64,000 bases of DNA, taken from contig NZ_BLXX01000003.1 in assembly GCF_014193515.1 (NCBI RefSeq), positions 310,001-374,000 on the forward strand, in the 5' to 3' direction. The stretch comes from Geomonas silvestris (lineage in GTDB: Bacteria > Desulfobacterota > Desulfuromonadia > Geobacterales > Geobacteraceae). This document shows positions 1-64,000 of this stretch, in pieces. The translations under genes and the position numbers were made by a program. Within the stretch, counting starts at the first letter, position 1; each line of letters begins with the position of its first letter. The notes under the pieces were generated by a model. That model ran no database searches and was not told the DNA's origin. It saw only the letters and a list, made by a program, of their open reading frames with translations.

Positions 1-122
1 ATCTGGAGATTCCCTCGCTGGCCGGAAGCAGGGAGCTCGTTGGGGCCTTCTTCCGTGAGAATCTGCGCTGCTTCGACTGAGGAGAGCCCGGCAGGATCGA
101 GCTGTTCGATTATAAGGGCCAT
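1..122 (-). CDS. P-type cation-transporting ATPase, N-terminal fragment (runs off left edge)
   Basis: The reverse strand reads an ATG at 122 preceded by GGGAGGACAG, a good ribosome binding site. The 40 visible codons contain GLSSVEAAQILTEEGPNELP, the signature of the cation ATPase N-terminal domain found in Ca2+/Mg2+/Na+-type P-type ATPases (GLS..EA...L...GPNELP). The rest of the gene lies outside the window, so ion specificity and integrity cannot be judged. It is the only clue to what lies left of the ftsH/Hsp33 locus, and suggests an accessory membrane or ion-stress region. Confidence 0.75.
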   Translation of the reverse strand, partial: MALIIEQLDPAGLSSVEAAQILTEEGPNELPASGQRGNLQ

Positions 123-149
123 CTGTCCTCCCGTTGTTCGTGGCATCGT

Positions 150-390
150 GAATCATTTTGCCGTTGCGATACCACAGGAATTCAGTGCTGATCCGATTTT
201 TTGCGTGGCACTGCGATACAACTCCCGTGCCTGGGAATTCTTCTTCCGGTATTCGAGCAACTGCCGGCGCCACACGAAGTCTATGCCACGCCGCTGGACG
301 ATGGGCGCTATCTCTGCTCCCCCCCGCACCCCTCCAAGTGTGGTATTGGGATATCACCAAACTGCTGGGGCCGGAGAAGTGGACCTTCAG
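150..390 (+). pseudogene. Remnant of an IS-type (integrase-core) transposase
   Basis: Two short stretches in different forward frames match the conserved text of IS3/IS481-like OrfB transposases: EVYATPLDDGRYLCS at about 276-320 and WDITKLLGPEKWTF at about 347-388. In intact transposases these motifs lie far apart in one frame. Here they are about 26 bases apart and out of frame, so the copy has a deletion and a frameshift. No terminal inverted repeats were found. The identification rests on remembered family motifs. Confidence 0.55.
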
Positions 391-483
391 GTTAGAATTG
401 TACTTAGTGAAATTTAGAATCTGATCAGGATGGCGAGGTAGTTGGTTGACTCGCGTTTGAAACGCGGAAGATATTTCTTGATG

Positions 484-675
484 CTACTCTTCCGTGTCGC
501 CTTCGATTCTGGCGAGGATACAGTCTGCTGCCATCTGTGCTTTAGTTGCCCATGGTGCATCGTGCATAACAATATCTGGAGCTCGACCATACTCGTTCTC
601 ACTATTGTGATAACGTTAACATCGATGCCAGTGGTCAGAACTACAGCCATCACCTTCAACAAATTGTTGTATCAT
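484..675 (-). pseudogene. Possible small broken gene with an in-frame TAA
   Basis: From an ATG at 675 the frame runs 19 codons, meets TAA at 616-618, and continues open for 43 further codons to a TAG at 484-486. The second part (for example YGRAPDIVMHDAPWATKAQ) has protein-like composition. I recognise no family. It lies 50 bases downstream of the intact small gene at 725-973, in the same direction. It may be a decayed second gene of that unit, or chance. Confidence 0.25.
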
Positions 676-724
676 GCATCACTTCCCTAGCTATCACAGC
701 CGCTCTAAAGTATTACCTGTATCT

Positions 725-973
725 TTATATGTTGCCGCCAACTCTTATGAAAGCTGAAATTTTTATATCGCAGTGGTTCTCGATTTCTTGCATCTGCTCA
801 ATTGCGTACTCACCTAATGCATCTTGTACTTCTTCTGTAGTTAGAAATAAGCTCACCCAACGATCGAATTCTTCATTATTTGCATTATTTGACCATTCAA
901 TAAATTTTATGCGCGCGACAGCAGACAGTTTAGTAGCCAAGATACCAGTGAGAATTGATTTACTGCCAGCCAT
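725..973 (-). CDS. Hypothetical protein, 82 aa
   Basis: The start is supported by a strong ribosome binding site (GGGGGAGG six bases before the ATG). The product is small, soluble and mixed charged/hydrophobic, with an acidic stretch around residues 46-68 (TTEEVQDALGEYAIEQMQEIE) and no signal peptide or membrane segment. I do not recognise the family. It sits alone between the transposase remnant and the degraded stretch behind ftsH, and is the only small ORF in this corner that looks intact. Confidence 0.5.
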   Translation of the reverse strand: MAGSKSILTGILATKLSAVARIKFIEWSNNANNEEFDRWVSLFLTTEEVQDALGEYAIEQMQEIENHCDIKISAFIRVGGNI

Positions 974-1180
974 AACGCCTCCCCCCTGATAATGCGCTCA
1001 CCTTTACTGATAATTGACCATGTCACATGTTTGTGCGCTAGTGCCATGCCCTCAGACTCAAAAAAATAATCTCAGCCCGTCTCAAACGACAAGAATACAG
1101 GGTGACACCCGTGACTAGAGGTAGGAACCTGCGAACTTACTTCTGGATTGTGCATGTAGCTGTAATGCCTCTGCCCCCCC

Positions 1181-1420
1181 TCACTTCGGAATTTTAGTCT
1201 CCGGCGAGCCCCCGTACGGGACCCTCAGCAAAACTTTTTCCACTACAACTTCAAGTTCCAGATGACGCCACTAAGACAAATCATCCAAAGTGAGAGTGCC
1301 GATTCTCACGGCTTGGGCAAGGCGAGCGGATCCCCCAGGGACGTACTTTAAACGCGCATTGAGGTTGCCTGGATATTTGAAGTCGTAGCTTTCATTGTGG
1401 TAACTGGCGCAGAATTTCTC
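1181..1420 (-). pseudogene. Coding-like fragment with an in-frame TAG, downstream of ftsH
   Basis: One reverse frame stays protein-like from 1420 to 1181 apart from a TAG at 1271-1273. It reads NARLKYVPGGSARLAQAV before the stop and VVVEKVLLRVPYGGSPETK after it. There is no start codon, and its 5' end overlaps the end of the ftsH-type gene in another frame. I read this as a decayed gene fragment of unknown family. The rest of 974-1391 shows nothing I can identify. Confidence 0.25.
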
Positions 1421-3246
1421 CTACCCGCACACCATCCAGGGTCTCCTCTTCTTGGAGGGCCGTTGCCAGGGCGTCCAAGAACTGCTTGTGCGCGAGCAGT
1501 AATGCGTCGGCAACCTTTTCACCCTGCCAGATGATGTTGCAGATTTCCTTATCGATCACCCACGCCATTTCTTCGGAGAACCCCTTCTCCTCTGCCAGTT
1601 TGCGACCGAGAAAGGGATGCTCCTCCCCCCGGGTGAAGGCAACTGGGCCGACTTTTTCGCTCATGCCCCATTGGCAGACCATCTTCTCAGCCAGGTCGGT
1701 AACCATCTTTAAATCGCTCTGTGCACCCGTTGACGCCTCTCCAAAAACCAGCAGCTCGGCAGACCTTCCGCCCAAGGCTACGCTGATGCGGTTTTCCAGA
1801 TAGCTGCGGGGATAATAATAGCGATCGTCCTCCGGGAGTTGTTGGGTGATTCCCAGCGCCATGCCGTGGGGAATGATCGTCACTTTGTGGATCGGATCGG
1901 TGCCCGGCAGGAGCTTGGCGATTAGGGTATGCCCCGCCTCGTGGTAGGCGGTTATGCGTTTCTCCTGTTCGGAGATGACCATCTTGCGTTCGCCCCCCAT
2001 GAGAAGCTTGTCCTTGGCCTGTTCCAGGTGCGCCATGGTGACCGCAGAAGCGTTTTCACGCGAAGCCAGGATTGCGGCCTCGTTCACGAGATTCTCCAGG
2101 TCGGCGCCGGTCATACCTGGAGTCCCCTTGGCGATGGTGGTGAAGTCGACCCCTGAATCCAGCAGGATCTTGCGGGTATGGACCTTGAGTATCTTTTCCC
2201 GGTCCCTCCAGTCCGGTCGTTCGATCACCACGTGCCGGTCGAAGCGGCCGGGACGCAGCAGTGCAGGGTCCAGCACGTCGGGACGATTGGTCGCCGCCAG
2301 TACGATGACATCCTCGTGCTGGTCGAACCCGTCCATTTCGGACAGAAGCTGGTTCAGGGTCTGCTCCCGCTCGTCATGGCCGCCGCCGAGACCGGTACCG
2401 CGGCTGCGCCCAACGGCATCGATCTCGTCGATAAAGATGATGCTCGGTGCGCCCTTCTTGGCGTTGGCGAAGAGATCCCTCACCCGGCTGGCTCCGACAC
2501 CGACGAACATCTCGATAAACTGTGAGGCGGAGATGGTGAAAAAATTGACGCCCGCCTCACCGGCCACCGCCCGCGCAAGCAGCGTCTTTCCTGTGCCGGG
2601 AGGACCGACCAGCAGGATCCCCTTCGGCACCTTCCCGCCGATGCGCCGGAACTGCTCGGGCTCCTTCAGGTAATCAACGATCTCCTTAAGTTCCAGTTTG
2701 CTGTTCTCCATGCCGGCGACATCGTCAAATGTCACGTTCACCTTCTCGCCGGTACCGTACATCTTGGCACCCGACTTGGCAAAACTGCCAAACATCCCCA
2801 TCGGCCCTTGTTTTCGGGCCGATCGGGAGATAAACCACCAGACCCCGACGATGAGTACCCAGGGGAGAACCGATATAAGAAACGCCACAAGAGGGGATGC
2901 TTCGGAAGAAACCGCAGTGATTTCAACATTTCTGGCGGTCAGTTCGGCCAGAAGTGCTGCGTCGGCCAGCGCTGGCATGGTCGAGGTGAAGGACCCTGTA
3001 TCCCTGGTGACCTCTTTGCCTTGCACCGTCTCGGCTACCCGTATCTTTTTAAGGAATTCCCCGCTGATGGCCGTCCCTTTGAACGTGACACTTTTAAGAT
3101 TGTTTCCGGCCAGTTCGCTGCGAAATCGGCTGTAAAGTTATTTGGGCAGGCTGTCCCATCTTTGGCCTGAAATAGCTGTAGCCCAGGTTGATAAGGAGCA
3201 CCAAAAGAAACATCAGGATAATTGGACGCCAGGTTGCAGGGGCCAT
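1392..3246 (-). CDS. ftsH: FtsH-type ATP-dependent zinc metalloprotease, frameshifted near the N-terminus
   Basis: FtsH is a membrane-anchored hexameric AAA+ protease that extracts and degrades membrane and unstable cytosolic proteins. Counting from a GTG at 3026, the long frame has the second membrane segment (residues 47-66), Walker A GPPGTGKT (141-148), Walker [10 protein letters not shown] (196-204), the zinc site HEAGH (363-367) and a downstream aspartate (439). The expected N-terminal membrane helix ([20 protein letters not shown], start 3246) is in another frame that stops at 3094. The periplasmic stretch [16 protein letters not shown] continues in the long frame just after a TAA at 3138-3140. 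One extra base near 3136-3142 would explain both, and removing it gives about 617 residues, the usual FtsH length. Divergent from Hsp33. Confidence 0.85.
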
Positions 3247-3358
3247 AACTAATCTCTTATAAGGGAGTGTCTGTTCCTCCGCATTGTGCCGCGGGGATGG
3301 CATAGCCGGACTGCGGGTCACAGTTTGGGAGAGTATATCTCTGAATAAAGAAAATTCA

Positions 3359-3386
3359 ATTATATAGTTCTTTTGAAGTATGCTAA
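3359..3386 (-). promoter_or_regulatory. Candidate sigma70-type promoter for the ftsH-type gene
   Basis: On the reverse strand TTAGCA (3386-3381), a 16-base spacer and TATAAT (3364-3359) lie about 110 bases upstream of the ATG at 3246, in the AT-rich gap between the divergent ftsH and Hsp33 genes. The -10 is perfect and the -35 matches 4 of 6. No clear heat-shock sigma32 element was seen. Confidence 0.4.
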
Positions 3387-3502
3387 GCTATTATAAGTAC
3401 CTCCTGACGCTATGACGATCAAACAGTATTATCCATGTCGAGCATGAGTCGTCTTCTCGTTATGCTGCCGAGATGCCCATCCTCCTCGAAGGGAAGTGGA
3501 CA

Positions 3503-4426
3503 ATGGATGATTACTTGGTACGCATACTGACTAAATTCGGAACGTTCCGGGGGCTGGCCTGCGTCACGACTGGGCTTGTGGCTGAGGCGGCACGGCGGCA
3601 CGCTACACTCCCCACGGCCACGACGGCCCTCGGACGGGCACTGACCGCAGGAGCGCTAATGGGGGCGTTGCTTAAGACCGACCAACGGGTCGCTCTAAAG
3701 TTCGAAGGGAACGGCCCCCTCGGCAGGATCCTCGTCGAGGCACAGAGTACCGGGGCGGTAGCCGGCACCGTAGGAAACCCTGCCGTGGACCTTCCCCTGT
3801 ACGAGGGGCAGGTCGTTGTGGCTGGCGCCTTGGGCCGGGCCGGTTGTCTCACCGTGACCAAGGACTTGCGGCTGAAGCAGCCGTATCAAGGTACTGTTCA
3901 ACTCATCTCAGGCGAAATTGGGGATGACCTAGCCGGGTATCTTAACGAATCGGAACAGGTGCCCTCGGCGGTCGGGCTCGGCGTCTGCTTAGCGCCGGAT
4001 GGGCGTGTCGCCGCGGCCGGCGGGTTTTTGATCCAGTCGCTCCCGCCTCAAGAGAAGGAGGCCATTCAACTGCTCATGAAGCGGATGGGGACCCTCCCCG
4101 TGCTGTCAGATCACTTTCGAAGCGGGGGCACTCCGGAACAACTGCTGGATATCCTGTTCGCCGGAATCCCCTATGAGACCATAGAGAAACGTATAGTCGC
4201 CTTCAAATGTACCTGTAGCCGGGAAAAGTGTGAGCAGGCTCTGCTGATTCAGGGAAAGGATGCCATCAGGGCGATGGCAACGAGTGAGGGAGGGGGCGTG
4301 GTGACCTGCACTTTTTGCAAGGAGATCTGGACTTTCAGCCGGCAAGAACTGGAACGTCTCGTTGACGCGATGCCGGAGCCGTTGGCCGTGGAAGCGGCCT
4401 TCGAGGTAGGTCCGGACAAGACGTGA
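3503..4426 (+). CDS. hslO: Hsp33 redox-regulated chaperone (first copy)
   Basis: Hsp33 is a cytosolic holdase that is switched on by oxidation of a zinc-binding cysteine cluster. The 307-residue product starts MDDYLVRILTKFG, as the family does, behind GAAGGGAAG, so I prefer the ATG at 3503 to the upstream one at 3473. The C-terminal zinc site is present as CTC (in KCTCSREKC) and CTFC about 30 residues later. A second Hsp33 lies at 36673-37563; the two share most of the N-terminal domain (for example [18 protein letters not shown]). Its neighbour is the divergent ftsH-type protease, so this pair looks like a small proteostasis locus outside the core housekeeping context. Confidence 0.93.
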   Translation: MDDYLVRILTKFGTFRGLACVTTGLVAEAARRHATLPTATTALGRALTAGALMGALLKTDQRVALKFEGNGPLGRILVEAQSTGAVAGTVGNPAVDLPLYEGQVVVAGALGRAGCLTVTKDLRLKQPYQGTVQLISGEIGDDLAGYLNESEQVPSAVGLGVCLAPDGRVAAAGGFLIQSLPPQEKEAIQLLMKRMGTLPVLSDHFRSGGTPEQLLDILFAGIPYETIEKRIVAFKCTCSREKCEQALLIQGKDAIRAMATSEGGGVVTCTFCKEIWTFSRQELERLVDAMPEPLAVEAAFEVGPDKT

Positions 4427-4628
4427 ACTGGATTGATGACGAGAGGCGTTAATGATTTGGTAGCGGACAGCGAGGAATTGGCCAAGCACGTGCACCTGTC
4501 GCTAAAGCGGCACTTGGCCGGCCGAAGATTGCCGGGAGGTTCAGTGCGCTTAGCATTTCACTCCATGTGTGAACCATTTCGTCGCTAGCACCATGTGCAA
4601 CGTTCACGCTTTGCCCGAGAATAACGAA

Positions 4629-4656
4629 GGGGCTACAGCATCAGAGCTGTAACCCC
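4629..4656 (-). terminator. Hairpin terminator beside attL, probably the original tRNA-Ser terminator
   Basis: An 11-bp stem (GGGGTTACAGC / GCTGTAGCCCC on the reverse strand, one G-U pair, six-base loop) ends 11 bases from the left att repeat. Before integration this position would have been directly downstream of the tRNA-Ser 3' end. The U-run is weak in that direction and better on the + strand, where the stem has one C-A mismatch. Confidence 0.45.
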
Positions 4657-4666
4657 TTGTTTTATA

Positions 4667-4717
4667 TGGCGGAGAGATAGGGATTCGAACCCTAGGTACC
4701 TTTCGGTACACCTGATT
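4667..4717. repeat. attL: 51-bp direct repeat of the tRNA-Ser 3' part
   Basis: The 51 bases are identical to 24293-24343, the 3' part of tRNA-Ser(CGA) from just after the anticodon to the CCA end. Identity stops at 4718 (A) versus 24344 (T). This is the expected product of tyrosine-recombinase integration into a tRNA gene. Confidence 0.93.
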
Positions 4718-4757
4718 AAGCCTAACATACTGAATATGTTAGACTCACCACTCGTCC
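4667..4757 (-). other. tRNA-like sequence at the left junction with a UCA-containing anticodon-type loop
   Basis: On the reverse strand the att core is preceded by GACGAGTGGTGAGTC, a D-arm-like element sharing CGAGTGGT with tRNA-Ser, and by a hairpin with 7-bp stem CTAACAT/ATGTTAG and 7-base loop ATTCAGT, which places UCA at the anticodon position. The variable arm, T arm and CCA come from the att repeat. The bases upstream do not pair with the acceptor strand TCTCTCC, so a normal acceptor stem cannot form. It may be a remnant or a recombination site rather than a working tRNA. Confidence 0.35.
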
Positions 4758-4869
4758 ATACCAACCTGGGCTAGTGCTACGAGCCTCTAAAACAGGGCAT
4801 TTTTAGATGGTTTATGTACCAAATCTTGTACCAAAATATAACACCAAGTGACTTGAAATTGCTAGTGTT

Positions 4870-5874
4870 TTATAGTTCCAAGACCTTTGCAGCATGTACC
4901 AATTTATCAGGGTTCAAGTGAGCATACCGTTCCGTTACCTGGATAGTGCTATGCCCCAACCACTCCTTGACCGTGTAGAGGTCGATACCCTTGTCAATTA
5001 ATCTGGTAGCGGTGGTATGCCTCAGAGCATGCAACACGAACTCCTTATCACCAGTGAGGCCCATCCTCTTCCTTACCCATGTCCATGCGTTCTCGGCTTG
5101 ATCCCTGCCAATCATGAAAGGCTTACCTGCTCCCTCGGTCTTCCTGGTATCCAATATGGTCCCTACCCTACAGGTCATGGGTATGCTCCTTGGCTTGTCT
5201 CCTTTGTTGATCCAAATAGAGATTAGATTGGTTTCAAAGTTAATATCGTCATAGCGTAGGTCCAACACCTCTGACAACCGACACCCTGTATCCACTAGAA
5301 CCTCCACTAAATCAGCCACCTCGGGGAAATGGCACCTCCTGCTATTATGTACCGTGTCCCGTAACAGGCTAATCACCGTACCCACTTCTTCCCTGGTCAA
5401 GACACGAATCCTGCCCTCGGTCTCCCTTTTCAGTTGGATATGCTCCCATGGTTGCCGGTGGTGACGTAGTAAAGTCTTCATGGTGGCTAGATACCTGTTC
5501 ACTGTGGCCCCTTTGATACCGGAACCCTCCAACAACCTGATTAAGAGCTTGATTACGTCATCGTCTACCTTGCTAATTGCAATGTCACCGATCAGTTCCA
5601 TCACCCTCTCTGCTATGCGCTGAGACTTGAGACCGTCCTTGTTATCCTTCCACCGTTCGTCATAGGTCTTTTGGATTGCAATACTCAGTGGCATCCTTGC
5701 GGCCTTCTCCCTGGGAGATAATGCACCGTCTACCATCATCCTCTTCTTCTCAACTGCTTCAACGAGCTTGGCTTCCTTCTTGGTGAATTTTCCGGTACTC
5801 CTGGTTACACGTACTCCGTCAACAGTGAAGTTCATGTAAAACACGGCCTTATCTCCTCTCCTATATACAGACAT
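4870..5874 (-). CDS. Tyrosine site-specific recombinase (integrase), left end
   Basis: The enzyme catalyses integration and excision by a Tyr-DNA intermediate. The start at 5874 follows AAGGAGGT; a longer frame to 5901 would overlap a terminator. In the 334-residue product, residues 1-60 are an Arm-type DNA-binding region (VYRRGDKAVFYMNFTVDG), followed by a core-binding domain and a catalytic domain with R199 (GCRLSEVL), K224, H282-x-x-R285 (HALRHTTATRL), H308 (LGHS) and nucleophile Y317 (ERYAH), so all catalytic residues are present. The gene lies 152 bases inside attL and reads toward it. It is unrelated in sequence to the integrase at the right end apart from the catalytic motifs. Confidence 0.93.
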   Translation of the reverse strand: MSVYRRGDKAVFYMNFTVDGVRVTRSTGKFTKKEAKLVEAVEKKRMMVDGALSPREKAARMPLSIAIQKTYDERWKDNKDGLKSQRIAERVMELIGDIAISKVDDDVIKLLIRLLEGSGIKGATVNRYLATMKTLLRHHRQPWEHIQLKRETEGRIRVLTREEVGTVISLLRDTVHNSRRCHFPEVADLVEVLVDTGCRLSEVLDLRYDDINFETNLISIWINKGDKPRSIPMTCRVGTILDTRKTEGAGKPFMIGRDQAENAWTWVRKRMGLTGDKEFVLHALRHTTATRLIDKGIDLYTVKEWLGHSTIQVTERYAHLNPDKLVHAAKVLEL

Positions 5875-5901
5875 GGTGATACCTCCTTGGATTCCAGGCA
5901 C

Positions 5902-5923
5902 AAAAAAAGAGCCTTATGGCTCT
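5902..5923 (-). terminator. Intrinsic terminator upstream of the left integrase
   Basis: On the reverse strand AGAGCC-ATAA-GGCTCT is followed by seven T. It lies 28 bases before the integrase start and would insulate the integrase from transcription of the radC group upstream. Confidence 0.75.
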
Positions 5924-5992
5924 GGTCGTCCTGGTTTGGTAGATAGTGGAATTAATGGATTGTTAGAACAGTTACTCGACAGCGAAATTAGG

Positions 5993-6008
5993 CTTCTGGC
6001 GGGACTTT
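5993..6008. repeat. 16-bp repeat, copy 1
   Basis: CTTCTGGCGGGACTTT occurs here and again at 17056-17071 in the same orientation. Both copies lie about 100-120 bases upstream of a reverse-strand gene start (5874 and 16959). Function unknown. Confidence 0.5.
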
Positions 6009-6100
6009 GTTACATGAGACAGGTGATGATATGGACTTGCTAAGTTGGATTAGTGAAGGTCTACTTTGGTAGGAATTATTGGGCGGGTGGTAATGCGGGG

Positions 6101-6433
6101 TTATCTTGCTGACTTGCAGGATTCTACTAAGTGCCGTAATGCATGTTGTTCCCTAGCTGGGAGCTTGGCGATTGCAGAAATCAGCTTGTATCCGTTCTTC
6201 ATCAATGTGGTCAGTTCATTGTACATATTGAAGATGGTCGGGTATGCCAGCTTTCCAGTATCCAAGGAAGCATAGACCAACCGATATACCTTTTGGCTGC
6301 AATCATTACAAAGGATTGTGACTGCCGCATCTTTTGCCGGCAAGAAGGAACTATGAGCCAGGGAACCATGCTTGATACCATGTACCGTATCACCTGGGCG
6401 TAATGTCTTGCCGCAATACTCACAGGTTGTCAT
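6101..6433 (-). CDS. Small zinc-ribbon protein, 110 aa
   Basis: The product begins MTTCEYCGKTLRPGDTVHG and has a second pair in CNDCSQKVY, so two CxxC pairs about 39 residues apart could bind one zinc. The C-terminal half is helical with no further motif. Its start overlaps the radC stop by four bases (ATGA), so it is translationally coupled to radC. No family recognised; an accessory DNA- or RNA-binding role is only a guess. Confidence 0.75.
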   Translation of the reverse strand: MTTCEYCGKTLRPGDTVHGIKHGSLAHSSFLPAKDAAVTILCNDCSQKVYRLVYASLDTGKLAYPTIFNMYNELTTLMKNGYKLISAIAKLPAREQHALRHLVESCKSAR

Positions 6434-6936
6434 ATGACACCTCTCTCGACAAACGAGTAATAGGAATCACCCACTATGATGTGGTCCAATACTTTTATGC
6501 CAAGCAGCTCTCCTGCTTCCCTGAGTCGTCTGGTTACTTCAAGGTCTTCAGCTGAAGGGGTAGGGTCTCCAGTTGGATGGTTATGGACAAGTATTATTGC
6601 GGCGGCATTTGATAAGAGAGCAGTCTTAAATGTATCCCGAGGTGTGACTATAGCTTGATTGAGTGTTCCAACTGACACTATTTCCAGACATACAATACGA
6701 TTTTTCCCGTCCAAGTGTGCCGTACAGAATGATTCCTTAGTTTCGTTCCTGAGAAAGCTAAATGTCTCAAATATCTGAGAAGGGCTGGTATACCTGGCAT
6801 TGGGTGTCAGGTAGTCAGTTACATTGTCCTTTACCGTCATATTTTCATATACCGCTTTGATCATTCTCAACTTGATGCTCCTGGGTTTAGGTGCTGCTAT
6901 CTCGATTGGTCCGAATAATCCGTCAACGGTTGGCAT
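6430..6936 (-). CDS. radC: RadC-like JAB-domain protein
   Basis: RadC-type proteins carry a JAMM/MPN-fold metal site and are common cargo of plasmids, ICEs and prophages; their biochemical role is unsettled. The 168-residue product has the metal motif HNHPTGDPTPSAED (residues 118-131) and the preceding glutamate region NETKESF. It lacks the N-terminal helix-hairpin-helix of chromosomal RadC, as mobile-element copies often do. The start follows AAGGAGGATTCACC. It lies between the small genes at 6960 and 6101 in one reverse-strand group. Confidence 0.9.
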   Translation of the reverse strand: MPTVDGLFGPIEIAAPKPRSIKLRMIKAVYENMTVKDNVTDYLTPNARYTSPSQIFETFSFLRNETKESFCTAHLDGKNRIVCLEIVSVGTLNQAIVTPRDTFKTALLSNAAAIILVHNHPTGDPTPSAEDLEVTRRLREAGELLGIKVLDHIIVGDSYYSFVERGVI

Positions 6937-6959
6937 GGTGAATCCTCCTTGTAGGTTGG

Positions 6960-7427
6960 TTACATCAGATAGTCAATCAGCTTCATGGTAATGGCCTTGG
7001 GTGATAGCCCTTCCCACTTGGCACCAAGAGTTTCCTTGATGTCCTGCGGCGTATAAAGGTGAACGCTATTGATCGGGTCAGGTTCTGGTGACATGAAGGC
7101 GTTAAGGCCCATTGTTCCATTGCATCTGTTGATCGTGAGGACATACAGGGCTATGCTCTCAGTGAATACGTGGATGGTGTCATTGGTGCCACCGTGAAAC
7201 TGGTAGTTGTTGCCGTTATGCTCAAGGATCAGGTTGTTGATGTGGATGCTGGTGGTGTCCTTGTGACTGGTAAATAGCTTGATTGTCGGTGTGATCGCGG
7301 TCATGGTTTCCCCTCCTTGGGAAGCGGCTATTCGGATATGTCCCTTGTTGCACTTGATGCAGATATCATCTGGCGGGTAATAGTCCTCGTAGACGGCATG
7401 GCATGTACCGCACCTGAATAGGGCCAT
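6960..7427 (-). CDS. Zinc-ribbon hypothetical protein with a possible second internal start
   Basis: The N-terminus (CGTCHAVYEDYYPPDDICIKC) has two CxxC pairs typical of a rubredoxin- or ribbon-like zinc site; the rest is unfamiliar. The first ATG at 7427 has AAGGAG at good spacing. An in-frame ATG at 7304 (MTAITPTIKLF) also has a strong site, AAGGAGGGG, six bases before it. The gene may therefore make a 155-residue form with the zinc ribbon and a 114-residue form without it. Followed by radC after a short gap. Confidence 0.75.
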   Translation of the reverse strand: MALFRCGTCHAVYEDYYPPDDICIKCNKGHIRIAASQGGETMTAITPTIKLFTSHKDTTSIHINNLILEHNGNNYQFHGGTNDTIHVFTESIALYVLTINRCNGTMGLNAFMSPEPDPINSVHLYTPQDIKETLGAKWEGLSPKAITMKLIDYLM

Positions 7428-7613
7428 AGTTATTGCTCCTTACTTAGGGGATTAAGGGGTTAGCCTGACTTGAAACGAGAAATGGGCTTGTAGAGCTGAT
7501 TCGGAGCTTGAGGGATGGTCTTTGGCTACTAGGTTAATGAGGGTCTAGAGTCCTTATTATGGAAGGGGTACTACTGGGAGGCATCTTTACTGCTGGGGGC
7601 ATGTGGCGGGATA

Positions 7614-8507
7614 TTATGCAGCGGTGTCATCGGTGCTGTCGTCTTCACCTCCTTGTCTGCAAAGTATGTAGTCACTGGCTTTTTGCCCTTGAGATGCAGC
7701 CATTACGAGCAACTTCTGATTACCTTTTATTGCTTTCAGCCACCCCCTGATGTAGCTTGCACTATTTTCAAGTGTCATTTGCTCGATACCAGCATGACCA
7801 CACAGGAAAGCTGAACAAAATTCCGAGCACAATTCCTCTTGAGAATAATTATGTGACCCGAAGTATGAGGGTTCCAGTATCCCCTTCCTCCCTATCCGTC
7901 TAGCGTGACCTGTTGAATGTCCTAACTCATGGAACAAAGTGCTGTAATATTCCTCCGGTGATTCAAATGCTTCAGCTTTAGGAATTTTCACATAGTCCAA
8001 GAAAGGATGGTATGCTGGCTGGTTACCTCCGTAGTGGATATCTGGTCTAAGTGGCATACCTGCAATGATCTGGTCGGCTCTCTCGATGGGGGTAAAGGTG
8101 TTGATGGTCTCTATGGCCGGTGGCGGCTCTATACCCTCCGTTTGGAGTAGATTAAAAACTGAATAGTAGCGCAACACTGGTATCTTACCGTTAATGGCTA
8201 CCTCTCCATCAATAGGTTCAGCATCCTTCTTATCGAGCCATTTCCAGAAGATCACCGGAGTAGACTTCTCACCCTTCCTGATACGACCACCTTTGTCGTG
8301 GCACTGCTTAAATGTCACCCAATACGGGGAGGAATAAGGCATACAGGCCAACATGAACACGTTGATACCCCTATATTCCTTTTTTGAAACATAGTTGGCT
8401 GGTGCGTTACCACCTCCTACGCTCCAGGTTTTCCGCCATGGCACCACATTTGACTCCAATAGCTCCATGATCCTACTGTTGATTACATCGTAGACGTTAA
8501 CTGCCAT
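7614..8507 (-). CDS. ardC: ArdC-like antirestriction protein / zincin metallopeptidase
   Basis: ArdC-family proteins bind single-stranded DNA through an N-terminal domain and carry a C-terminal zinc-peptidase-like domain; they protect incoming mobile DNA from restriction. The 297-residue product begins with the typical VYDVINSRIMELLES and PWRKTW, and has HELGHSTGH (from residue 193) with a downstream glutamate in YSQEELCSE. The start follows AAAGGAGG. It leads the reverse-strand group with the zinc-ribbon and radC genes, which looks like an establishment module. No transfer genes were found beside it. Confidence 0.88.
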   Translation of the reverse strand: MAVNVYDVINSRIMELLESNVVPWRKTWSVGGGNAPANYVSKKEYRGINVFMLACMPYSSPYWVTFKQCHDKGGRIRKGEKSTPVIFWKWLDKKDAEPIDGEVAINGKIPVLRYYSVFNLLQTEGIEPPPAIETINTFTPIERADQIIAGMPLRPDIHYGGNQPAYHPFLDYVKIPKAEAFESPEEYYSTLFHELGHSTGHARRIGRKGILEPSYFGSHNYSQEELCSEFCSAFLCGHAGIEQMTLENSASYIRGWLKAIKGNQKLLVMAASQGQKASDYILCRQGGEDDSTDDTAA

Positions 8508-8621
8508 GGTATGCCTCCTTTGGGGGTTGTACAGGACAATAGACGCATGAATGCCCTCATGGCGGTTGCGTCATGTTCTGTTGGTTAGATGTTGAAGTTT
8601 GGGAGATTTCTACGAGAAGAG

Positions 8622-8660
8622 GACAAACAAAAAGGGCCTTACCTTTGATGGCAAGACCCT
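8622..8660 (-). terminator. Intrinsic terminator; only feature in 8508-8833
   Basis: Reverse strand: AGGGTCTTGCC-ATCAAA-GGTAAGGCCCT, an 11-bp stem with two G-U pairs, then TTTTTGTTTG. It lies downstream of the exported protein gene at 8834-9337. I see no convincing gene in the rest of this gap. Confidence 0.7.
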
Positions 8661-8833
8661 TGAAGTTACAGAAGACCTATTTTTTTACCTACCGGGGTTC
8701 CGAATAATTTTTCTTCAAACCTTCAGATATTACCCAGGCTACACTCCTGTATATAATAAAATCGAAATAGACATGGGTAAATACTATTACGCAACAGGTT
8801 ATCTCTAGGTCGGGCGAATAAATAGCTATGGAA

Positions 8834-9337
8834 TTATTTAAGTATTTTAAAGGAGTTGATCGCCGTTTCAATTCCACGTGAGACTGCAATTTTCTTTGAC
8901 CCAGCGTATGAAAGAATATATCCGTTATTCTCAGTTGGTATCATATATAAAGTTACCACAGAATTGTCCATGCAGGCATAAGATATACCAAGGGACTCAC
9001 GCTTTGCAAAGTTAACATTGTAAGCACCAGTTGGCACTGGCTCTGGGCATTGAGTTCTAGCAAAGGGTAAGAATTTATTCACTGCAAATTTTGTAAACTC
9101 TGGATTCTTAACTAATCCAGGCTTTAAACCACCACTTGCAACTTGGACTAACAATTTAGAATAAGATTTTGGATCTTCCGCAGCTGTAATATGGGTTCCA
9201 TCAGAAAGTACCCGCCTACTTATCACCCATCCTTTTGGAAATGTTATGCTGTAGTTGTCCACATGATCAGTATAAGCATGCGCATAGTCAACAAATATCA
9301 GCATCATCACAACAACAAGGTAATGTGTACGTTTCAT
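8834..9337 (-). CDS. Exported hypothetical protein, 167 aa
   Basis: Residues 1-22 form a Sec signal peptide (MKRTHYLVVVMMLIFVDYAHA). The mature part has YSITFPKGWVISRR near its N-terminus, which recalls PsbP/DUF1795-like folds, but this is a weak resemblance. Two cysteines (TQCPEP and YACMDN) could pair in the periplasm. The start follows GAGGCATAT. It has its own terminator and lies after the TPR lipoprotein gene in the same direction. Confidence 0.75.
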   Translation of the reverse strand: MKRTHYLVVVMMLIFVDYAHAYTDHVDNYSITFPKGWVISRRVLSDGTHITAAEDPKSYSKLLVQVASGGLKPGLVKNPEFTKFAVNKFLPFARTQCPEPVPTGAYNVNFAKRESLGISYACMDNSVVTLYMIPTENNGYILSYAGSKKIAVSRGIETAINSFKILK

Positions 9338-9400
9338 ATATGCCTCAGTACATAATATCGTTATTTGAGTCTATTTGAGCTATCATGACGAATCTAAGTT

Positions 9401-10327
9401 TTAGTGTCCTGCTGCAAGCTCATGCATTCTTTTTTTAGCTGCCACTATGTCATCGTCAGAGGCATTACCTACATCAGGCTTATTCAATTGATCTATGACG
9501 TCATTGTTGAGCTTTTGAGCCACAGAATAGCGCATGTACTCGGCACATGAACTAGTATCTCCCTGCTGGCAAGCCCTATTATAGGCTTCAGTGGCTTCTT
9601 TGAATCTGCCAAGAGCAACATTGGCATGAGCCAAGATATTAAATGCTTCAGCGCCATTTGGGGCAATGCCTAGAGCGGCAGACGCATTAGTAATAGCCAG
9701 ATCATACTTTTTCAGCTTCAAGTAGCAACGCGATGAACCTATCAAATATTGGGCATTATTGGGATTGATTTGGAGTGCCTTGTCAAGGTCCTCCAGGGCT
9801 TCCTTAATTTTGCGTTTTTTATACATTATGGTAGCTCTTGCGAACAGATATTCATCATTCGCCGCATCATATTTTATAGCATTGTCAATATTTACAAGAG
9901 CCTGTTCCAGCTTACCTTGAGAAAAGTACATGACAAATTTATCAAAAAAAGCGCCAGAATAATCTGGTTTTAGGTCAATTGCTTTATCCAGATCCGACAG
10001 CGCCTTTTCAGCCTGTCCTAAGGTAAATAGTGCCTTCCCCCGTGAATCATATGCCCGAGCTAAAGCAGGGTTTATCCTAATAGCGCTATCAAAATCTTCA
10101 ATGGCTTTGTCAAACATCTTCACATCAGCATATGCAGTGCCACGAGCTGCATATGCTTCTGCATAATCACCTTTTTTATCTATAGCTTTGCTAAAGCTGG
10201 TAATAGCCTCTTGATATTTCTGCAACCGAATTTTCTCAATGCCTTGGTCATACAAAGACTGTGCAGAGGTGCAGCCCGTGAGCATGACCAAAAATGAAAG
10301 AACGATAGCATGTTGCCTGGCAACCAA
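9401..10327 (-). CDS. TPR-repeat lipoprotein
   Basis: I choose a TTG start at 10327 because AGGGGG lies eight bases upstream and it gives a compact lipoprotein signal ending in the lipobox LTGC. A GTG at 10399 or ATG at 10369 would add a poor leader. The 308-residue product has about seven tetratricopeptide repeats (for example YAEAYAARGTAYADVKMFDK, each near 34 residues), then a Sel1-like segment (YNRACQQGDTSSCAEYM) and a charged tail. TPR proteins act as protein-binding scaffolds; here the site would be the periplasmic face of a membrane. The partner is unknown. Confidence 0.8.
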   Translation of the reverse strand: MVARQHAIVLSFLVMLTGCTSAQSLYDQGIEKIRLQKYQEAITSFSKAIDKKGDYAEAYAARGTAYADVKMFDKAIEDFDSAIRINPALARAYDSRGKALFTLGQAEKALSDLDKAIDLKPDYSGAFFDKFVMYFSQGKLEQALVNIDNAIKYDAANDEYLFARATIMYKKRKIKEALEDLDKALQINPNNAQYLIGSSRCYLKLKKYDLAITNASAALGIAPNGAEAFNILAHANVALGRFKEATEAYNRACQQGDTSSCAEYMRYSVAQKLNNDVIDQLNKPDVGNASDDDIVAAKKRMHELAAGH

Positions 10328-10443
10328 GATAAGTACCCCCTGAAACTTCCGGCATTTGTTACCAAACATAGTCAAGCACTGCCCACAATACAACCCCACT
10401 TAGAATTTTTCAATATAAATCTAACCTTCATTGGTGGTTTGAC

Positions 10444-10458
10444 ACAACTTCTAGTTGT
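10444..10458. promoter_or_regulatory. Palindrome upstream of the XRE gene, candidate operator
   Basis: ACAACT-TCT-AGTTGT, a perfect inverted repeat with a three-base spacer, overlaps a TTGACA (10439-10444). It ends 27 bases before the XRE start, and the divergent TPR lipoprotein gene starts about 115 bases away. Autoregulation by the XRE protein is the natural inference. Confidence 0.5.
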
Positions 10459-10485
10459 ATTGTCCCTGCCAAGGGGTATACGACT

Positions 10486-10830
10486 ATGGGTAAGCCATTG
10501 AGTAGTAAAGAGATTGGTGAGAAGGTGAGGTTATTGCGGAAACATGCAGGTCTTACTCAGGAGAAGCTTGCAGAGTTGGTAGGGGTGTCCTTCCAACAGA
10601 TTCAGAAGTATGAAAATGGCAGCACCAAGCTTAACACCGACAAACTTCAGCAGGTAGCCAGCGCCTTGAACGTTTCAGCCTCTGCCTTCTTTGGAGAGGA
10701 CACCTATGAGAAGTCACCACTATCTGACAGAGAAAAGAAGCTGATAAAAGCTTTTAGGAGCCTTGGTGACGAGGAGATACAGGATGGCTTAGTGAAGCTC
10801 ATTGTAAAGGCAGGAACAAAGACTATATGA
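10486..10830 (+). CDS. XRE-family transcriptional regulator
   Basis: The 114-residue product has a Cro/C1-type helix-turn-helix at residues 7-60 (VRLLRKHAGLTQEKLAELVG, then QQIQKYENG), followed by a short helical tail, as in phage and toxin-antitoxin regulators. AAGGGG lies 11 bases before the ATG. A palindromic candidate operator precedes it. It is one of only two + strand genes in the element and converges on the AIPR gene with a 64-base gap. It may control the element's lysogeny-like state or the defence gene. Confidence 0.88.
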   Translation: MGKPLSSKEIGEKVRLLRKHAGLTQEKLAELVGVSFQQIQKYENGSTKLNTDKLQQVASALNVSASAFFGEDTYEKSPLSDREKKLIKAFRSLGDEEIQDGLVKLIVKAGTKTI

Positions 10831-10894
10831 GGTACCTACTATAGCCTTGCAATCATGTTATCCCCGTAACGCCACTCGGCATCTATTCAGCAAG

Positions 10895-12583
10895 TCATAT
10901 ACAGTTTTCATATATAAGTTTGCATTTACTCGCATTCTTAAATAGCGTACCTAGTAGATTGCCCTTATACATGTTCTCTGTTACTTCGACAGTCTTATTT
11001 ATTGCGTCAATCGTTGTTGAATTAATAAGACTTTTGTTGATAGCATAACTTGAAACCTGAGCAATCTTGGATATATTCAACTTCTTCAACACTACCAACG
11101 CAATGATTCTATTGCCATGCACCATTACCCCGTATCTTTTCCCACTTTTCTTTTCAAGTTTTAAAATCTCTTCGTTTAAGCATTTATCAACCTCTCTTAT
11201 AATGTTAATGCAATTGTATAGATAAATCCCATTGGTCTGTGGATTGAATATAGATTTATATGGTGCTTTTGTCAGATCTTCGAAGAACTTACCAATTTCT
11301 CTCTTTGCCTGCACAGCCAATGCCGACTGCTCGCTTGCGCATGATAGTGCGACAGTTGCTTCCTGAAGATCAAAGGATTTGTCTGAGGGCTTAAAACTTT
11401 CAGATCTTACGATATTATACTCTATACCTTCTATTGCAAGTTCGGTTCTGAGACGTATCTGTTCTTCGTCCTGAGATACAAAGTCCCTATTTTCAATCCT
11501 ATTTTGCCTATTGTTAGATTTTGTTACCTTGGCACCAAAATGTTCATCCGAATTTTCCAAAGAAACAATCCTTAGATGAACTCTAACTTTATCTAGATTA
11601 GCACCGCCTTGCTCGAAATAACGTCCAATGGTACTCACTGTTTGAGCACCATTAACGACATAGACACCATCAGCTTTAAAAGATCCAATATCCCTGGAGC
11701 TTCCCCCAACCATTGACTTTCTAATGCTGTTTGCAACCATCGTTATTCCATTGTTAAAATACCAGAAGCTTTCAGGTGTCGATTCAATAGTATGTTTTAT
11801 TTCGTCATTAACGTTTGTCGAGCCAAGGACATTGCGTATATTTTTCGCAAACAAACGCTTACCATGGTCACACCACCACTTTGCGACCTCTTCACCAGCT
11901 ACCATACCAAAGTACGCATTATGTGGCTCTGACAGCTTTCCCCACTGAGTTAATCCTACTTCTATATTTATATGTTCGCCTTCTAACCCCGAAGCCAGAG
12001 ATACGTGTATAGCGCCTTGATTCATTTGTGTGAAATTCACTAAATCGTCTGACTCTGCATCACCAGCATCGTTCATCTCTTTAAGCAAATCTTCTATATT
12101 CCTCATTGAATGCATACTAAAATTTTGGTTTCCTGTATGTATAACCAATAGTTCATAAGTCGTATCATATTCTGTTAAAGCTTTTTCTATAATTGCTCTT
12201 TTATCTTGAATTTTAAGGTTAAATCGTTCAAAGTCTAGATTAAAAAGGTCCCTAACTCCATTACAAAACTTAACTACATCTGCACTACTAGGTTCTCCGG
12301 TCCCTGATTTATTCCATTTTGATTGAGATATAAGCATTTTCTTATTTGACGGAGAATAGTATATAGCATCAATCCCGTTATCATCGCCACCATCTACAAC
12401 TGAATTTGCTGCATCTACCTCATTAGTTGCAGCCATGTGATATATCGAATAAGCAGCAAGACATCTTGTTAATATTTTCGATTCGATTTCTTTGTCGTTT
12501 GAGGATAAATCTGTAATGTCTATTTTGTCAGCAAATAGCTCTTTAATTTTTCTAGATATTTGATTTACATGAAGTACGCTCAT
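10895..12583 (-). CDS. AIPR-family (abortive infection phage resistance) protein with PD-(D/E)xK-like N-terminus
   Basis: The 562-residue product carries the AIPR core text FWYFNNGITM, VVNGAQTVST and SNNRQNRIENRDF. The N-terminal part has GIDAIYY (D72) and ISQSK (Q87, K89), which fit a restriction-endonuclease-like D...QxK active site. AIPR proteins are linked to abortive infection, with nucleic acid cleavage the presumed action; the precise mechanism is not established to my knowledge. The start at 12583 follows AGGGG. No methyltransferase or partner enzyme lies next to it, only a convergent XRE gene and exported proteins. Locally AT-rich. Confidence 0.85.
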   Translation of the reverse strand: MSVLHVNQISRKIKELFADKIDITDLSSNDKEIESKILTRCLAAYSIYHMAATNEVDAANSVVDGGDDNGIDAIYYSPSNKKMLISQSKWNKSGTGEPSSADVVKFCNGVRDLFNLDFERFNLKIQDKRAIIEKALTEYDTTYELLVIHTGNQNFSMHSMRNIEDLLKEMNDAGDAESDDLVNFTQMNQGAIHVSLASGLEGEHINIEVGLTQWGKLSEPHNAYFGMVAGEEVAKWWCDHGKRLFAKNIRNVLGSTNVNDEIKHTIESTPESFWYFNNGITMVANSIRKSMVGGSSRDIGSFKADGVYVVNGAQTVSTIGRYFEQGGANLDKVRVHLRIVSLENSDEHFGAKVTKSNNRQNRIENRDFVSQDEEQIRLRTELAIEGIEYNIVRSESFKPSDKSFDLQEATVALSCASEQSALAVQAKREIGKFFEDLTKAPYKSIFNPQTNGIYLYNCINIIREVDKCLNEEILKLEKKSGKRYGVMVHGNRIIALVVLKKLNISKIAQVSSYAINKSLINSTTIDAINKTVEVTENMYKGNLLGTLFKNASKCKLIYENCI

Positions 12584-12852
12584 ATCGCCAATATCCCCTA
12601 TATTGCAACAAAAAATTCGATATTAACTCACATCCAAACAGTCAATCAAAACTTTTTTATTATACTACCTGCTATTACATAGACAGTCTTTACGATTTAA
12701 CGTTTATACACTTTGCATTTCTATAAAGTCATCTACACGGAATGTACGGAGATTTCCCATCATCGATAAAATCGAACGAGCGCATTTTAAAACCACATCA
12801 TATTAACACTCCAGCACACTAGTCGCAATGCAGCAATACTATTATTGCGACA

Positions 12853-13401
12853 CTATTGGTCTTTGAAACCAGACCAAATCAACTCCCATGACGTGATACG
12901 TGCATACTCATCTTTCGACAAAGGTAACTGGTCACTATAACTCATATTTGATACTGTTTTACCATCAAATCCAACTAGACCTGTAAATGCATTAGATTTT
13001 ATTGGTATCTTGGCAATATGGAAATCATCTTTGTCTTTAAATACTGCCGTTATCTCCGAAAAGTAAGTGCCTCTTGTACGTAGGTTACCCTCAACAGACA
13101 ACTGATAAGACATAATACCATCAACCCATTTTGTCTTTAAACCTACCGGGATTTCATTTAACAGCATTGATTTATCCCAACCTTTTGTTACTGACAACTT
13201 GTCCTCTCGCATCTTTTCCTGTGCAACCTCCTTTTCGCTTTTCACTCTAACCAATTTATCGCCATCAACTATGGCGACATCACCGGTTAGCCTATTTACC
13301 CTTATTGTTCTTCCCTGCTTATCTTCTTTGGTCTCATATAAACCGCAACCTGAAATAGCTATTGGTAACATAATGGAAAACATAATAATGCATCTTTTCA
13401 T
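12853..13401 (-). CDS. Hypothetical lipoprotein, 182 aa
   Basis: The N-terminus MKRCIIMFSIMLPIAISGC is a lipoprotein signal with lipobox ISGC. The mature region starts with a charged stretch (TKEDKQGRTIRVNRLTGDVA) seen in several small bacterial lipoproteins, then a beta-rich segment with no recognised domain. The start follows AAGGAGG. It lies upstream of the AIPR gene in the same direction, with a 269-base gap, so co-transcription is not obvious. Confidence 0.75.
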   Translation of the reverse strand: MKRCIIMFSIMLPIAISGCGLYETKEDKQGRTIRVNRLTGDVAIVDGDKLVRVKSEKEVAQEKMREDKLSVTKGWDKSMLLNEIPVGLKTKWVDGIMSYQLSVEGNLRTRGTYFSEITAVFKDKDDFHIAKIPIKSNAFTGLVGFDGKTVSNMSYSDQLPLSKDEYARITSWELIWSGFKDQ

Positions 13402-13437
13402 ACTAAGCCTCCTTGCTACCCAATTTAACCTATAAGG

Positions 13438-13743
13438 TTATTTCATAGCATGCGATTCCCGCCACTCCTTTATCATCTCCTGAGTCACGTCCTTGTCATA
13501 GCAAATGGGGCTATACCCTCCTGGCTTGCTGTATGCGCTCCTTCTTCCGCAACTGCTACCATTCCTTGCTACACTATAGGGACAGGGGCAGTTACCGGGA
13601 TAGCTGGCTATGGAGTCTTTGATGATAGCTTTTTTGATCTGGGTATTTGATGACCTCCCACTCTCTGCGGCACTGGCAAAGGAAACGCAAACTGACAGTA
13701 GCATCATGATAGCTGCTGCTTTATAAAAACACCCTTGACTCAT
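13438..13743 (-). CDS. Exported cysteine-containing protein, 101 aa
   Basis: The start at 13743 (MSQGCFYKAAAIMMLL) follows a run of G eight bases upstream, better than the upstream alternative at 13767. A signal peptide ends near SFASA. The mature part has a compact conserved-looking core, NCPCPYSVARNGSSCGRRSA then YSPICYDKDV, with four cysteines that may form two disulfides. I remember similar small proteins in environmental bacteria but know no function. It is 36 bases upstream of the lipoprotein gene at 12853-13401, so the two may be co-transcribed. Confidence 0.75.
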   Translation of the reverse strand: MSQGCFYKAAAIMMLLSVCVSFASAAESGRSSNTQIKKAIIKDSIASYPGNCPCPYSVARNGSSCGRRSAYSKPGGYSPICYDKDVTQEMIKEWRESHAMK

Positions 13744-13976
13744 AGTCCCCCCCCCTTTTTGTAGCATGTATAATGAAACGGAATTATTATCAAAGGCTTA
13801 TATCATGAAAGGTAGCAACATGAAAGCATATTCACTGGATGCAACGATGCCTCCATATTAGACCCTAGAAATAGTTTTTACCTTGGCGTTACCACAGACA
13901 TACTTTTACCGGAATGGTAGCTGCAATGAGCATCGTTCTGACACTAAAGCTTCCATTTGGCGTTTTTTCCGGTAAA

Positions 13977-14007
13977 TAAAAAAAGACACGTCTGAAGAGA
14001 CATGCCT
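13977..14007 (-). terminator. Intrinsic terminator in 13768-14104
   Basis: Reverse strand: a 9-bp stem (GGCATGTCT / AGACGTGTC, two G-U pairs) with four-base loop, then TTTTTTTAT. It ends transcription from the small exported protein gene at 14105-14431. No gene seen in the rest of this gap. Confidence 0.65.
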
Positions 14008-14104
14008 TATATAACGCATCAAACACCCGGAGGTATTGTTAGATCATGAGCGAGCTGCGAGTCATCTAAATCCATGGCATTATTTTCAGCTTATCGACTT
14101 GCGA

Positions 14105-14431
14105 CTAATTGCCATAAAGTGAATTACTTTTCCTACCAGACTTACTTCCTGAGCTACCATACGAATTATCATATCCAGGATTGCCGTAGGTTTTAGTATT
14201 ATAATCTGGGGTGCGGTCATTGTAGGTGCGTGAGTTAGTGCCTGACTCCCCTGTGTAGGGGTTGGTGTTCCCTTTCGTAGAATAATTATTATTGTAAGAT
14301 GAATCACTGTCCGAACGGGTGTAACCGTTCACATAAGTTCCATCTTTACGAGTATATCCGTTGACATATTGATCAGCAAAGCAGGTAGCCGCCATCGCAA
14401 CTAGAGTCAGAATACCTATTAAAACCTTCAT
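14105..14431 (-). CDS. Small exported protein with repeated VNGYTR motif
   Basis: The N-terminus MKVLIGILTLVAMAATCFA is a signal peptide. It is followed by a tandem pair YVNGYTRKDGTYVNGYTR, a motif known from short periplasmic or surface proteins (GY.RKDGTYV), then a low-complexity tail rich in Ser, Asn, Tyr and Gly. AGGGAG precedes the ATG. The composition suggests an extended, possibly surface-exposed protein. Function unknown. Confidence 0.75.
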   Translation of the reverse strand: MKVLIGILTLVAMAATCFADQYVNGYTRKDGTYVNGYTRSDSDSSYNNNYSTKGNTNPYTGESGTNSRTYNDRTPDYNTKTYGNPGYDNSYGSSGSKSGRKSNSLYGN

Positions 14432-14480
14432 AATGTCTCCCTATATTTAAGACTAAATGCTCAGTAGCAAAAAAAATCCG

Positions 14481-14714
14481 TTAGCCCAGGATGTTCTTAG
14501 GGTCCTCTCCGTAAGTATGTTCAGTCTGAATTGTTCCATCTTGCTTGTGAATCTTGATCTGGCCAAGGGGGCCTTCTTTAGCTATTTTTTTCCCAGCGCC
14601 CACAGCATCATCTTTTGTCTCAAAATGTTTCTTCCCTTGCTGCTTTTCGACTTCAACATTCCAACCTCCCTGTTTTTTATCTGGGACAACATGAACGACC
14701 TTCCTCTTTGTCAT
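14481..14714 (-). CDS. DUF2188-like small basic protein
   Basis: AAGGAG lies seven bases before the ATG at 14714, so the product is 77 residues starting MTKRKVVHVVPDKKQGGWNV. The pattern WNVEVEKQQGKKHFETKDDA with a following GQIKIHKQDGTIQTEHTYG matches DUF2188, a short beta-rich family of unknown role that is frequent on mobile elements. It has no signal peptide. Confidence 0.8.
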   Translation of the reverse strand: MTKRKVVHVVPDKKQGGWNVEVEKQQGKKHFETKDDAVGAGKKIAKEGPLGQIKIHKQDGTIQTEHTYGEDPKNILG

Positions 14715-14953
14715 GACCATTCTCCTTTCAGAAAGTTGTTGAGCCAAGTATCCATCAGCCATATATCATAGAGTGCCTTAATATGAAAGCAAATTCACGC
14801 GATACTGCATACGGCACCCACATTAGTCATATAGAAGGGCTTTCCATCCCAACCCAACCATCACATGCCTTTTAGTAGTGTCCACTCAGCATAGGCATTG
14901 TTGCTCTAAATTCAACCAATCCCACTAAGACCTCTCCCACAAAAGATAAAATA

Positions 14954-14982
14954 TTGAGTTTTTATCAAAACCTGTATATATT
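14954..14982 (+). promoter_or_regulatory. Sigma70-type promoter of the parB-like gene
   Basis: TTGAGT, 17-base spacer, TATATT, 37 bases before the start codon at 15019. Good match to consensus. Confidence 0.65.
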
Positions 14983-15018
14983 CCTTTTTCGTAATCTAAC
15001 CGCTCAGGAGGGTTTACC

Positions 15019-15798
15019 ATGCCAACAGAATCCAGCACTCCCAAAAAATTCAAAAGAGGCGTGATTTACGAAGTTAACTTAGACCAGTTGTACAGGGATG
15101 TTGACCAACCACGCAAACACTTTGACGAAGCAGAACTTGAATCTTTAAAGCAATCCATTGCTGATAAAGGATTGTTGTACCCTATTATCTTCCGAGTTGA
15201 CAATAACGACTGCAACATAATTGTTTCTGGAGAAAGACGGTTCAAAGCATTTCAGGCGCTTGGTAAAGAGAAGATTCCAGCAATGTTGGTTAGCAGTGAT
15301 AAGTTCGATGAAGTAGCTCTTATAGATAATATTTTAAGGAGTGAGCTTCATCCGGTCGATGAAGCTGAGGCTCTTGAAAATCTAAGGACCAAACACAACT
15401 ACACCCATGACGAGTTAGGTAATCTGATAGGGAAGGCCGCTAATACTGTTACTGAGATAGTTACGCTAGCAAGATTGTCTCAAGAGATACGTGATGATGC
15501 TCGTACAAGGAAGAACCTATCAAGGAATGCACTACTGAAAGTTGCACGTAAGCCGACTGATAAGGGTAGGAAGAAAGCATATGAGATATTACTGGCATCC
15601 CTATCTAAAGTGGATACTAAGAGACCATATGTAAAGAGCCCTTCCTATAAGAAGACGGTTGATATCTCAGACAAGGCTATCAAAGCTATCCAGACTATAG
15701 ACCTAGGGTCTCTTGGGGATAACAAGTCTGAAGTAGAGACTAAGCTTATGGAACTTTTAGAGGCAATACGCAATAAGCTTGATAGTACAGGAAGTTAA
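15019..15798 (+). CDS. Orphan ParB/Spo0J-family protein
   Basis: ParB proteins bind centromere-like sites and hydrolyse CTP. The 259-residue product has the N-terminal ParB/sulfiredoxin domain with VDQPRKHF and the nucleotide motif GERRF (residues 71-75), then a helix-turn-helix (YTHDELGNLIGKAANTVTEI). Start supported by AGGAGGG and a promoter at 14954. No ParA gene lies nearby, so it may act as a regulator or replication accessory rather than in classical partition. It is transcribed against most genes of the element. Confidence 0.88.
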   Translation: MPTESSTPKKFKRGVIYEVNLDQLYRDVDQPRKHFDEAELESLKQSIADKGLLYPIIFRVDNNDCNIIVSGERRFKAFQALGKEKIPAMLVSSDKFDEVALIDNILRSELHPVDEAEALENLRTKHNYTHDELGNLIGKAANTVTEIVTLARLSQEIRDDARTRKNLSRNALLKVARKPTDKGRKKAYEILLASLSKVDTKRPYVKSPSYKKTVDISDKAIKAIQTIDLGSLGDNKSEVETKLMELLEAIRNKLDSTGS

Positions 15799-15841
15799 AC
15801 ATCCTCGGTGCTCCGAGGATAATGCTGTGAAGAGGTACTAG

Positions 15842-15877
15842 GAAGCCCTACCAATGGTGGTAGGGCTTCTTCTTTTA
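15842..15877 (+). terminator. Intrinsic terminator of the parB-like gene
   Basis: GAAGCCCTACCA-ATGG-TGGTAGGGCTTC, a perfect 12-bp stem, then TTCTTTT. A second small hairpin (ATCCTCGG-TGCT-CCGAGGAT, 15801-15820) precedes it, directly after the stop codon. Confidence 0.85.
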
Positions 15878-15916
15878 GTTCTTGATAATTCTACAAGCAG
15901 CGTTCTGCTGTCCCCC

Positions 15917-16447
15917 TTATCGTTCCTCAAGAAACTCCCTAATTGAAACATAAGACCGTTTATCCTGCTTAATTTCAATTGTTTCTAGCCTGATACTCTT
16001 TTTCCCCTGAAACCACACAATCATTGAGTGTTCGTTTATGTTAGGTTCATTCCTGACATAGACATTGGCTGAGTTTTTGTTCCTCACAGTTTCAGGCATT
16101 GAATTAACTGCTTCGACTAAAGTTTTTACAAGTTCAGAAGAAGAATCGTTGGCTGTATGCCACTCGCGGTAAGCTCTAGTCACTCTATTGTCATAGTTAA
16201 ATGAGATAACACCTACAACATTCTTATCTTGCCACAAGGTAATATTTTCTTTGTCTGAGCCTCTATCATCACATCCAGATAATGATTTCTCAATTGCATC
16301 TCGCTTCATCCCTAAATACAACTCAACTCCGCACACATATAATGTCTCTTTAGGCGCCTCAACCCTCTTCACCTTCTTAGAGGCTGCATCGGCATTCAAC
16401 GGGATCAGATATACAATTAGAGCCAGGATAGTAATAACTGTTTTCAT
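15917..16447 (-). CDS. Exported hypothetical protein, 176 aa
   Basis: A signal peptide (MKTVITILALIVYLIPLNADA) precedes a basic linker and a domain with VCGVELYLGMKRDAIEKSL, which resembles a short module found in small exported proteins of unknown role. Two cysteines (C39, C58 region) could pair. Start follows AAGGAG. Sixth exported protein of the element. Confidence 0.72.
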   Translation of the reverse strand: MKTVITILALIVYLIPLNADAASKKVKRVEAPKETLYVCGVELYLGMKRDAIEKSLSGCDDRGSDKENITLWQDKNVVGVISFNYDNRVTRAYREWHTANDSSSELVKTLVEAVNSMPETVRNKNSANVYVRNEPNINEHSMIVWFQGKKSIRLETIEIKQDKRSYVSIREFLEER

Positions 16448-16488
16448 ATATATCTCCTTGTCCAGATGATTTGATCACTGATAACCTG

Positions 16489-16959
16489 TCACACAGCTTG
16501 AACATGCTTCCTACCCTGCAAATGGATAACCCATCGGTCCGCTCCCCGTCCTCTATTCCTTATTGAGATAGTTACCTTACCTCCTGGCTCAAAGGTAATA
16601 TCGGTCTTAACACACCTACCAGACACATAGTCAGCTTCATGACTAAGTACTCCACGCTCAAAATGTAACCCTTCAAGGAAGTACCCCAGGTTGTACTCTT
16701 CGTCAGGGATAAAGTCGTTGAAGGAATAGCCTCTTGGGGCCGCATAAGTGAAGGACATAAGGGCCAGGGCAAATAGAACTCCAACAGAGGAGATATCAGG
16801 CTCTTCCTCGGTGATCTGGAAGACGATCTTGTGAGAGGAGTTAACCGTGCCATTGTCAAGGGGTAGTTCCTGATACTCGTTCGCTAATACCTCAAACTCT
16901 ATGCCAATTGTCGATTCAAGCAGATGGATTCCTGTGAGCTTGTTCTGGTCCATGTTCAT
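16489..16959 (-). CDS. Hypothetical protein, 156 aa
   Basis: A soluble acidic protein with no signal peptide. Motifs visible are IGIEFEVLANEYQELPLDN and a C-terminal basic stretch (IRNRGRGADRWVIHLQGRKH). GGAG precedes the ATG. The 16-bp repeat shared with the left integrase region lies 97 bases upstream. No family recognised. Confidence 0.65.
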   Translation of the reverse strand: MNMDQNKLTGIHLLESTIGIEFEVLANEYQELPLDNGTVNSSHKIVFQITEEEPDISSVGVLFALALMSFTYAAPRGYSFNDFIPDEEYNLGYFLEGLHFERGVLSHEADYVSGRCVKTDITFEPGGKVTISIRNRGRGADRWVIHLQGRKHVQAV

Positions 16960-17055
16960 GATTGCTCCGTCTGTAGGGGATCAGTTGTTATGTGCGGGTT
17001 ATAACATGAACCAAGACTTAGCGGAAGAGCTTAGCTTGAATGGCCCCATATTTCA

Positions 17056-17071
17056 CTTCTGGCGGGACTTT
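17056..17071. repeat. 16-bp repeat, copy 2
   Basis: Identical to 5993-6008. Lies in the 610-base gap 16960-17569 between the hypothetical gene and the candidate origin. Confidence 0.5.
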
Positions 17072-17286
17072 TACCACCCAGCCTCAGTAGGGTATGGTTT
17101 TTAAATTTTCAGCTAATATTCGAGGTGCAGGGGTCTCTTTTTCGTCACGCGGATCTCCTATAGTTACCCAGGGCACTCCGAGGCTTTGCGTGAAAATGCT
17201 ATGAGACTTTCTAATATCAATGTAGGACAGATGGCACCCCTCAAGCTTAAAGGTATGGCGCCAAAAGTGCAATAATATCAATGGAG

Positions 17287-17494
17287 TGTCACACCTGCCA
17301 CACCTGTCACACCTTTTTGGTGAATTGCTTTTATATTATTGCATATTACATATAGGGGAGGATATATTGTCTGTCTTAAGTATTTTATTTTTATTCTATT
17401 AAGGGTATGACAGGTAGGACAGGTATGCCGAAGCCGGTATTCATGCGGGTTTACAGCGGCACACCTTTGTTTTTTAGGTATGACAGGTATGGCA
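17287..17494. other. Candidate replication origin: tandem 9-bp repeats around an AT-rich core
   Basis: Three perfectly spaced copies of TG(T/C)CACACC (17287-17313) face three copies of GGTATGACA or a near match (17404-17430), and two more lie at 17477-17494, all in exact 9-base register. The second and third sets are the reverse complement type of the first. Between them lies an AT-rich stretch (17314-17403). Inverted repeat arrays around an AT-rich core beside a primase-helicase gene suggest an iteron-like origin. 9 bp is short for classical iterons. Confidence 0.6.
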
Positions 17495-17512
17495 CTTTAT
17501 GCTTCTAGATAC

Positions 17513-17548
17513 AAAAAGGCCCCTTCCTGATTAACAAGAAGAGGTCCC
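17513..17548 (-). terminator. Intrinsic terminator of the PrimPol-helicase gene
   Basis: Reverse strand: imperfect stem GGACCTCTTC / GAAGGGGCC followed by TTTTTG, 21 bases past the stop codon at 17570. Confidence 0.6.
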
Positions 17549-17569
17549 TTTTCACTTTGTAATGATATT

Positions 17570-19594
17570 TTATTCTTCTGTAGGCCAATCTATTGGTGAA
17601 TTAATGAACTTATCAAAGTCACTTCTACACTCAGCCAATGACTGAAAAGTATAACAGTTCTTCCTAACACCTTTACTTATAGTGACCTTACCTTTCTTGA
17701 ATCCGGAAGCCACCATCTTCCCTAGTTGCATACCCAACTCGGTATCTGATGCCTTATGTTTAACTCCGATGTCCTGAAGAAATTTAACGTACATATCATA
17801 TAACCATTGAGATTCAACGATTCCGTCTTGCCATCCTGACTCGCTGTTTGGTAGCAAATTCCCTGTTTCTAGTACATGATACCAGAACTTCTGTGCTGGC
17901 GTTAAGCTCATGAGTTTGGTTTCTAGTAGCGCACTGGTCTTTGGGAACTTTCTTAAGTCAAGACTACCAAGATCATAGTTCATCAAGTAATGTAGCAGCG
18001 CCTCACGTCCACCATCTTTCATTTCGTCTTCTATTGCACCAAAGTAGACATGATCCTGTTGGTGCTTATCGCTTACATCAACGACAAAAAACCGTCTTTC
18101 ATTCGGACCAGCAGGGACGCACCAATCATTGTTAGTTGCAAACATCATATGAAGGTGGTTCTTCATCTTAAAGGCTTTGTCACCCTTACCTTCTATAGTC
18201 AAGAATGGTTCAGTTATCAGTCCCTTCAATACTCCTTCCGCAGCTTTGTCTCCTGCCCAGAATGCTTCATCTGCTAATAGTACGACTACATCTTTCATAT
18301 GAGCATTAAACTTACCTGTCAACTGGGAACTCTGGTTCATAGGTAGATAGTGCCTTCCGAACAACGAACCGAACCCATTAGCAAAGACACCTTTACCAAC
18401 ACCCATCGCACCACGCATGACGATAGCAGTCCCTACAAGTTCATCTGGGTGCTGAACCGTATGGGCCATCCAGCCTATGATGTAATCGTAAATTTCCTTG
18501 TTTCCATTGGCGATATTCTCCTCAACATGCTTGAGGTATAGGCTGCAATCACCTGCAACTGGCTCAACTGCGAACCCACGCCATAGGTTATAGTATCCCT
18601 TTGGTGTCCCTCCGGGGTTAAAGATCAGACCCTCATACTGGCGACGATTCGGGTGACTAAACCATGTATCACCGAGCTTTCTTTGTTTCCCAGCGACCAA
18701 AGTATATCTGTTGCTGTAAAACTCCTTGAAGTCTTTCGGTGCCGACAGTTCAATATCTGGCCAGTTGAATACCGGGCATGTCGCTTCTTTCAAGACACGA
18801 CATTTGCCACCAACCATTACCACTGCATGGTTCCTGTTAAGTTCCTCGATCTCGGGCTGAACATCTGAGACCTCGTACCTATACGCACTGTCAAGTGTAC
18901 GCTGGACCTCTTTGACCTCTAGTGGAGGGTCACACCTTCTATTCTCTGCAACCACTGCTTCAACGGCATCCTCGTAAGCCATACCTTGTTTGTTGCACCC
19001 AATAGCCACATTGAATATGTGCTGGTTCCGACCACCTTCCTTCATCCCCTCAGCACTGGAACTAACCGCCTTCTTAGCAACAGCTAGGTCCACCAACCAC
19101 TCAGGTGCATCTGCTAACGTCTCGCACATATTTAAAGCCTGATAACGGCCCCCATCAATGACGGAAGGAGGAGCAACAATGTAACCACCTTCGCATCTCA
19201 CATCGAGTCCAGGGCCTAACTTGCCTGCACTGCAAGGCACCTCACGATTTGGGCGCTTAAACAGCAGGTGATATCCACCCGAAGGAGTCGAGTGCTGTCT
19301 GGTTCCTGGCAATTCACCATGCTGCAATTCTAATATTTTGAGGGTATCACTACCTAAAACACCATTCTTGTTGTCTACGTCCACTACAAGCCAGCCAGTG
19401 ACTGCGCCAGTGGGTACACCTATATTTGCATCTGGATGCTGACTCCATAACTGGTTAATAACAATAGGGTCAGTGGTGGCATCTTTAAAACCATTTTTCG
19501 TCAGTGGTGCCTTACCATTTTGCCATAATGGGAACACTGCAATTCCCTTTCCTGCATAATCAAGTGCTGCCTGTTTCATATTTATTTTTTCCAT
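17570..19594 (-). CDS. Bifunctional DNA primase-polymerase / superfamily 3-type helicase
   Basis: The protein would prime and unwind DNA to start replication of the element. The 674-residue product has an N-terminal PrimPol domain (residues 8-165) with catalytic DVD in VVDVDNKNG (D72, D74) and SGGYHLLFK. A primase C-terminal helical part follows, then a virulence-associated E/DUF5906-type ATPase with Walker A GAMGVGKG, Walker B VVVLLADEAFW and FATNNDWCVP. AAAGG precedes the ATG. A candidate origin lies just downstream. Such proteins are the replication core of plasmids, satellites and some phages. Confidence 0.9.
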   Translation of the reverse strand: MEKINMKQAALDYAGKGIAVFPLWQNGKAPLTKNGFKDATTDPIVINQLWSQHPDANIGVPTGAVTGWLVVDVDNKNGVLGSDTLKILELQHGELPGTRQHSTPSGGYHLLFKRPNREVPCSAGKLGPGLDVRCEGGYIVAPPSVIDGGRYQALNMCETLADAPEWLVDLAVAKKAVSSSAEGMKEGGRNQHIFNVAIGCNKQGMAYEDAVEAVVAENRRCDPPLEVKEVQRTLDSAYRYEVSDVQPEIEELNRNHAVVMVGGKCRVLKEATCPVFNWPDIELSAPKDFKEFYSNRYTLVAGKQRKLGDTWFSHPNRRQYEGLIFNPGGTPKGYYNLWRGFAVEPVAGDCSLYLKHVEENIANGNKEIYDYIIGWMAHTVQHPDELVGTAIVMRGAMGVGKGVFANGFGSLFGRHYLPMNQSSQLTGKFNAHMKDVVVLLADEAFWAGDKAAEGVLKGLITEPFLTIEGKGDKAFKMKNHLHMMFATNNDWCVPAGPNERRFFVVDVSDKHQQDHVYFGAIEDEMKDGGREALLHYLMNYDLGSLDLRKFPKTSALLETKLMSLTPAQKFWYHVLETGNLLPNSESGWQDGIVESQWLYDMYVKFLQDIGVKHKASDTELGMQLGKMVASGFKKGKVTISKGVRKNCYTFQSLAECRSDFDKFINSPIDWPTEE

Positions 19595-19608
19595 TACAAT
19601 TACCTTTT

Positions 19609-19632
19609 AGCCCCTCGTATGGGGCTTTTTGT
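19609..19632 (+). terminator. Hairpin in the PrimPol leader, terminator-like on the + strand
   Basis: AGCCCC-TCGTAT-GGGGCT then TTTTTGTTTTTT. No + strand gene lies upstream, so it may block antisense transcription. In the mRNA sense it is a hairpin just before the PrimPol ribosome binding site. Confidence 0.4.
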
Positions 19633-19700
19633 TTTTTAGCCATAGGCTCTCCTTTTGCTAATATTTTGGATCATTATCCGATTGCTGCTATCTGCTCTCT

Positions 19701-19934
19701 CTATTGCTTGCTAACTGTCATCTCCTTTCCTGCAAGCTCATCTATATATGCCATAATCACGCTATCCATGTACCGTGCAAGGCGGCCTATCTTTATGTAC
19801 TCCGGTCCTATCTTCTTCCAACGCCAGCACTCTAGTGTCTTAGTTGAGACGCCCAACATCTCAGCAACCTCCTTTTGATCTAACAATCTTGTGTACTGAT
19901 ACTTAGAGTGCGTCTTGTACTTAATTTTTTTCAT
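19701..19934 (-). CDS. AlpA/excisionase-like helix-turn-helix protein
   Basis: The 77-residue protein carries a MerR-like DNA-binding fold: LLDQKEVAEMLGVSTKTLEC then WRWKKIGPEYIKIGRLARY, the usual text of AlpA regulators and excisionases (HTH_17). Such proteins act as recombination directionality factors or activate integrase or replication genes. The start follows GGAGAG. It lies directly upstream of the PrimPol gene in the same direction and could control it. Confidence 0.88.
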   Translation of the reverse strand: MKKIKYKTHSKYQYTRLLDQKEVAEMLGVSTKTLECWRWKKIGPEYIKIGRLARYMDSVIMAYIDELAGKEMTVSKQ

Positions 19935-20127
19935 CTCGTTCTCTCCTACGTCATTTGAAATGTGCTGCCCTCTCAGAGAGCAACTGCCGATCAGTGTCGG
20001 TCTTTATATATGTTATTAAGCGCATCTTGTTTTCGGTTGCAGTATTTTTTAGAAAAGGATAGTACTGGGGTCTATTCTTGGGCTATGGGAACTGCTGTTG
20101 GGGGAGTATATCAAGGCGGGAATACAC

Positions 20128-20160
20128 AAAAAATGAGAGAAGCCGCGAAGCCTCTCTCAT
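20128..20160 (-). terminator. Intrinsic terminator of the gene at 20198-20644
   Basis: Reverse strand: ATGAGAGAGGC / GCTTCTCTCAT, 11-bp stem with one G-U pair, then TTTTTTG. Confidence 0.8.
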
Positions 20161-20197
20161 GGGTGTACCTGGTATTCAGTTGTTTGTGAGGATTCGG

Positions 20198-20644
20198 CTA
20201 GCCCTCGGTACGGTCTTGGTCGATTGCGGCGCCCTCAACGGCGTCTTCCTTAATAGTGGCTTCGTCAACGACAACTACCTCGACCTTGGCAGGGTATGCC
20301 TCCCTGAACAGCTTGGTTGCCTTCTCGGAGGTCTTGGGATCGTCCATGTAGGACTGGAACCGTTCCTGAACATAGACCTTGATCTTGTCGGCTCTGGCCT
20401 GATCCGTGAAGCCGATTACGCCCTTGTCCTTCTTTTCAAGGAAGTCCCTGTTGGCATTGCCCTGGAGACGCTTAAGGGTGGCGGTAAGAGTATCTTTCGG
20501 GGTAAGAACCTCTGCAGCAGCCTTGACCTTCTTGATGTTGCCCATGAAGTCGTCATCGGCAAGGGCTTTGAGGACAGCGTCACGGATCATTGCTGCGTTG
20601 GTGGTGTCCGGGAAAGTGATGGCGTTGGTGGTTTTGTTGAACAT
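20198..20644 (-). CDS. Hypothetical protein, 148 aa
   Basis: A soluble protein with a strong ribosome binding site (AAGGAG). It has charged, probably helical text (ATLKRLQGNANRDFLEKKDK) and an acidic C-terminus. No cysteine, signal or known motif. It has its own terminator and sits between the AlpA gene and the winged-helix protein, within the replication half of the element. Codon use looks more GC-rich than the exported genes of the element. Confidence 0.7.
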   Translation of the reverse strand: MFNKTTNAITFPDTTNAAMIRDAVLKALADDDFMGNIKKVKAAAEVLTPKDTLTATLKRLQGNANRDFLEKKDKGVIGFTDQARADKIKVYVQERFQSYMDDPKTSEKATKLFREAYPAKVEVVVVDEATIKEDAVEGAAIDQDRTEG

Positions 20645-20757
20645 GAGTGTTTCTCCTTTTTGTGTTGTTTTGTACTATGGCTTTCCATAGCAATTGAGGT
20701 TTACCTGCTACTAGCGTCCCAAAATAACCCCTATTATAAAGTTTATTATTTGGATAC

Positions 20758-20792
20758 AAAAAAGCCTTCTGGGCAGGACATCCAGAAGGCTT
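20758..20792 (-). terminator. Intrinsic terminator downstream of the gene at 21129-22364
   Basis: Reverse strand: AAGCCTTCTGG / CCAGAAGGCTT, a perfect 11-bp stem, then TTTTTTG. It lies about 335 bases past the stop of the nearest upstream gene. Confidence 0.75.
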
Positions 20793-21128
20793 CTATAAAT
20801 TGAGAGAAAACAACGTTATTTGTGTTACGCTACAGCTTTCAACTTTATTCCTTGGCACGTTTCAATCGATAACACGTACAATATTTTATATATTTTGTAT
20901 TTTAAAGACCTCCAGAAAACACCAATGTACTTTGCATTTCACAAACTTCCACCAAAACCCGAATTTACTTTTTCAAAACCCAAGTTTAACACTGATATTT
21001 TATGCTTTCAAAAAGGTCCAGGTAAACTCAGTCTTTTCTTCTACAACCTACCCAAAGATAACCAGGCATAATTTAAATATTTAAGCGCATAAAACACGGT
21101 AACATACTATATTACAACCTGTTTTCAT
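20793..21128. other. AT-rich stretch without a recognisable gene
   Basis: The region is rich in A+T (for example TATTTTATATATTTTGTATT) and has only short ORFs lacking ribosome binding sites. I see no repeats like those at 17287-17494. It is transcribed as the 3' region of the gene at 21129 if the terminator at 20758 is used. Confidence 0.4.
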
Positions 21129-22364
21129 TCAATACTCGTCTGACGCGCAACTTACCTCTTCAACATTGCCTGATAACAAAGATAACCACTCGCATACTAA
21201 GGCTTTATCTTCTTTTTGCCCCAATCTTGCCACTTTTACTGGCAAATTTTTAGAATTACAAACCTCATACTTTAGTTTGAATATTCCTGCAACGTGTGGA
21301 GTTACACCCTCTTCTGCAATCACAGTATACTCATCATAAAACTTGCCACATATGCTTGATGACTCGAATCCAGCATGTTTAACAGCTTCATCGATAAGCC
21401 CAGCATTTCGACTCTTTTTAACCCACAACAGTTCACCCTTGCCAGCCTTCACATCAAGGTCATATAGCACCACAGCATCCTTGTGGTTAGGATCGCTACT
21501 AAGTGCAACAACTGCCTTATAAACAAGCCCCAGACCTTCTAGTATCTTAAGCGACGATACGATTAGACCATCATCAATCACAACATCTTTAAATACTTCT
21601 TTTATCGCTGTCTTAAAGTGGTCGCTCTGGCAAAGCTCGCACTCCTTGGCCCGGTATATATCAATACCGTTCTCCGTACCTGTTTTTCGCATATCATATC
21701 GGATATACATATTTTGGTATGGTCTTACACCACCATACGAAACATCATTATGATTGTACATCAACAATAGTAATCTTGCGATAACATCCTTATCCTTGTA
21801 TCTAAGCAACCTCTTCAAAATTTTTTGTTTATCTGAATCCTCAATTAGATCATTATGGAACCACACCTGCTCATTTCTGCTGCAATTAAAAGTATTCAAC
21901 ACCCACTGTACATAACCCTTTTTACCAGCACCTTTATTCATTGGTGGTGTTGGCAATAACTTTTTTGGCTTGTAATTTGGATTATTCACATTTAACTGAT
22001 TGTCCATCTCTATTTTTTCGTTGACTGGAAACGCATAGGCTTGCCAATCATCTTTAGTATAAAGAACTTTATTACCATTTTCCGACAAATTCATGAGATA
22101 CTTAGTCACTCTTAGGTATTGTTCGCTATTGAGTCCAAGCTTTCTTACAATACCTGAATTGCCAACGGTCGAAAACATACCTGAAACATCTGCATGTCTC
22201 GCAATTATGAGATAAGTATAGATGTGCAAAGCTGTTGCGTTATTGTCCTTGATCAACAGCTCAACGGCTTTCTTTGGTATCCAGAAAGAGCCATGCCCCT
22301 TTTTAAGCTTCTTACCTACTTTAACTACTAGAGCTTCTTTGTTTTCCATACCATAATCTCGCAT
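21129..22364 (-). CDS. Winged-helix-like protein of unknown function, 411 aa
   Basis: Residues 45-100 (ALHIYTYLIIARHADVSGMF, then GIVRKLGLNSEQYLRVTKYL) look like a winged helix of the kind found in replication initiators and phage regulators. The C-terminal two thirds are unfamiliar; a CELC pair occurs at about residue 240. The start at 22364 abuts a perfect palindrome that could be its own operator; MENKEALVVK at 22349 is an alternative start. Its place between integrase and the replication genes suggests a replication or regulatory role, which is inference only. Confidence 0.7.
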   Translation of the reverse strand: MRDYGMENKEALVVKVGKKLKKGHGSFWIPKKAVELLIKDNNATALHIYTYLIIARHADVSGMFSTVGNSGIVRKLGLNSEQYLRVTKYLMNLSENGNKVLYTKDDWQAYAFPVNEKIEMDNQLNVNNPNYKPKKLLPTPPMNKGAGKKGYVQWVLNTFNCSRNEQVWFHNDLIEDSDKQKILKRLLRYKDKDVIARLLLLMYNHNDVSYGGVRPYQNMYIRYDMRKTGTENGIDIYRAKECELCQSDHFKTAIKEVFKDVVIDDGLIVSSLKILEGLGLVYKAVVALSSDPNHKDAVVLYDLDVKAGKGELLWVKKSRNAGLIDEAVKHAGFESSSICGKFYDEYTVIAEEGVTPHVAGIFKLKYEVCNSKNLPVKVARLGQKEDKALVCEWLSLLSGNVEEVSCASDEY

Positions 22365-22383
22365 AAGGGATTCTAAATCCCTT
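22365..22383. promoter_or_regulatory. Palindrome abutting the start codon, candidate operator
   Basis: AAGGGATT-CTA-AATCCCTT, 8-bp arms with a three-base spacer, directly before the ATG at 22364. It includes the likely Shine-Dalgarno, so binding or an RNA hairpin here would block translation or transcription. Confidence 0.45.
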
Positions 22384-22938
22384 GGTCATGATGTAATATC
22401 AATTAGTTACACGCTATTGACGTCACTGTTGCCGCAAAACACCTGCCACTTTTACCATAAATGACCATTTGGAAACCTAGGCCTGTGGCACATCTACAAG
22501 GTTTTAGGCTCGGACTCGAAGGATCATTTTGGTCTTTTCAAAATGATCTTGAGAGGGCGAAACGCTTTCTTACCATACCTGATGCACGCTGGCAAGCTAC
22601 CACCGGATTGCCCTATCGGCTCACTATGATGCCAACCACACCTCTGACGCAATGACACGTCCTAACCAGCCTGACTCATGAGCACACACCGCGACCGTTC
22701 AAGTTATAGCAATGTGGGATTGGAACCTTTCACCTCCTGAGTTTAGGGGGTAGTGGTACTGGAAAAACGGGACTTGCACATCATGACCACTTTCCGGTTT
22801 CGTAAGATTATTTTATCAACATCTAGCCTAACCTCACGAATATAAAGGATATACATCGCTTCCACGGTTTACAGTGGTATGTTGTCATACTTGAATATTC
22901 CAACTCCGATATTACGTGTTTCGTTCTAATCTAAGCAC
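22384..22938. other. 555-base gap with an inverted repeat
   Basis: The only structure seen is GATCATTTTG-GTCTTTT-CAAAATGATC (22522-22548), a perfect 10-bp inverted repeat. No gene with a ribosome binding site and plausible codon use was found. It could hold promoters for the winged-helix gene or integrase binding sites. Confidence 0.4.
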
Positions 22939-24243
22939 TTACATTGGTGATATCTCGATGCCATATTCCAGGTGTATCATAGCCTCCAAGAGAACCTTTG
23001 GCTGATACCTCTTACCATACCGGCTCATTGTCATAGAATCGTTGGCATGTCCCATGATCTCGGAGATAACAACCTCCTGTACGCCTGCTTGCTTCATGGT
23101 GTCGGTTACCGTATGACGCAGGCTATGAAACACCTTGGCCTTGTCAGTGGTCACATGACTCCTGTTAAACTTCTGGAACCACTTACCAAAGGCATTGCTG
23201 TAACCATCTGCCTCTCGCCAATTCAGGTTCATCCATAACCGTGGAACCCCATCAGCACGGAGTCGTTCAACATATTTCAGGAACCCACACTTTAGCAGGG
23301 CAGGGTGGAGCGGTATGACCCTTTTGCTGGATAATGTCTTTACCTTCTTGTCCTGGTCATCGTTGACGCTGAAGCACCACACGTCATCAATCTGCTGCAC
23401 ATCAGCCACATACATCTGACATATCTCGTCCAACCGCAAGCCTGAGAACATGGCCACTACCGGAATCCAGTACCGTTCAGGTTTCTCCTGGTCCCTTGGC
23501 AAGCACCCCAGTATCAATTTTAGCTCTTCAACAGTATAAGCCTTACGCTCCTCGTCACTCCTGCGCTTCTCAGGTATGAGCATACCTTGGGCGTAGTTGA
23601 CGGTAAGGAGGCTACCCTTGACGCAATAACTAAGCAGGGAATTAAGCCTCGATATATATTTGTTCGCAGACTTGATGCTCATAGGAGTTACATCAGGAAG
23701 GTCAAGCACCTCTGAGGCTGTCTTGCCTGGATATATCTTGTACTGGTTGGCTGGGAGTCGCATAAGCTTACTTCGGAAATCAAGCACCACGGCCTTGGTT
23801 ATGCTCTTCACGTCCACGTCACCGAGGATATCCTGTATCAGCCTATGGCAAGCAACGATCTCAATTTTCGTCTTGGGTGTCCACCTTGTCTCGTGCATGA
23901 CAACGTACTCTTGCATCAGGACGGATAGCAAATGACCTTTACTTGGGGCCTTACGTTTCGCTGGGCATAGTTCACCTACCACATTTTGCAGTTGATCACC
24001 GGACAGCACACCAGCACGGATCAGGGCAAACACCTGCTGCACTCTAAGCTCGATACCAACAGCAAGGAGTCTCGCACAATTGGTGTCAGTAGCCTTCAGT
24101 GACTTTTTTATTTCGCATGTAGGGAATTTTGGTCTTAGGTCTACGGGTATGGCAATCCTGTAGTAGTAGCGACCATTACGGGTTGTAAGATGGGATGGAT
24201 AAAACAAAACCTCTACCTCCAGTTGGTCCAAATCTTGGACCAT
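22939..24243 (-). CDS. Tyrosine site-specific recombinase (integrase), right end
   Basis: The 434-residue protein has an N-terminal domain typical of phage-type integrases (RNGRYYYRIAIPVDLR), a core-binding domain and a catalytic domain with R270 (SGLRLDE), H373-x-x-R376 (HSLRH), H399 (MGHAND) and Y409 (MSRYGK). All are present. The ATG at 24243 lacks a clear ribosome binding site. A TTG at 24207 has GGAGGT seven bases upstream and may be the true start. Being next to the intact tRNA, it is a strong candidate for the enzyme that made the present insertion. It is not closely related to the left integrase. Confidence 0.92.
   Translation of the reverse strand: MVQDLDQLEVEVLFYPSHLTTRNGRYYYRIAIPVDLRPKFPTCEIKKSLKATDTNCARLLAVGIELRVQQVFALIRAGVLSGDQLQNVVGELCPAKRKAPSKGHLLSVLMQEYVVMHETRWTPKTKIEIVACHRLIQDILGDVDVKSITKAVVLDFRSKLMRLPANQYKIYPGKTASEVLDLPDVTPMSIKSANKYISRLNSLLSYCVKGSLLTVNYAQGMLIPEKRRSDEERKAYTVEELKLILGCLPRDQEKPERYWIPVVAMFSGLRLDEICQMYVADVQQIDDVWCFSVNDDQDKKVKTLSSKRVIPLHPALLKCGFLKYVERLRADGVPRLWMNLNWREADGYSNAFGKWFQKFNRSHVTTDKAKVFHSLRHTVTDTMKQAGVQEVVISEIMGHANDSMTMSRYGKRYQPKVLLEAMIHLEYGIEISPM
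24224..24242. promoter_or_regulatory. Palindrome at the right integrase start, candidate operator
   Basis: TGGTCCAA-ATC-TTGGACCA, 8-bp arms with a three-base spacer, overlaps the annotated ATG and lies upstream of the alternative TTG start. Confidence 0.45.
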
Positions 24244-24292
24244 CCTGTCAGTAGAGGCTCACAACACTAGCAAAATCAGCTAGTTACAAAAC

Positions 24293-24343
24293 TGGCGGAG
24301 AGATAGGGATTCGAACCCTAGGTACCTTTCGGTACACCTGATT
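24293..24343. repeat. attR: 51-bp direct repeat inside tRNA-Ser
   Basis: Identical to 4667-4717. Covers the tRNA from just 3' of the anticodon to the CCA end. Confidence 0.93.
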
Positions 24344-24380
24344 TCGAGTCAGGCACCATCGACCACTCGGACATCTCTCC
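24293..24380 (-). tRNA. tRNA-Ser(CGA)
   Basis: Reverse strand: acceptor GGAGAGA pairs with TCTCTCC, discriminator G and encoded CCA. The D arm has CGAGTGGT, the anticodon stem-loop CTGACTCGAAATCAG gives anticodon CGA, and there is a long variable arm (GTACC-GAAA-GGTAC) typical of serine tRNA and a GGTTCGAATCC T arm. 88 bases. Serves as the integration site of the element. Confidence 0.95.
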
Positions 24381-24514
24381 GTTTATGACTTGGGCACTTC
24401 CCGGTGTGGCTCTCGTCGAGCTTTGAACGCCGAGGAAAAGTTTACCACGTTGTGTACCAAATTTTTCTGCGTTATGCAAGGTTTTCCTGGTGTGAGTCGC
24501 CTCTGGCGCTGAGA

Positions 24515-25048
24515 CTATAACCCCTTCGCCTGTGACTCTGTTGCCGCTGCCAGCTTCTCGCTTTCTTTATTCTGCAGCTTGGCCCGCTTTTTCTCGGCCC
24601 TGAGCGCGCTGAAGAAGTTGCTGAGCAGGGCGGAGGTCTCCTCTCCGCGCACCCCGGGGGTGAGGACGACGCTGTGGTTCAAACGGGCGTCGTTGGAGAA
24701 GTCGAAGAGCGAACCGGCCGCGCCTCCCTTGGGGTCATAGCTGCCGAAAACCACCCGGTCCAGACGCGAGAGGATGATGGCCCCCATGCACATGGTGCAG
24801 GGCTCGAGCGTCACGTAGAGGGTGGCTCCGGTAAGCCGCCAGCTCTTGAGCTTCGCGGCGGCCCTGCGGATCGCGATCAGCTCGGCGTGGGCGGCCGGAT
24901 CCTGCTTGCTCTCGCGCAGGTTGTGCCCGCGCGCGATCACCACGCCGTCCTTAACCAGCACGGCGCCAATCGGCACCTCGCCGATCGCCTCGGCCCGCTT
25001 CGCCTGGACTATCGCCTTCCCCATCCAGTAGTTGTCGTCTTTTAACAT
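24515..25048 (-). CDS. tadA: tRNA-specific adenosine deaminase
   Basis: TadA deaminates adenosine 34 to inosine in tRNA-Arg(ACG). The start at 25048 (MLKDDNYWMGKA) follows AAAGGA; upstream in-frame codons give a non-homologous extension. The 177-residue product has the deaminase zinc site HAE (H54, E56) and PCTMC (C84, C87) with the proton shuttle glutamate, in the usual order. It is the first chromosomal gene right of the element. Confidence 0.93.
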   Translation of the reverse strand: MLKDDNYWMGKAIVQAKRAEAIGEVPIGAVLVKDGVVIARGHNLRESKQDPAAHAELIAIRRAAAKLKSWRLTGATLYVTLEPCTMCMGAIILSRLDRVVFGSYDPKGGAAGSLFDFSNDARLNHSVVLTPGVRGEETSALLSNFFSALRAEKKRAKLQNKESEKLAAATESQAKGL

Positions 25049-25195
25049 GTGGTCCTTTGCTGGGCTGGCGCGGATTTTGTCTTCGCTTGGCGGCTGTCGC
25101 CGGCGAGGACACAAGGGACTCAAAGGACGCTAGGGACGCGAAAGGAATAGAGGATCGCAGGAACGCGAGGAGCCCACCGCAGACAGATCTTTCCC

Positions 25196-25615
25196 TCAGT
25201 GCAGCCCTTCGCCGGTCGAGGTCATCACGAGTTTGCCGTGCTTTACCCCTTTGACGCCGATCAGCTCGTCGGCGATGCGCCGCACGTCGCGTGCCTTGCC
25301 GCGTACCACCAGCACTTCGAGACAGTTGTGGGGGTCCAGGTGGACGTGCAGGGCGGAAACGATTTGGTCGTGGTGGGAGTGCTGTTGCTCGGTGAGCTTG
25401 TCCGAGAGGTCGCGCACGTGGTGGTTGTACACCAGGGTAACGGTGCCGATGGCGTCCTTCTCGTCTTCTTCCCAATCGAGCTCGACCTGCGCGGCCCGGA
25501 TCAGGTCCCGGATCGCCTCGGAACGGTTCGCGTACCCTTTACGCTCGATCAGCCTGTCGAAACTCTCCAGGAGTTTGTCGTCCATGGAGATGCCGAACCT
25601 CACCGTTTCACCCAT
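25196..25615 (-). CDS. nikR: Nickel-responsive regulator NikR
   Basis: NikR is a tetrameric ribbon-helix-helix repressor that senses Ni2+. The 139-residue product has the N-terminal RHH motif ([19 protein letters not shown]) and the C-terminal ACT-like domain with nickel ligands in [18 protein letters not shown] (His, His, His, Cys). Start at 25615 follows GGGGAGG. No nickel transporter or hydrogenase gene lies next to it here, so its targets are elsewhere. Confidence 0.93.
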
Positions 25616-25801
25616 CCTGCCTCCCCTGACACTGCAATTCATTGAAATTGCGCGCCACTATACCTGAAAGCGCTCCGGGAGTCAAAATGTGGCGGAAGGG
25701 ACGAGTAGGTGGGCGCCTGGAGGGGGCAAAGAGGCCTCAGCTTCCGGGTCGGGTTGCCTTTAGGTGGATCGATGGGGGGAGGGCGCAAGCGCCCCGGTTC
25801 T

Positions 25802-26866
25802 TCAGTGGCTCGTCGCGTTTACCTCGTGCAAAGATGCCTCGTGCACCGAGACCCGGTTCTTGCCGCTGCGCTTGGCGACGTAGAGCGCGTCGTCGGCTTC
25901 GCGCAACAGCTCGTCGACGCTCCCCTTGGGCTCGCGCCGGCAAGCGACGCCGAAGCTCCCGGTGACGGTGACGGTGAAGTCGGGGTAGACGAAACTGAAA
26001 TTGAGCCCGGCGATGCGGCTGCGGATGCGCTCGGCGACACCCGCGGCGTTGGTCGCCTCGGCGCCGGGGAGCAGCACGGCGAACTCTTCGCCGCCGTAGC
26101 GCGCCGCTAGGTCGGCACCGCGGCACTCTGCGCCGATCGCCTTGCCGACCGCCGTGATGACCTCGTCGCCGGCCGGGTGCCCGAAACGGTCGTTGATCGC
26201 CTTGAAATTGTCGATGTCGATCATCAGTACCGAAAGCGGACCCGCTCCGCGCCGCCCGGCCTCGATGGCCAACAGTTCGCGGAAGGCCCGCCGGTTGAAA
26301 AGACCGGTCATGCCGTCTCTGAGCGCGAGCTCGCGCAACCGTTTGTGGTCGCGCGTCTTGATGAGCGCGGCGCTGAGACATTCGGCGACACCGGTGAGAA
26401 AGGAACGCGAAAGCGGCTGGGCCGTCTCGGCCACCTGGAACAGGCGCAGCACTCCGGGGACGCCCGGCAGCCCGAAGCTCACCTCGGCCCCCCCGGAGGG
26501 GTTGCGGGAGGCGCCGCCTTGCACCTGTTCGGCGTGCAGGCGGTCGAGCACCAGGCATTGCAGTTCGGTTTTGCCTGCGCCGGTACGCTTGGGGACGAAG
26601 GCCAGGCAGTCGAGGTCGCTTTCCGGGGCAAAGGAGAAGATGGCAAGGCCGTACCCGAAGTGCTCCTGGAGCCTTGCCGCGGCCGTGGCGCAGACCTGGG
26701 CGGGGTCGAGGTGCGCGTAGACGGCGCGACAGAAGTCGACCGTGAAGCGGGCCTCGCGCAGTCGCTGCGGGAGCACGCCGCCTCTGCCGTGCGTCGCTTG
26801 CCCAGCGTGTACCGAACGCCGTTCTTGGCCCGGCTCGATACGCCCGACGGCCTTTACCACTCTCAT
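25802..26866 (-). CDS. Diguanylate cyclase (GGDEF domain)
   Basis: The C-terminal 170 residues form a GGDEF domain with active site YGGEEF and substrate motif DIDNFKAINDRFGHPAGD, predicting synthesis of c-di-GMP. The N-terminal half (ARLQEHFGYGLAIFSFAPES) is GAF-like or a divergent sensor and has no membrane segment, so the enzyme is likely cytosolic. Start at 26866 follows GGAGGGG. An RxxD inhibition site is present four residues plus spacer before the active site (RGADLAARYGGEEF), so product inhibition is possible. Confidence 0.9.
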   Translation of the reverse strand: MRVVKAVGRIEPGQERRSVHAGQATHGRGGVLPQRLREARFTVDFCRAVYAHLDPAQVCATAAARLQEHFGYGLAIFSFAPESDLDCLAFVPKRTGAGKTELQCLVLDRLHAEQVQGGASRNPSGGAEVSFGLPGVPGVLRLFQVAETAQPLSRSFLTGVAECLSAALIKTRDHKRLRELALRDGMTGLFNRRAFRELLAIEAGRRGAGPLSVLMIDIDNFKAINDRFGHPAGDEVITAVGKAIGAECRGADLAARYGGEEFAVLLPGAEATNAAGVAERIRSRIAGLNFSFVYPDFTVTVTGSFGVACRREPKGSVDELLREADDALYVAKRSGKNRVSVHEASLHEVNATSH

Positions 26867-27002
26867 CCACTCCCCTCCTGGGCACGAAACCCGGCAAACA
26901 AATGCAAACAGCCAGACCTGACGCAAAGACGCGCCCTGCGCCCTAGTTGTTTAGGGAACTTATCGGCAGATCATGAGGAAAGTTGACAGAAAAATAGGGA
27001 GG

Positions 27003-27030
27003 GGCCGGGCAGAAATATTCCTGCCCGGCC
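27003..27030. terminator. Strong hairpin terminator between the cyclase and response regulator genes
   Basis: GGCCGGGCAG / CTGCCCGGCC, 10-bp perfect stem with eight-base loop, followed by TTTT on the + strand. Downstream of the reverse-strand gene at 27057, where its U-run is poorer. Confidence 0.65.
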
Positions 27031-27056
27031 TTTTGGGGAAGCTGTCTGACTGCGGC

Positions 27057-27707
27057 CTACCAGAGCGAGGTGAGACCTTCGCGAACCGCATACTTGGTGA
27101 GAGCCGCTATGCTGTTCACGTTGAGCTTCTTCATGATGTTGAGACGGTGGGTCTCCACGGTCTTCACCGAGATGTTCAGGGTGAAGGCGATGTCCTTGGT
27201 GTTGCGGCCGTCGGCGGTGTGCCTGAGCACGTCCTGCTCGCGCTTGGAGAGCACCACGAAGTTCCCCAGGGCGTCCTGGGTGTTCTTCTGGGTGTACATG
27301 TTGATCAAGAGATCGGTGATCCGCGGGTCGAGGTAGGACTTCCCGGCGGCAACCGCCCGGATCCCCTTCTCCAGTTCGGCGATCACGCACTCCTTGCCGA
27401 GGTACCCCTTGGCCCCAGCCTTGAGGGCTGCGGTCACGTTGGCCCGCTCCTGGCTGGAGGAGAGGATCAGCACGTTGGTGCTCGGGAGGTCCGCGAGGAT
27501 GCGCTGGGTCGCCTCGATACCGTTGAGAACCGGCATGACCAGATCCATGACGATGACCTCGGGCCGCGCCTCGCTCGCCTTCTCGATGGCCTCGCGGCCG
27601 TCAGAGGCTTCGGCTACCACTTCGATGTCCGGGGAGTTCTTGAGCAGGGCCTTGAGCCCCTCGCGCAGGATCCGGTGATCGTCGACCAGCATAACTTTGA
27701 TGCTCAT
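27057..27707 (-). CDS. NarL/FixJ-type response regulator
   Basis: The 216-residue product has an N-terminal receiver domain (acidic pocket DDH, phospho-acceptor in VIVMDLVMP, conserved lysine in GYLGKE) and a C-terminal LuxR-type helix-turn-helix (LSKREQDVLRHTADGRNTKD). It binds DNA when phosphorylated. Start follows AGGAGGG. It directly follows the hybrid kinase gene (89-base gap) in the same direction and is the obvious partner. Similar in layout to the regulator at 30409. Confidence 0.93.
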   Translation of the reverse strand: MSIKVMLVDDHRILREGLKALLKNSPDIEVVAEASDGREAIEKASEARPEVIVMDLVMPVLNGIEATQRILADLPSTNVLILSSSQERANVTAALKAGAKGYLGKECVIAELEKGIRAVAAGKSYLDPRITDLLINMYTQKNTQDALGNFVVLSKREQDVLRHTADGRNTKDIAFTLNISVKTVETHRLNIMKKLNVNSIAALTKYAVREGLTSLW

Positions 27708-27796
27708 GTTGCCCTCCTACTTGGCTTAAACTGGAATCGCGCGGGATAGCCGGCTTGCCGCCCGCGCGCTGCATCTGCATCCGAAGAACCTTTCAA

Positions 27797-30115
27797 TCAG
27801 GCGGTTCCCATGGCCCGGCACAACTCGTCCGACAACTGTTTCAGGTTGTAAGGCTTGGCCACCAAGCCGTTCACCCGCATCTCGCGTTTCTCGTCCAAAA
27901 AGGGGTCGGCCGTGTAGCCGCTGGAAATGATGAGCACGGCGTCGCTGTCCATGGAGCGGATCCGGTAGGCCGCCTCCTTCCCCCCCATCCCGCCGGGGAC
28001 CGTCATGTCCAGGATCACCGCGGCGAAGGGGTCGCTCTCCAGGTTCTGCCGGTAGAGATCGACCGCCTGGGCGCCGTCGCAGCAGGTCGTGGTCCGGTAG
28101 CCGAGCCGGTTCAGCATCTGGGAGGCGAGGTTGCGGATCATCTCCTCGTCGTCCATGACCAGGATCGCCTGCCCCTGCGCGGCACAGCGTGCCGGTGGCG
28201 GCTCAGGCTCGACCCTTGGCTCGGCGAGCGCCTGCTCGCTCTGGCTTGCCGCCGGCAAAAGGAGCTCGAAGCTGGTTCCCGATCCGGGGGTGGACCAGAC
28301 GCTGATGGCACCCTCGTGGCGCTTGACGATCGAGAACACCGACGCGAGACCCAGCCCCGACCCCTTGGGCTTGGTGGTGAAGTAGGGGTCGAAGATCTTG
28401 GCGAGCAGCTCGGAGGGGATGCCGCACCCCTCGTCGGCTATCACGATCTTCAGGTAGCGCCCCGGGACCAGTCCGCGACCGTAACCCGCGTCGATCACCT
28501 GGTTTGCCGCCGAAAGGGTGAGGGTGCCGCCGCTCGGCATCGCCTGCACCGCGTTGAGGATCAGGTTGTTGAGCGCCTGGTGGATCTGCCCGGGATCCGC
28601 ATTGAGCTGCCAGAGGTCCTCGGGGAGCTTGAGCTCCGCCTTGCAGTTGCCGCCGCTTAAGAAAAGCGAGGCCGCCTCGCAGATGAGGGCCTGGGTGCAG
28701 ACGCTTTTGCGGACCGGCTCGCCGCCGCGTGCGAAGGTGAGCAGCTGCCGGGTCAGCGCCGTGGCTTTCGCCACCGCCTTTTCGCTGTCCTCCAGGCGCG
28801 CATCCAGAGGGCTCTCCTTGTCCAGCTGCAGGCGGGCCAGCGAGATGTTGCCGGTGATCGCCATCAGGATGTTGTTGAAGTCGTGGGCGATCCCGCCGGC
28901 CAGCACCCCGAGAGACTCCAGGCGCTCGATTTTCTCGCGCTCCATCTGCAGCTTTCTGCGTTCGCTCACGTCGAGGTAGAGCGCCGCAACCTGTCCCTTC
29001 TCCGGAGAGTACACTTGCACCTCGTAGTAGCGGTCCGATCCCTGGGAACAGTGCTCCAGGCGTGCCGGCTGCCCGGTGATGGCCACGGAGGCCAGGCAGT
29101 TGAGCCAGCGCTCCTCCAGATCCGGGAACACGAGGCTCAACTGTTTGCCGATCAGCTGTTCGCGGCGCAACCCGGTAAGCCGTTCGAAGGCCGGGTTCAC
29201 CTCGAGGAAGCGGTAGTCGATGCCGTCGGGGCCTATCACCCCCTCGAGCAGCGAGAACCCCTCCTGCAGCGAGCTGAACAGGCCGCGGTAGCGGCTCTCG
29301 CTCAAAAGCAACTGCTCGGTCGCCTGCACCCGTGCCGTGATGTCGAGGTTGGCGCCGATGAAGCGGGGCTCCCCTTCGGCGTCCCGGTACACCTTCCCCT
29401 GGGAGGAGACCCAGTGGATGGAGCCGTCGGGCCAGACCACCCGGAACTCCTGGTGGTAGTCTCCGCCGGAAGTCTCGCCGGCCCGCTGTACCGCGAGGTC
29501 GACCCGGTTGCGGTCCTCGGGATGGATCCGGCCCAGCACGTTGCGGTACTCGACCTGCACCCCTTCCAGCCCGAACATGACCTGGCTGCGCTCGTCCCAG
29601 GTAACCTGGCCGGTCCCGGGGCGGTAATCCCAGGTGCCCAGAGCCGCCGCGTCGAGCGCGAGGCGGAGCTGTTCACGGCTTTGCAAAAGCGCCACGTTCT
29701 GCGCCTTGAGCTGGTGCTCCAGCTCGATACGCTCGAGGGAGTCGTCCACCGCCTCGAACAGGAGTTCCTTGGCTACCGGTTTCACCAGGTACCGGCTGAC
29801 GTTCAGGTTCAGGCAGTCCAAAAGCAGCCGGGATTCCAGGTGGGCGGTGATGATGATCACCCGCGTCTCCGGGGCGAGGCTGCGCAGCTTTTGTACCATC
29901 TCGATGCCGCTCATGCCGGGCATCTGGATGTCGGACATGACGATCTGCGGTCGCAACTGCCGGAACAGCTGAAGCCCCTGCGCCCCGTTCGTTGCCGCCA
30001 CCAGGTTCAGCTCAGGGTAACGCCTGGCGAGGGCGGTCTGCAAGGCCTCGAGGGCATCGGTGTCGTCCTCGACGATCAGCATCGTGTAGTTTGGGGCGAG
30101 TCGGTCTGCTGCCAC
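27797..30115 (-). CDS. Hybrid sensor histidine kinase (REC-PAS-PAS-HisKA-HATPase-REC)
   Basis: The 772-residue protein is soluble, with no membrane segment. Domains in order: receiver (residues 12-130, VIVEDD-type start LIVEDDTDAL, DIQMPG acceptor), a PAS/PAC pair (about 140-290, ending FIGANLDITARV), a second PAS (300-410), HisKA with phospho-acceptor H in GGIAHDFNNIL, HATPase (GCGIPSELLAKIFDPYFTTK, GSGLGLASV), and a C-terminal receiver (DDEEMIRNL, ILDMTVPGGMGG). GTG start at 30115 with GGAGAG. Flanked by two NarL-type regulators, so it likely feeds a phosphorelay. Confidence 0.92.
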   Translation of the reverse strand: MAADRLAPNYTMLIVEDDTDALEALQTALARRYPELNLVAATNGAQGLQLFRQLRPQIVMSDIQMPGMSGIEMVQKLRSLAPETRVIIITAHLESRLLLDCLNLNVSRYLVKPVAKELLFEAVDDSLERIELEHQLKAQNVALLQSREQLRLALDAAALGTWDYRPGTGQVTWDERSQVMFGLEGVQVEYRNVLGRIHPEDRNRVDLAVQRAGETSGGDYHQEFRVVWPDGSIHWVSSQGKVYRDAEGEPRFIGANLDITARVQATEQLLLSESRYRGLFSSLQEGFSLLEGVIGPDGIDYRFLEVNPAFERLTGLRREQLIGKQLSLVFPDLEERWLNCLASVAITGQPARLEHCSQGSDRYYEVQVYSPEKGQVAALYLDVSERRKLQMEREKIERLESLGVLAGGIAHDFNNILMAITGNISLARLQLDKESPLDARLEDSEKAVAKATALTRQLLTFARGGEPVRKSVCTQALICEAASLFLSGGNCKAELKLPEDLWQLNADPGQIHQALNNLILNAVQAMPSGGTLTLSAANQVIDAGYGRGLVPGRYLKIVIADEGCGIPSELLAKIFDPYFTTKPKGSGLGLASVFSIVKRHEGAISVWSTPGSGTSFELLLPAASQSEQALAEPRVEPEPPPARCAAQGQAILVMDDEEMIRNLASQMLNRLGYRTTTCCDGAQAVDLYRQNLESDPFAAVILDMTVPGGMGGKEAAYRIRSMDSDAVLIISSGYTADPFLDEKREMRVNGLVAKPYNLKQLSDELCRAMGTA

Positions 30116-30408
30116 GTACGGTTCTCTCCGACGGTTTGATGCACTGCCCGGTTGGTGCTGGCGAAGTAGCGGCTAACGCCCGACTGGCTGTCCCGGGGGG
30201 ATCTCCACTGCCGGCGCCCTGAGGGGGCCTCGGGGAATGCGGAAGCCATCTGTGCAGCTCCAGCTGTCGGACTAACCTGCACCTCAGGTGCGCCCGGAGC
30301 CTGCTAGTGTCTCAGAACTAACAGATTATTAGCACCCCTGTCTGTCAGGAGTTCTCAACAGTGTGCAGCTAAATGGCTACTTTTTTGCGGATAAGGGGGG
30401 AAGTGCTG

Positions 30409-31056
30409 TCACCGGGCGGGGGTTATGCCGTGTTGGAGGGCGAAGCTTACCAGCGAGGGGATGTTGTGCACCCCTAATTTCTGCATCAGGCGGGAGCGGT
30501 AGGTGTCTACGCTTTTGGAGGATAGGGCGAGTAGAACGGCGATTTCGGAGCTGGACTTCCCCTCCACCACGAGTTGGAAGATTTCCAGTTCGCGGCGGCT
30601 GAGACTTTCCAGGGGGCTCTTGTGGGAATTCTGCTGATGTTGGCCCTGTCCCTCGAGCGGGTTCACCACACCGGCGCCGAAATACTGTCGGCCGCGCATC
30701 ACGGTGCTCACCGCGGTCACCACCTCTTCGCCCGCCGATTCCTTGAGCAGGTAGCCCCGGGCCCCGGAGCGCAGCGCCCGGTAGCAGTGCTCGCTCGAGT
30801 TGTACATGGAGAGGACCAGGACCTTCACTTCGGGGAGTTGCTCGCAGATAAGCCGCGTGGCCTCGATGCCGTTTAACTCCGGCATGGCGATGTCCATGAT
30901 CACCACGTCGGGCGCGAGCTCGATCGTCTTGGCGACGGCCTCCCGACCGGTCATCGCGCTGCCGACCACGGTGAAACCTTCGCGGGCCTCCAGGTTCATC
31001 CTGAGTCCGTCGCGCACCAGGGCATGGTCATCGGCAATGAGAATCCGTACGGTCAT
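30409..31056 (-). CDS. NarL/FixJ-type response regulator
   Basis: The 215-residue product has a receiver domain (ILIADDHALVRDGL, VVIMDIAMPELNG, GYLLKES) and a LuxR-type helix-turn-helix (LSRREIFQ-type text LSRRELEIFQLVVEGKSSSE). Start follows GAGGAG. It lies upstream of the hybrid kinase, separated by 293 bases in which I see no gene. It may be a second output of that kinase or be paired with a kinase elsewhere. Confidence 0.93.
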   Translation of the reverse strand: MTVRILIADDHALVRDGLRMNLEAREGFTVVGSAMTGREAVAKTIELAPDVVIMDIAMPELNGIEATRLICEQLPEVKVLVLSMYNSSEHCYRALRSGARGYLLKESAGEEVVTAVSTVMRGRQYFGAGVVNPLEGQGQHQQNSHKSPLESLSRRELEIFQLVVEGKSSSEIAVLLALSSKSVDTYRSRLMQKLGVHNIPSLVSFALQHGITPAR

Positions 31057-31234
31057 TGCTTTCGGTAACTCCTCGAAAAGATCTGGGGGGAGCGGACCCC
31101 TCTGGAGAGTATCGGCGAACCCGTTAGGAAGCTGAAGTTCCAGCGGGTTCGCCGATCATACACGAAAAATGCCGGGTCGGTAACACAAATGTAAGGTTTG
31201 CAGGCTTTTCCGCTCGCCTCCCTCCCGGAGGGTG

Positions 31235-32119
31235 TCAGCGCTTCAGGTAGCTGCGGATCCCGGTCTCGAAACTCTGCGGCGCGAAGCCGAAGGTGGCGCT
31301 CCAGCTGCCGTCGCAGGTGTTCCCCTTAACCAGCATCTCCAGCTGGTCCGAGGTGAGCGGGAAGAAGGGGAGCCGCTGCAGTACCGGCACCACCAGGCGC
31401 ATCAGGGCGAGCGGGTTTCTCACCTTGAAGACCCCTTTCATCCCGAGCGTGCGGGCGATGGTGTCCAAAAGCTCGTTGTAGCTCAGGCGGTCCGGTCCGC
31501 ACAGCGCGTAGGTCGCGCCGATCGTCTCCGGGAGCTCGAGGGCGCCGGCGAAGCAGCGGGCCACGTCGTCGGCGGCGATCGGCTGCAACTGGTAGTTGCC
31601 GTCGCCGATCACCGGCATGGCGGGGAGGGCCTTGATCATGCCGGCGAGCATGTTGACGAAATCGTCCTTGGGGCCGAAGACCACCGAGGGGCGGAAGATG
31701 GTCCAGTCCAGAGCCGAGGCGCGCACCTCCTCTTCGGCCCGGTACTTGGTCTCAAAGTAGCCGGTGCGGGCCTCGGGTCCGGTTCCCAGCGCGGACATCT
31801 GCAGGAAGCGGCGCACCCCGCCTTCGCGGCTGGCGCTCAAAAGGTTGCGGGTCGCCTCGACGTGGAGCCGCTCGAAGGTGGTGCCGCGTCCGGGGAACTC
31901 GCGGATGATGCCGATCAGGTTGACGGTGGCGTCGCAGCCGCGGGCCGCAGCGGCGACGCTGGCGGGGACGGTGGCGTCGCCTTCCACCTGCTCGCAGCCG
32001 GGTTCCGTCACCCCGCTTCTGCGGTGCACCAAGAGGCGCACGCTGTGCCCGCGGGAGACCAGCTCCCGGCGCAGATGTCCCCCCACGAAACCGGTCCCGC
32101 CAGCCAGAAATATCCTCAT
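31235..32119 (-). CDS. NAD(P)-binding epimerase-like protein (NDUFA9-like atypical SDR)
   Basis: The 294-residue product starts MRIFLAGGTGFVGGHLRREL, a GGTGFVG Rossmann motif of atypical short-chain dehydrogenases related to the NDUFA9 complex I subunit and nucleotide-sugar epimerases. The YxxxK active site is seen as YFETKYRAEE. Start at 32119 follows AAGGAGG. No pathway partner adjoins it; many such proteins in bacteria have quinone or lipid-related roles but the substrate cannot be read from sequence. Confidence 0.85.
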   Translation of the reverse strand: MRIFLAGGTGFVGGHLRRELVSRGHSVRLLVHRRSGVTEPGCEQVEGDATVPASVAAAARGCDATVNLIGIIREFPGRGTTFERLHVEATRNLLSASREGGVRRFLQMSALGTGPEARTGYFETKYRAEEEVRASALDWTIFRPSVVFGPKDDFVNMLAGMIKALPAMPVIGDGNYQLQPIAADDVARCFAGALELPETIGATYALCGPDRLSYNELLDTIARTLGMKGVFKVRNPLALMRLVVPVLQRLPFFPLTSDQLEMLVKGNTCDGSWSATFGFAPQSFETGIRSYLKR

Positions 32120-32273
32120 ACTGCCTCCTTGTCGGTGCTGCCGCAAGGCAACAGTCTACCAGCGGGGCAGGAATTCGCCAGCGGCACTCTGTCATTTGTA
32201 TACAAAGTGCCTTGTGCTTGGCTGCGTACTGTGTTAAAAAAGGCTGCTAATAAACAGCTAGAGGAGAACCTCC

Positions 32274-32756
32274 ATGGCCGAGATAGAGCAGGGTGACGTT
32301 TGTTACACATTCGAAGCGGCAATTGAGATGGCTGCCCAGATGGAAAACGAGGGGTTCAGAAGCTACCTCGCCGCGCTGCGCCTGGTGAAGGACAAGGCTG
32401 CCCGCGAGATCTTCAAGGATGCGGCGCTGGACGAGCTGGAGCACAAGCACCAGTTGGAGAAGTGGCTGGTCGAGGGGCAGATGAAGGGGGGAGGCGAGCT
32501 GCAGAAGCCGGTCCCCACCATGAACCTGGACTACGTCTTGGCCAAGCGCGAGCTGCGTCCGGACTCCGACGCCCGCGAGGCCCTCGCCTACGCCATCCAC
32601 CTGGAGAAGGGCTCCATCGAGTTCTACCAGAAGATGTCCCGCGGCTGCGAGGGTGCCCCGATGGCCGCGCTCTTCAAGCAGATGCTGGCTGACGAGACCC
32701 GTCACCTGCAGTCGCTGGAAGATCTCTACGAGTGCCACTTCATGGCGGAGAACTAG
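32274..32756 (+). CDS. Ferritin-like diiron (rubrerythrin-type) protein
   Basis: The 160-residue protein is a four-helix bundle with two iron-binding halves: EAAIEMAAQMENEGFRSY and DELEHKHQLE, then AIHLEKGSIEFYQKMS and LADETRHLQSLE. The spacing of Glu and ExxH pairs is that of rubrerythrin/erythrin proteins, which handle peroxide or iron in anaerobes. It lacks the rubredoxin domain. GGAG precedes the start, and two terminators follow. Confidence 0.9.
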   Translation: MAEIEQGDVCYTFEAAIEMAAQMENEGFRSYLAALRLVKDKAAREIFKDAALDELEHKHQLEKWLVEGQMKGGGELQKPVPTMNLDYVLAKRELRPDSDAREALAYAIHLEKGSIEFYQKMSRGCEGAPMAALFKQMLADETRHLQSLEDLYECHFMAEN

Positions 32757-32820
32757 AGCCCCCCGGATCAAACAGCGTCGTTTGGGCTTCCAGGCCCGGC
32801 TTTGCCCGGGCCGCAAGGGT

Positions 32821-32853
32821 GCCCCCTGCGCAGTGTCGCACAGGGGGCTTTTG
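32821..32853 (+). terminator. Intrinsic terminator of the ferritin-like gene
   Basis: GCCCCCTG / CAGGGGGC with a 13-base loop, then TTTT. Confidence 0.7.
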
Positions 32854-32872
32854 CCTTGGCGAGGCAACCGAT

Positions 32873-32916
32873 AAAAAAGCCCCACCCCGGAGCGGAATCC
32901 GGCGGTGGGGCTTTTT
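32873..32916. terminator. Bidirectional terminator between convergent genes
   Basis: AAAAAAGCCCCACC ... GGTGGGGCTTTTT; A-run and T-run on both sides of the stem, between the ferritin-like gene (+) and the FKBP gene (-). Confidence 0.8.
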
Positions 32917-32940
32917 CAGTTCTGTCTGGTGGCTCTAGCT

Positions 32941-33393
32941 CTAGACGATTTCGACGAGCTTGATGTCGAAGTTCAGTGCCTGGCCGGCCAGCGGATGGTT
33001 GGCGTCGATGGTGATCGTGGTGTCGTCCATGTCGGTGATCAGCACCTGGAACACCTGGCCGTCCTCCTGGGTCACTTCGAGCTGCTGCCCGAGTTCCGGC
33101 TTGAGTTCCGCCGGGAGTTCGCTGCGCGGCACCTGGGCCACCATCTCCTCGATCCGCTCACCGTAGGCCTCGTCGACCGGGATGTGGATCGTCTTGGCCT
33201 CGCCGACCTCGAGCCCGACTACCCCATTTTCAAAACCGGGGATCACCTCGCCGCCGCCGATGGTGAATTCCATCGGGCCGTGGCTGCAGCCGCAATCGTC
33301 CTCCGAGCACTCGGAGGAGTCGAATACGGTGCCGTCATCGAGCCTGCCGGTATAATGAACCTTTACGCGGTCCCCTTCTTTAGCCTTTGCCAT
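32941..33393 (-). CDS. FKBP-type (SlyD-like) peptidyl-prolyl isomerase
   Basis: The protein catalyses cis-trans proline isomerisation and chaperones folding. The start at 33393 (MAKAKEGDRVKVHYTGRLDD) follows GAGGTGG; upstream codons are not homologous. The 150-residue product has the FKBP core interrupted by a flap (PVDEAYGERIEEMVAQVPRS) typical of SlyD. Just after FDSS there is a metal-site-like insert CSEDDCGCSHG that ordinary SlyD lacks at this place; SlyD usually has its His/Cys metal site in the C-terminal tail, absent here. Confidence 0.9.
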   Translation of the reverse strand: MAKAKEGDRVKVHYTGRLDDGTVFDSSECSEDDCGCSHGPMEFTIGGGEVIPGFENGVVGLEVGEAKTIHIPVDEAYGERIEEMVAQVPRSELPAELKPELGQQLEVTQEDGQVFQVLITDMDDTTITIDANHPLAGQALNFDIKLVEIV

Positions 33394-33587
33394 TGTGCAC
33401 CACCTCATTTTATGTTTGGTTGCTAATTTTGACGAGAATACCAGATTGCCCGGCAGGTTGCCATAGCTAAAGTTGGCCTTGCCCGCCGTCCTCCACACCC
33501 TACTTTACCCGATCCCGAGGTTCAGGGGAAAGCACAATCACTTCACTTACGCCAGGCGACATGGTATGTATCGGGGAGGAGGTCGTC

Positions 33588-34109
33588 ATGGAAACCAGAA
33601 ACCATTCCACCGTGTTCAACGGTATCGTGGTGGACATAGAGCAGATGGAGGTACTGATCGGCAAGCAGGGGTGGTACACCTACCAGATCGTGCGCCATCC
33701 GGGAGGGGCGGCCGTGTTGCCGCTGCACGAGGACGGCAGCGTGACGCTGATCAGGCAGCTGCGCCCGGCGGTGGGCGAATTTTTGCTGGAACTCCCGGCG
33801 GGGCGGCTCGCGCCGGGTGAAGATCCCATGCTTGCCGCGGGGCGGGAACTCGTCGAGGAGACCGGGCTGAGCGCCGCGGGGCTTGAGTCGCTCGGCGTAC
33901 TGCACTCCTCTCCCGGCGTCTTCGACGAGGTGATCCACCTCTACCTCGCCACCGGCCTCACCCAGGGGGAAGCACGGCCCGAGGACTACGAGGAGATATC
34001 CTGCGTCCGGCTGCCGCTCGCCGAGGCGCTCAAGATGGCCGAGGAGGGAACGATCACCGACGGCAAGACGATCGCCGCGCTTTTGCGCGCACGGAGGTGC
34101 CTGCCATGA
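33588..34109 (+). CDS. Nudix hydrolase (ADP-ribose pyrophosphatase-like)
   Basis: The 173-residue product has the Nudix box GRLAPGEDPMLAAGRELVEE followed by TGL, binding Mg2+ and hydrolysing a nucleoside diphosphate linked to another group. The text before it (LIRQLRPAVGEFLLELPAG) is that of ADP-ribose pyrophosphatases. Start at 33588 follows AGGAGGT. Its stop overlaps the pseudouridine synthase start by four bases, so they are coupled. Confidence 0.92.
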   Translation: METRNHSTVFNGIVVDIEQMEVLIGKQGWYTYQIVRHPGGAAVLPLHEDGSVTLIRQLRPAVGEFLLELPAGRLAPGEDPMLAAGRELVEETGLSAAGLESLGVLHSSPGVFDEVIHLYLATGLTQGEARPEDYEEISCVRLPLAEALKMAEEGTITDGKTIAALLRARRCLP

Positions 34110-34996
34110 TACTGGTGGCACGGGTGGGCGCGGAACAGGCGGGGCTTCGCTTGGACGACGGGGTGAAGCAGTTCTTCCCGCAGTACTCCAAGGGGGAGAT
34201 CAGGCGGGTGATCGACTGGGGGGGGTGCAGCATCGGGCAGCTCACGGTGCGGGTCGCCTCGCGGACCCTCAAGGAGGGGGACGAGATCGCCTTCGGGGTC
34301 ATGGAGCCGGAACGCTGCATCGAGCTGGTCTACCAGAAGGGGGATCTCCTCTACGAGGACAAGGACTTTCTCGCGGTGCACAAGGCGGCCGGCTTCAACA
34401 GCCAGCGGACCCCCTACCAGCTGAAGGGGACCGTCGAGTACGCCGTGGAGATGTACCTGAAGGGCATCGGGCTCAAGGAGCCGGCGCGGGTGGTGCACCG
34501 CCTGGACCGCGGCACCAGCGGCGTGATGTTCTTTCCCAAGAACAAGCAGGCGGCGACCCTCATCTCGCGGCTCCTTAAAGAGGGGAAGGTGCAAAAGACC
34601 TACTGGGCGCTCGTTTCGGGCTCGCCGGACCTCGCCCAGTGGAAGGTCGACGCCCCCATCGACAAGCTGAGCAAGTTCCGCTACGGCGTCTCCCAGTCCG
34701 GCCGGCTGGCCTGCACCGTCTTCACGGTCCTCGCCGAAGCTGGAGGGGTCACGGCGCTGGAGGCGAAGCCGCTTACCGGGCGGACCCACCAGATCCGGGT
34801 GCATTTAAAGCACAGCGGCTTCCCGATCATCGGCGACGAGAGCTACGGCGGCATTCCCGCTCCCCGGATGATGCTGCACTGCCGCAGCATGCGCTTCACC
34901 GGCCCCAGGGGGAAGGTGATCGAAGCGGTCGCCCCCATCGACACCGAGTTTGCGGCGCTGGCGCCCGAACTGGAGCGGCTGGTTTCCCCGGCCTGA
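34106..34996 (+). CDS. RNA pseudouridine synthase, RluA/RluD family
   Basis: The enzyme isomerises uridine to pseudouridine in rRNA or tRNA. The 296-residue product has an N-terminal S4-like region (LRLDDGVKQFFPQYSKGEIR) and the catalytic motif HRLDRGTSGVMFFPKN with the essential aspartate, then RTHQIRVHLKHSGFPIIGD. The ATG at 34106 lies inside the Nudix stop (ATGA) and has GGAGGTGCC upstream. The exact RNA target cannot be told. Confidence 0.92.
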   Translation: MILVARVGAEQAGLRLDDGVKQFFPQYSKGEIRRVIDWGGCSIGQLTVRVASRTLKEGDEIAFGVMEPERCIELVYQKGDLLYEDKDFLAVHKAAGFNSQRTPYQLKGTVEYAVEMYLKGIGLKEPARVVHRLDRGTSGVMFFPKNKQAATLISRLLKEGKVQKTYWALVSGSPDLAQWKVDAPIDKLSKFRYGVSQSGRLACTVFTVLAEAGGVTALEAKPLTGRTHQIRVHLKHSGFPIIGDESYGGIPAPRMMLHCRSMRFTGPRGKVIEAVAPIDTEFAALAPELERLVSPA

Positions 34997-35045
34997 CCCT
35001 GTCACGAGTGGTCATTCAGGGGATTTCGGGGAACCTTCCAAGCAG

Positions 35046-35154
35046 GTCCCCTCTCCCCCTGCGGGAGGGACAGGGTGAGGGGGAAGGCGCCACCTCGGCG
35101 CAGCTGGCAGCTTCACCCACCCCCCGGCCCCCTCCCGTCGAGGGAGGGGGAGAT
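35046..35154. repeat. REP-like palindromic element, copy A
   Basis: Two palindromic G/C blocks (CCCTCTCCCCCTGCGGGAGGG and CCCCCTCCCGTCGAGGGAGGGG) are separated by about 45 bases. Nearly the same sequence occurs at 40856-40949. The rest of 34997-35357 holds nothing recognisable. Confidence 0.7.
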
Positions 35155-35357
35155 GTGGTACCCGAAAATCCCGGAAATCCTTCCGAACCTGGCGCGGGCT
35201 GCAAAGGCCTGGGCGCTCAGTTTTGATGGCAGTGGGCCAGGCGGAGAATACCCGCACGTTTTGTGCGGAAAACTTTGACTATCGCACCGGATTGTCGTAC
35301 ATGTACTGTCACAGAACCGGAATTAACTGTCGTAGCATCTAGCTGCAGGAGGGTCTT

Positions 35358-35894
35358 ATGAAGAAAATGTTGAGGATCGTATTTCCCCTAGTGTTTGCCG
35401 TTGCCTGTGCCTTCTCGGTCTGGGCCAACGAACCGGCCGGTGCTCCGGCGGGGTGCGACAAGTGTCCCAAAGCGGCGGCTGCTGAAAAGGCCGCTCCGGC
35501 GCAAGAAGCTCAGGCTGCCGGGTGCGAGCACTGCGCCAAGATGCAGGGTGGCAAACCGTGCGCGGAGAAAGGGTGCGACAAGAAGGCGATGGCCGGCTGC
35601 GAGCACTGCGCGAAGATGAAGGGGGGGGCCGGCAAGCCCTGCTGCGACAAGGAAGCCAAGGCTGCGGCCGGCTGTGAGAACTGCCCGAAGATGAAAGCGG
35701 CGGAAGGAAAGCCGTGCTGCGACAAGGGGGCGAAGGCCGGTGCGGGGTGTGAGAAGTGCGCCAAGATGAAGGAAGGCGCTGCCAAGCCGTGCTGCGACAA
35801 GTCCGCCAAGGCCAAGGCCGGGTGTGACAAGTGCGCCAAGATGCAGAAGAAGCAGGCCAAGCCCTGCTGCGACAAGAAGGACCAGAAACAGTAG
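35358..35894 (+). CDS. Exported cysteine-rich repeat protein (CxxC / CC units)
   Basis: A signal peptide (MKKMLRIVFPLVFAVACAF, cleavage near VWA-NEP) is followed by six tandem units of about 25 residues of the form AGCxxCxKMxxxxxKPCCDKxAKA. Units 3-6 have all four cysteines; unit 1 has only its CxxC and unit 2 a variant. The mature part has 22 cysteines in about 155 residues and is rich in Lys and Ala. The dense CxxC and CC pairs suggest metal binding or thiol buffering in the periplasm, metallothionein-like in style but not a family I can name. AGGAGG precedes the start. Monocistronic with its own terminator. Confidence 0.85.
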   Translation: MKKMLRIVFPLVFAVACAFSVWANEPAGAPAGCDKCPKAAAAEKAAPAQEAQAAGCEHCAKMQGGKPCAEKGCDKKAMAGCEHCAKMKGGAGKPCCDKEAKAAAGCENCPKMKAAEGKPCCDKGAKAGAGCEKCAKMKEGAAKPCCDKSAKAKAGCDKCAKMQKKQAKPCCDKKDQKQ

Positions 35895-35906
35895 TCGATA
35901 CAAAAG

Positions 35907-35934
35907 AAATGGCCGGTCAGGAGACCGGCCATTT
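35907..35934. terminator. Bidirectional terminator overlapping the end of the cyclase gene
   Basis: AAATGGCCGGTC / GACCGGCCATTT, 12-bp perfect stem. The reverse-strand cyclase stop (35917) and last codons (TKWPVS) lie inside the stem. Confidence 0.8.
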
Positions 35935-36594
35935 CGTCGTGTGCGGGTCGAAGGCGAGCCCGCCGCCAGCTGCAGAGCCCCGCAATAGAGCCCGTACGGG
36001 CGCCCCGTCTCCCCCCTTCACCTTGAGCGGCAGACAGATAAGCTCGTACTCTCCCGGATCGATCCCCTCCAGGTTCAGCCCCTCAACAACCAGCACGTCG
36101 TTTTTCAAAAGGGTCCGGTGCACCGTGCCGTCGCCGTCCATCCCTTCGATGGAGAGGTAGTCGATCCCCACGAGCTTCACCCCCGCCTCGACCAGGTACT
36201 GGGCGCCGTCCACGGAGAGCGCGGCGAAGTCCGGCGAGAAGCCCGACTCCTGCCAGAGCCGGGAGTTCCCGGTCTTTAAGAGGAGCCGCTCCACGCCGCG
36301 GACCGGAAGCCGGTGCAGCTCCTTGCGTCCGATCACCTTGGTCTCCTCGAGTTCCAGCACCAGGGCCCGGCCGACCAGGCGCTCCAGCGGGATCTCGTCG
36401 ATGGTCGCTCCCGCATCGTCGAAGTGGCGCGGCGGGTCGAGGTGGGTTCCGGCGTGGTTGCAGAAGGAGAGCCGGGAGACGTTGGCCTCGTCGCCGTTGG
36501 CGATCCGGTTCCAGGGGGAGAGTTCAAAGCCGCAATCCCCGGGATAGACCGGGAGCTGTGACGAAAGCGGGAGGGTGATGTCGTAGATGCGCAT
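35917..36594 (-). CDS. Cyclase family protein (kynurenine formamidase-like)
   Basis: Members are metal-dependent hydrolases of amide or ester bonds, including arylformamidase. The 225-residue product has the metal motif HAGTHLDPPRHF with upstream PVYPGDCGF and downstream LLLKTGNSRLW and GIDYLSIEG. Start at 36594 (MRIYDITLPLS) follows GGAGGAG. No tryptophan catabolism genes adjoin it, so the substrate is uncertain. Confidence 0.88.
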   Translation of the reverse strand: MRIYDITLPLSSQLPVYPGDCGFELSPWNRIANGDEANVSRLSFCNHAGTHLDPPRHFDDAGATIDEIPLERLVGRALVLELEETKVIGRKELHRLPVRGVERLLLKTGNSRLWQESGFSPDFAALSVDGAQYLVEAGVKLVGIDYLSIEGMDGDGTVHRTLLKNDVLVVEGLNLEGIDPGEYELICLPLKVKGGDGAPVRALLRGSAAGGGLAFDPHTTKWPVS

Positions 36595-36672
36595 GGGCTC
36601 CTCCGGAATGTCCGTGCTGGTCGACTGGGTCATTATAGCGCGAGATGCCCAGGACGCGACCGGCTTCTCCCT

Positions 36673-37563
36673 CTACGCCTGAGCCTCTCCCTCGGTCATC
36701 CCCGCAATGAGACCGACCAGGTCGGCCTCGCTGAAGCTGTAGCGCTCGCCGCAGAACTCGCAGGTGACCTCTGCCCCGTGCTGCTCCTCGCGCAGCGAGG
36801 CCAGCTCCTTCCTCCCCATCGAGATCAGCACCCGCTCAATCCGTTCCCGGCTGCAACTGCAGGCAAAGCGGAGCTCCCTCTTCTCCAGGATGTCGTAGGG
36901 GATCCCGGCAAAGAGGAGTTCCAGGATCTCTTCCGGCGTCTTCCCCTCGCGCAGCAGCTGGCTCAGTGGCGGCAGCTGTTCGATGCGCGCCATGAGCTCC
37001 TCGATCACGTCCGGATCGACCGGCGGCACCGCCTGGATCAGGAAGCCGCCCGCTACCGCGACCTCCCCGGTCGGCTCCACGTACTCGGCGAGTCCCACCG
37101 CGGAGGGGATCTGCTCCGATTCGACCAGGTAGAGCGCCAGGTCCTGGGCGATCTGGCTCGTGTAGAGCTGGACCGTGCCGCTGTAGGGTTCGCGCATGCC
37201 GAGGTCTTTGGCAACGGTGAGAAAGCCGGCCCGGCCGATGGCACCCGGAACGTCGAGAGAGCCGTCCGGCTTTTGCAGGTTCACCTCCGGGTCCCCCACG
37301 TAGCCGCGCACGCTGCCGTTACTGTCGGCCTCGACGACGATCTTTTTGAGCGGTCCGTTTCCCTCGAAACGCAGCGCCACCCGCTGACCGGTCTTCAGGA
37401 ACGCTCCCATGAGTGTCCCCGCCGTCAGTGCCCGCCCCAGGGCGGCCGAAGCGGTAGGGAGCGTGCCGTGCCGTTTGCAGATATCTTCCACGAGACCGGT
37501 GGTGAGGCAGGCGAGCCCGCGCACGTTGCCGGCCTTGGTTATGATGCGCACCAAATAATCCAT
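36673..37563 (-). CDS. hslO: Hsp33 redox-regulated chaperone (second copy)
   Basis: A 296-residue Hsp33 starting [19 protein letters not shown] at 37563. The zinc cluster is CSC ([10 protein letters not shown]) and CEFC near the C-terminus. Its ATG overlaps the stop of the preceding gene (TAATG), so translation is coupled; the longer upstream frame is not homologous. As it lies in ordinary chromosomal context, this copy is likely the native one, and that at 3503-4426 the extra. Confidence 0.93.
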
Positions 37564-38123
37564 TAAATCACTACCCCCACTCTTCCTACGATTTCTCCCT
37601 GTTTCAGGGTAAGTTCCTTCAGCGTGACGAGGTCCCAGCCGTTCAGTTCGCGCGAGCCCAGGCGTACCCGGCGGGCGAAGAGTTCCGCCAACGTGGGGAC
37701 CCGGTTCAGGTCGCAGGTGATGAGATTGCCGCTGCAGGTTAAAAAAGGTATGTGTTCGACCACCTTGCGGGTCAGCCAATCGATGTCGAGCGGTGCCACC
37801 TGCTCCAGCTTCAGCAGCACGTACTTGCGTGCCGGGCTGAACTCCATCCCCTGGATGGTGAAGGTGGCCGAGAACGGGATGGCCGGCAGGAGCCGTTTCT
37901 TCATCTTTCCGGAGACCTCGCCGTAGCCGTTACAGAGCTCGATGGAGAGCTCGATCAGCTCCTCGTCCTGGGCCCGGCTCAAGAACTCGCGCTGCAGGTA
38001 GGCCTGCGAGATGCGGAACTCGCGCCTGGTGAAGAGATCATGGAGCTTCTGCTCCTTCATGAGCTCGGCCAGTGCAGGATTTTTCTCCTGTAATTTCCCT
38101 GCGATCTTGTCAAAGAGTGACAT
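37563..38123 (-). CDS. Hypothetical protein, 186 aa, coupled to Hsp33
   Basis: The product starts [20 protein letters not shown] (38123, weak AGGTG site). No signal peptide or motif known to me. A beta-rich middle ([20 protein letters not shown]) and a C-terminal [19 protein letters not shown] are visible. The stop overlaps the Hsp33 start, so the two are an operon; a role in stress or protein quality control is an inference from that. Confidence 0.78.
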
Positions 38124-38227
38124 GTCTTTGTGCACCTGCCTTTCAAGGAGCCAAACGCCCGGGGCTTCGGGCCGGACTGCCAAAGAGGGGACCTTAAGCG
38201 CGCTGGCCCACCTGCCCATTTTACTCT

Positions 38228-40606
38228 TTAGACCAATCCCGCAGTGTAGTTAAATTCCGAGGCGCCGGGGAGTGACTGGCCTTTGCGGTAGGCCTCCAGG
38301 ACGCGCTCGCGCTGTTCGGGGGCGAGCTGGGAGACGTCGAGGAGGAAACTTCCGCACCCCAGCTGGCGCAGTTCGCTGCGGTACTGGGTGAGCGCGAAGG
38401 GCGTCTCGGCACTGACCACGGTGAGGCGGTCCTTTACCTTCACCGCGTACTGGTCGCCGCGGTCCGAGACGAGCCCGGCGTCCCCCTTCACCTCCTTGAT
38501 CGCGATCTTCGAGGTGATCACCGGGACCGGCGCGAAGAGGAGGGTGCCGCGCTTGATCTTCAGCTCGGCCCCCAGAAGTTGCGCCAGGTTCTCCCGGTCG
38601 TCCTCTATGTACAGGGTCGCCCGGGTGGCGCCGAGTTCCTGCCAGCTCAAAAGCGCCTGGGTGTTCAGCGAGTAGAGCCGGTAATCGGTAGAGAGCTCGG
38701 CATCGGTCCCCTTGAAGAACTGGAACTGGGAGAGGTTGGTGAGCTCGAAGCGCTTCAATCCGGAACGGAGCAGGTACTGGACCGCCTCCTGGTAGAAAGC
38801 GAGGTCCGCTTCGAAGATCATGAAGGGGAGCTGCCAGACGATGCGGGCCTCGTACCCTTTAAGCTTGCGCAGGTACTGCGGGATCTGGTGCAGGTTGGCG
38901 CGCGATACCGGGAGGATGATCTCGTCCACCATGTCGCGGTGCAGTTCGTGCCAGTCCTTGAGCTGCTCGAGCCGAACCGCCAACTCCTCCTTCCCCTTGT
39001 GGGGGACTGATGGGCGCTGGCGCACCAGGGAGGCAAGGGCCCGCTTGCGCCCCTCGCCGCTTTTCTGCTTCAGCGCCCCCACGGTTGCCTCGGCGAGCCA
39101 GGCGTAGAAGACGCGCCGGATATCTTTGAGCTTGGCGGCCGGGATGAGGAGCGCGGGGAAGTCCGGGGCGCTCAGCTTGGCGAGGGTGAACTGGGTGTCG
39201 CCGGTCTTGGAGAACTGTCCCCTGAGCACCCCTTCCATGTCGCTGGTGCGCGCCGCCTCAAGTTCGCCCAGGTCAAACCGGGTGCTGAACCTGGTGCGGA
39301 ACACCTCCGCCTCGATCTGCATCCCCTGGTCTGCATAGGAGATGTTCAGGATGCAGGGGATACTGTCACCCTTCACCGAGTCGAGCCGTTTCAGACAGGC
39401 GTTCTCGCTCATGGTGAAGGCGGTCTCGGAGGAGACCTTGAAGACCGAGTCCCCCAGCTTGAACGGGAAGGGGGAGGGGGTGCTGACCAGGGTGTTTTCC
39501 TTCACCTGCTTCACCGGTTTGCCGACGACAAAGAGTTCCTTGATGGTGAAGGCGCGTCCCGCCATATCGGATTTGGGTTGGACCCGGATCCGGTCCCCGA
39601 CGAAGAGGCGGTCCCGGGTGTCGAAGCTGATCCGGTTGCCGCGGATCTCGCGGATGTCCCCCAGGTAGCGGCCGGTGGCCCCCTTGATGGACGGGGTGGA
39701 GATGTCGGTCGGCTGGTGCGAGGCGAGGAACCCCTTGGTGGGGACCCGCCCGAAGGATTGCTTGAGCAGCCCCTTAGCCTCGGTGACCGCGGCGGCGTAG
39801 TTTTCGGGGGCGGAGTCCAGTACCATCCGGTAGGCCCCGATGACGCTCGCCACGTACTCGGCGGACTTCATGCGCCCCTCGATCTTGAGCGAGTGGACGC
39901 CGGCCTCCATGAGCGCCGGGATCATCTCGATGCTGGAGAAGTCGTTGGTGGAGAGGTAGTACCCCTCCTTCCCCTTGTGCTTGTACTGGCGCCGGCAGGG
40001 CTGCGCGCAGCGCCCGCGGTTGCCGCTGTGGCCGCCCAAGAAGGACGAGAAGTAGCACTGCCCGGAGATGGAGAAGCAGAGCGCGCCGTGGATGAAGCAC
40101 TCGATCTCGGCGCGGCTCGCCTCGACGATGGTCTTGATCTCGTCGATGTGCAGCTCGCGGGCAAGCACCACGCGCTCGAAGCCGAGCTCCTCGAGCTGGC
40201 GCACGCCCAGCGAGTTGTGGATGGTCATCTGGGTCGAGGCGTGCAGCGGGATGCCGGGGAAGAACTCGCGGGCCAGGCGGGCCACCGCGAGGTCCTGCAG
40301 GATCACCCCGTCCACCCGCATCGCCTCCAGGGCGGCCAGGGTGTCAACCAGTTGGGGGAGCTCATTTTCCTTAACCAGCGTGTTGAGCGTCACGTAGACC
40401 TTCTTGCCGGTGCCGCGGGCATAGGAGGTCATGCGCTCCATCTGGGAGAGGGAGAAGTTCTTGGCTTTGGCGCGGGCGGAGAAGTCTTTGAGCCCTGCAT
40501 AGACGGCATCGGCGCCTTTTTCCATGGCGGCGAAAAAGGCTTCCAGGGAACCTGCGGGAGAGAGGAGTTCCGGCTTCGTGGGGACAGTTTTTTTCATTAT
40601 AGACAT
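38228..40606 (-). CDS. Peptidase U32 family protein (RlhA/YdcP-like)
   Basis: U32 proteins of this type are [4Fe-4S]-associated enzymes used in RNA hydroxylation (RlhA at 23S C2501) or collagenase-like roles. The product has an N-terminal TIM-barrel-like part (ELLSPAGSLEAFFAAMEKGA), ECFIHGALC and the cysteine-rich signature GRCAQPCRRQY, and a long C-terminal region to about 792 residues, the length of the large two-domain members. Start is uncertain (40606 or 40597; neither has a good ribosome binding site). Immediately upstream of the Hsp33 pair but separated by about 100 bases. Confidence 0.85.
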   Translation of the reverse strand: MSIMKKTVPTKPELLSPAGSLEAFFAAMEKGADAVYAGLKDFSARAKAKNFSLSQMERMTSYARGTGKKVYVTLNTLVKENELPQLVDTLAALEAMRVDGVILQDLAVARLAREFFPGIPLHASTQMTIHNSLGVRQLEELGFERVVLARELHIDEIKTIVEASRAEIECFIHGALCFSISGQCYFSSFLGGHSGNRGRCAQPCRRQYKHKGKEGYYLSTNDFSSIEMIPALMEAGVHSLKIEGRMKSAEYVASVIGAYRMVLDSAPENYAAAVTEAKGLLKQSFGRVPTKGFLASHQPTDISTPSIKGATGRYLGDIREIRGNRISFDTRDRLFVGDRIRVQPKSDMAGRAFTIKELFVVGKPVKQVKENTLVSTPSPFPFKLGDSVFKVSSETAFTMSENACLKRLDSVKGDSIPCILNISYADQGMQIEAEVFRTRFSTRFDLGELEAARTSDMEGVLRGQFSKTGDTQFTLAKLSAPDFPALLIPAAKLKDIRRVFYAWLAEATVGALKQKSGEGRKRALASLVRQRPSVPHKGKEELAVRLEQLKDWHELHRDMVDEIILPVSRANLHQIPQYLRKLKGYEARIVWQLPFMIFEADLAFYQEAVQYLLRSGLKRFELTNLSQFQFFKGTDAELSTDYRLYSLNTQALLSWQELGATRATLYIEDDRENLAQLLGAELKIKRGTLLFAPVPVITSKIAIKEVKGDAGLVSDRGDQYAVKVKDRLTVVSAETPFALTQYRSELRQLGCGSFLLDVSQLAPEQRERVLEAYRKGQSLPGASEFNYTAGLV

Positions 40607-40721
40607 GTGGCTTAGAGTACCGGAAGGGGTGGAAAGGGTCAAGCTCATTGAAGGGCGGGGGGATTGACTTAGGAGAGGGGGCGGATGGAGTCAGCGGCAG
40701 CGCCAAGGCGAATCCTCCCTG

Positions 40722-40949
40722 TCCCTCCTTTTGCAAAGGAGGGGACGCGGGGGGAAGGGCTGCGCTACGTGGATGGAGTGCTGCGGGTTACGCTGATCGT
40801 CGGAGGGACTTCAAAAAATGTTGTTCCGAGGAAGCTACGAGATTGTTCCGGCGGGGTCAGAGGGACAGGGTGAGGGGGAAGGCGCCATCTCTTCACAAAT
40901 GGCAACTTCACCCACCCCCCGACCCCCTCCCGTCAAGGGAGGGGGGGAT
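40722..40949. repeat. REP-like palindromic elements, copy B and a neighbour
   Basis: CCCTCCTTTTGCAAAGGAGGGG at 40722-40745 is a palindrome. 40856-40949 is nearly identical to copy A at 35046-35154, including AGGGTGAGGGGGAAGGCGCC. They fill most of the 418-base gap between genes. Confidence 0.7.
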
Positions 40950-41024
40950 ATGCTTCTGCCAAAAAGGCGTTCAGGGGACAGAGACGTTCTAAAGGGACAG
41001 GGCGCCGGGCGGAGCCCATTCATC

Positions 41025-41507
41025 TTATTTGGGCTGGATCGGCAGGTATTTGTAGCGGGCGCGCTTCTTGGTAAGCTCGGCCAATGAGAAGAGGTCGGAC
41101 TGTGAGATCACCCAGACGCTGTCCTCGCGTTTAAGTTTGATCCCCTTGGTGACGTACTCGGTGCCGGGGACGCTCCCCTCGAAGCCGAGCTTCGCGTGCA
41201 CCGTCGCTGCGCGGTCTCCCTTGAAGGAGACGCGGGCTTCCTGGATCTTCTCCCAACAGCAGGCGGGCTTGCGCGGGGCGGCGGCAAGCTTCTGAGCGAA
41301 GCGCTCCTTCCCTTCCTTGCCGCCGGCGGTCCGGTCGTAGAGCTCGGCGTAGCGGCCGTCGCGCCAGAGGTCGAGGATCTTTTCCAGATCCTGGATGACG
41401 GCCTGCTCGTCGCTGCCCGGGGGGCGCGGCTCTGCCTTGCGACGCGCCTCGGCGGGGAGGGCGAAAAGCGAAAGAGCGAGGAGCATAAGCAGAACGATTC
41501 GGGCCAT
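41025..41507 (-). CDS. Exported hypothetical protein, 160 aa
   Basis: The ATG at 41507 follows AGGAGG. A signal peptide (MARIVLLMLLALSLFALPAEA) precedes a domain with AVIQDLEKILDLWRDGRYAE and LYDRTAGGKEGKERF, resembling small NTF2/DUF4440-like folds, with a C-terminal KLKREDSVWVISQSDLF that is usual for such domains. Likely periplasmic. Function unknown. Confidence 0.78.
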   Translation of the reverse strand: MARIVLLMLLALSLFALPAEARRKAEPRPPGSDEQAVIQDLEKILDLWRDGRYAELYDRTAGGKEGKERFAQKLAAAPRKPACCWEKIQEARVSFKGDRAATVHAKLGFEGSVPGTEYVTKGIKLKREDSVWVISQSDLFSLAELTKKRARYKYLPIQPK

Positions 41508-41654
41508 GGGCACCTCCTACGGATTCAGGTCGCACCAATGATACCGCAAAAGGAGGCGCGGGCGAGCTGCCGGCGGCCCTCGAACCGGGGACGCCGGAGC
41601 GTCCCCCGAGGCATTCCCACGCCGGAGCGTGGGAACGAATGTGGTGCTTCGTGG

Positions 41655-42674
41655 CTACAGGGTTTTGTCCGCGGCGGCCGCGAAGAGCTTCAGCTTGTCC
41701 ATGAGGGCCGCGAACTTCTTGGGCTTTAAGGACTGCGGGCCGTCGGAGGAGGCCTTCTCCGGGTCCGGGTGCACCTCGATGATCAGACCGTCGGCACCTG
41801 CGGCCACCGCCGCGTAGGACATGGGGGCGATGTAGTGGTAGTTGCCGGTCCCGTGCGAGGGGTCGATCACGATCGGGAGGTGGGTCTTCGCCTTGAGGAC
41901 CGGGATCGCCGAGAGGTCGAGGGTGTTGCGGGTGGCGGTCTCGAAGGTGCGGATGCCGCGCTCGCAGAGGATGACGGACTGGTTCCCCTCGCTCATGATG
42001 TACTCGGCGCTCATCAGGAACTCCTGGATGGTCATCGACATGCCGCGCTTCAAGAGGATCGGCTTGTTGATCTGCCCCACCTTCTTAAGGAGGGCGAAGT
42101 TCTGCGAGTTCCTCGCGCCGATCTGCAGCATGTCGGCGTAGGAGGCGACCAGGTCGACGGAGTCGGGATCGATCACCTCGGTCACGAAGGGGAGCCCGGT
42201 CAGCTCGCGGGCCTTGGCGAGGAACTTGAGGCCCTCCTCCTCGAGCCCCTGGAAGGAGTAGGGGGAGGTGCGCGGCTTGAAGGCGCCGCCCCTCAGCATC
42301 TGGGCGCCGGCCGCCTTTACGGCTTGCGCACTCTCGATGATCTGGCTCTCGCTCTCCACCGAGCAGGGACCGGCCATGACGACAAGCTCGCTGCCGCCGA
42401 TAGCGAGGCTGTCCGAGATGCGCACCACGCTCGCCTCTTTCTTCACTTCCTTGGAGGCGAGCTTGTAGGGCTGCAGGATGGGGACCACGCTCTCCACGCC
42501 CGGCATCGACTCCAGGGCCTGCAACACGCTCTTGCCCCGCTCGTCCCCCACCGCCCCGATCACGTCACGGGTGGTGCCGTGGATGATGTGCGGCGTGTAG
42601 CCCAGTTCCTTGATCCTCTTGGTTACTTCGTCCCGGTCCTTCCGCGCTGCTCCCGACTTCATGACGACGATCAT
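41655..42674 (-). CDS. aroF: 3-deoxy-7-phosphoheptulonate (DAHP) synthase, type I-beta
   Basis: It condenses PEP and erythrose 4-phosphate in the first step of the shikimate pathway. The 339-residue product has an N-terminal ferredoxin-like regulatory domain ([20 protein letters not shown], residues 1-75) as in Thermotoga-type enzymes, which confers feedback control by aromatic amino acids. The barrel follows, with [28 protein letters not shown] and DPSHGTGN. Start at 42674 follows GGAGGAGG. Confidence 0.94.
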
Positions 42675-43161
42675 GCTCCCTCCTCCGTGTGGTCCCCCAA
42701 AAGCGACAGGGCCGGAAGGATTGCCCCCCGGCCCTGTTTCTGTTCGTGCTATTTCGGCTTCTGAGAACCGGAAAGAGGGGGGAGGCTCCTGTCCCACCCC
42801 GGCTTTCGGTTCGTAATTTTTGGTTTTCGGCTACCTCAAATTACAACTCTACCCGGGGCGACGGCCTAAAATAAAAGCCGTACCAAAAGTAAAAGTTGCT
42901 AAAGGTAAAGTAGCCAGTGTTGATCATGGCGCTAGTATCTGCCAGTTTGTCCTGTCGATGTCAAGGAAAAAGTGTTTACGGGATGCGGGGTGCGCAGGAG
43001 GGGCTGGCTGAGCTCAGGGAAAGCTCCCTCACAGGCGGGGTTGTTCCTTATCGGCTGTCGGGCAAACGATGGCGCTGAGACAGTGAGAAAAGGCGGGATT
43101 CTCTCTAAGCCAACCGGGAAAAAACTCTAGCTCCAGTACACCAAGTTGTTTGACAATCCAA
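42675..43161. other. 487-base gap with no gene recognised
   Basis: A few short ORFs lack ribosome binding sites and homology. A GGCAAAC string near 43061 recalls GEMM riboswitches, but the other conserved parts are missing. Confidence 0.4.
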
Positions 43162-43638
43162 ATGGTTTCCGCTAATTTGGCTGCAATGCACGACTGGCTT
43201 ACCAGCTACGGTTACGGCTCGCTGTTTCTTTTGAGTTTTCTCGCTTCGACGCTGATCCCCCTGGGCTCGGAATGGCTCCTGGTCGCCATGCTCCTCGCCA
43301 AGTACGATCCGGCGCAGGTGGTGGCCGTTGCCACGCTGGGCAATTACCTTGGGGCCTTGACCAGCTACGCCATCGGCCTGTATGGTGGCGAGTTCCTCAG
43401 GGTGAAGGTGCTGCGCATGGACGAGCGCGCCACCCAGCGGGCCGAGAGGATCTACGGGAAGTTCGGGTCCTATTCGCTGCTTCTTTCCTGGCTGCCGGTG
43501 GTCGGAGATCCGCTCTGCCTGGTAGGAGGGGTGCTTCGGATAGGCTTTTTGCGCTTTTCGGTCCTGGTCTTTGCGGGTAAGCTGGTCCGCTACGCCGCCG
43601 TCGCCTGGCTCACCATGCAGGGCGCTTCGCTAACTTGA
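43162..43638 (+). CDS. YqaA/DedA-like inner membrane protein
   Basis: The 158-residue product has about three to four membrane segments (SLFLLSFLASTLIPLGSEWL, and VVAVATLGNYLGALTSYAIG) and the SNARE-associated/DedA-type signature GYGSLFLLSFLASTLIPLGS...N..G....Y..G. YqaA proteins are short relatives of DedA flippases. Start uncertain: ATG at 43162 or 43186, with no strong ribosome binding site. Confidence 0.82.
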   Translation: MVSANLAAMHDWLTSYGYGSLFLLSFLASTLIPLGSEWLLVAMLLAKYDPAQVVAVATLGNYLGALTSYAIGLYGGEFLRVKVLRMDERATQRAERIYGKFGSYSLLLSWLPVVGDPLCLVGGVLRIGFLRFSVLVFAGKLVRYAAVAWLTMQGASLT

Positions 43639-43710
43639 TCCTCCGGACCGGCCGTACCCCGCAGGCGCCTGGCGCACGCCTGTGACGGCCTTCCGGGTTC
43701 TAGGAGTTCT

Positions 43711-45000
43711 ATGCTTTCTTGCAGTACCAAGACCTTGGCCAACGGGTTGCGACTGGTGGCCGTCGACATGCCGCACCTGCACAGCGCCGAACTGGCGGTC
43801 TACCTGAAGGCCGGCGGCCGCAACGACCCGCCCGAAAAGGCGGGGATCTCCCACTTCCTGGAGCACATGCTGTTTCGCGGCTCCCGCGAGTTCGCCTCCA
43901 ACCTGGAGCTGGAGATCGCCTTCGAGGCCATCGGCGGCAGCGTGAACGCGGCGACCGACGAGGAGACCACCTGCTACTTCTCGCGCGTCCACCCCGACCA
44001 GATCCCGGAAGGGGTGCGCCTGTTCTCCTCGATGCTGCTCTCCCCGAGCCTGGAAGGGATCGAGATCGAGAAGCGGATCATCACCGAGGAGGCGCTCGAG
44101 GACATCAACGAGCGCGGCGAGGAGACCAACACCAGCAACCTGGCAAGCCGCCTGCTCTGGCCCGGCCACCCGCTCGGCATGCCGACCATAGGCTACCTCG
44201 ATACCATCAAGGGATTCACCGAGACGGACCTGCGCGCCTACCTGGCGGAGAACTACGTCCCCGGCAACGCGCTCATCGTGGCGGCGGGGAAACTGGACAG
44301 CGAGCATTTCTTCAGCGCCTGCGCAGAGCACTTCGCCGGCTGGAGCGGAGCCCCTGCGAAGGAGCCCGTGCCGGTAGCCGAGGTGCAGGACGCGCCGCGT
44401 TCCCTGTTCGTCAAGGACTCGGACAGCCAGGTGAACCTGCAGATCGCCTTTCGCGGCTTTGCCCGGCGCGACCCGCGCATCATGGGGCTCAGGCTCATCC
44501 GGCGCATCCTGTGCGGGGGCGGCAGCTCGCGCCTGCACCTCGCCTTGCGCGAGAAGCTCGGCATCGTCTACTCCGTGGACGCCTCGCTGTCGGCCTACGA
44601 GGAGACCGGTGCCTTCGCCATCGAACTGGCCACCGCGCCTGAGAACCTCCTCCTGGCGGTATCCGAGGTGCTCAGGGAGGTGAAGAGCCTGGCCTTTGAG
44701 GATGTCGGCGACGCGGAACTCGAGCGCATCAAGGCCGGCTATTTCTACGACCTTGAGTACAGCGCCGACTCGACCTACGAGATGCAGGTGCGCTACGGCT
44801 GGGGGGAACTCATGAGCCTGGTGCGCTCCATCGAGGAGGACCGGATCGAGGCGGGCCGCATCAGCGCCGCGGAGATCAGGGAGAGTTCGCGGGCCCTCTT
44901 CGACCCGCAGAACCTGAACCTGGTCGCGGTGGGCCCTTGGAAGGCGCCGTCGCGCCGCGCGGTGGAAAAGCTGGTCAAGGAGTATCACAGAGGTTGGTAA
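43711..45000 (+). CDS. M16 family zinc peptidase (pitrilysin/MPP-like)
   Basis: A 429-residue M16B protease with the inverted zinc motif HFLEH (HxxEH) and downstream glutamate in ITEEALEDINERGE, followed by the C-terminal non-catalytic M16 domain (GGGSSRLHLALREKLG). These enzymes degrade peptides, alone or as dimers. It starts with AGGAG upstream and lies just before the cobalamin operon; a functional link is not evident. Confidence 0.92.
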   Translation: MLSCSTKTLANGLRLVAVDMPHLHSAELAVYLKAGGRNDPPEKAGISHFLEHMLFRGSREFASNLELEIAFEAIGGSVNAATDEETTCYFSRVHPDQIPEGVRLFSSMLLSPSLEGIEIEKRIITEEALEDINERGEETNTSNLASRLLWPGHPLGMPTIGYLDTIKGFTETDLRAYLAENYVPGNALIVAAGKLDSEHFFSACAEHFAGWSGAPAKEPVPVAEVQDAPRSLFVKDSDSQVNLQIAFRGFARRDPRIMGLRLIRRILCGGGSSRLHLALREKLGIVYSVDASLSAYEETGAFAIELATAPENLLLAVSEVLREVKSLAFEDVGDAELERIKAGYFYDLEYSADSTYEMQVRYGWGELMSLVRSIEEDRIEAGRISAAEIRESSRALFDPQNLNLVAVGPWKAPSRRAVEKLVKEYHRGW

Positions 45001-45073
45001 AGTCATGACGTTTCCCGGTAACGCCCTTAAGAACACTATGTTTTCGGACTGGAACTATCACGCAGGAGCAACG

Positions 45074-45457
45074 ATGAAGACGGCAATACTACTTATGGCG
45101 CACGGCAGCAGGATCGCCGAGGCCAACGACGCAGTGCGCGAGATCGCCCAGCGGGTGAAGCGGCTTACCCTTTTCGATATCGTCGAGGTCTCCTACCGGG
45201 AGCAGCACCTCCCCAACATCCAGCAGGGAGTGGACGCCTGCGTGGCGCAGGGTGCCCAGCGCATCCTCCTGGTCCCCTACTTCCTGTACCTGGGCGCCCA
45301 CGTTCTGGAGGACCTCCCCGAGGAACTGGAGCAGGCGCGCCAGCGCTATCCGGACGTCGAGATGGTGCTCGGCAAGCACCTGGGTGTGCACAACAAGCTC
45401 GCCGAGGTGGTGGTCGAACGGATCGCCGAGAGCCTGAGCGAAGAGGGGTGGCACTGA
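45074..45457 (+). CDS. cbiX: Sirohydrochlorin cobaltochelatase CbiX (short form)
   Basis: CbiX inserts Co2+ into sirohydrochlorin, the entry step of the anaerobic cobalamin pathway. The 127-residue product is the short, homodimeric CbiXS form: MKTAILLMAHGSRIAEAN with the catalytic His, and LVPYFLYLGAHVLEDL. The start at 45074 follows AGGAG. The stop overlaps the cobH start (TGATG). No C-terminal His-rich or ferredoxin tail. Confidence 0.92.
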   Translation: MKTAILLMAHGSRIAEANDAVREIAQRVKRLTLFDIVEVSYREQHLPNIQQGVDACVAQGAQRILLVPYFLYLGAHVLEDLPEELEQARQRYPDVEMVLGKHLGVHNKLAEVVVERIAESLSEEGWH

Positions 45458-46095
45458 TGTCGGTGCACCTGCGCCCCGAGGAGATCGAGGCGGAGTCCTT
45501 CCGCATCATCGAGGCGGAGCTTGGGGCGCATCGCTGGTCCGAGCGCGAGTGGCCCGTGGTGCGGCGCGCGATCCACACCAGCGCCGATTTCGAGTGGTCG
45601 CAGAGCATGTGCTTCTCGGAAAACGCCATCGACAGCGCCCTTGCCGCCATCAGGGAGGGCGTAGGCGTGGTGAGCGACACCACCATGATCCTCTCGGGGG
45701 TCAGCAAGCTGCGCCTCAAACCGTTCGGGATCACCGCATCCTGCTACGTGGCGGATCCCGAGGTAGCGCGCGAGGCGAAGGAACTCAAGATCACCCGCTC
45801 GATCCTGGCCATGCGCCGGGCCGGGCGCGAGGCCGGAAACGGCATCTTCCTGATCGGCAACGCGCCCACCGCACTCTTCGAACTGATCCGGCTGGTCCGC
45901 GAGGAGAACCTGCGCCCCCGGCTCATCGTCGGGTTGCCGGTCGGCTTCGTCGGCGCCGCCGAGAGCAAGGAGGCGCTGAAGGAGCTGGCCCGGGAGATCC
46001 CCGAGCTCCCCTTCATCACCAACACCGGGCGCAAAGGCGGCTCCAACGTGGCCGCGGCGGTGATGAACGCGCTGTTGATCCAGGCTGAGCAGTAG
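45457..46095 (+). CDS. cobH: Precorrin-8X / cobalt-precorrin-8 methylmutase
   Basis: It moves a methyl group from C11 to C12 to form (hydrogeno)cobyrinate. The 212-residue product has the family text ESFRIIEAELGAHRW, RAIHTSADF with the catalytic His, and NAPTALFELIRLV. Start coupled to cbiX. In an anaerobic operon it corresponds to CbiC. Confidence 0.93.
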   Translation: MSVHLRPEEIEAESFRIIEAELGAHRWSEREWPVVRRAIHTSADFEWSQSMCFSENAIDSALAAIREGVGVVSDTTMILSGVSKLRLKPFGITASCYVADPEVAREAKELKITRSILAMRRAGREAGNGIFLIGNAPTALFELIRLVREENLRPRLIVGLPVGFVGAAESKEALKELAREIPELPFITNTGRKGGSNVAAAVMNALLIQAEQ

Positions 46096-46170
46096 CCGGG
46101 GTTGCCGCTTTGTCCTGAGGCAGGTCATGCGCCTGGCGGCAGTAGTTATCTTCGATACGTCGCACGCCGG

Positions 46171-46203
46171 GTCCCCTCTCCCCTTGCGGGAGAGGGGATG
46201 TGG
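46171..46203. repeat. REP-like palindrome, copy C
   Basis: CCCCTCTCCCCTTGCGGGAGAGGGG between cobH and cbiD; one palindromic block of the same style as copies A and B. Confidence 0.6.
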
Positions 46204-46292
46204 TTTTCCCGGCAATCCCCGATGAAGTTTAAGAAAAAGATCTGCGACAGATCTTTTTGCTGGCTAAATTCCGTATCACTGGACCCACACCT

Positions 46293-47372
46293 ATGAACGG
46301 TAAAAAGCTCAGATACGGCTACACCACGGGTTCCTGCGCTGCCGCGGCAGTGAAGGGGGCCGCGCAGATGCTGCGCGACCAGGCGCTGGTCAGCGAGGTG
46401 GAGCTGACGCTCCCCTGCGGCGAAACTGCGCACTTCAAGCTGCAGGGCGCCAGGCTCGAGGAGAACACCGCAACCTGTTACGTCGTGAAGGACGCCGGGG
46501 ACGACCCCGACATCACCAACGGCGCCGAGATCCATGCGACCGCCAAGGTGGACTACTTCACCAGGCGGCGGCTGGTCATCAAGGGGGGCGTGGGGATCGG
46601 CAAGGTCACCAAGCCGGGGCTCGCGGTCCCGGTCGGGGAGTGGGCCATCAACCCCGTGCCGCGCCGGATGATCATGGAGGTGGTGAAGGAGGTCTTCGCG
46701 GTGCGCTGCGTCCCTTGGACCCTCACCTTCACCATCAGCATCCCCAACGGCGAGGAGCTCGCCAAGAAGACCCTCAACGAGCGGCTGGGAATCGTGGGGG
46801 GGCTCTCCATCCTGGGGACCACCGGGGTCGTGAAACCGATCTCGACCAAGGCCTGGACCGACACCGTCGACGCCTCCATCGACGTGGCGCTCGCCTGCGG
46901 CAACCGGACCGTGGTGCTCTCTACCGGGCGCAGCTCGGAGATGGCGGTCCAGCGGGAGTGGGCGGCCAGAAGCGAGGTGCACGAGGAGGCCTTCGTGATG
47001 ATGGGGGACCACTTCGGCTACGCCATCAAGAGCTGCGCGGCCAAGGGGGTGCAGCAGGTGGTGGTCGCCGGGCAGTTCGCCAAGCTGGTGAAGATCGCCT
47101 GCGGGCACCTGCAGACCCACGTCTCCTCCTCCGAGCTCGATCTCGCCACCGTGGCGGAGTGGCTCAAGGAAGAACCGACCCTCGCGCAGCTTGAGCCGCT
47201 GGCGCGCGAGGCGAACACCGCCCGCCACCTCCTGGAGGCGTCGGGTTACCACAAGGGGCTCATCGAGCTGGTCTGCCGGAAGGTGCGCGAGGCCTGCGCC
47301 GCAACGGTGCCGGGCCTGGCAGTCCGGGTCTTCTTGGCCGGATATCAGGGCGAGACCCTCTACCGCGATTGA
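46293..47372 (+). CDS. cbiD: Cobalt-precorrin-5B (C1)-methyltransferase
   Basis: CbiD methylates C1 using SAM in the anaerobic route. The 359-residue product starts LRYGYTTGSCAAAAVKGAA, the CbiD hallmark, and has DAGDDPDITNGAEI and GGVGIGKVTKPGL. I choose the ATG at 46293; the upstream codons from 46257 are not homologous, although no strong ribosome binding site is visible for either. Confidence 0.94.
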   Translation: MNGKKLRYGYTTGSCAAAAVKGAAQMLRDQALVSEVELTLPCGETAHFKLQGARLEENTATCYVVKDAGDDPDITNGAEIHATAKVDYFTRRRLVIKGGVGIGKVTKPGLAVPVGEWAINPVPRRMIMEVVKEVFAVRCVPWTLTFTISIPNGEELAKKTLNERLGIVGGLSILGTTGVVKPISTKAWTDTVDASIDVALACGNRTVVLSTGRSSEMAVQREWAARSEVHEEAFVMMGDHFGYAIKSCAAKGVQQVVVAGQFAKLVKIACGHLQTHVSSSELDLATVAEWLKEEPTLAQLEPLAREANTARHLLEASGYHKGLIELVCRKVREACAATVPGLAVRVFLAGYQGETLYRD

Positions 47373-47449
47373 TTACATTGACGAGGCCCGGGCAGCCCGG
47401 TTTCCTCACTTTAACGACTGGCGTTTGACGCAGGGCAAGGGGAGCGGCC

Positions 47450-48667
47450 ATGCAACAGCAGAAAATCTACCTGGTAGGCGCAGGCATCGAAGGATGGGAA
47501 GGTTTCGGGAAGCAGGCGCTCGAGGTGATCGACCAGGCCGAGGTGCTCATCGGCCACAAGCGTCTTCTGGACATCTTCCCCACCTTCAAGGGTGAGAAAC
47601 GGCTCCTGGAAGACCTCTCCATCATGCTGGAGTACCTGAAGACCACCAACAAGAAGACCGTGGTGCTCGGCTCCGGCGATCCGAACTTCTTCGGTGTCGG
47701 CAGGTTCCTTTTGCGCAACCTCCCCAAGGACCGCGTCGAGATCTACCCCAACGTAACGAGCGTGCAGTACGCCTTTGCCCGGATCAAGGAGCCCTGGGAC
47801 GACGCCACCTTCGTCTCGGTGCACGGCCGCGGCCTGAAACCCGCCCTGGACCGGATCATCGCCTCCGAGAAGACCGCGGTCCTCACCGACGCCAACAACA
47901 GCCCGGCGGTCATCGCGCGCGAACTGATCAGCCGCGGCGCCGAGGGGTACGAGGCCTGGCTCTGCGAGGACCTGGGGCTCCCCACCGAGAAGTTCACCAA
48001 GACCGACGTGCGCGGGCTGGTCGAGATCAGCTCTTCACCCTTGAACATCCTCATCCTGATCAAGACCTGGGAGCCGAACCTGGAGAACTACCCGGTGATC
48101 GGCATCCGGGACGACGAGTTCGCCACCGCGAAGAAGCTGATCACCAAGGAAGAGGTGCGCGCCATCACGCTGGGGAAACTGCAGCTGCAGGACGACCTGG
48201 TGATGTGGGACATCGGCGCGGGCTCCGGGTCGGTCTCCATCGAGGCGAGCAACCTGATGCCCAACGGCCGCATCTTCGCCCTGGAGAAAAACCCCCAGTA
48301 CATCGGCTTTCTCAGGGACAACCTGAGGAAGTTCGCCGCGCGCAACGTGCTGCTCATCGAAGCCTTCGCCCCCGAAGGGCTCGACGACCTCCCCGATCCG
48401 GACCGCGTCTTCATCGGCGGCTCCGGCGGGATGCTCGAGGAGATCATCGAAGCGGTGGATAGGCGCCTGAAGCCCGACGGCTTCATCGTCCTGAACGCGG
48501 TAACCCTCGACACCCTCACCAAATCGGTGGAGTTTTTGGAAGACCACGGCTACACCGTCGAGGTCACCTGCGTCAACATCTCCAAGACCCGCACCCTCAC
48601 CGAATACAAGATGTTCGCGGCCCACAACCCGGTTTACGTGATCACCGCCTGGAAAGGGGAGGAGTAG
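47450..48667 (+). CDS. cobL: Precorrin-6Y C5,15-methyltransferase (CbiE-CbiT fusion)
   Basis: A 405-residue fusion. Residues 1-200 are the CbiE tetrapyrrole methylase (KIYLVGAGIEGWEGF, VLGSGDPNFFGVG). Residues 210-400 are the CbiT Rossmann methyltransferase and decarboxylase (DIGAGSGSVSIEAS, IFALEKNP). It methylates C5 and C15 and decarboxylates C12 acetate. Stop and the next start overlap (TAGTG). Confidence 0.94.
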   Translation: MQQQKIYLVGAGIEGWEGFGKQALEVIDQAEVLIGHKRLLDIFPTFKGEKRLLEDLSIMLEYLKTTNKKTVVLGSGDPNFFGVGRFLLRNLPKDRVEIYPNVTSVQYAFARIKEPWDDATFVSVHGRGLKPALDRIIASEKTAVLTDANNSPAVIARELISRGAEGYEAWLCEDLGLPTEKFTKTDVRGLVEISSSPLNILILIKTWEPNLENYPVIGIRDDEFATAKKLITKEEVRAITLGKLQLQDDLVMWDIGAGSGSVSIEASNLMPNGRIFALEKNPQYIGFLRDNLRKFAARNVLLIEAFAPEGLDDLPDPDRVFIGGSGGMLEEIIEAVDRRLKPDGFIVLNAVTLDTLTKSVEFLEDHGYTVEVTCVNISKTRTLTEYKMFAAHNPVYVITAWKGEE

Positions 48668-49377
48668 TGGCGGTTGTCTATGCTGTTGGTGTGGGGCCCG
48701 GCGATCCGGAACTTCTGACCCGCAAGGCGGAGCGCATCCTAAGAAGCGTCGACGTGATCTGTGCGCCGACCGGCGCCGCCGAGGCGGGGAGCTACGCGCT
48801 CTCCATCGTGGAGCCGTTTCTGGACCGCAGCCGCCAGGAGGTCCTGGTCCAGCTCTTTCCCATGGTGAAGGATCAAAAGGGGCTCGACCCGTTCTGGGAG
48901 GAGGCCGCCGACCAGGTGGCGGAGCGCATCGCCCAGGGCAAGGACGTCGCCTTCATCACCATCGGGGACCCCTTCCTCTATTCCACCTATCTCTACATCC
49001 ACCGAATTTTCCTCGCCAAGTACCCCGAGATCAGGATCGAGATAGTCCCCGGGATCTCCAGCATCCTGGCCGCCTCTGCGGTCTCCGGCGTTCCGCTGGG
49101 GCTTGCCGCCGAGAAGATCGCCATCCTGCCGGCAGCCTACGAGGACGCCGAGTTGAAGCGGACCCTCGAGGAGTTCGACACCGTCATCCTGATGAAGGTG
49201 AGCCGGGTCTTCGACCGGGTCTACGCCCTCTTGAAGGAACTGGGGCGCGAGCGGCAGGGGGTCTTCGTGCGCCGGGTGGGCTCCGAAGAGGAAGAGGTCC
49301 ACTTCGACCTCGAGGCCCTGGTGGGGCAGAAGCTCGACTACCTCTCCATGCTGATCGTCAAGAAGGGGGCGCTCTAA
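48667..49377 (+). CDS. cobI: Precorrin-2 / cobalt-factor-2 C20-methyltransferase
   Basis: CbiL/CobI adds the C20 methyl group. The 236-residue product has the methylase start YAVGVGPGDPELLTRKAERI and FITIGDPFLYSTYLYIHRI, diagnostic of the C20 enzyme. GTG start overlapping the cobL stop by one base, so translation is coupled. Confidence 0.93.
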   Translation: MAVVYAVGVGPGDPELLTRKAERILRSVDVICAPTGAAEAGSYALSIVEPFLDRSRQEVLVQLFPMVKDQKGLDPFWEEAADQVAERIAQGKDVAFITIGDPFLYSTYLYIHRIFLAKYPEIRIEIVPGISSILAASAVSGVPLGLAAEKIAILPAAYEDAELKRTLEEFDTVILMKVSRVFDRVYALLKELGRERQGVFVRRVGSEEEEVHFDLEALVGQKLDYLSMLIVKKGAL

Positions 49378-49451
49378 CCGCCCCCCGGCTCCCCGCACCC
49401 ATCGGCTCTCCGCTTCCGGAGGGATATCCAGCTTAAGAAAAGGAACCTTAC

Positions 49452-50228
49452 GTGACTCAAGTCTTCTTTGTCGGCGCCGGTCCCGGCGATGCCGAACTGA
49501 TAACCGTGAAGGGCGCCCGGCTGCTCAAAGAGGCGGAGGTGATCGTCTACGCCGGGAGCCTGGTGGACCGCGAGCTGGTGCGCAGCTATGCGCCCGACGC
49601 CGAGGTCTACGATTCCGCAGGGATGAACCTGGAGGAGACCACCCGCGTGCTGGCCCAGGCTGCGCTGGACGGCCGGAAGGTGGTGCGCCTGCACACCGGC
49701 GACCCGAGCATCTACGGCGCGATCCAGGAGCAGATGGCGGAGTTGGACCGCCTGGGAATCGGCTACCAGGTGGTGCCGGGGGTGACGAGCGCGTTTGCCG
49801 CCGCGGCGGCCTTGAAGCAGGAGCTTACCCTGCCGGAGGTTTCACAAACCGTCGTCATCACCCGCCTGGCCGGCCGCACCCCGGTGCCGGACCGGGAGCG
49901 CCTGAGCGAGATCGCCCGCATCGGCGCTACCCTGGTCATCTACCTCTCCGTCTCCATGATCGAGAAGGTGGTGGCGGAGCTGCTGCAGGGGGCCTACACC
50001 CCGGCGACTCCGGCGGCGGTGGTGGCAAAGGCCTCCTGGCCGGACGAGCAGGTGATCGAGGGGACGCTTCAAGATATCGCCGGCAAGGTGAAAGAGGCCG
50101 GCATCGGGAAGCAGGCGCTCATCCTGGTGGGCGACGTGCTGCGCGCCAGAAGCGAGGGGATGCGCGCGAAATCGCTTCTCTACGACAAGGGTTTCAGCCA
50201 CGGCTGCCGGGAGGGGATCGTCACCTGA
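49452..50228 (+). CDS. cobM: Precorrin-4 / cobalt-precorrin-4 C11-methyltransferase
   Basis: CbiF/CobM methylates C11. The 258-residue product has VFFVGAGPGDAELITVKGAR, YAGSLV and RLHTGDPSIYGAIQEQM, the usual C11 enzyme text. GTG start at 49452 after a 74-base gap. Confidence 0.93.
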   Translation: MTQVFFVGAGPGDAELITVKGARLLKEAEVIVYAGSLVDRELVRSYAPDAEVYDSAGMNLEETTRVLAQAALDGRKVVRLHTGDPSIYGAIQEQMAELDRLGIGYQVVPGVTSAFAAAAALKQELTLPEVSQTVVITRLAGRTPVPDRERLSEIARIGATLVIYLSVSMIEKVVAELLQGAYTPATPAAVVAKASWPDEQVIEGTLQDIAGKVKEAGIGKQALILVGDVLRARSEGMRAKSLLYDKGFSHGCREGIVT

Positions 50229-50235
50229 CGGACGG

Positions 50236-51285
50236 ATGCAGATAGCCATCATCGCCATAACCCGCAACGGGGCCCGGCTCGGTGCGCAGCTGCAGGGCGG
50301 TCTCCCCAAGAGCAGGCTCTTCGTCATCGAGAAGCACGCCCAGGGCGAGGCGCATCCCTTCAGCGGCGGGCTGCAGCCGCTGCTGGACCGGCTCTGGCCC
50401 GACTACGGCGGGTTCGTCTTCATCATGGCGACCGGCATCGTGGTGCGCACCATCGCGCCGCTTTTAACTTCGAAAGACCGGGACCCGGCGGTAGTGGTGC
50501 TGGACGACGCGGGACAGTTCGCGGTCTCGCTCCTCTCCGGGCACATCGGCGGCGCCAACGCCCTCGCCAAGAACTGCGCGGAGCTGACCGGCGCCATTCC
50601 GGTGATCACCACGGCCACCGATGTGAACCAGCTCCCTTCCTTCGACATGCTGGCGCAGGAGCACGGCTGGCTGATCGAAGACCTCTCCCGCGTCAAGCTG
50701 CTGAACGCCCTGCTTCTGGAGGGGGAGGAAATCGCGGTGCTGGACCACGGTTCCGCGGTCAAGCGCTACTGCGCCGGAAAGGGGAAGCTCACCTACTTCG
50801 AGGAGTTGAGCGAGGTGCTGGCAAGCGGGGCGCAGGGGCAGGTGATCGTCACCAACCGGATCATCCCGCCGCAGCTCGATTTCGAGCGCATGCTGGTGCT
50901 GCGGCCGGTGAACCTCTGCCTGGGGATCGGCTGCAACCGCGGGGCCTCGGCAGAGGAGATCGAGTCGGTGGTCCGGGAAAATCTGGAGCGCCTGGAACTC
51001 TCCTTCCGCAGCGTGAGGTGCCTCACCAGCGCCCAGGCCAAGGGAGACGAAGCGGGACTGCTGCAGTTCGCGGAGAGCTCGGGGTTGCCGCTGTTACTCT
51101 ACGACAACGAGCAGTTAAACGGCGTCGACACACCGAGTCCCGCCTCGGAGCACGCCCTGGCCGCAATTGGCGCCCGCGGTGTCGCCGAACCGGCGGCGCT
51201 CCTTGCGTCGGGCGGCGGCAGGCTCCTGCTGCACAAGGTGAAAAGCGGCAATGTAACCTTGGCCATCGCGCAAAGCGTAGGCTGA
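50236..51285 (+). CDS. cbiG: Cobalt-precorrin-5A hydrolase CbiG
   Basis: CbiG opens the lactone and releases the C20 methyl carbon as acetaldehyde, a step specific to the anaerobic route. The 349-residue product has three parts: an N-terminal domain with VFIMATGIVVRTIAPLL and LLSGHIGGANALA, a middle linker, and the C-terminal CbiG domain (LCLGIGCNRGASAEEIE). Starts seven bases after cobM. Confidence 0.93.
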   Translation: MQIAIIAITRNGARLGAQLQGGLPKSRLFVIEKHAQGEAHPFSGGLQPLLDRLWPDYGGFVFIMATGIVVRTIAPLLTSKDRDPAVVVLDDAGQFAVSLLSGHIGGANALAKNCAELTGAIPVITTATDVNQLPSFDMLAQEHGWLIEDLSRVKLLNALLLEGEEIAVLDHGSAVKRYCAGKGKLTYFEELSEVLASGAQGQVIVTNRIIPPQLDFERMLVLRPVNLCLGIGCNRGASAEEIESVVRENLERLELSFRSVRCLTSAQAKGDEAGLLQFAESSGLPLLLYDNEQLNGVDTPSPASEHALAAIGARGVAEPAALLASGGGRLLLHKVKSGNVTLAIAQSVG

Positions 51286-51347
51286 GCGGGAACTGACGCG
51301 ACACTCTCCCGGCTTTGGTCGGGTAAGGAATGAACGAGGTCTTTTTG

Positions 51348-53792
51348 ATGTCGAAACTTTTCGTGGTAGGTATCGGTCCCGGCGGCCTGAACCATATGAC
51401 GTTTGAGGCGCACCAGGCGATCGAGCAGGCCGAGGTGGTAGTCGGCTACCAGACCTACCTGGAATTCATCGAGCCGCTTTTGGCTGGGAAAGAGGTGGTC
51501 TCCTCGGGGATGATGCGCGAGGTGGAGCGCTGCCAACAGGCGCTTGCCATCGCAGCCGAGGGGAAAACGGTGGCCCTGGTCTCCAGCGGCGACGCCGGCA
51601 TCTACGGGATGGCGGGGCTTGCCCTGGAACTTGCCGAGCCGAAGCTGGACGCTCCTCCCTCTCCGTACCGCGATGTGGAAATTGTCGTGGTCCCGGGGGT
51701 CTCCGCGGTGCAGGCGGCGGCCTCGGTCTTGGGCGCACCGCTCATGCACGATTTCGCCGTGATCTCCCTTTCGGACCTGATGACCCCCATCGACCTGATC
51801 CGCAAGCGCCTGCGCGCCGCGGCCGAGGCCGACTTCGTGGTGGCGCTCTACAACCCGCGCAGCAAGGGGCGGGTGACCCAGATCGAGGAGGCCGCGGCGA
51901 TCTTCATCGAGGCACGCGGCCCGCAGGTTCCGGTCGGCATCGTGCGCAACGCCTGCCGCTCGGGGGAGTCCCGCATCGTCACCACCTTGGGTGAGATGCT
52001 GAACCACCCCATCGACATGTTCTCCATCGTCATCATCGGCAACGCCGCCACCCGCATCAGCGCCGACGGCCGCATCATCACCCCGCGCGGCTACGAGCCC
52101 GACGGCAGCCGGAACAGGCGCAGAACGGCACCCGCCGTAGCTGCGGAAGGGGGACAGGCTGCAGAAGGGGGGCAGGCACCTGTGGAGCCTGTCCCCGCGG
52201 GCTCCGGCTCCCTGAGCTCGCCCTCTCCCCTGGCGGGAGAGGGCCGGGGTGAGGGGGAAGATGCCAGCTCCTCCCCTGCCGCTCCCCACGCCGTGATGTT
52301 CTGCGGCACCGGCTCCGACGTCGGCAAGTCGGTCCTGAGCGCCGGCTTCTGCCGTCTCCTCAAGCGCCGCGGCATCTCGGTCGCCCCCTTCAAGTCGCAG
52401 AACATGGCGCTCAACTCGGCGGTCACCCCGGAAGGGGGCGAGATCGGCCGGGCCCAGGCGGTGCAGGCCGAGGCCTGCGGCATCGCGCCGCACACCGACA
52501 TGAACCCGATCCTTTTGAAACCCAACTCGGACACCGGCAGCCAGGTGATCGTGCAGGGGAAACCGGTCGGCAACATGGCGGTGAAAGAGTACAACGCCTA
52601 CAAGCCGCAGGCCTTCGAGAAGGTGCGCGAGAGCTTCGAGAGGCTCAAATCCCGCTACTCGTTCATCGTCATGGAAGGCGCCGGCAGCATCGCCGAGATC
52701 AACCTGCGGGCCCACGACATCGCGAACCTGAAGGTCGCCGCGATGGCCCAGGCACCCGCCATCCTGATAGCCGACATCGATCGCGGCGGGGTCTTCGCAC
52801 AGATCGTGGGGACCCTGGAGTTGCTCACCCCGGAAGAGAAGGCGCTCGTCAAGGGTGTCATCATCAACAAGTTCCGCGGCGACGCGAGCCTGCTTACTCC
52901 GGGGATCCGCCAGGTCGAGGAGCGGACCGGGGTTCCGGTGCTCGGTGTGCTCCCCTGGTTCAAGGAACTCGGCATCGCCGAGGAGGACAGCGTGGCCCTG
53001 CAGCGGCGCGGCAATCCCACCCCCCAAGCGGCAGCCGCGGGAAAACTGAAGGTCGGTGTCATCAAGCTGCCGCGCATCTCGAACTACACCGATTTCGCGG
53101 CGCTGGAGGCGGAGCCGGACCTGGCGCTCTTTTACCTGGAGGATCCTTCCCAGGTGTTCTCCATGGACCTTCTGGTACTCCCGGGAACCAAGTCCACGCT
53201 GGCCGACCTGGAGTTCCTGCACTGTAAAGGGTTTGCCGAGGTGATCCGCGCGTTCCGCGGCCCGATCGTCGGTATCTGCGGCGGGTTCCAGATGCTCGGG
53301 AACCTGGTGCGCGATCCGGAGCATGTCGAGGGGACGCTGGTGCGCGTGGCAGGGCTGGAGCTTCTGGATGTCGAGACGGTGATGCTCGGGGTGAAAGAGA
53401 CGCACCTGGTCGAGGCCGAGCTGTTGCCTGCCGCCCGGGAACTGGTCCCCGGTTGTGCACCGGCTCTCACCGGCTACGAGATCCACATGGGAGAGACCTC
53501 GCTCGGCGCGGCGGCTCGACCGTTCGCGATGCTCGGCTCACGTTCGGGGGAGGCCGCGGGGGTGACCGACGGGGCAGTATCGGCCGATGGCCGCGTCTTC
53601 GGAACCTACCTGCACGGCATCTTCGACAACCACGCATTCCGAACCGCCTACCTGAACCGGCTGCGGCGCAAGAAGGGGCTCCCGGAGCAGGACGTGGTTG
53701 CAGCGCAGGTCGATCCCTTCGATCAGCTGGCCGAACACATGGAGCGGCACCTGGATCTGGAGCGGATACTGGCTATCTGCGGAGTTAACTGA
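51348..53792 (+). CDS. cobJQ: Fused precorrin-3B C17-methyltransferase (CobJ/CbiH) and cobyric acid synthase (CobQ/CbiP)
   Basis: The N-terminal 250 residues are CobJ (LFVVGIGPGGLNHMTFEAHQ, SSGDAGIYGMAG, ALYNPRSKGR), which methylates C17 and contracts the ring. After a linker of about 45 residues comes full-length CobQ: GTGSDVGKSVLSAGFCRLL nucleotide motif, NMALNSAVT, and a class I glutamine amidotransferase with GICGGFQMLG and a C-terminal GTYLHG. CobQ amidates four side chains. The linker codons 52215-52262 are a REP-like element read as SPSPLAGEGRGEGE. I prefer the ATG at 51348 (GAGGT) to that at 51330. Both halves look intact. Confidence 0.92.
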   Translation: MSKLFVVGIGPGGLNHMTFEAHQAIEQAEVVVGYQTYLEFIEPLLAGKEVVSSGMMREVERCQQALAIAAEGKTVALVSSGDAGIYGMAGLALELAEPKLDAPPSPYRDVEIVVVPGVSAVQAAASVLGAPLMHDFAVISLSDLMTPIDLIRKRLRAAAEADFVVALYNPRSKGRVTQIEEAAAIFIEARGPQVPVGIVRNACRSGESRIVTTLGEMLNHPIDMFSIVIIGNAATRISADGRIITPRGYEPDGSRNRRRTAPAVAAEGGQAAEGGQAPVEPVPAGSGSLSSPSPLAGEGRGEGEDASSSPAAPHAVMFCGTGSDVGKSVLSAGFCRLLKRRGISVAPFKSQNMALNSAVTPEGGEIGRAQAVQAEACGIAPHTDMNPILLKPNSDTGSQVIVQGKPVGNMAVKEYNAYKPQAFEKVRESFERLKSRYSFIVMEGAGSIAEINLRAHDIANLKVAAMAQAPAILIADIDRGGVFAQIVGTLELLTPEEKALVKGVIINKFRGDASLLTPGIRQVEERTGVPVLGVLPWFKELGIAEEDSVALQRRGNPTPQAAAAGKLKVGVIKLPRISNYTDFAALEAEPDLALFYLEDPSQVFSMDLLVLPGTKSTLADLEFLHCKGFAEVIRAFRGPIVGICGGFQMLGNLVRDPEHVEGTLVRVAGLELLDVETVMLGVKETHLVEAELLPAARELVPGCAPALTGYEIHMGETSLGAAARPFAMLGSRSGEAAGVTDGAVSADGRVFGTYLHGIFDNHAFRTAYLNRLRRKKGLPEQDVVAAQVDPFDQLAEHMERHLDLERILAICGVN
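52215..52262. repeat. REP-like palindrome, copy D, inside the cobJQ coding sequence
   Basis: CCCTCTCCCCTGGCGGGAGAGGG followed by CCGGGGTGAGGGGGAAG, the same style as copies A-C, read in frame as part of the inter-domain linker. Confidence 0.7.
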
Positions 53793-53934
53793 TCCCCGGG
53801 GAGATCGGAGTCGACAAGGTTCGCGCGGGCTCCTTCGCCAACCTCTTCCGCACCGGGGATACGGCCGAAGCCCGAAACAGGGTGCCGGGTTGCGCTGGCG
53901 CAGGTTACGTGCCTGCCGGCGCGACGGGCGGATG

Positions 53935-54957
53935 ATGATCCGCCCCGAGGTAACCGTTGCCGGCATTCTCGGATGCACCTTCCTGATGAGGTCTGCTACG
54001 CATTCTTTGCCAACCGACATAACGATAGTGCTGGCGGCCGTGTTGCTCGACCTGGTGTTCGGCGACCCGCGGGCGCTGCCGCATCCCATCGTGGCGATAG
54101 GGCGGCTCATCTCCTTTCTGGAGCCGCGCCTGCGCCGAAACGTTGCCAGCGCGCGTAGCGCCGGGTGTCTTTTGCTGGTTATCACGGTCGGTGTCACCTA
54201 CGCTGCGGCTTCCTCGCTGCTGGCGCTGGCGTACCTGATCGCGCCGGGTGCGGCGCTCCTGGTTGCCAGCTACCTCGGGTGGGTATCCTTGGCCGCGCGC
54301 TCGCTGCACCTCGAGTCCTCCAAGGTGGCACATGCCTTGGAGCGGGGCGACCTTCCCGGTGCCCGGACCGCGCTCTCGTGTATCGTGGGGAGAGAGACCG
54401 CGGAACTCGAGGAGCCCGAGATCGTCAGGGGTGCGGTGGAGACCGTTGCCGAAAACACCGGCGACGGCGTGATCGCACCGCTCTGCTACCTGATACTGGG
54501 CGGCCCGGCACTTGCCTTAGCTTACAAGGCGGTGAACACGCTGGACTCGATGGTCGGCTACAAAAACGAGCGCTATCTCGAGTTCGGCTGGGCCTCGGCG
54601 CGCTTCGACGACCTGGCCAACTACCTTCCGGCGCGGCTGACCGGGCTGGTCATGGTGCTCGCCGCCCCGTTTTGCGGGTTGAACGGCAAAAATGCCTGGC
54701 GCATCATGCGCCGTGACGGCCGCAACCACTCCTCGCCGAACAGCGGCTTCCCCGAGGCCGCCGCGGCCGGCGCACTCGGGGTGCAACTCGGCGGTGCGAA
54801 CCGCTACTTCGGCAAGGTTGTGGAGAAGCCGACCATCGGCGATGCAGTACGACCGCTCTCCCTGGCCGCCTACCACGGCGTGGTGCGGCTTATGTACAGC
54901 GCGGAGCTGTTGCTGGTGGCAGCCTGGCTGGGGGTGCGGTACGCCTTTCAGGGGTAG
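53935..54957 (+). CDS. cbiB: Adenosylcobinamide-phosphate synthase CbiB
   Basis: CbiB, an inner membrane protein, attaches the aminopropanol phosphate arm to adenosylcobyric acid. The product has LAAVLLDLVFGDPRALPHPI at its core, ENTGDGVIAPLCYLILGGPA and about five membrane segments. The start is uncertain: ATG at 53932/53935, or ATG at 53986, which would give the more usual short N-terminus. The 140 bases after cobJQ hold no separate gene I recognise. Confidence 0.92.
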   Translation: MIRPEVTVAGILGCTFLMRSATHSLPTDITIVLAAVLLDLVFGDPRALPHPIVAIGRLISFLEPRLRRNVASARSAGCLLLVITVGVTYAAASSLLALAYLIAPGAALLVASYLGWVSLAARSLHLESSKVAHALERGDLPGARTALSCIVGRETAELEEPEIVRGAVETVAENTGDGVIAPLCYLILGGPALALAYKAVNTLDSMVGYKNERYLEFGWASARFDDLANYLPARLTGLVMVLAAPFCGLNGKNAWRIMRRDGRNHSSPNSGFPEAAAAGALGVQLGGANRYFGKVVEKPTIGDAVRPLSLAAYHGVVRLMYSAELLLVAAWLGVRYAFQG

Positions 54958-55046
54958 CACAAAGGAATTCACGGGCACCAACTTCACCACGAAGGGTTTC
55001 CCGAGAGTTCACGAGAACCCGTTCCACCACGCAGCGCTGCAAGAGG

Positions 55047-55175
55047 AATCAGGTCCCCTCCTTTGCGAAGGAGGGACAGGGAGGATTTGACCCAGGGGGG
55101 CCACCGCGTCGGTGTCTGCCACAGCGCCAAATCCCCCTAAATCCCCCCTTCGCAAAGGGGGACATTTCGCAAAAG
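55047..55175. repeat. REP-like palindromes between cbiB and cobD, copy E
   Basis: CCCCTCCTTTGCGAAGGAGGG and, about 80 bases on, CCCCCCTTCGCAAAGGGGG. Related to the palindrome at 40722. Confidence 0.6.
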
Positions 55176-55249
55176 CTTCTGCAGCCCCAGAATGCCAACG
55201 CAAGGCCCCGCGGTAGTCATTCCCCGGTGGCCTGTTATTTGGAGCCTTG

Positions 55250-56326
55250 ATGTCCAGCAGCCACGAACATGGCGGTAATGTCTTTGCGGTAGCGCGCTCG
55301 CTCGGGATTGCGCCGGAAAAGGTCATCGACTTTTCCGCCAGCATCAACCCGCTGGGTATGGCGCCGGGTGTAGGGCAGGCGCTTGCCGAGAACCTCGACC
55401 GCCTGCTGCACTACCCGGACAAGAACTGCTTCGAGTTGAAGAAGGCACTTGCCACCTACCACGGGGTGACTGCGGCTCAGGTCTGCGTCGCCAACGGCTC
55501 TACCGAACTCATACACCTCGTGCCACGGGGCTGCGCGGGATGCCGCGCACTGATCGTAGCCCCGGCGTTCGCCGAGTATGCCAGCGCGCTGGAGCGCTCC
55601 GGCTGGGAGGTTGACTACTTCTTCCTGAAGCCCGAGAACGGTTTCGAGCTATCCCTGCCGGTTCTTCTGCAAAAGCTGGGAGAAGGCTACGACCTGCTGT
55701 TTCTGTGCAACCCCGCCAACCCCTCAGGGTCGCTACTGCCGAGGAAAGAGCTCGCGCGGGTGCTGGCTTTGTGCCAGTCGAGCAGGACCTTCCTGGTGCT
55801 GGACGAGGCCTTCATCGACTTCTGCGAAGAGGCCTCGGCTAAGGAACTGGTGGTGGCAAACGAGGGTGCGCTGGTGCTCCGCTCGATGACCAAGTTTTTC
55901 GCGATCCCCGGCCTGCGCCTGGGGTACGCCCTGGGAGCCGCCACGACCATCGCCCGCATCGCTGAACTTCAGGACCCCTGGAGCGTGAACACGGCCGCGC
56001 AAGTCGCAGGTATCGCATCGCTGAGCGACCTCGACTATGTCCAAAGGACACGGGAATACGTGGCCTCCGAGCGCGCACGCCTGGCGACACGGATTGGCGC
56101 GCTCGCGGCACTGACGGTGTTCCCGTCTGCGGCGAATTACCTTCTGGTTCGGCTGGACAACGGCAGGACCGCGGCAGAGCTTCGCAGCAGGCTTCTCGAG
56201 GCGGGTGTGCTGATCCGCGATTGCGGGAACTTTGTCGGACTCGACGGGAGCTTTTTCAGGGTGGCGGTGCGCCGTGCCGAGGAGAATGACCGCCTGGTGC
56301 AGTTGCTGTCGCAAGAGCTCGGCTGA
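55250..56326 (+). CDS. cobD: L-threonine-O-3-phosphate decarboxylase CobD
   Basis: CobD makes (R)-1-amino-2-propanol O-2-phosphate, the substrate of CbiB. The 358-residue PLP enzyme of the histidinol-phosphate aminotransferase type has HGGNVFAVARSLG, IDFSASINPLG, LCNPANPSGSLL and the PLP lysine in SMTKFFAIPGLRLGY. ATG at 55250 with GGAG. Last gene of the cobalamin run, followed by a strong terminator. Confidence 0.92.
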   Translation: MSSSHEHGGNVFAVARSLGIAPEKVIDFSASINPLGMAPGVGQALAENLDRLLHYPDKNCFELKKALATYHGVTAAQVCVANGSTELIHLVPRGCAGCRALIVAPAFAEYASALERSGWEVDYFFLKPENGFELSLPVLLQKLGEGYDLLFLCNPANPSGSLLPRKELARVLALCQSSRTFLVLDEAFIDFCEEASAKELVVANEGALVLRSMTKFFAIPGLRLGYALGAATTIARIAELQDPWSVNTAAQVAGIASLSDLDYVQRTREYVASERARLATRIGALAALTVFPSAANYLLVRLDNGRTAAELRSRLLEAGVLIRDCGNFVGLDGSFFRVAVRRAEENDRLVQLLSQELG

Positions 56327-56381
56327 AGCTAGGAGCTGGGGTAGGGCGGCGCGGCCGGGCCGAATGATCAAGCCAGTGAAA

Positions 56382-56415
56382 AAGAAAGGGCGAACCGTTC
56401 GGTTCGCCCTTTCTT
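56382..56415. terminator. Strong bidirectional terminator after cobD
   Basis: AAGAAAGGGCGAACC-GTTC-GGTTCGCCCTTTCTT, 15-bp perfect stem. Serves cobD (+) and the PilZ gene (-). Confidence 0.88.
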
Positions 56416-56437
56416 CGTTTTGTGGAGTACGGCAGAT

Positions 56438-57169
56438 TTATTGGTCTGGCAGCGAGAAGAACTCCTTGCGTCGCTCGCGGATTCTTCGGATCTCCTCGTT
56501 GCAGACAAAGCGCACGATGGCGTCGCGGTCGCGCTCGTTTATGTGCATGAAGCGCAGCCCGGCGCCGACGCAGGTCCCTTCCTGGCGCTCGACCACCTCG
56601 CTGTGCACGACCTGGGTCACAACCGGAATCACCTTGGGCTCGGGAAGCGGCAGGTGGAAGGTCGCATAGATGATGTCCTCGACCGTCATCGCCATCTCGG
56701 TTTCGGTGCGCAGCCCGCCACCGCTTATGTTGACGATGCGCGGCAGGTTCCCTTCGCTCGCTATCCTGAGCCCGCCCGAGCCGCTCTCTTCGGCGGTACC
56801 GGCGGTGACGTTGAAGAGGGTGACGGGGATGTCGGTGTTGAGACGGAAATACTCGCGCAGATCTTCCGACATCACCTGGCTGGTGAAACGGACCTGCAGC
56901 GCGTCTCCCGGAAGGTGGTCGAGTATGATGCCGCGGCAGCGGTACCCGTTGCCACTCACGCCGACGCGCACCACCAGCGGAGCGTCGTAGTGGAGCAGGG
57001 TCCCCTCGGGGAGGATATCGCGGGACAGGCGCAGGTCGATGCGGTCCTCGTCGACCGCGGTAACCACCGCGCCGTCTTTGAAGACGCCATCTCCCTCGAC
57101 CGCCAGTTCCACTCTGGCCCGCTGCCCGGGATGGAAGTATTCCTTATAGTTGCAGGATTCTTTCTGCAT
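56438..57169 (-). CDS. PilZ domain protein (c-di-GMP receptor-type)
   Basis: The 243-residue cytosolic protein has an N-terminal PilZN/YcgR-like beta domain (residues 15-110) and a C-terminal PilZ domain with the RxxxR-like start LREYFRLNTDIPV and the DxSxxG-type motif IVNISGGGLR (N in place of D). c-di-GMP binding is therefore plausible though the motif is slightly altered. Upstream gene order gives no partner. Diguanylate cyclase is at 25802. Confidence 0.88.
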   Translation of the reverse strand: MQKESCNYKEYFHPGQRARVELAVEGDGVFKDGAVVTAVDEDRIDLRLSRDILPEGTLLHYDAPLVVRVGVSGNGYRCRGIILDHLPGDALQVRFTSQVMSEDLREYFRLNTDIPVTLFNVTAGTAEESGSGGLRIASEGNLPRIVNISGGGLRTETEMAMTVEDIIYATFHLPLPEPKVIPVVTQVVHSEVVERQEGTCVGAGLRFMHINERDRDAIVRFVCNEEIRRIRERRKEFFSLPDQ

Positions 57170-57417
57170 GTCATGCCCACCATCAAGAAAATCAATTAAA
57201 TAGCAAATCTAGCGCACCAGGCGAACCATGCAAGCCGGGCGCCAACAGGACAAGAAATGTCAGGATCAGGTAACCACGCGGCATCAGGCAGGACGCGCGC
57301 CACCCGCAGCCGGCAGCCCGGCTCCTTGCTACGTTAAACCCCTGATCTGCTAAGTCATTTGACCGTTAGCGGCGGCACCTTAACACATCTCAACCTGTGA
57401 CGCCAGCACAATTGTGC

Positions 57418-57461
57418 TTGACTTTGAAGACCCGGTGTTTATGCTAAAACGAAATCATTTC
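57418..57461 (+). promoter_or_regulatory. Promoter with a Fur/Zur-like palindrome, upstream of the fur-family gene
   Basis: TTGACT, 16-base spacer, TATGCT (57418-57445), then GAAATCATTTC (57451-57461), an 11-base palindrome over the likely transcription start. Such a position allows metal-dependent autorepression. Confidence 0.5.
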
Positions 57462-57476
57462 TATTTAGGAGAGGTC

Positions 57477-57914
57477 ATGGAGCAGGGGCACGCCAGGGCA
57501 CTGAAAGACGCCGGCATGAAAGCGACGCCGAAACGTCTGGCGATCCTCGAGGCGCTGTACGCCGAGAGCGGCTACGCGAGTCCCGAGGAGCTCTGGAAGC
57601 GGCTGCGCGACCGTTTCGACCGGCTCGGCCTGCCGACGGTCTACCGCAACCTCGAGGAGCTTGCGGCAAGCGGCGTGATAACCAAGGTGATCCATCCCAA
57701 CCGCCAGCTCTACTACTTTTTCTGTCCCAACCGGGAGCACCACCATCACTTCGTTTGTCTCTCCTGCCGCAAGGTTGAAGACCTCCCCGCCTGCGGGTTG
57801 TCGGCACTGGAGCAGGAAGTGAGCCGCAACATAGGCGGCAAGGTGCTCTCCCACATCTTGCAGCTCAACGGCCTGTGCGGCGTGTGCGCCGCTGCCGCTG
57901 GAGGTACCCCTTGA
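57477..57914 (+). CDS. zur: Fur-family metal regulator, probably Zur
   Basis: The 145-residue product has the Fur winged helix (GMKATPKRLAILEALYAES, LPTVYRNLEEL), the His/Cys metal site EHHHHFVCLSCRKVED and a second CxxC (CGVC) for structural zinc. Its immediate neighbours are znuC and znuB, so zinc is the likely signal; Fur or PerR function is not excluded by sequence. Start at 57477 follows AGGAGAGG. Confidence 0.88.
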   Translation: MEQGHARALKDAGMKATPKRLAILEALYAESGYASPEELWKRLRDRFDRLGLPTVYRNLEELAASGVITKVIHPNRQLYYFFCPNREHHHHFVCLSCRKVEDLPACGLSALEQEVSRNIGGKVLSHILQLNGLCGVCAAAAGGTP

Positions 57915-57984
57915 TTTCATGTTCAACCGGTCGGCGTGTCTGCCTCGCCGGTTTTTCGCACCCCCGACGCAACGAGGTGTCGCT

Positions 57985-58737
57985 ATGAACGGTGCGGCCT
58001 TGGCGATCCGTAACCTGCGCGCCGGCTACCACGGCAGCGAAGCCTTGCGTGACGTGACCTTCAGCGTGAGCCGCGGCGACTACCTGGGGATCTGCGGCCC
58101 GAACGGCTCCGGTAAGAGCACCCTGGTCAAGGTGATCCTCGGCCTGGTGACGCCCCAGTCGGGAGAAATCTCGCTTTTGGGAACCCCGCGGGACTCCTTC
58201 AAGGAGTGGCGGCGCATCGGCTATCTCCCCCAGGGACTCCAGTTCTTCAACCCCCATTTTCCGGCGACGGTCGATGAGGTGATCCGCCTCGGGCGGCTGT
58301 CGGGGAAGAGCTTCCCGCGGCGCTTCGGTCGGGAGGATACCCTCGCGGTCGAACGGACCATGGACTGGATGGGGATCGGTCACATCCGGGGCCGCATGAT
58401 CGGTGAGCTTTCCGGCGGTCTCAGGCAGCGTGTGCTCCTGGCCCGCGCCCTGGTGAACGAGCCGGAACTCCTGGTGCTGGACGAGCCGACCACCGCGCTC
58501 GATCCCGAAACCCGGGAGAGCTTCTACAAGCTGATCTACGAGATGAACCGCGAGAGGGGGACCACAGTGCTCCTGGTAACCCACGACACGGCGACCATCG
58601 GCAAGTACGCCACGCACCTGCTCTACCTGGACAAGAAAGTGATCTTCTGCGGCGATTTTGACGACTTCTGCAATTCCAGCGAGATGACCGGCCTCTTCGG
58701 CGAACACGGACAGCACCTGGTCTGCCACAGGCATTGA
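57985..58737 (+). CDS. znuC: Zinc ABC transporter ATP-binding protein
   Basis: The 250-residue ATPase has Walker A GPNGSGKST, signature LSGGLRQR (the Q-loop is YLPQGLQ) and Walker B LLVLDEPTTAL. It is of the metal/Mn-Zn family. Start at 57985 follows GAGGTG. It lies between the Fur-family regulator and znuB; a substrate-binding ZnuA gene is not in the window. Confidence 0.9.
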   Translation: MNGAALAIRNLRAGYHGSEALRDVTFSVSRGDYLGICGPNGSGKSTLVKVILGLVTPQSGEISLLGTPRDSFKEWRRIGYLPQGLQFFNPHFPATVDEVIRLGRLSGKSFPRRFGREDTLAVERTMDWMGIGHIRGRMIGELSGGLRQRVLLARALVNEPELLVLDEPTTALDPETRESFYKLIYEMNRERGTTVLLVTHDTATIGKYATHLLYLDKKVIFCGDFDDFCNSSEMTGLFGEHGQHLVCHRH

Positions 58738-58740
58738 AGC

Positions 58741-58956
58741 AGGGGCTAACGGCAGAGACTGGGGATTAGGGGCTAGGGCCAGGCAACGGCTTTAAAGGCA
58801 GGGACTAGGATCGGAGATTGGGGACAGGCGTTAAAGGCAGGGAATAAGGAATAGGGATTAGCGGCTAGCGAGTCCGGGTGGTCTTCAGTTTGTGGTGGAG
58901 GCGCTTTTTGACCCTAACCCCCAGTCCCTAACCCCTGCAGTTAACCCCTAGCCCCA
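58741..58956. repeat. G-rich repeats and imperfect inverted repeat between znuC and znuB
   Basis: Units of the form GGGGATTAGGGGCTAGGG recur at 58741-58780, and their reverse complement (CCCTAACCCCCAGTCCCTAA) recurs at 58911-58956. AAAGGCAGGGA occurs twice between. The whole could fold into a long hairpin and contains G-runs. Confidence 0.6.
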
Positions 58957-58973
58957 GCAGTTAAGAGGACTCG

Positions 58974-59798
58974 ATGAACATAACGGAAATGCTCAGTTTT
59001 GGATTCATGCAGCGGGCCCTGGTGGGCGGATCGCTGATCGCCATCCTCTGCTCGGTGCTGGGGGTGTTCCTGGTGCTGCGCCGGCTCTCCCTGATCGGCG
59101 ACGGGCTTTCGCACGTCACCTTCGGCTCGGTGGCGCTCGCACTCTTGTTTCGCCTGCACTCCTTCTACATGACGCTCGCCATCATCCCGCTGGTGCTCGC
59201 CTCGTCGCTCGGGATCCTGAAGCTTGCCGAGCGGGCGCGCATCTACGGCGACGCGGCGATCGGCATCGTCTCGGCCCTGGGCGTTGCCACCGGCGTCATG
59301 CTCGCCAGCATGGCCGGTGGCTTCAACATCGACCTCTTCAGCTACCTGTTCGGCAACATCCTCTCCATAAGCTCGAGCGAACTCGCCATCGCCGCGGTGC
59401 TCTTCGTCATCGTGATCTCCGGCGTCGCCATCTTCTACAACGACCTCTTCGCCAGTACCTTCGACGAGGAACTTGCCAAGACCTCCGGTATCGATACCGG
59501 GCGCATCAACGCCATCCTGGTCCTGCTCACGGCTCTCACCGTGGTGCTGGCCATGAAGGTGGTCGGCATCATGCTCATCTCGGCGCTCTTGATCCTCCCC
59601 GCCGTCACCGCGCTGCAGCTCTCCAAGGGGTTTCGCACCGCCATCATCAGTTCAGCCTTTATCGGGGTCTGCACCGTCGTCGTCGGCATCTCAGTCTCGT
59701 TTGTCATGAACCTTCCGACCGGCGCGACCATCGTGTTGGTCAACTTCGTCACCTTCCTCTGTGCCTTCGCGGCGCGCACTCTCCTGCGGCGCCGCTAG
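58974..59798 (+). CDS. znuB: Zinc ABC transporter permease
   Basis: The 274-residue inner membrane protein has about eight to nine membrane segments and the ABC-3 family text LSLIGDGLSHVTFGSVALAL and KVVGIMLISALLILPAVTAL. It pairs with znuC despite the 236-base repeat region between them. Start follows AGAGGA. Confidence 0.92.
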   Translation: MNITEMLSFGFMQRALVGGSLIAILCSVLGVFLVLRRLSLIGDGLSHVTFGSVALALLFRLHSFYMTLAIIPLVLASSLGILKLAERARIYGDAAIGIVSALGVATGVMLASMAGGFNIDLFSYLFGNILSISSSELAIAAVLFVIVISGVAIFYNDLFASTFDEELAKTSGIDTGRINAILVLLTALTVVLAMKVVGIMLISALLILPAVTALQLSKGFRTAIISSAFIGVCTVVVGISVSFVMNLPTGATIVLVNFVTFLCAFAARTLLRRR

Positions 59799-59909
59799 TC
59801 TGCACTCCGCCACCAGATTGGCGCTTCCGGGTAACCCCGCTGTCACTCCACCACGTTAAAATGTGCTAAACTGGGTCGGTGCTGTTGCAGCCCGACCAGG
59901 AGGCGTGCC

Positions 59910-60080
59910 GTGAGAGTCCCCAGCGCTGAAGAACTTTTGCAGGATCCCGAGCTCTCCTTTGCCGAGTTCTGCGTGATCTCTAACGCCCTCGACGAGGGGC
60001 TCAGCCGGGAGCAGATCCTGAACCTCCCGGAACTTGCCCCGTTGTGGCTGAAGCTGCTCGATACCGACCCCGAATCGTAA
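59910..60080 (+). CDS. Small acidic protein, 56 aa
   Basis: A GTG start with AGGAGG seven bases upstream opens a 57-codon frame to TAA at 60078. The product is MRVPSAEELLQDPELSFAEF and on, ending LLDTDPES, acidic and helical, without cysteine or membrane segment. The codon use is GC3-rich like the flanks. No family recognised. It lies alone between znuB and the dehydrogenase. Confidence 0.65.
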   Translation: MRVPSAEELLQDPELSFAEFCVISNALDEGLSREQILNLPELAPLWLKLLDTDPES

Positions 60081-60271
60081 TCCCCGCCCGCGGGGCAAAA
60101 TTCCCTCCTCTGCCGATCCTGCGCAGACGCTCCCCAAGCCCCGCCAGCCCATCCACCCTCCTCCTGGCATCGCCGCTGCACGCTGGTGGCGCATCTCCCA
60201 TTAAAGCTTGACCTCCCCCCCGTTTTGCAGTAGCTCTACCTTTTGCACACCATTCATGAAGGGACCCGCCT

Positions 60272-61891
60272 GTGAAAGAGAGCCTTGCAGCACTGTTCCC
60301 GGCAGAAGCCGAGATCCCCGAAGCATTCCGCATCCCCGCCCCCCTCACCCAGGACTACTACCTGATCAACGGCGAACTGCGCCGTTGGAGCGGCCCACTC
60401 CAGGAGATCCTCTCTCCGGTGCAGCTTTCAGGCGCCGGCGCGCCTGCCGCCAAGCTCATCGGCGCGGCACCTCTTTTGTCCGTGGAGGCGGCCCGGGAGG
60501 CGCTGGAGGTGGCGGCGCGCGCCTACAGTAACGGGCGCGGTGAGTGGCCGACCATGTCGGTGGGGGAGCGGATCCGCTGCGTGGCGCGCTTTGCGGCGGC
60601 GGTGCAGGAGAAGCGTGCCGAGGTGGTGAGGCTCCTCATGTGGGAGATCGGCAAGTCGCTCAAGGAGGCGGAGCGCGAGTTCGACCGGGCCTTAAGCTAC
60701 CTGCGCGAGACGCTGGAGGCCTTGAAGGAGCTGGACCGGGTCTCCTCGCGCTTCGTGATCCAGCAGGGGATCATCGGCCAGATCCGCCGGGCGCCCCTGG
60801 GGGTGGTGCTCTGCATGGGCCCCTACAACTTCCCGCTCTACGAGACCTTCACGACGCTCATTCCGGCCCTGGTCATGGGTAACACCATCGTGATGAAGCC
60901 GCCGCGCTTCGGGATCCTCCTCTTTGCGCCGCTGCTCGAGGCGTTCCGCGCCTGCTTCCCGGCGGGGGTGGTCAACACCGTGTACGGCGACGGCGAGGTG
61001 GTGCTCCCCCCCCTGATGGCGTCCGGGCAGGTGGACGTCCTCGGGTTCATCGGTACCCACAAGGTGGCCGACGCCCTGCGCGCGGCGCACCCGAGGCCGC
61101 ACCGGCTGCGCTGCGTCCTCGGGCTCGACGCCAAGAACCCGGCCATCGTTTTGCCCGATGCCGACCTCGACCTGGCGGTCCGCGAATGCCTCTCGGGGAG
61201 TCTCACCTTCAACGGCCAGCGCTGCACCGCCTTGAAGATCCTCTTCGTGCACCGCAGCATCGTGGAGCAGTTCCTGGAAAGGCTCGCCGCCGGGATCGGC
61301 TCGCTTAGCTGCGGGGTCCCCTGGCAGGAGGGGGTGACGGTGACCGCGCTCCCCGAACCGGAAAAACCCGAGTTCCTCGCCGAGTTGGTGCGCGACGCCG
61401 AGAGCAAGGGTGCCCGGGTGGTGAATCCGGGGGGCGGCACCCGCAGCGGCTCGTTCTTCTACCCGGCGCTTATCTACCCGGTTTCCCCGCAGATGCGGAT
61501 CTACCACGAGGAGCAGTTCGGCCCGGTGATCCCCGTGGTCCCCTTCGACGACCTCAGGGAGACCATCGACTACGTGGTGGCCTCCCCCTACGGCCAGCAG
61601 GCGAGCGTCTTCGGGCGCGACGGCGACCTTTTGGCGCAGTTGGTGGACGCCCTGGTGAACCAGGTCTGCCGCATCAACATCAACAGCCAGTGCCAGCGCA
61701 GCCCGGACAGCTTCCCCTTCAACGGCCGCAAGAACTCGGCCGAGGGGACCCAGTCGGTGGCCGACGCCTTGCGGGTCTTCTCGATCCGGATCGTGGTGGC
61801 GGCGCGGGAGACCGACGAGAACCGGGACATCATCACCAACATCGTCCGGGAACGTAAGTCCCACTTCCTTTCCACCGATTTCATGCTGTAG
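60272..61891 (+). CDS. gapN: Aldehyde dehydrogenase, NADP-dependent glyceraldehyde-3-phosphate dehydrogenase-like
   Basis: The 539-residue product matches the GapN-type ALDH family: PYNFPLYETFTTLIPALVMG, NTIVMKPPR, catalytic Cys in FNGQRCTALK and EEQFGPVIPVVPF. GapN oxidises glyceraldehyde 3-phosphate to 3-phosphoglycerate without phosphate. The glutamate of the usual ELGGK general-base motif is replaced: the text is VLGLDAKNPAIV. Substrate assignment rests on family resemblance. Start supported by GAAGGGACC. Confidence 0.85.
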   Translation: MKESLAALFPAEAEIPEAFRIPAPLTQDYYLINGELRRWSGPLQEILSPVQLSGAGAPAAKLIGAAPLLSVEAAREALEVAARAYSNGRGEWPTMSVGERIRCVARFAAAVQEKRAEVVRLLMWEIGKSLKEAEREFDRALSYLRETLEALKELDRVSSRFVIQQGIIGQIRRAPLGVVLCMGPYNFPLYETFTTLIPALVMGNTIVMKPPRFGILLFAPLLEAFRACFPAGVVNTVYGDGEVVLPPLMASGQVDVLGFIGTHKVADALRAAHPRPHRLRCVLGLDAKNPAIVLPDADLDLAVRECLSGSLTFNGQRCTALKILFVHRSIVEQFLERLAAGIGSLSCGVPWQEGVTVTALPEPEKPEFLAELVRDAESKGARVVNPGGGTRSGSFFYPALIYPVSPQMRIYHEEQFGPVIPVVPFDDLRETIDYVVASPYGQQASVFGRDGDLLAQLVDALVNQVCRININSQCQRSPDSFPFNGRKNSAEGTQSVADALRVFSIRIVVAARETDENRDIITNIVRERKSHFLSTDFML

Positions 61892-61906
61892 GGCGAGGGG
61901 GCGAGC

Positions 61907-62260
61907 GTGAGGGTGTCGGCCAAGTACCTGCAGATCTACCGGGTGGTCCAGCTGATTCCGGAAGGTAAGGTGGCGACCTACGGCCAGGTGGCCCGCCTGG
62001 CGGGGTTTCCCGGGCAGGCGCGGCAGGTGGGATACGCGCTCGCCGCGTTGCACGGAGAGCTGCCGGTCCCCTGGCACCGGGTGGTGAACGCCCAGGGGCG
62101 CATCAGCTGCCGCTCGGAGGACGGGGTGCCCGATCCGCTGCAGCGGGTGCGCCTGGAGCACGAGGGGGTGCGTTTCGATCGGCTGGGGAGGATCTCTTTG
62201 GAGCGCTACCAGTGGCAGGCCGAATGGCTGGGTGAAGAGGATGGCGCCGGGGAGGAGTGA
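61907..62260 (+). CDS. Alkyltransferase-like protein (ATL, MGMT-related, no catalytic Cys)
   Basis: ATL proteins bind O6-alkylguanine and flag it for nucleotide excision repair. The 117-residue product has GKVATYGQVARLAG (the helix-turn-helix) and the active-site text VPWHRVVNAQGRIS, where Trp replaces the PCHRV cysteine of O6-methylguanine methyltransferase. So it cannot transfer the alkyl group. GTG start at 61907, 15 bases after the dehydrogenase. Confidence 0.9.
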   Translation: MRVSAKYLQIYRVVQLIPEGKVATYGQVARLAGFPGQARQVGYALAALHGELPVPWHRVVNAQGRISCRSEDGVPDPLQRVRLEHEGVRFDRLGRISLERYQWQAEWLGEEDGAGEE

Positions 62261-62277
62261 GTCCGGCGGGAAGGGGA

Positions 62278-62304
62278 GGGGCTGCCGGCTACATCGGCAG
62301 CCCC
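62278..62304 (+). terminator. Terminator after the ATL gene
   Basis: GGGGCTGCCG-GCTACAT-CGGCAGCCCC, 10-bp perfect stem, then TTTAGTTTT. The gpmA stop on the other strand follows directly. Confidence 0.8.
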
Positions 62305-62305
62305 T

Positions 62306-63004
62306 TTAGTTTTGGGATCTCAGGTAGTAGTGGCGCTGCGGCCGCAGGTCCTTGTCCAGCTCGTAGATGAGGGGCTGGCCGGTGGGGATCTCCAGGTTCA
62401 CGATCTCGTCGTCGGAGATGCCGTCCAGGAACTTTATGAGGCCGCGCAGGCTGTTGCCGTGGGCCACGATGACGACCCGCTTCCCCTGGCGCAGAAGCGG
62501 TGCCACCCGGGACTCCCAGCAGGGGAGCACCCGCTCTACGGTGTCTTTCAGGCACTCCGTCGCCGGCAGGAGGTTCGGCTCGAGCTCCCGGTAGCGCGGG
62601 TCCAGTCTCGGGTGGCGCGGGTCCCCCGGCTCGAGCGCGGGAGGCTGCACCAGGTAGCTGCGCCGCCACTTCTTCACCTGGTCCACGCCGTACTTCTCTG
62701 CGGTCTGCGCCTTGTTGAGCCCCTGCAGCGCGCCGTAGTGCCGCTCGTTTAGGCGCCAGTCGTGGTGCACCGGCACCCACATCCGGTCCACCTCGTCGAG
62801 CAGGATCCAGAGCGTTCGGATGGCACGCTTCAGGACCGAGGTGAAGGCGACGTCGAAGCCTACCCCCCGCTCCTTGAGGGCAAGCCCCGCCAGGCGGCTC
62901 TCTTCGCGGCCGCGCTCCGAAAGGTCCACATCGGTCCACCCGGTGAACAGGTTCTCCTGGTTCCAGACGCTCTCCCCATGACGCAGCAAGATCAGCTGGT
63001 GCAT
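62306..63004 (-). CDS. gpmA: 2,3-bisphosphoglycerate-dependent phosphoglycerate mutase
   Basis: It interconverts 3- and 2-phosphoglycerate in glycolysis and gluconeogenesis. The 232-residue product has the phosphohistidine motif [40 protein letters not shown], and the second catalytic His in [12 protein letters not shown]. Full family length. Not obviously co-transcribed with a glycolytic partner here. Confidence 0.94.
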
Positions 63005-63014
63005 CGCGTACCCC

Positions 63015-63566
63015 TTAGAAATTCCAACTCACCCCGAACATGTGCAGGTCGAGCCCGGTGTTGATGGCGCCGTGACGTCCCAGCCCGCCGTTGGACATGT
63101 GCTGGAACCGGTACAGGATCCCAGGCCCGCCGGCGAAGCGGTAGACGAGCCCTATGTGCCCGAGAAACAGTGGGTTCCCGTTGAAGTTGACGTTGCGGAA
63201 CTTGTACTGGCTCAGGAAGCAGAGATCGCCCCCCAACTGCAGCCCGAGCCCCTTCCCCCAGCGGTCGACGATGACCCCGGGCCCGAGGGTGCCGATGAAG
63301 CCGTACTCTCCCGCGGCGTGCAGCGTCCCAGCCGAGGCGTTCGCCTGCAGCGCGACCCCCCATCCCGAGTCGCCGCGCAGCGACCAGGGGAGCCCGAAGG
63401 TGGCGAAGGCTTCGTACTGGTGGAATTCGTCGTTGCGCGAGGTGGCGTTGAAGCCGCCGCGCACCCCGACCGCCTTGAGGCCGGGGTCGGGCTCGCGGCA
63501 CCACCCGGCGGGTGCGTAGCAGACGATGCAGAAGAAAAAGAGGATGGTTCGGAGGATCGATCTCAC
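63015..63566 (-). CDS. pagL: PagL-type lipid A 3-O-deacylase
   Basis: PagL is an outer membrane beta-barrel that removes the 3-O acyl chain of lipid A. A GTG at 63566 with GGGAG gives a signal peptide ([21 protein letters not shown] region) and a 183-residue barrel-like protein. The catalytic His-Ser pair appears in [11 protein letters not shown] with the asparagine, and the barrel ends in an aromatic, FGVSWNF. Start depends on the GTG choice; the upstream frame is not homologous. Confidence 0.85.
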
Positions 63567-63670
63567 GTGTGCTCCCGGGACGAGTGGATTAGGCACCTCA
63601 AACGACAAGAGTGACTTTACTGGCTGCCCCCTAAATGTCAATTGGCCGCGGCTGCCGGAAATATCCGACA

Positions 63671-64000
63671 TCAGGGGGTTGCGGCGCGCGAGGCCGCCTC
63701 GGCGAGCTTGCCGGTGACGTTGTTCTTGATCCAGGACGGATCCCACCACTCGATCGGGTTCACCTGTTCCCCGGAGACGACGACGCCGAAGTGCAGGTGG
63801 TCGCCCCCCGCCAGTCCGGTGTCGCCGGTGTTGCCGATGATCTGTCCTTTCTTAACCTGGTCCCCCGCCTTCACCGCGATCCGGCTCAGGTGCCCGTAGA
63901 GCGTCTGCAGCCCGAGGCCGTGGTCGATGATCACGCACTGCCCGTAGATCCCCAGGTCGTCGGCGTAGACCACCTTGCCGGTGTTGGCCGCGGGGACTTG
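63671..64000 (-). CDS. M23 (LytM-type) peptidase domain protein, C-terminal part (runs off right edge)
   Basis: The visible part has the LytM metal-site text YGHLSRI and GDHLHFGVVVSG (HxH) with IGNTGDTGLAGG, so the catalytic domain is complete at its C-terminal end. It cleaves peptide crosslinks of peptidoglycan or acts as a regulator. The frame stays open through 64000 with no start, so the N-terminal part lies outside. Confidence 0.9.
   Translation of the reverse strand, partial: QVPAANTGKVVYADDLGIYGQCVIIDHGLGLQTLYGHLSRIAVKAGDQVKKGQIIGNTGDTGLAGGDHLHFGVVVSGEQVNPIEWWDPSWIKNNVTGKLAEAASRAATP

What the first reader, a model, noticed from the sequence alone, without database searches (positions are those of the whole stretch)
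17287..17494. Origin-like array of 9-bp repeats around an AT-rich core
At least eight copies of a 9-bp unit (GGTGTGACA type) lie in exact register, three in one orientation left of an AT-rich stretch and five in the other right of it. This lies just downstream of the PrimPol-helicase gene. The short 9-bp period is unlike typical plasmid iterons.
Basis: partly seen in the sequence, partly recalled or inferred. Interest (0 to 1): 0.65.

Follow-up and report, generated by a model that had tools for sequence, protein, structure and literature searches.

The report
Mirrored 9-bp iteron replication origin
Next to the replication gene of a mobile DNA island in a bacterium lies a mirror-image set of short 9-letter repeats around an easily melted stretch, very probably the site where the island starts copying itself, and the same layout with different letters recurs in many phages, plasmids and islands.

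Summary
The array is real. Two inward-facing triplets of 9-bp units (17287-17313, 17404-17430) flank a 77% AT core, with further units outside (about 17221-17494). Nothing comparable occurs elsewhere in the window; 0 of 2000 local shuffles reach its score. It lies about 75 bp behind a PrimPol-DUF5906 helicase gene, in a 19.6-kb element with perfect 51-bp ends at tRNA-Ser.

Five of five full-length relatives at 47% identity or more have it; two short homologues do not. A mirrored 9-bp array follows the helicase gene in 25 of 75 loci and in 18 of 54 further clusters (19 with one low-complexity case); other periods gave 0-2. Units share a degenerate TGTCC core but differ between elements, and unit similarity tracks the helicase's C-terminal winged-helix domain, not its core.

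Four plasmids under 10 kb have it and no other Rep family among the proteins scanned. NrS-1's priming site sits at an iteron junction; pRN1's "stem-loop" origin has tandem TGTCC 9-mers as arms, though rescue data there favour pairing.

Verdict: an origin of the P4/PICI type, a distinct variant. Replication was not tested.

The parts
17287..17313 (+). Distal inner triplet of 9-bp units TGTCACACC TGCCACACC TGTCACACC
   Evidence: tandem, period 9
17314..17403 (.). AT-rich core, putative melting region
   Evidence: 0.767 AT against 0.569 for the element and 0.356 for the chromosome at 25000-64000
17404..17430 (-). Proximal inner triplet (plus strand GGTATGACA GGTAGGACA GGTATGCCG), inverted relative to the distal triplet
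   Evidence: pair score 51; shuffle maximum 41
17434..17457 (-). Conserved spacer box GCTGTAAACCCGCATGAATACCGG (minus strand)
   Evidence: p = 0.007 against the box model, optimistic because this spacer is one of the 90 used to build the model; same or similar box in relatives L006, L007, L008
17457..17465 (+). Single outer unit CGGCACACC, opposite orientation to the proximal triplet
17477..17494 (-). Outer pair of units GGTATGACA GGTATGGCA (plus strand)
17252..17260 (-). Distal single outer unit GGTATGGCG (plus strand), opposite orientation to the distal triplet
   Evidence: mirrors 17457-17465
17258..17281 (+). Possible second spacer box GCGCCAAAAGTGCAATAATATCAA
   Evidence: p = 0.063, inconclusive
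17221..17240 (.). Two weak outermost units (TGTAGGACA 17221-17229; TGGCACCCC 17232-17240) in opposite orientations
   Evidence: by eye; the same arrangement in relative L008
17570..19594 (-). PrimPol - PriCT_1 - DUF5906 helicase with C-terminal winged helix, the proposed initiator
19701..19934 (-). AlpA/excisionase-like HTH protein
   Evidence: HTH_17; phrog_66
22939..24243 (-). Tyrosine integrase beside tRNA-Ser
4667..4717 (.). Left attachment repeat, 51 bp
   Evidence: 100% identical to 24293-24343
24293..24343 (.). Right attachment repeat in the 3' part of tRNA-Ser

Best explanation
The array is the replication origin of a 19.6-kb integrative element. Shown: the mirrored array, its recurrence in relatives, its position behind the helicase gene, and the covariation of the unit with the C-terminal domain. 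Inferred: after excision, the C-terminal winged helix of the PrimPol-DUF5906 protein binds the 9-bp units. The two inward-facing triplets load two SF3 hexamers at the edges of the AT-rich core, which melts. The PrimPol domain then primes on the exposed strands, giving divergent forks. The outer inverted units and the spacer box between them and the triplets probably shape the complex, either by bending DNA or by offering a priming site.
For: Window array not by chance. Present in five of five full-length relatives at 47% identity or more. Mirrored 9-bp pair downstream in 25 of 75 loci against 0, 1, 0, 0, 0 of 75 at periods 7, 8, 10, 11, 12, and 5 hits in 681 kb elsewhere. Held in further clusters: 19 of 54 (18 without the low-complexity L116) against 0, 1, 1, 2, 1 at periods 7, 8, 10, 11, 12 (0, 0, 0, 1, 0 without L116), and 1 hit in 385 kb elsewhere. 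Five of the seven plasmids fetched with a DUF5906 gene have it (L104 exactly at the threshold); four of these are under 10 kb, with no other Rep family among 28 of 33 listed proteins. Unit similarity follows the C-terminal domain given the core (partial rho 0.312, p 0.0005), not the core given the C-terminus (-0.118, p 0.95). The model has a C-terminal winged helix and resembles the NrS-1 C-terminal region (Z 26.8) and the SaPI5 primase-helicase (Z 19.8). NrS-1 carries such repeats directly behind its primase, with the published priming sequence at a junction of two of them (PMC8718748). The pRN1 origin, shown by others to be necessary and, with the replication operon, sufficient (PMC4234260), has tandem TGTCC 9-mers as arms.
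Against: No replication, binding or excision data for this element. Most homologues fail the strict array test (50 of 75; 35 or 36 of 54). Short homologues L011 and L017, plasmid L106 and phages L108-L111 fail it; plasmid L107 has an 8-bp period instead. The exact mirror is not the rule: an inverted outer unit at -36 +-1 on both sides was found in 6 of 45 arrays. GC skew of the small plasmids gave no usable signal. Per-residue covariation did not single out a recognition helix. In pRN1, symmetry-restoring mutations rescued replication, which favours a hairpin there.
Confidence: 0.85

Rival explanations
1. The mirrored arms work as a DNA stem-loop (cruciform), as proposed for pRN1, rather than as protein-binding iterons.
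For: Window arms are 27 nt and 78% complementary. In pRN1 a mutation on one side of the stem abolished replication and further mutations restoring symmetry rescued it (PMC4234260, passage).
Against: Arms are tandem 9-bp repeats with an enforced period, which a hairpin does not need. Arms are often imperfectly complementary, and further units lie outside in both orientations. Relatedness of the unit to the C-terminal domain is not expected for a hairpin.
Confidence: 0.1
2. Operator array for a regulator of the element (auto-repression of the primase operon or control of the neighbouring gene).
For: Iteron arrays can double as operators (recalled). HTH regulators are encoded nearby.
Against: It lies behind the gene, not at its promoter, and occurs on plasmids with different neighbours. 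Upstream regions rarely show the period: 1 of 53 at the floor p.
Confidence: 0.06
3. Centromere-like parS site for the ParB-like protein encoded at 15019-15798.
For: A ParB_N/HTH_ParB gene lies 1.4 kb from the array's outer end.
Against: Four small plasmids with the array show no ParB family among the proteins scanned. The unit tracks the helicase C-terminus.
Confidence: 0.03
4. For the spacer box only: a host IHF site that sharply bends the DNA and brings the inverted outer unit alongside the triplet.
For: IHF consensus (recalled) perfect in 9 of 90 spacers (shuffled mean 0.09, maximum 1) and within one mismatch in 22 of 90 (mean 1.75, maximum 6).
Against: The window's own proximal box does not fit the IHF consensus. 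Box matches also appear downstream in Alicyclobacillus (p 0.007) and in one of two Lactiplantibacillus flanks (p 0.023) (16 stretches tested, uncorrected); such bacteria lack IHF (recalled). A priming site is the alternative.
Confidence: 0.4

Closest known systems
PICI / SaPI rep-ori (EcCICFT073, SaPIbov1; PMC6092414, PMC7581432)
   Same: [quoted passage not shown] That iteron sequence differs between such elements is recalled.
   Different: Here the primase is an AEP PrimPol fused to a DUF5906 helicase. A 9-bp period, outer inverted units and a shared spacer box were found here; the PICI figure sequences were not visible to compare.
Phage P4 crr/ori with alpha protein
   Same: Short repeats (type 1, GGTGAACA) in both orientations; crr directly behind the alpha gene; TGTTCACC resembles the TGTCAxACC units; one pair 9 bp apart in each crr repeat.
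   Different: P4 spacing is irregular (9, 10, 11, 14, 18); alpha has a Toprim-type primase (as stated in PMC4234260).
Nitratiruptor phage NrS-1 PrimPol
   Same: Closest solved helicase (6k9c). Eleven exact copies of a 9-mer in both orientations behind the primase gene.
   Different: Mixed 9 and 12 bp spacing within tandem blocks; an annotated ORF overlaps the array; the array is not described in the passages read.
Archaeal plasmid pRN1 origin
   Same: Downstream of a PrimPol-SF3 helicase with C-terminal winged helix; mirrored arms made of TGTCCATAG TGTCCAACT around a 58-nt AT-rich loop.
   Different: Two units per arm and no outer units seen; the authors call it a stem-loop without iteron structure and have symmetry-rescue data.
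Theta plasmids with long iterons (RK2, pPS10 type; recalled)
   Same: Direct repeats next to an AT-rich region and an initiator gene.
   Different: Longer iterons of about 17-22 bp in one orientation; Rep is not a helicase-primase.

Membership tests
P4/PICI-type primase-helicase origin | Short repeats in two opposed sets flanking an AT-rich region | tested here: met
P4/PICI-type primase-helicase origin | Located at or directly behind an SF3/D5-type helicase-primase gene | tested here: met
   about 75 bp behind 17570-19594
P4/PICI-type primase-helicase origin | Helicase C-terminal domain binds the repeats | tested here: inconclusive
   Winged helix predicted and covariation; no binding data
P4/PICI-type primase-helicase origin | Drives autonomous replication | not testable with these tools
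   needs a plasmid assay
PICI (whole element) | Integrase, AlpA-like regulator, pri-rep, ori at a chromosomal att site | tested here: met
PICI (whole element) | Helper-phage induction, packaging and interference genes | not tested
   not searched for; the element is not filed as a PICI
pRN1-type stem-loop origin | Perfect long stem with loop, structure kept without sequence conservation | tested here: inconclusive
   Window arms 78% complementary; pairing and iteron symmetry cannot be separated here
ParB/parS site | Occurs with ParB | tested here: not met
   Array present on four small plasmids with no ParB family among the proteins scanned (28 of 33 listed)
Long-iteron theta plasmid origin | Iterons of about 17-22 bp in one orientation with a RepA/RepB-type initiator (definition recalled) | tested here: not met
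   9-bp units in both orientations; the adjacent candidate initiator is a PrimPol-helicase

The most novel reading that the evidence does not exclude
One origin architecture, mirrored 9-bp iterons with a TGTCC-like core around an AT-rich core, serves PrimPol/D5-type helicase replicons in bacteria, phages and archaeal plasmids. pRN1's published stem-loop origin is such a mirrored iteron pair. Elements escape one another by changing the winged helix and the last four bases of the unit together, while the 9-bp pitch, set by how helicase subunits line up on DNA, stays fixed.
Probability: 0.45. Interest if true: 0.8.

Novelty: new variant of a known kind. Interest (0 to 1): 0.6.

Why it matters
If right, origins of a large, mostly uncharacterised group of phages, plasmids and islands can be found by a simple sequence rule, and their compatibility predicted. 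It gives a natural set of paired DNA sites and winged helices for learning a recognition code, including two paralogues in one genome (Methylobacterium gnaphalii, TGTCCTACC and TGTCCTAAG). It also offers a testable alternative reading of the pRN1 stem-loop origin and places NrS-1's known priming sequence inside an iteron array.

Tried and rejected
GC skew as independent evidence of the origin on four small plasmids: the range exceeded its shuffles only in L102, where the array sits beside the maximum, not the minimum, and gene orientation may explain it; not used. Per-column mutual information to name specificity residues: top columns were spread over core and C-terminus; not used beyond noting residue 636 in the wing. 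Sliding-window partial correlations are raised from about 600 to 670 but also at 440 and 540-560. An IHF reading of the spacer box is kept as a rival only. Flanks of archaeal arrays do not match the box (8 pRN-family flanks, p 0.08 to 0.89). By blastn the array DNA has one weak match in the plasmid collection, 31 bp at 93.5%.

As a family control I examined 17 of the 19 loci with D5_N (PF08706) returned (L209 and L212 left out): lag-9 score of 14 or more in 4 (L195, L199, L207, L211); some others show, by eye, short repeats spaced 8, 10 or 11. So a 9-bp pitch is not exclusive to the DUF5906 group, and its strictness there is an impression, not a tested difference. VapE (PF05272) gave 2 matches below its cut-off in 148 genomes and was not pursued.

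Not scanned for Rep families: 2 of 7 listed proteins of L102 and 3 of 10 of L104; plasmid gene tables are incomplete by the tool's own note.

Limits of the counts: the second test is new data under unchanged thresholds, but its seed alignment A2 was built mostly from array-bearing helicases, and only the best 80 matches of a capped list were kept. Rows dropped: L005, L026, L094, L100 (no complete helicase end, or duplicates), L113 (same contig as L027), 2 of 76 loci with under 350 bp downstream, 5 at 85% or more identity to the first set; L116 after the count as low complexity. The 75 loci are 62 clusters plus L006 and L024 (each 85% or more like a cluster member) plus 11 plasmid and phage records; the positives are 18 of 62, 2 of 2 and 5 of 11 (listed). 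L002 and L009, and L003 and L007, are the same two places.

Literature: searches (listings; passages or sections read in five papers only) showed no paper describing a common 9-bp period or this layout. The library lacks most subscription papers; the SaPI, P4 and first NrS-1 papers were not seen.

Full report
WHAT IS THERE. The window holds an integrated element of 19,626 bp between perfect 51-bp repeats at 4667-4717 and 24293-24343, the latter in the 3' part of a tRNA-Ser gene. It carries an integrase (22939-24243), an AlpA-like HTH protein (19701-19934) and a PrimPol-PriCT_1-DUF5906 helicase (17570-19594, minus strand). The array begins about 75 bp behind the stop of that gene. Two triplets of 9-bp units face inward (17287-17313 and 17404-17430) around a 90-bp core of 0.767 AT. 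Outside lie single inverted units (17252-17260, 17457-17465), an outer pair (17477-17494) and two weak units (17221-17240): about 12 in all by eye, 9 by a matrix scan that counts the outer pair once. The mirrored-triplet score is 51; the best elsewhere in the window is 38 and 0 of 2000 local shuffles reach 51.

RELATIVES. The host is of the same genus as a genome whose contig length equals that of Geomonas edaphica Red53 (an inference). Behind the PrimPol gene, the five distinct full-length relatives at 47% identity or more all have such an array: Geobacter sp. AOG1 (unit GCTAGGACA on one strand), G. edaphica, a second copy in the same genome, a Geobacteraceae MAG and a deltaproteobacterial MAG. 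Two homologues with short frames, L011 (478 aa) and L017 (251 aa), show none; L026, a fragment at a contig end, could not be tested.

THE PERIOD IS GENERAL. In 62 clusters of helicases (85% identity; the window is one), the 700 bp downstream hold a tandem 9-bp block at the floor p value in 25 of 62; lags 7, 8 and 10-15 give 0-4 of 62; the upstream control gives 1 of 53. A stricter test, two mirrored triplets 40-130 bp apart, gave 25 of 75 loci, with 0, 1, 0, 0, 0 of 75 at periods 7, 8, 10, 11, 12 and 5 hits in 681 kb elsewhere in the same loci. Three of those five hits belong to two arrays 2.4-2.5 kb downstream (L039, L044). I then fetched more phage contigs and repeated the unchanged test: 19 of 54 clusters, 18 without a low-complexity case, 0-2 at other periods, 1 in 385 kb elsewhere. 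The finding held on sequences not used to make it, although the seed for that search was mostly array-bearing helicases. It is not universal: 50 of 75 and 35 of 54 (36 without L116) fail the strict test, and some loci use other periods (8 in plasmid L107; 11 in L163).

THE LAYOUT. Relative to the inner triplet, further units recur at certain offsets in 90 flanks: same orientation at -55 (18), -64 (17), -66 (12) and -44 (10); inverted at -36 to -38 (26); 0.05 expected per offset. The cleanest case, Methylobacterium gnaphalii L024, is an exact mirror: 2 units, 1 inverted, 3, core, 3, 1 inverted, 2. Strictly, an inverted unit at -36 +-1 on both sides was found in 6 of 45 arrays (left 8, right 12), so the mirror is a tendency with variation, not a fixed rule; block frames were not normalised, which blurs offsets.

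THE UNIT. Forty-five arrays (the 25, the 18, and the two displaced ones) share a degenerate consensus T-G-T-C-C followed by four variable bases; information 5.2 bits allowing either orientation, and 4.8 without flips against a mean of 2.9 (maximum 3.05, 20 trials, no flips) for scrambled units. Unit similarity follows similarity of the C-terminal domain (residues 566-674): rho 0.298, p 0.001; given the core, 0.312, p 0.0005. With the helicase core, given the C-terminus, it is -0.118, p 0.95. Two paralogues in M. gnaphalii differ in unit (TGTCCTACC, TGTCCTAAG) and in the predicted recognition helix (ETVLGARLRKL, EIVFGKKLNKL). Column-by-column analysis did not isolate the contact residues.

THE PROTEIN. 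The AlphaFold2 model (mean pLDDT 81.5, pTM 0.64) ends in a winged helix: helices 566-577, 595-609 and 617-627, strands 633-640 and 643-649, helix 653-664. Best structural matches are the NrS-1 C-terminal region (6k9c, Z 26.8, rmsd 4.7, 374 aligned) and the SaPI5 primase-helicase (7om0, Z 19.8, rmsd 6.3, 356 aligned), with other D5/SF3 viral helicases below.

PLASMIDS. Of seven plasmids with a DUF5906 gene that I fetched (of 263 records matching), five pass the mirrored 9-bp test downstream (L101-L105; L104 exactly at the threshold), one has an 8-bp version (L107) and one has none (L106). Four are under 10 kb. Pfam found no other replication initiator among 10 of 10, 5 of 7, 6 of 6 and 7 of 10 listed proteins of L101, L102, L103 and L104; L105 has a RepB as well. 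Four phage records fetched (L108-L111) fail the test.

THE BOX. The spacer between the inverted outer unit and the triplet holds a shared motif near AAACCCTTGATATTACTGAC: information 8.31 against 6.19 (maximum 6.45, 10 trials) in shuffled spacers, and 49 of 90 spacers score at p below 0.05 leave-one-out against 4.5 expected. The IHF consensus is over-represented (9 of 90 perfect, shuffled mean 0.09). The window's proximal box scores p 0.007 (it was part of the model's input) and does not fit the IHF consensus; the distal one scores 0.063. Of 16 stretches scanned, uncorrected, those below 0.05 were the window's proximal spacer, Alicyclobacillus, one of two Lactiplantibacillus flanks, P4 crr and P4 ori; the 8 pRN-family flanks and NrS-1 were not. 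I leave open whether it is a bend site or a priming site.

CHARACTERISED RELATIVES. NrS-1: behind its primase gene lie 11 exact copies of AAGTGTAAC in both orientations, 9 or 12 bp apart within the tandem blocks. The published priming sequence TTTGGTTA (PMC8718748, passages read) falls at a junction of two copies. PMC7102993 (passages read) reports two copies in the genome, one per strand; I saw one in the 11 kb fetched. pRN1: a 100-bp stem-loop behind the primase-helicase gene is necessary and, with the replication operon, sufficient for replication (PMC4234260; abstract, passages, section 13 and part of section 18 read). Its arm reads TGTCCATAG TGTCCAACT. Against shuffles, the arms of pRN1, pHEN7 and a Lactiplantibacillus plasmid score as family dimers at p 0.0005, the floor; pDL10 0.05, BIP-1 0.11, pRN2 0.70 (3 of 6). 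No clear arm was found in pSSVx or pHTUR06. The authors state that pRN1 lacks the iteron structure of many plasmids. Against my reading, they report that a one-sided stem change stopped replication and symmetry-restoring changes rescued it. P4: type 1 repeats sit in crr just behind alpha, with pairs 9 bp apart, others 10-18. PICIs: two sets of iterons always flank an AT-rich region in the E. coli elements shown, and rep-ori of one was shown to work in E. coli (PMC6092414; passages and section 11 read). SCCmec Cch2 binds its direct repeats through its C-terminal domain (PMC7581432, passages read).

CONCLUSION. The array works like the P4/PICI class of origin and very probably is one. New here are the 9-bp pitch with changing letters, the mirror layout, the spacer box, and covariation with the winged helix. 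Binding, melting, priming and replication are inferred.

Noticed in passing
window 4870-5901: A second tyrosine-recombinase-like ORF just inside the left attachment repeat (by eye from the translation, not scanned against a library).
   Followed up: no
window 7614-8507 and 10895-12583: ArdC-type anti-restriction protein and an AIPR-family protein as cargo of the element.
   Followed up: no
L006 (own genome, contig C23): A second element of the same kind in the same genome with a very similar unit, so cross-talk or competition between the two initiators is possible.
   Followed up: partly
L201 (own genome, contig C24): A D5_N-type primase with ATGGAACGAT-like repeats downstream at irregular spacing.
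   Followed up: no
L039 and L044, 2.4-2.5 kb behind the helicase gene: Mirrored 9-bp arrays displaced from the usual position.
   Followed up: partly
L086, L093 (10 bp), L163 (11 bp), L088 and L107 (8 bp): Downstream tandem blocks with other periods, useful for asking what sets the pitch.
   Followed up: no
L193 4056-4457: The iteron array of phage NrS-1 is overlapped by annotated gene NRS1_29, which may not be a real gene.
   Followed up: no
L216, about 470 bp behind the stated end of the BIP-1 replication gene: A 22-nt mirrored arm contains a tandem 9-mer GTTTGCCTC; probably the published BIP-1 stem-loop, though its figure was not seen.
   Followed up: partly
L003, L006 both spacers; window 17434-17452: Subfamily box AAACCCGCATGAATAC(A/T/C)GG, in direct rather than mirrored orientation on the two sides in L003 and L006.
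   Followed up: partly
NC_011888 (M. nodulans plasmid) 20011-20041: A 31-bp stretch 93.5% identical to the window's distal triplet, with no gene listed there; possibly another array of this kind.
   Followed up: no
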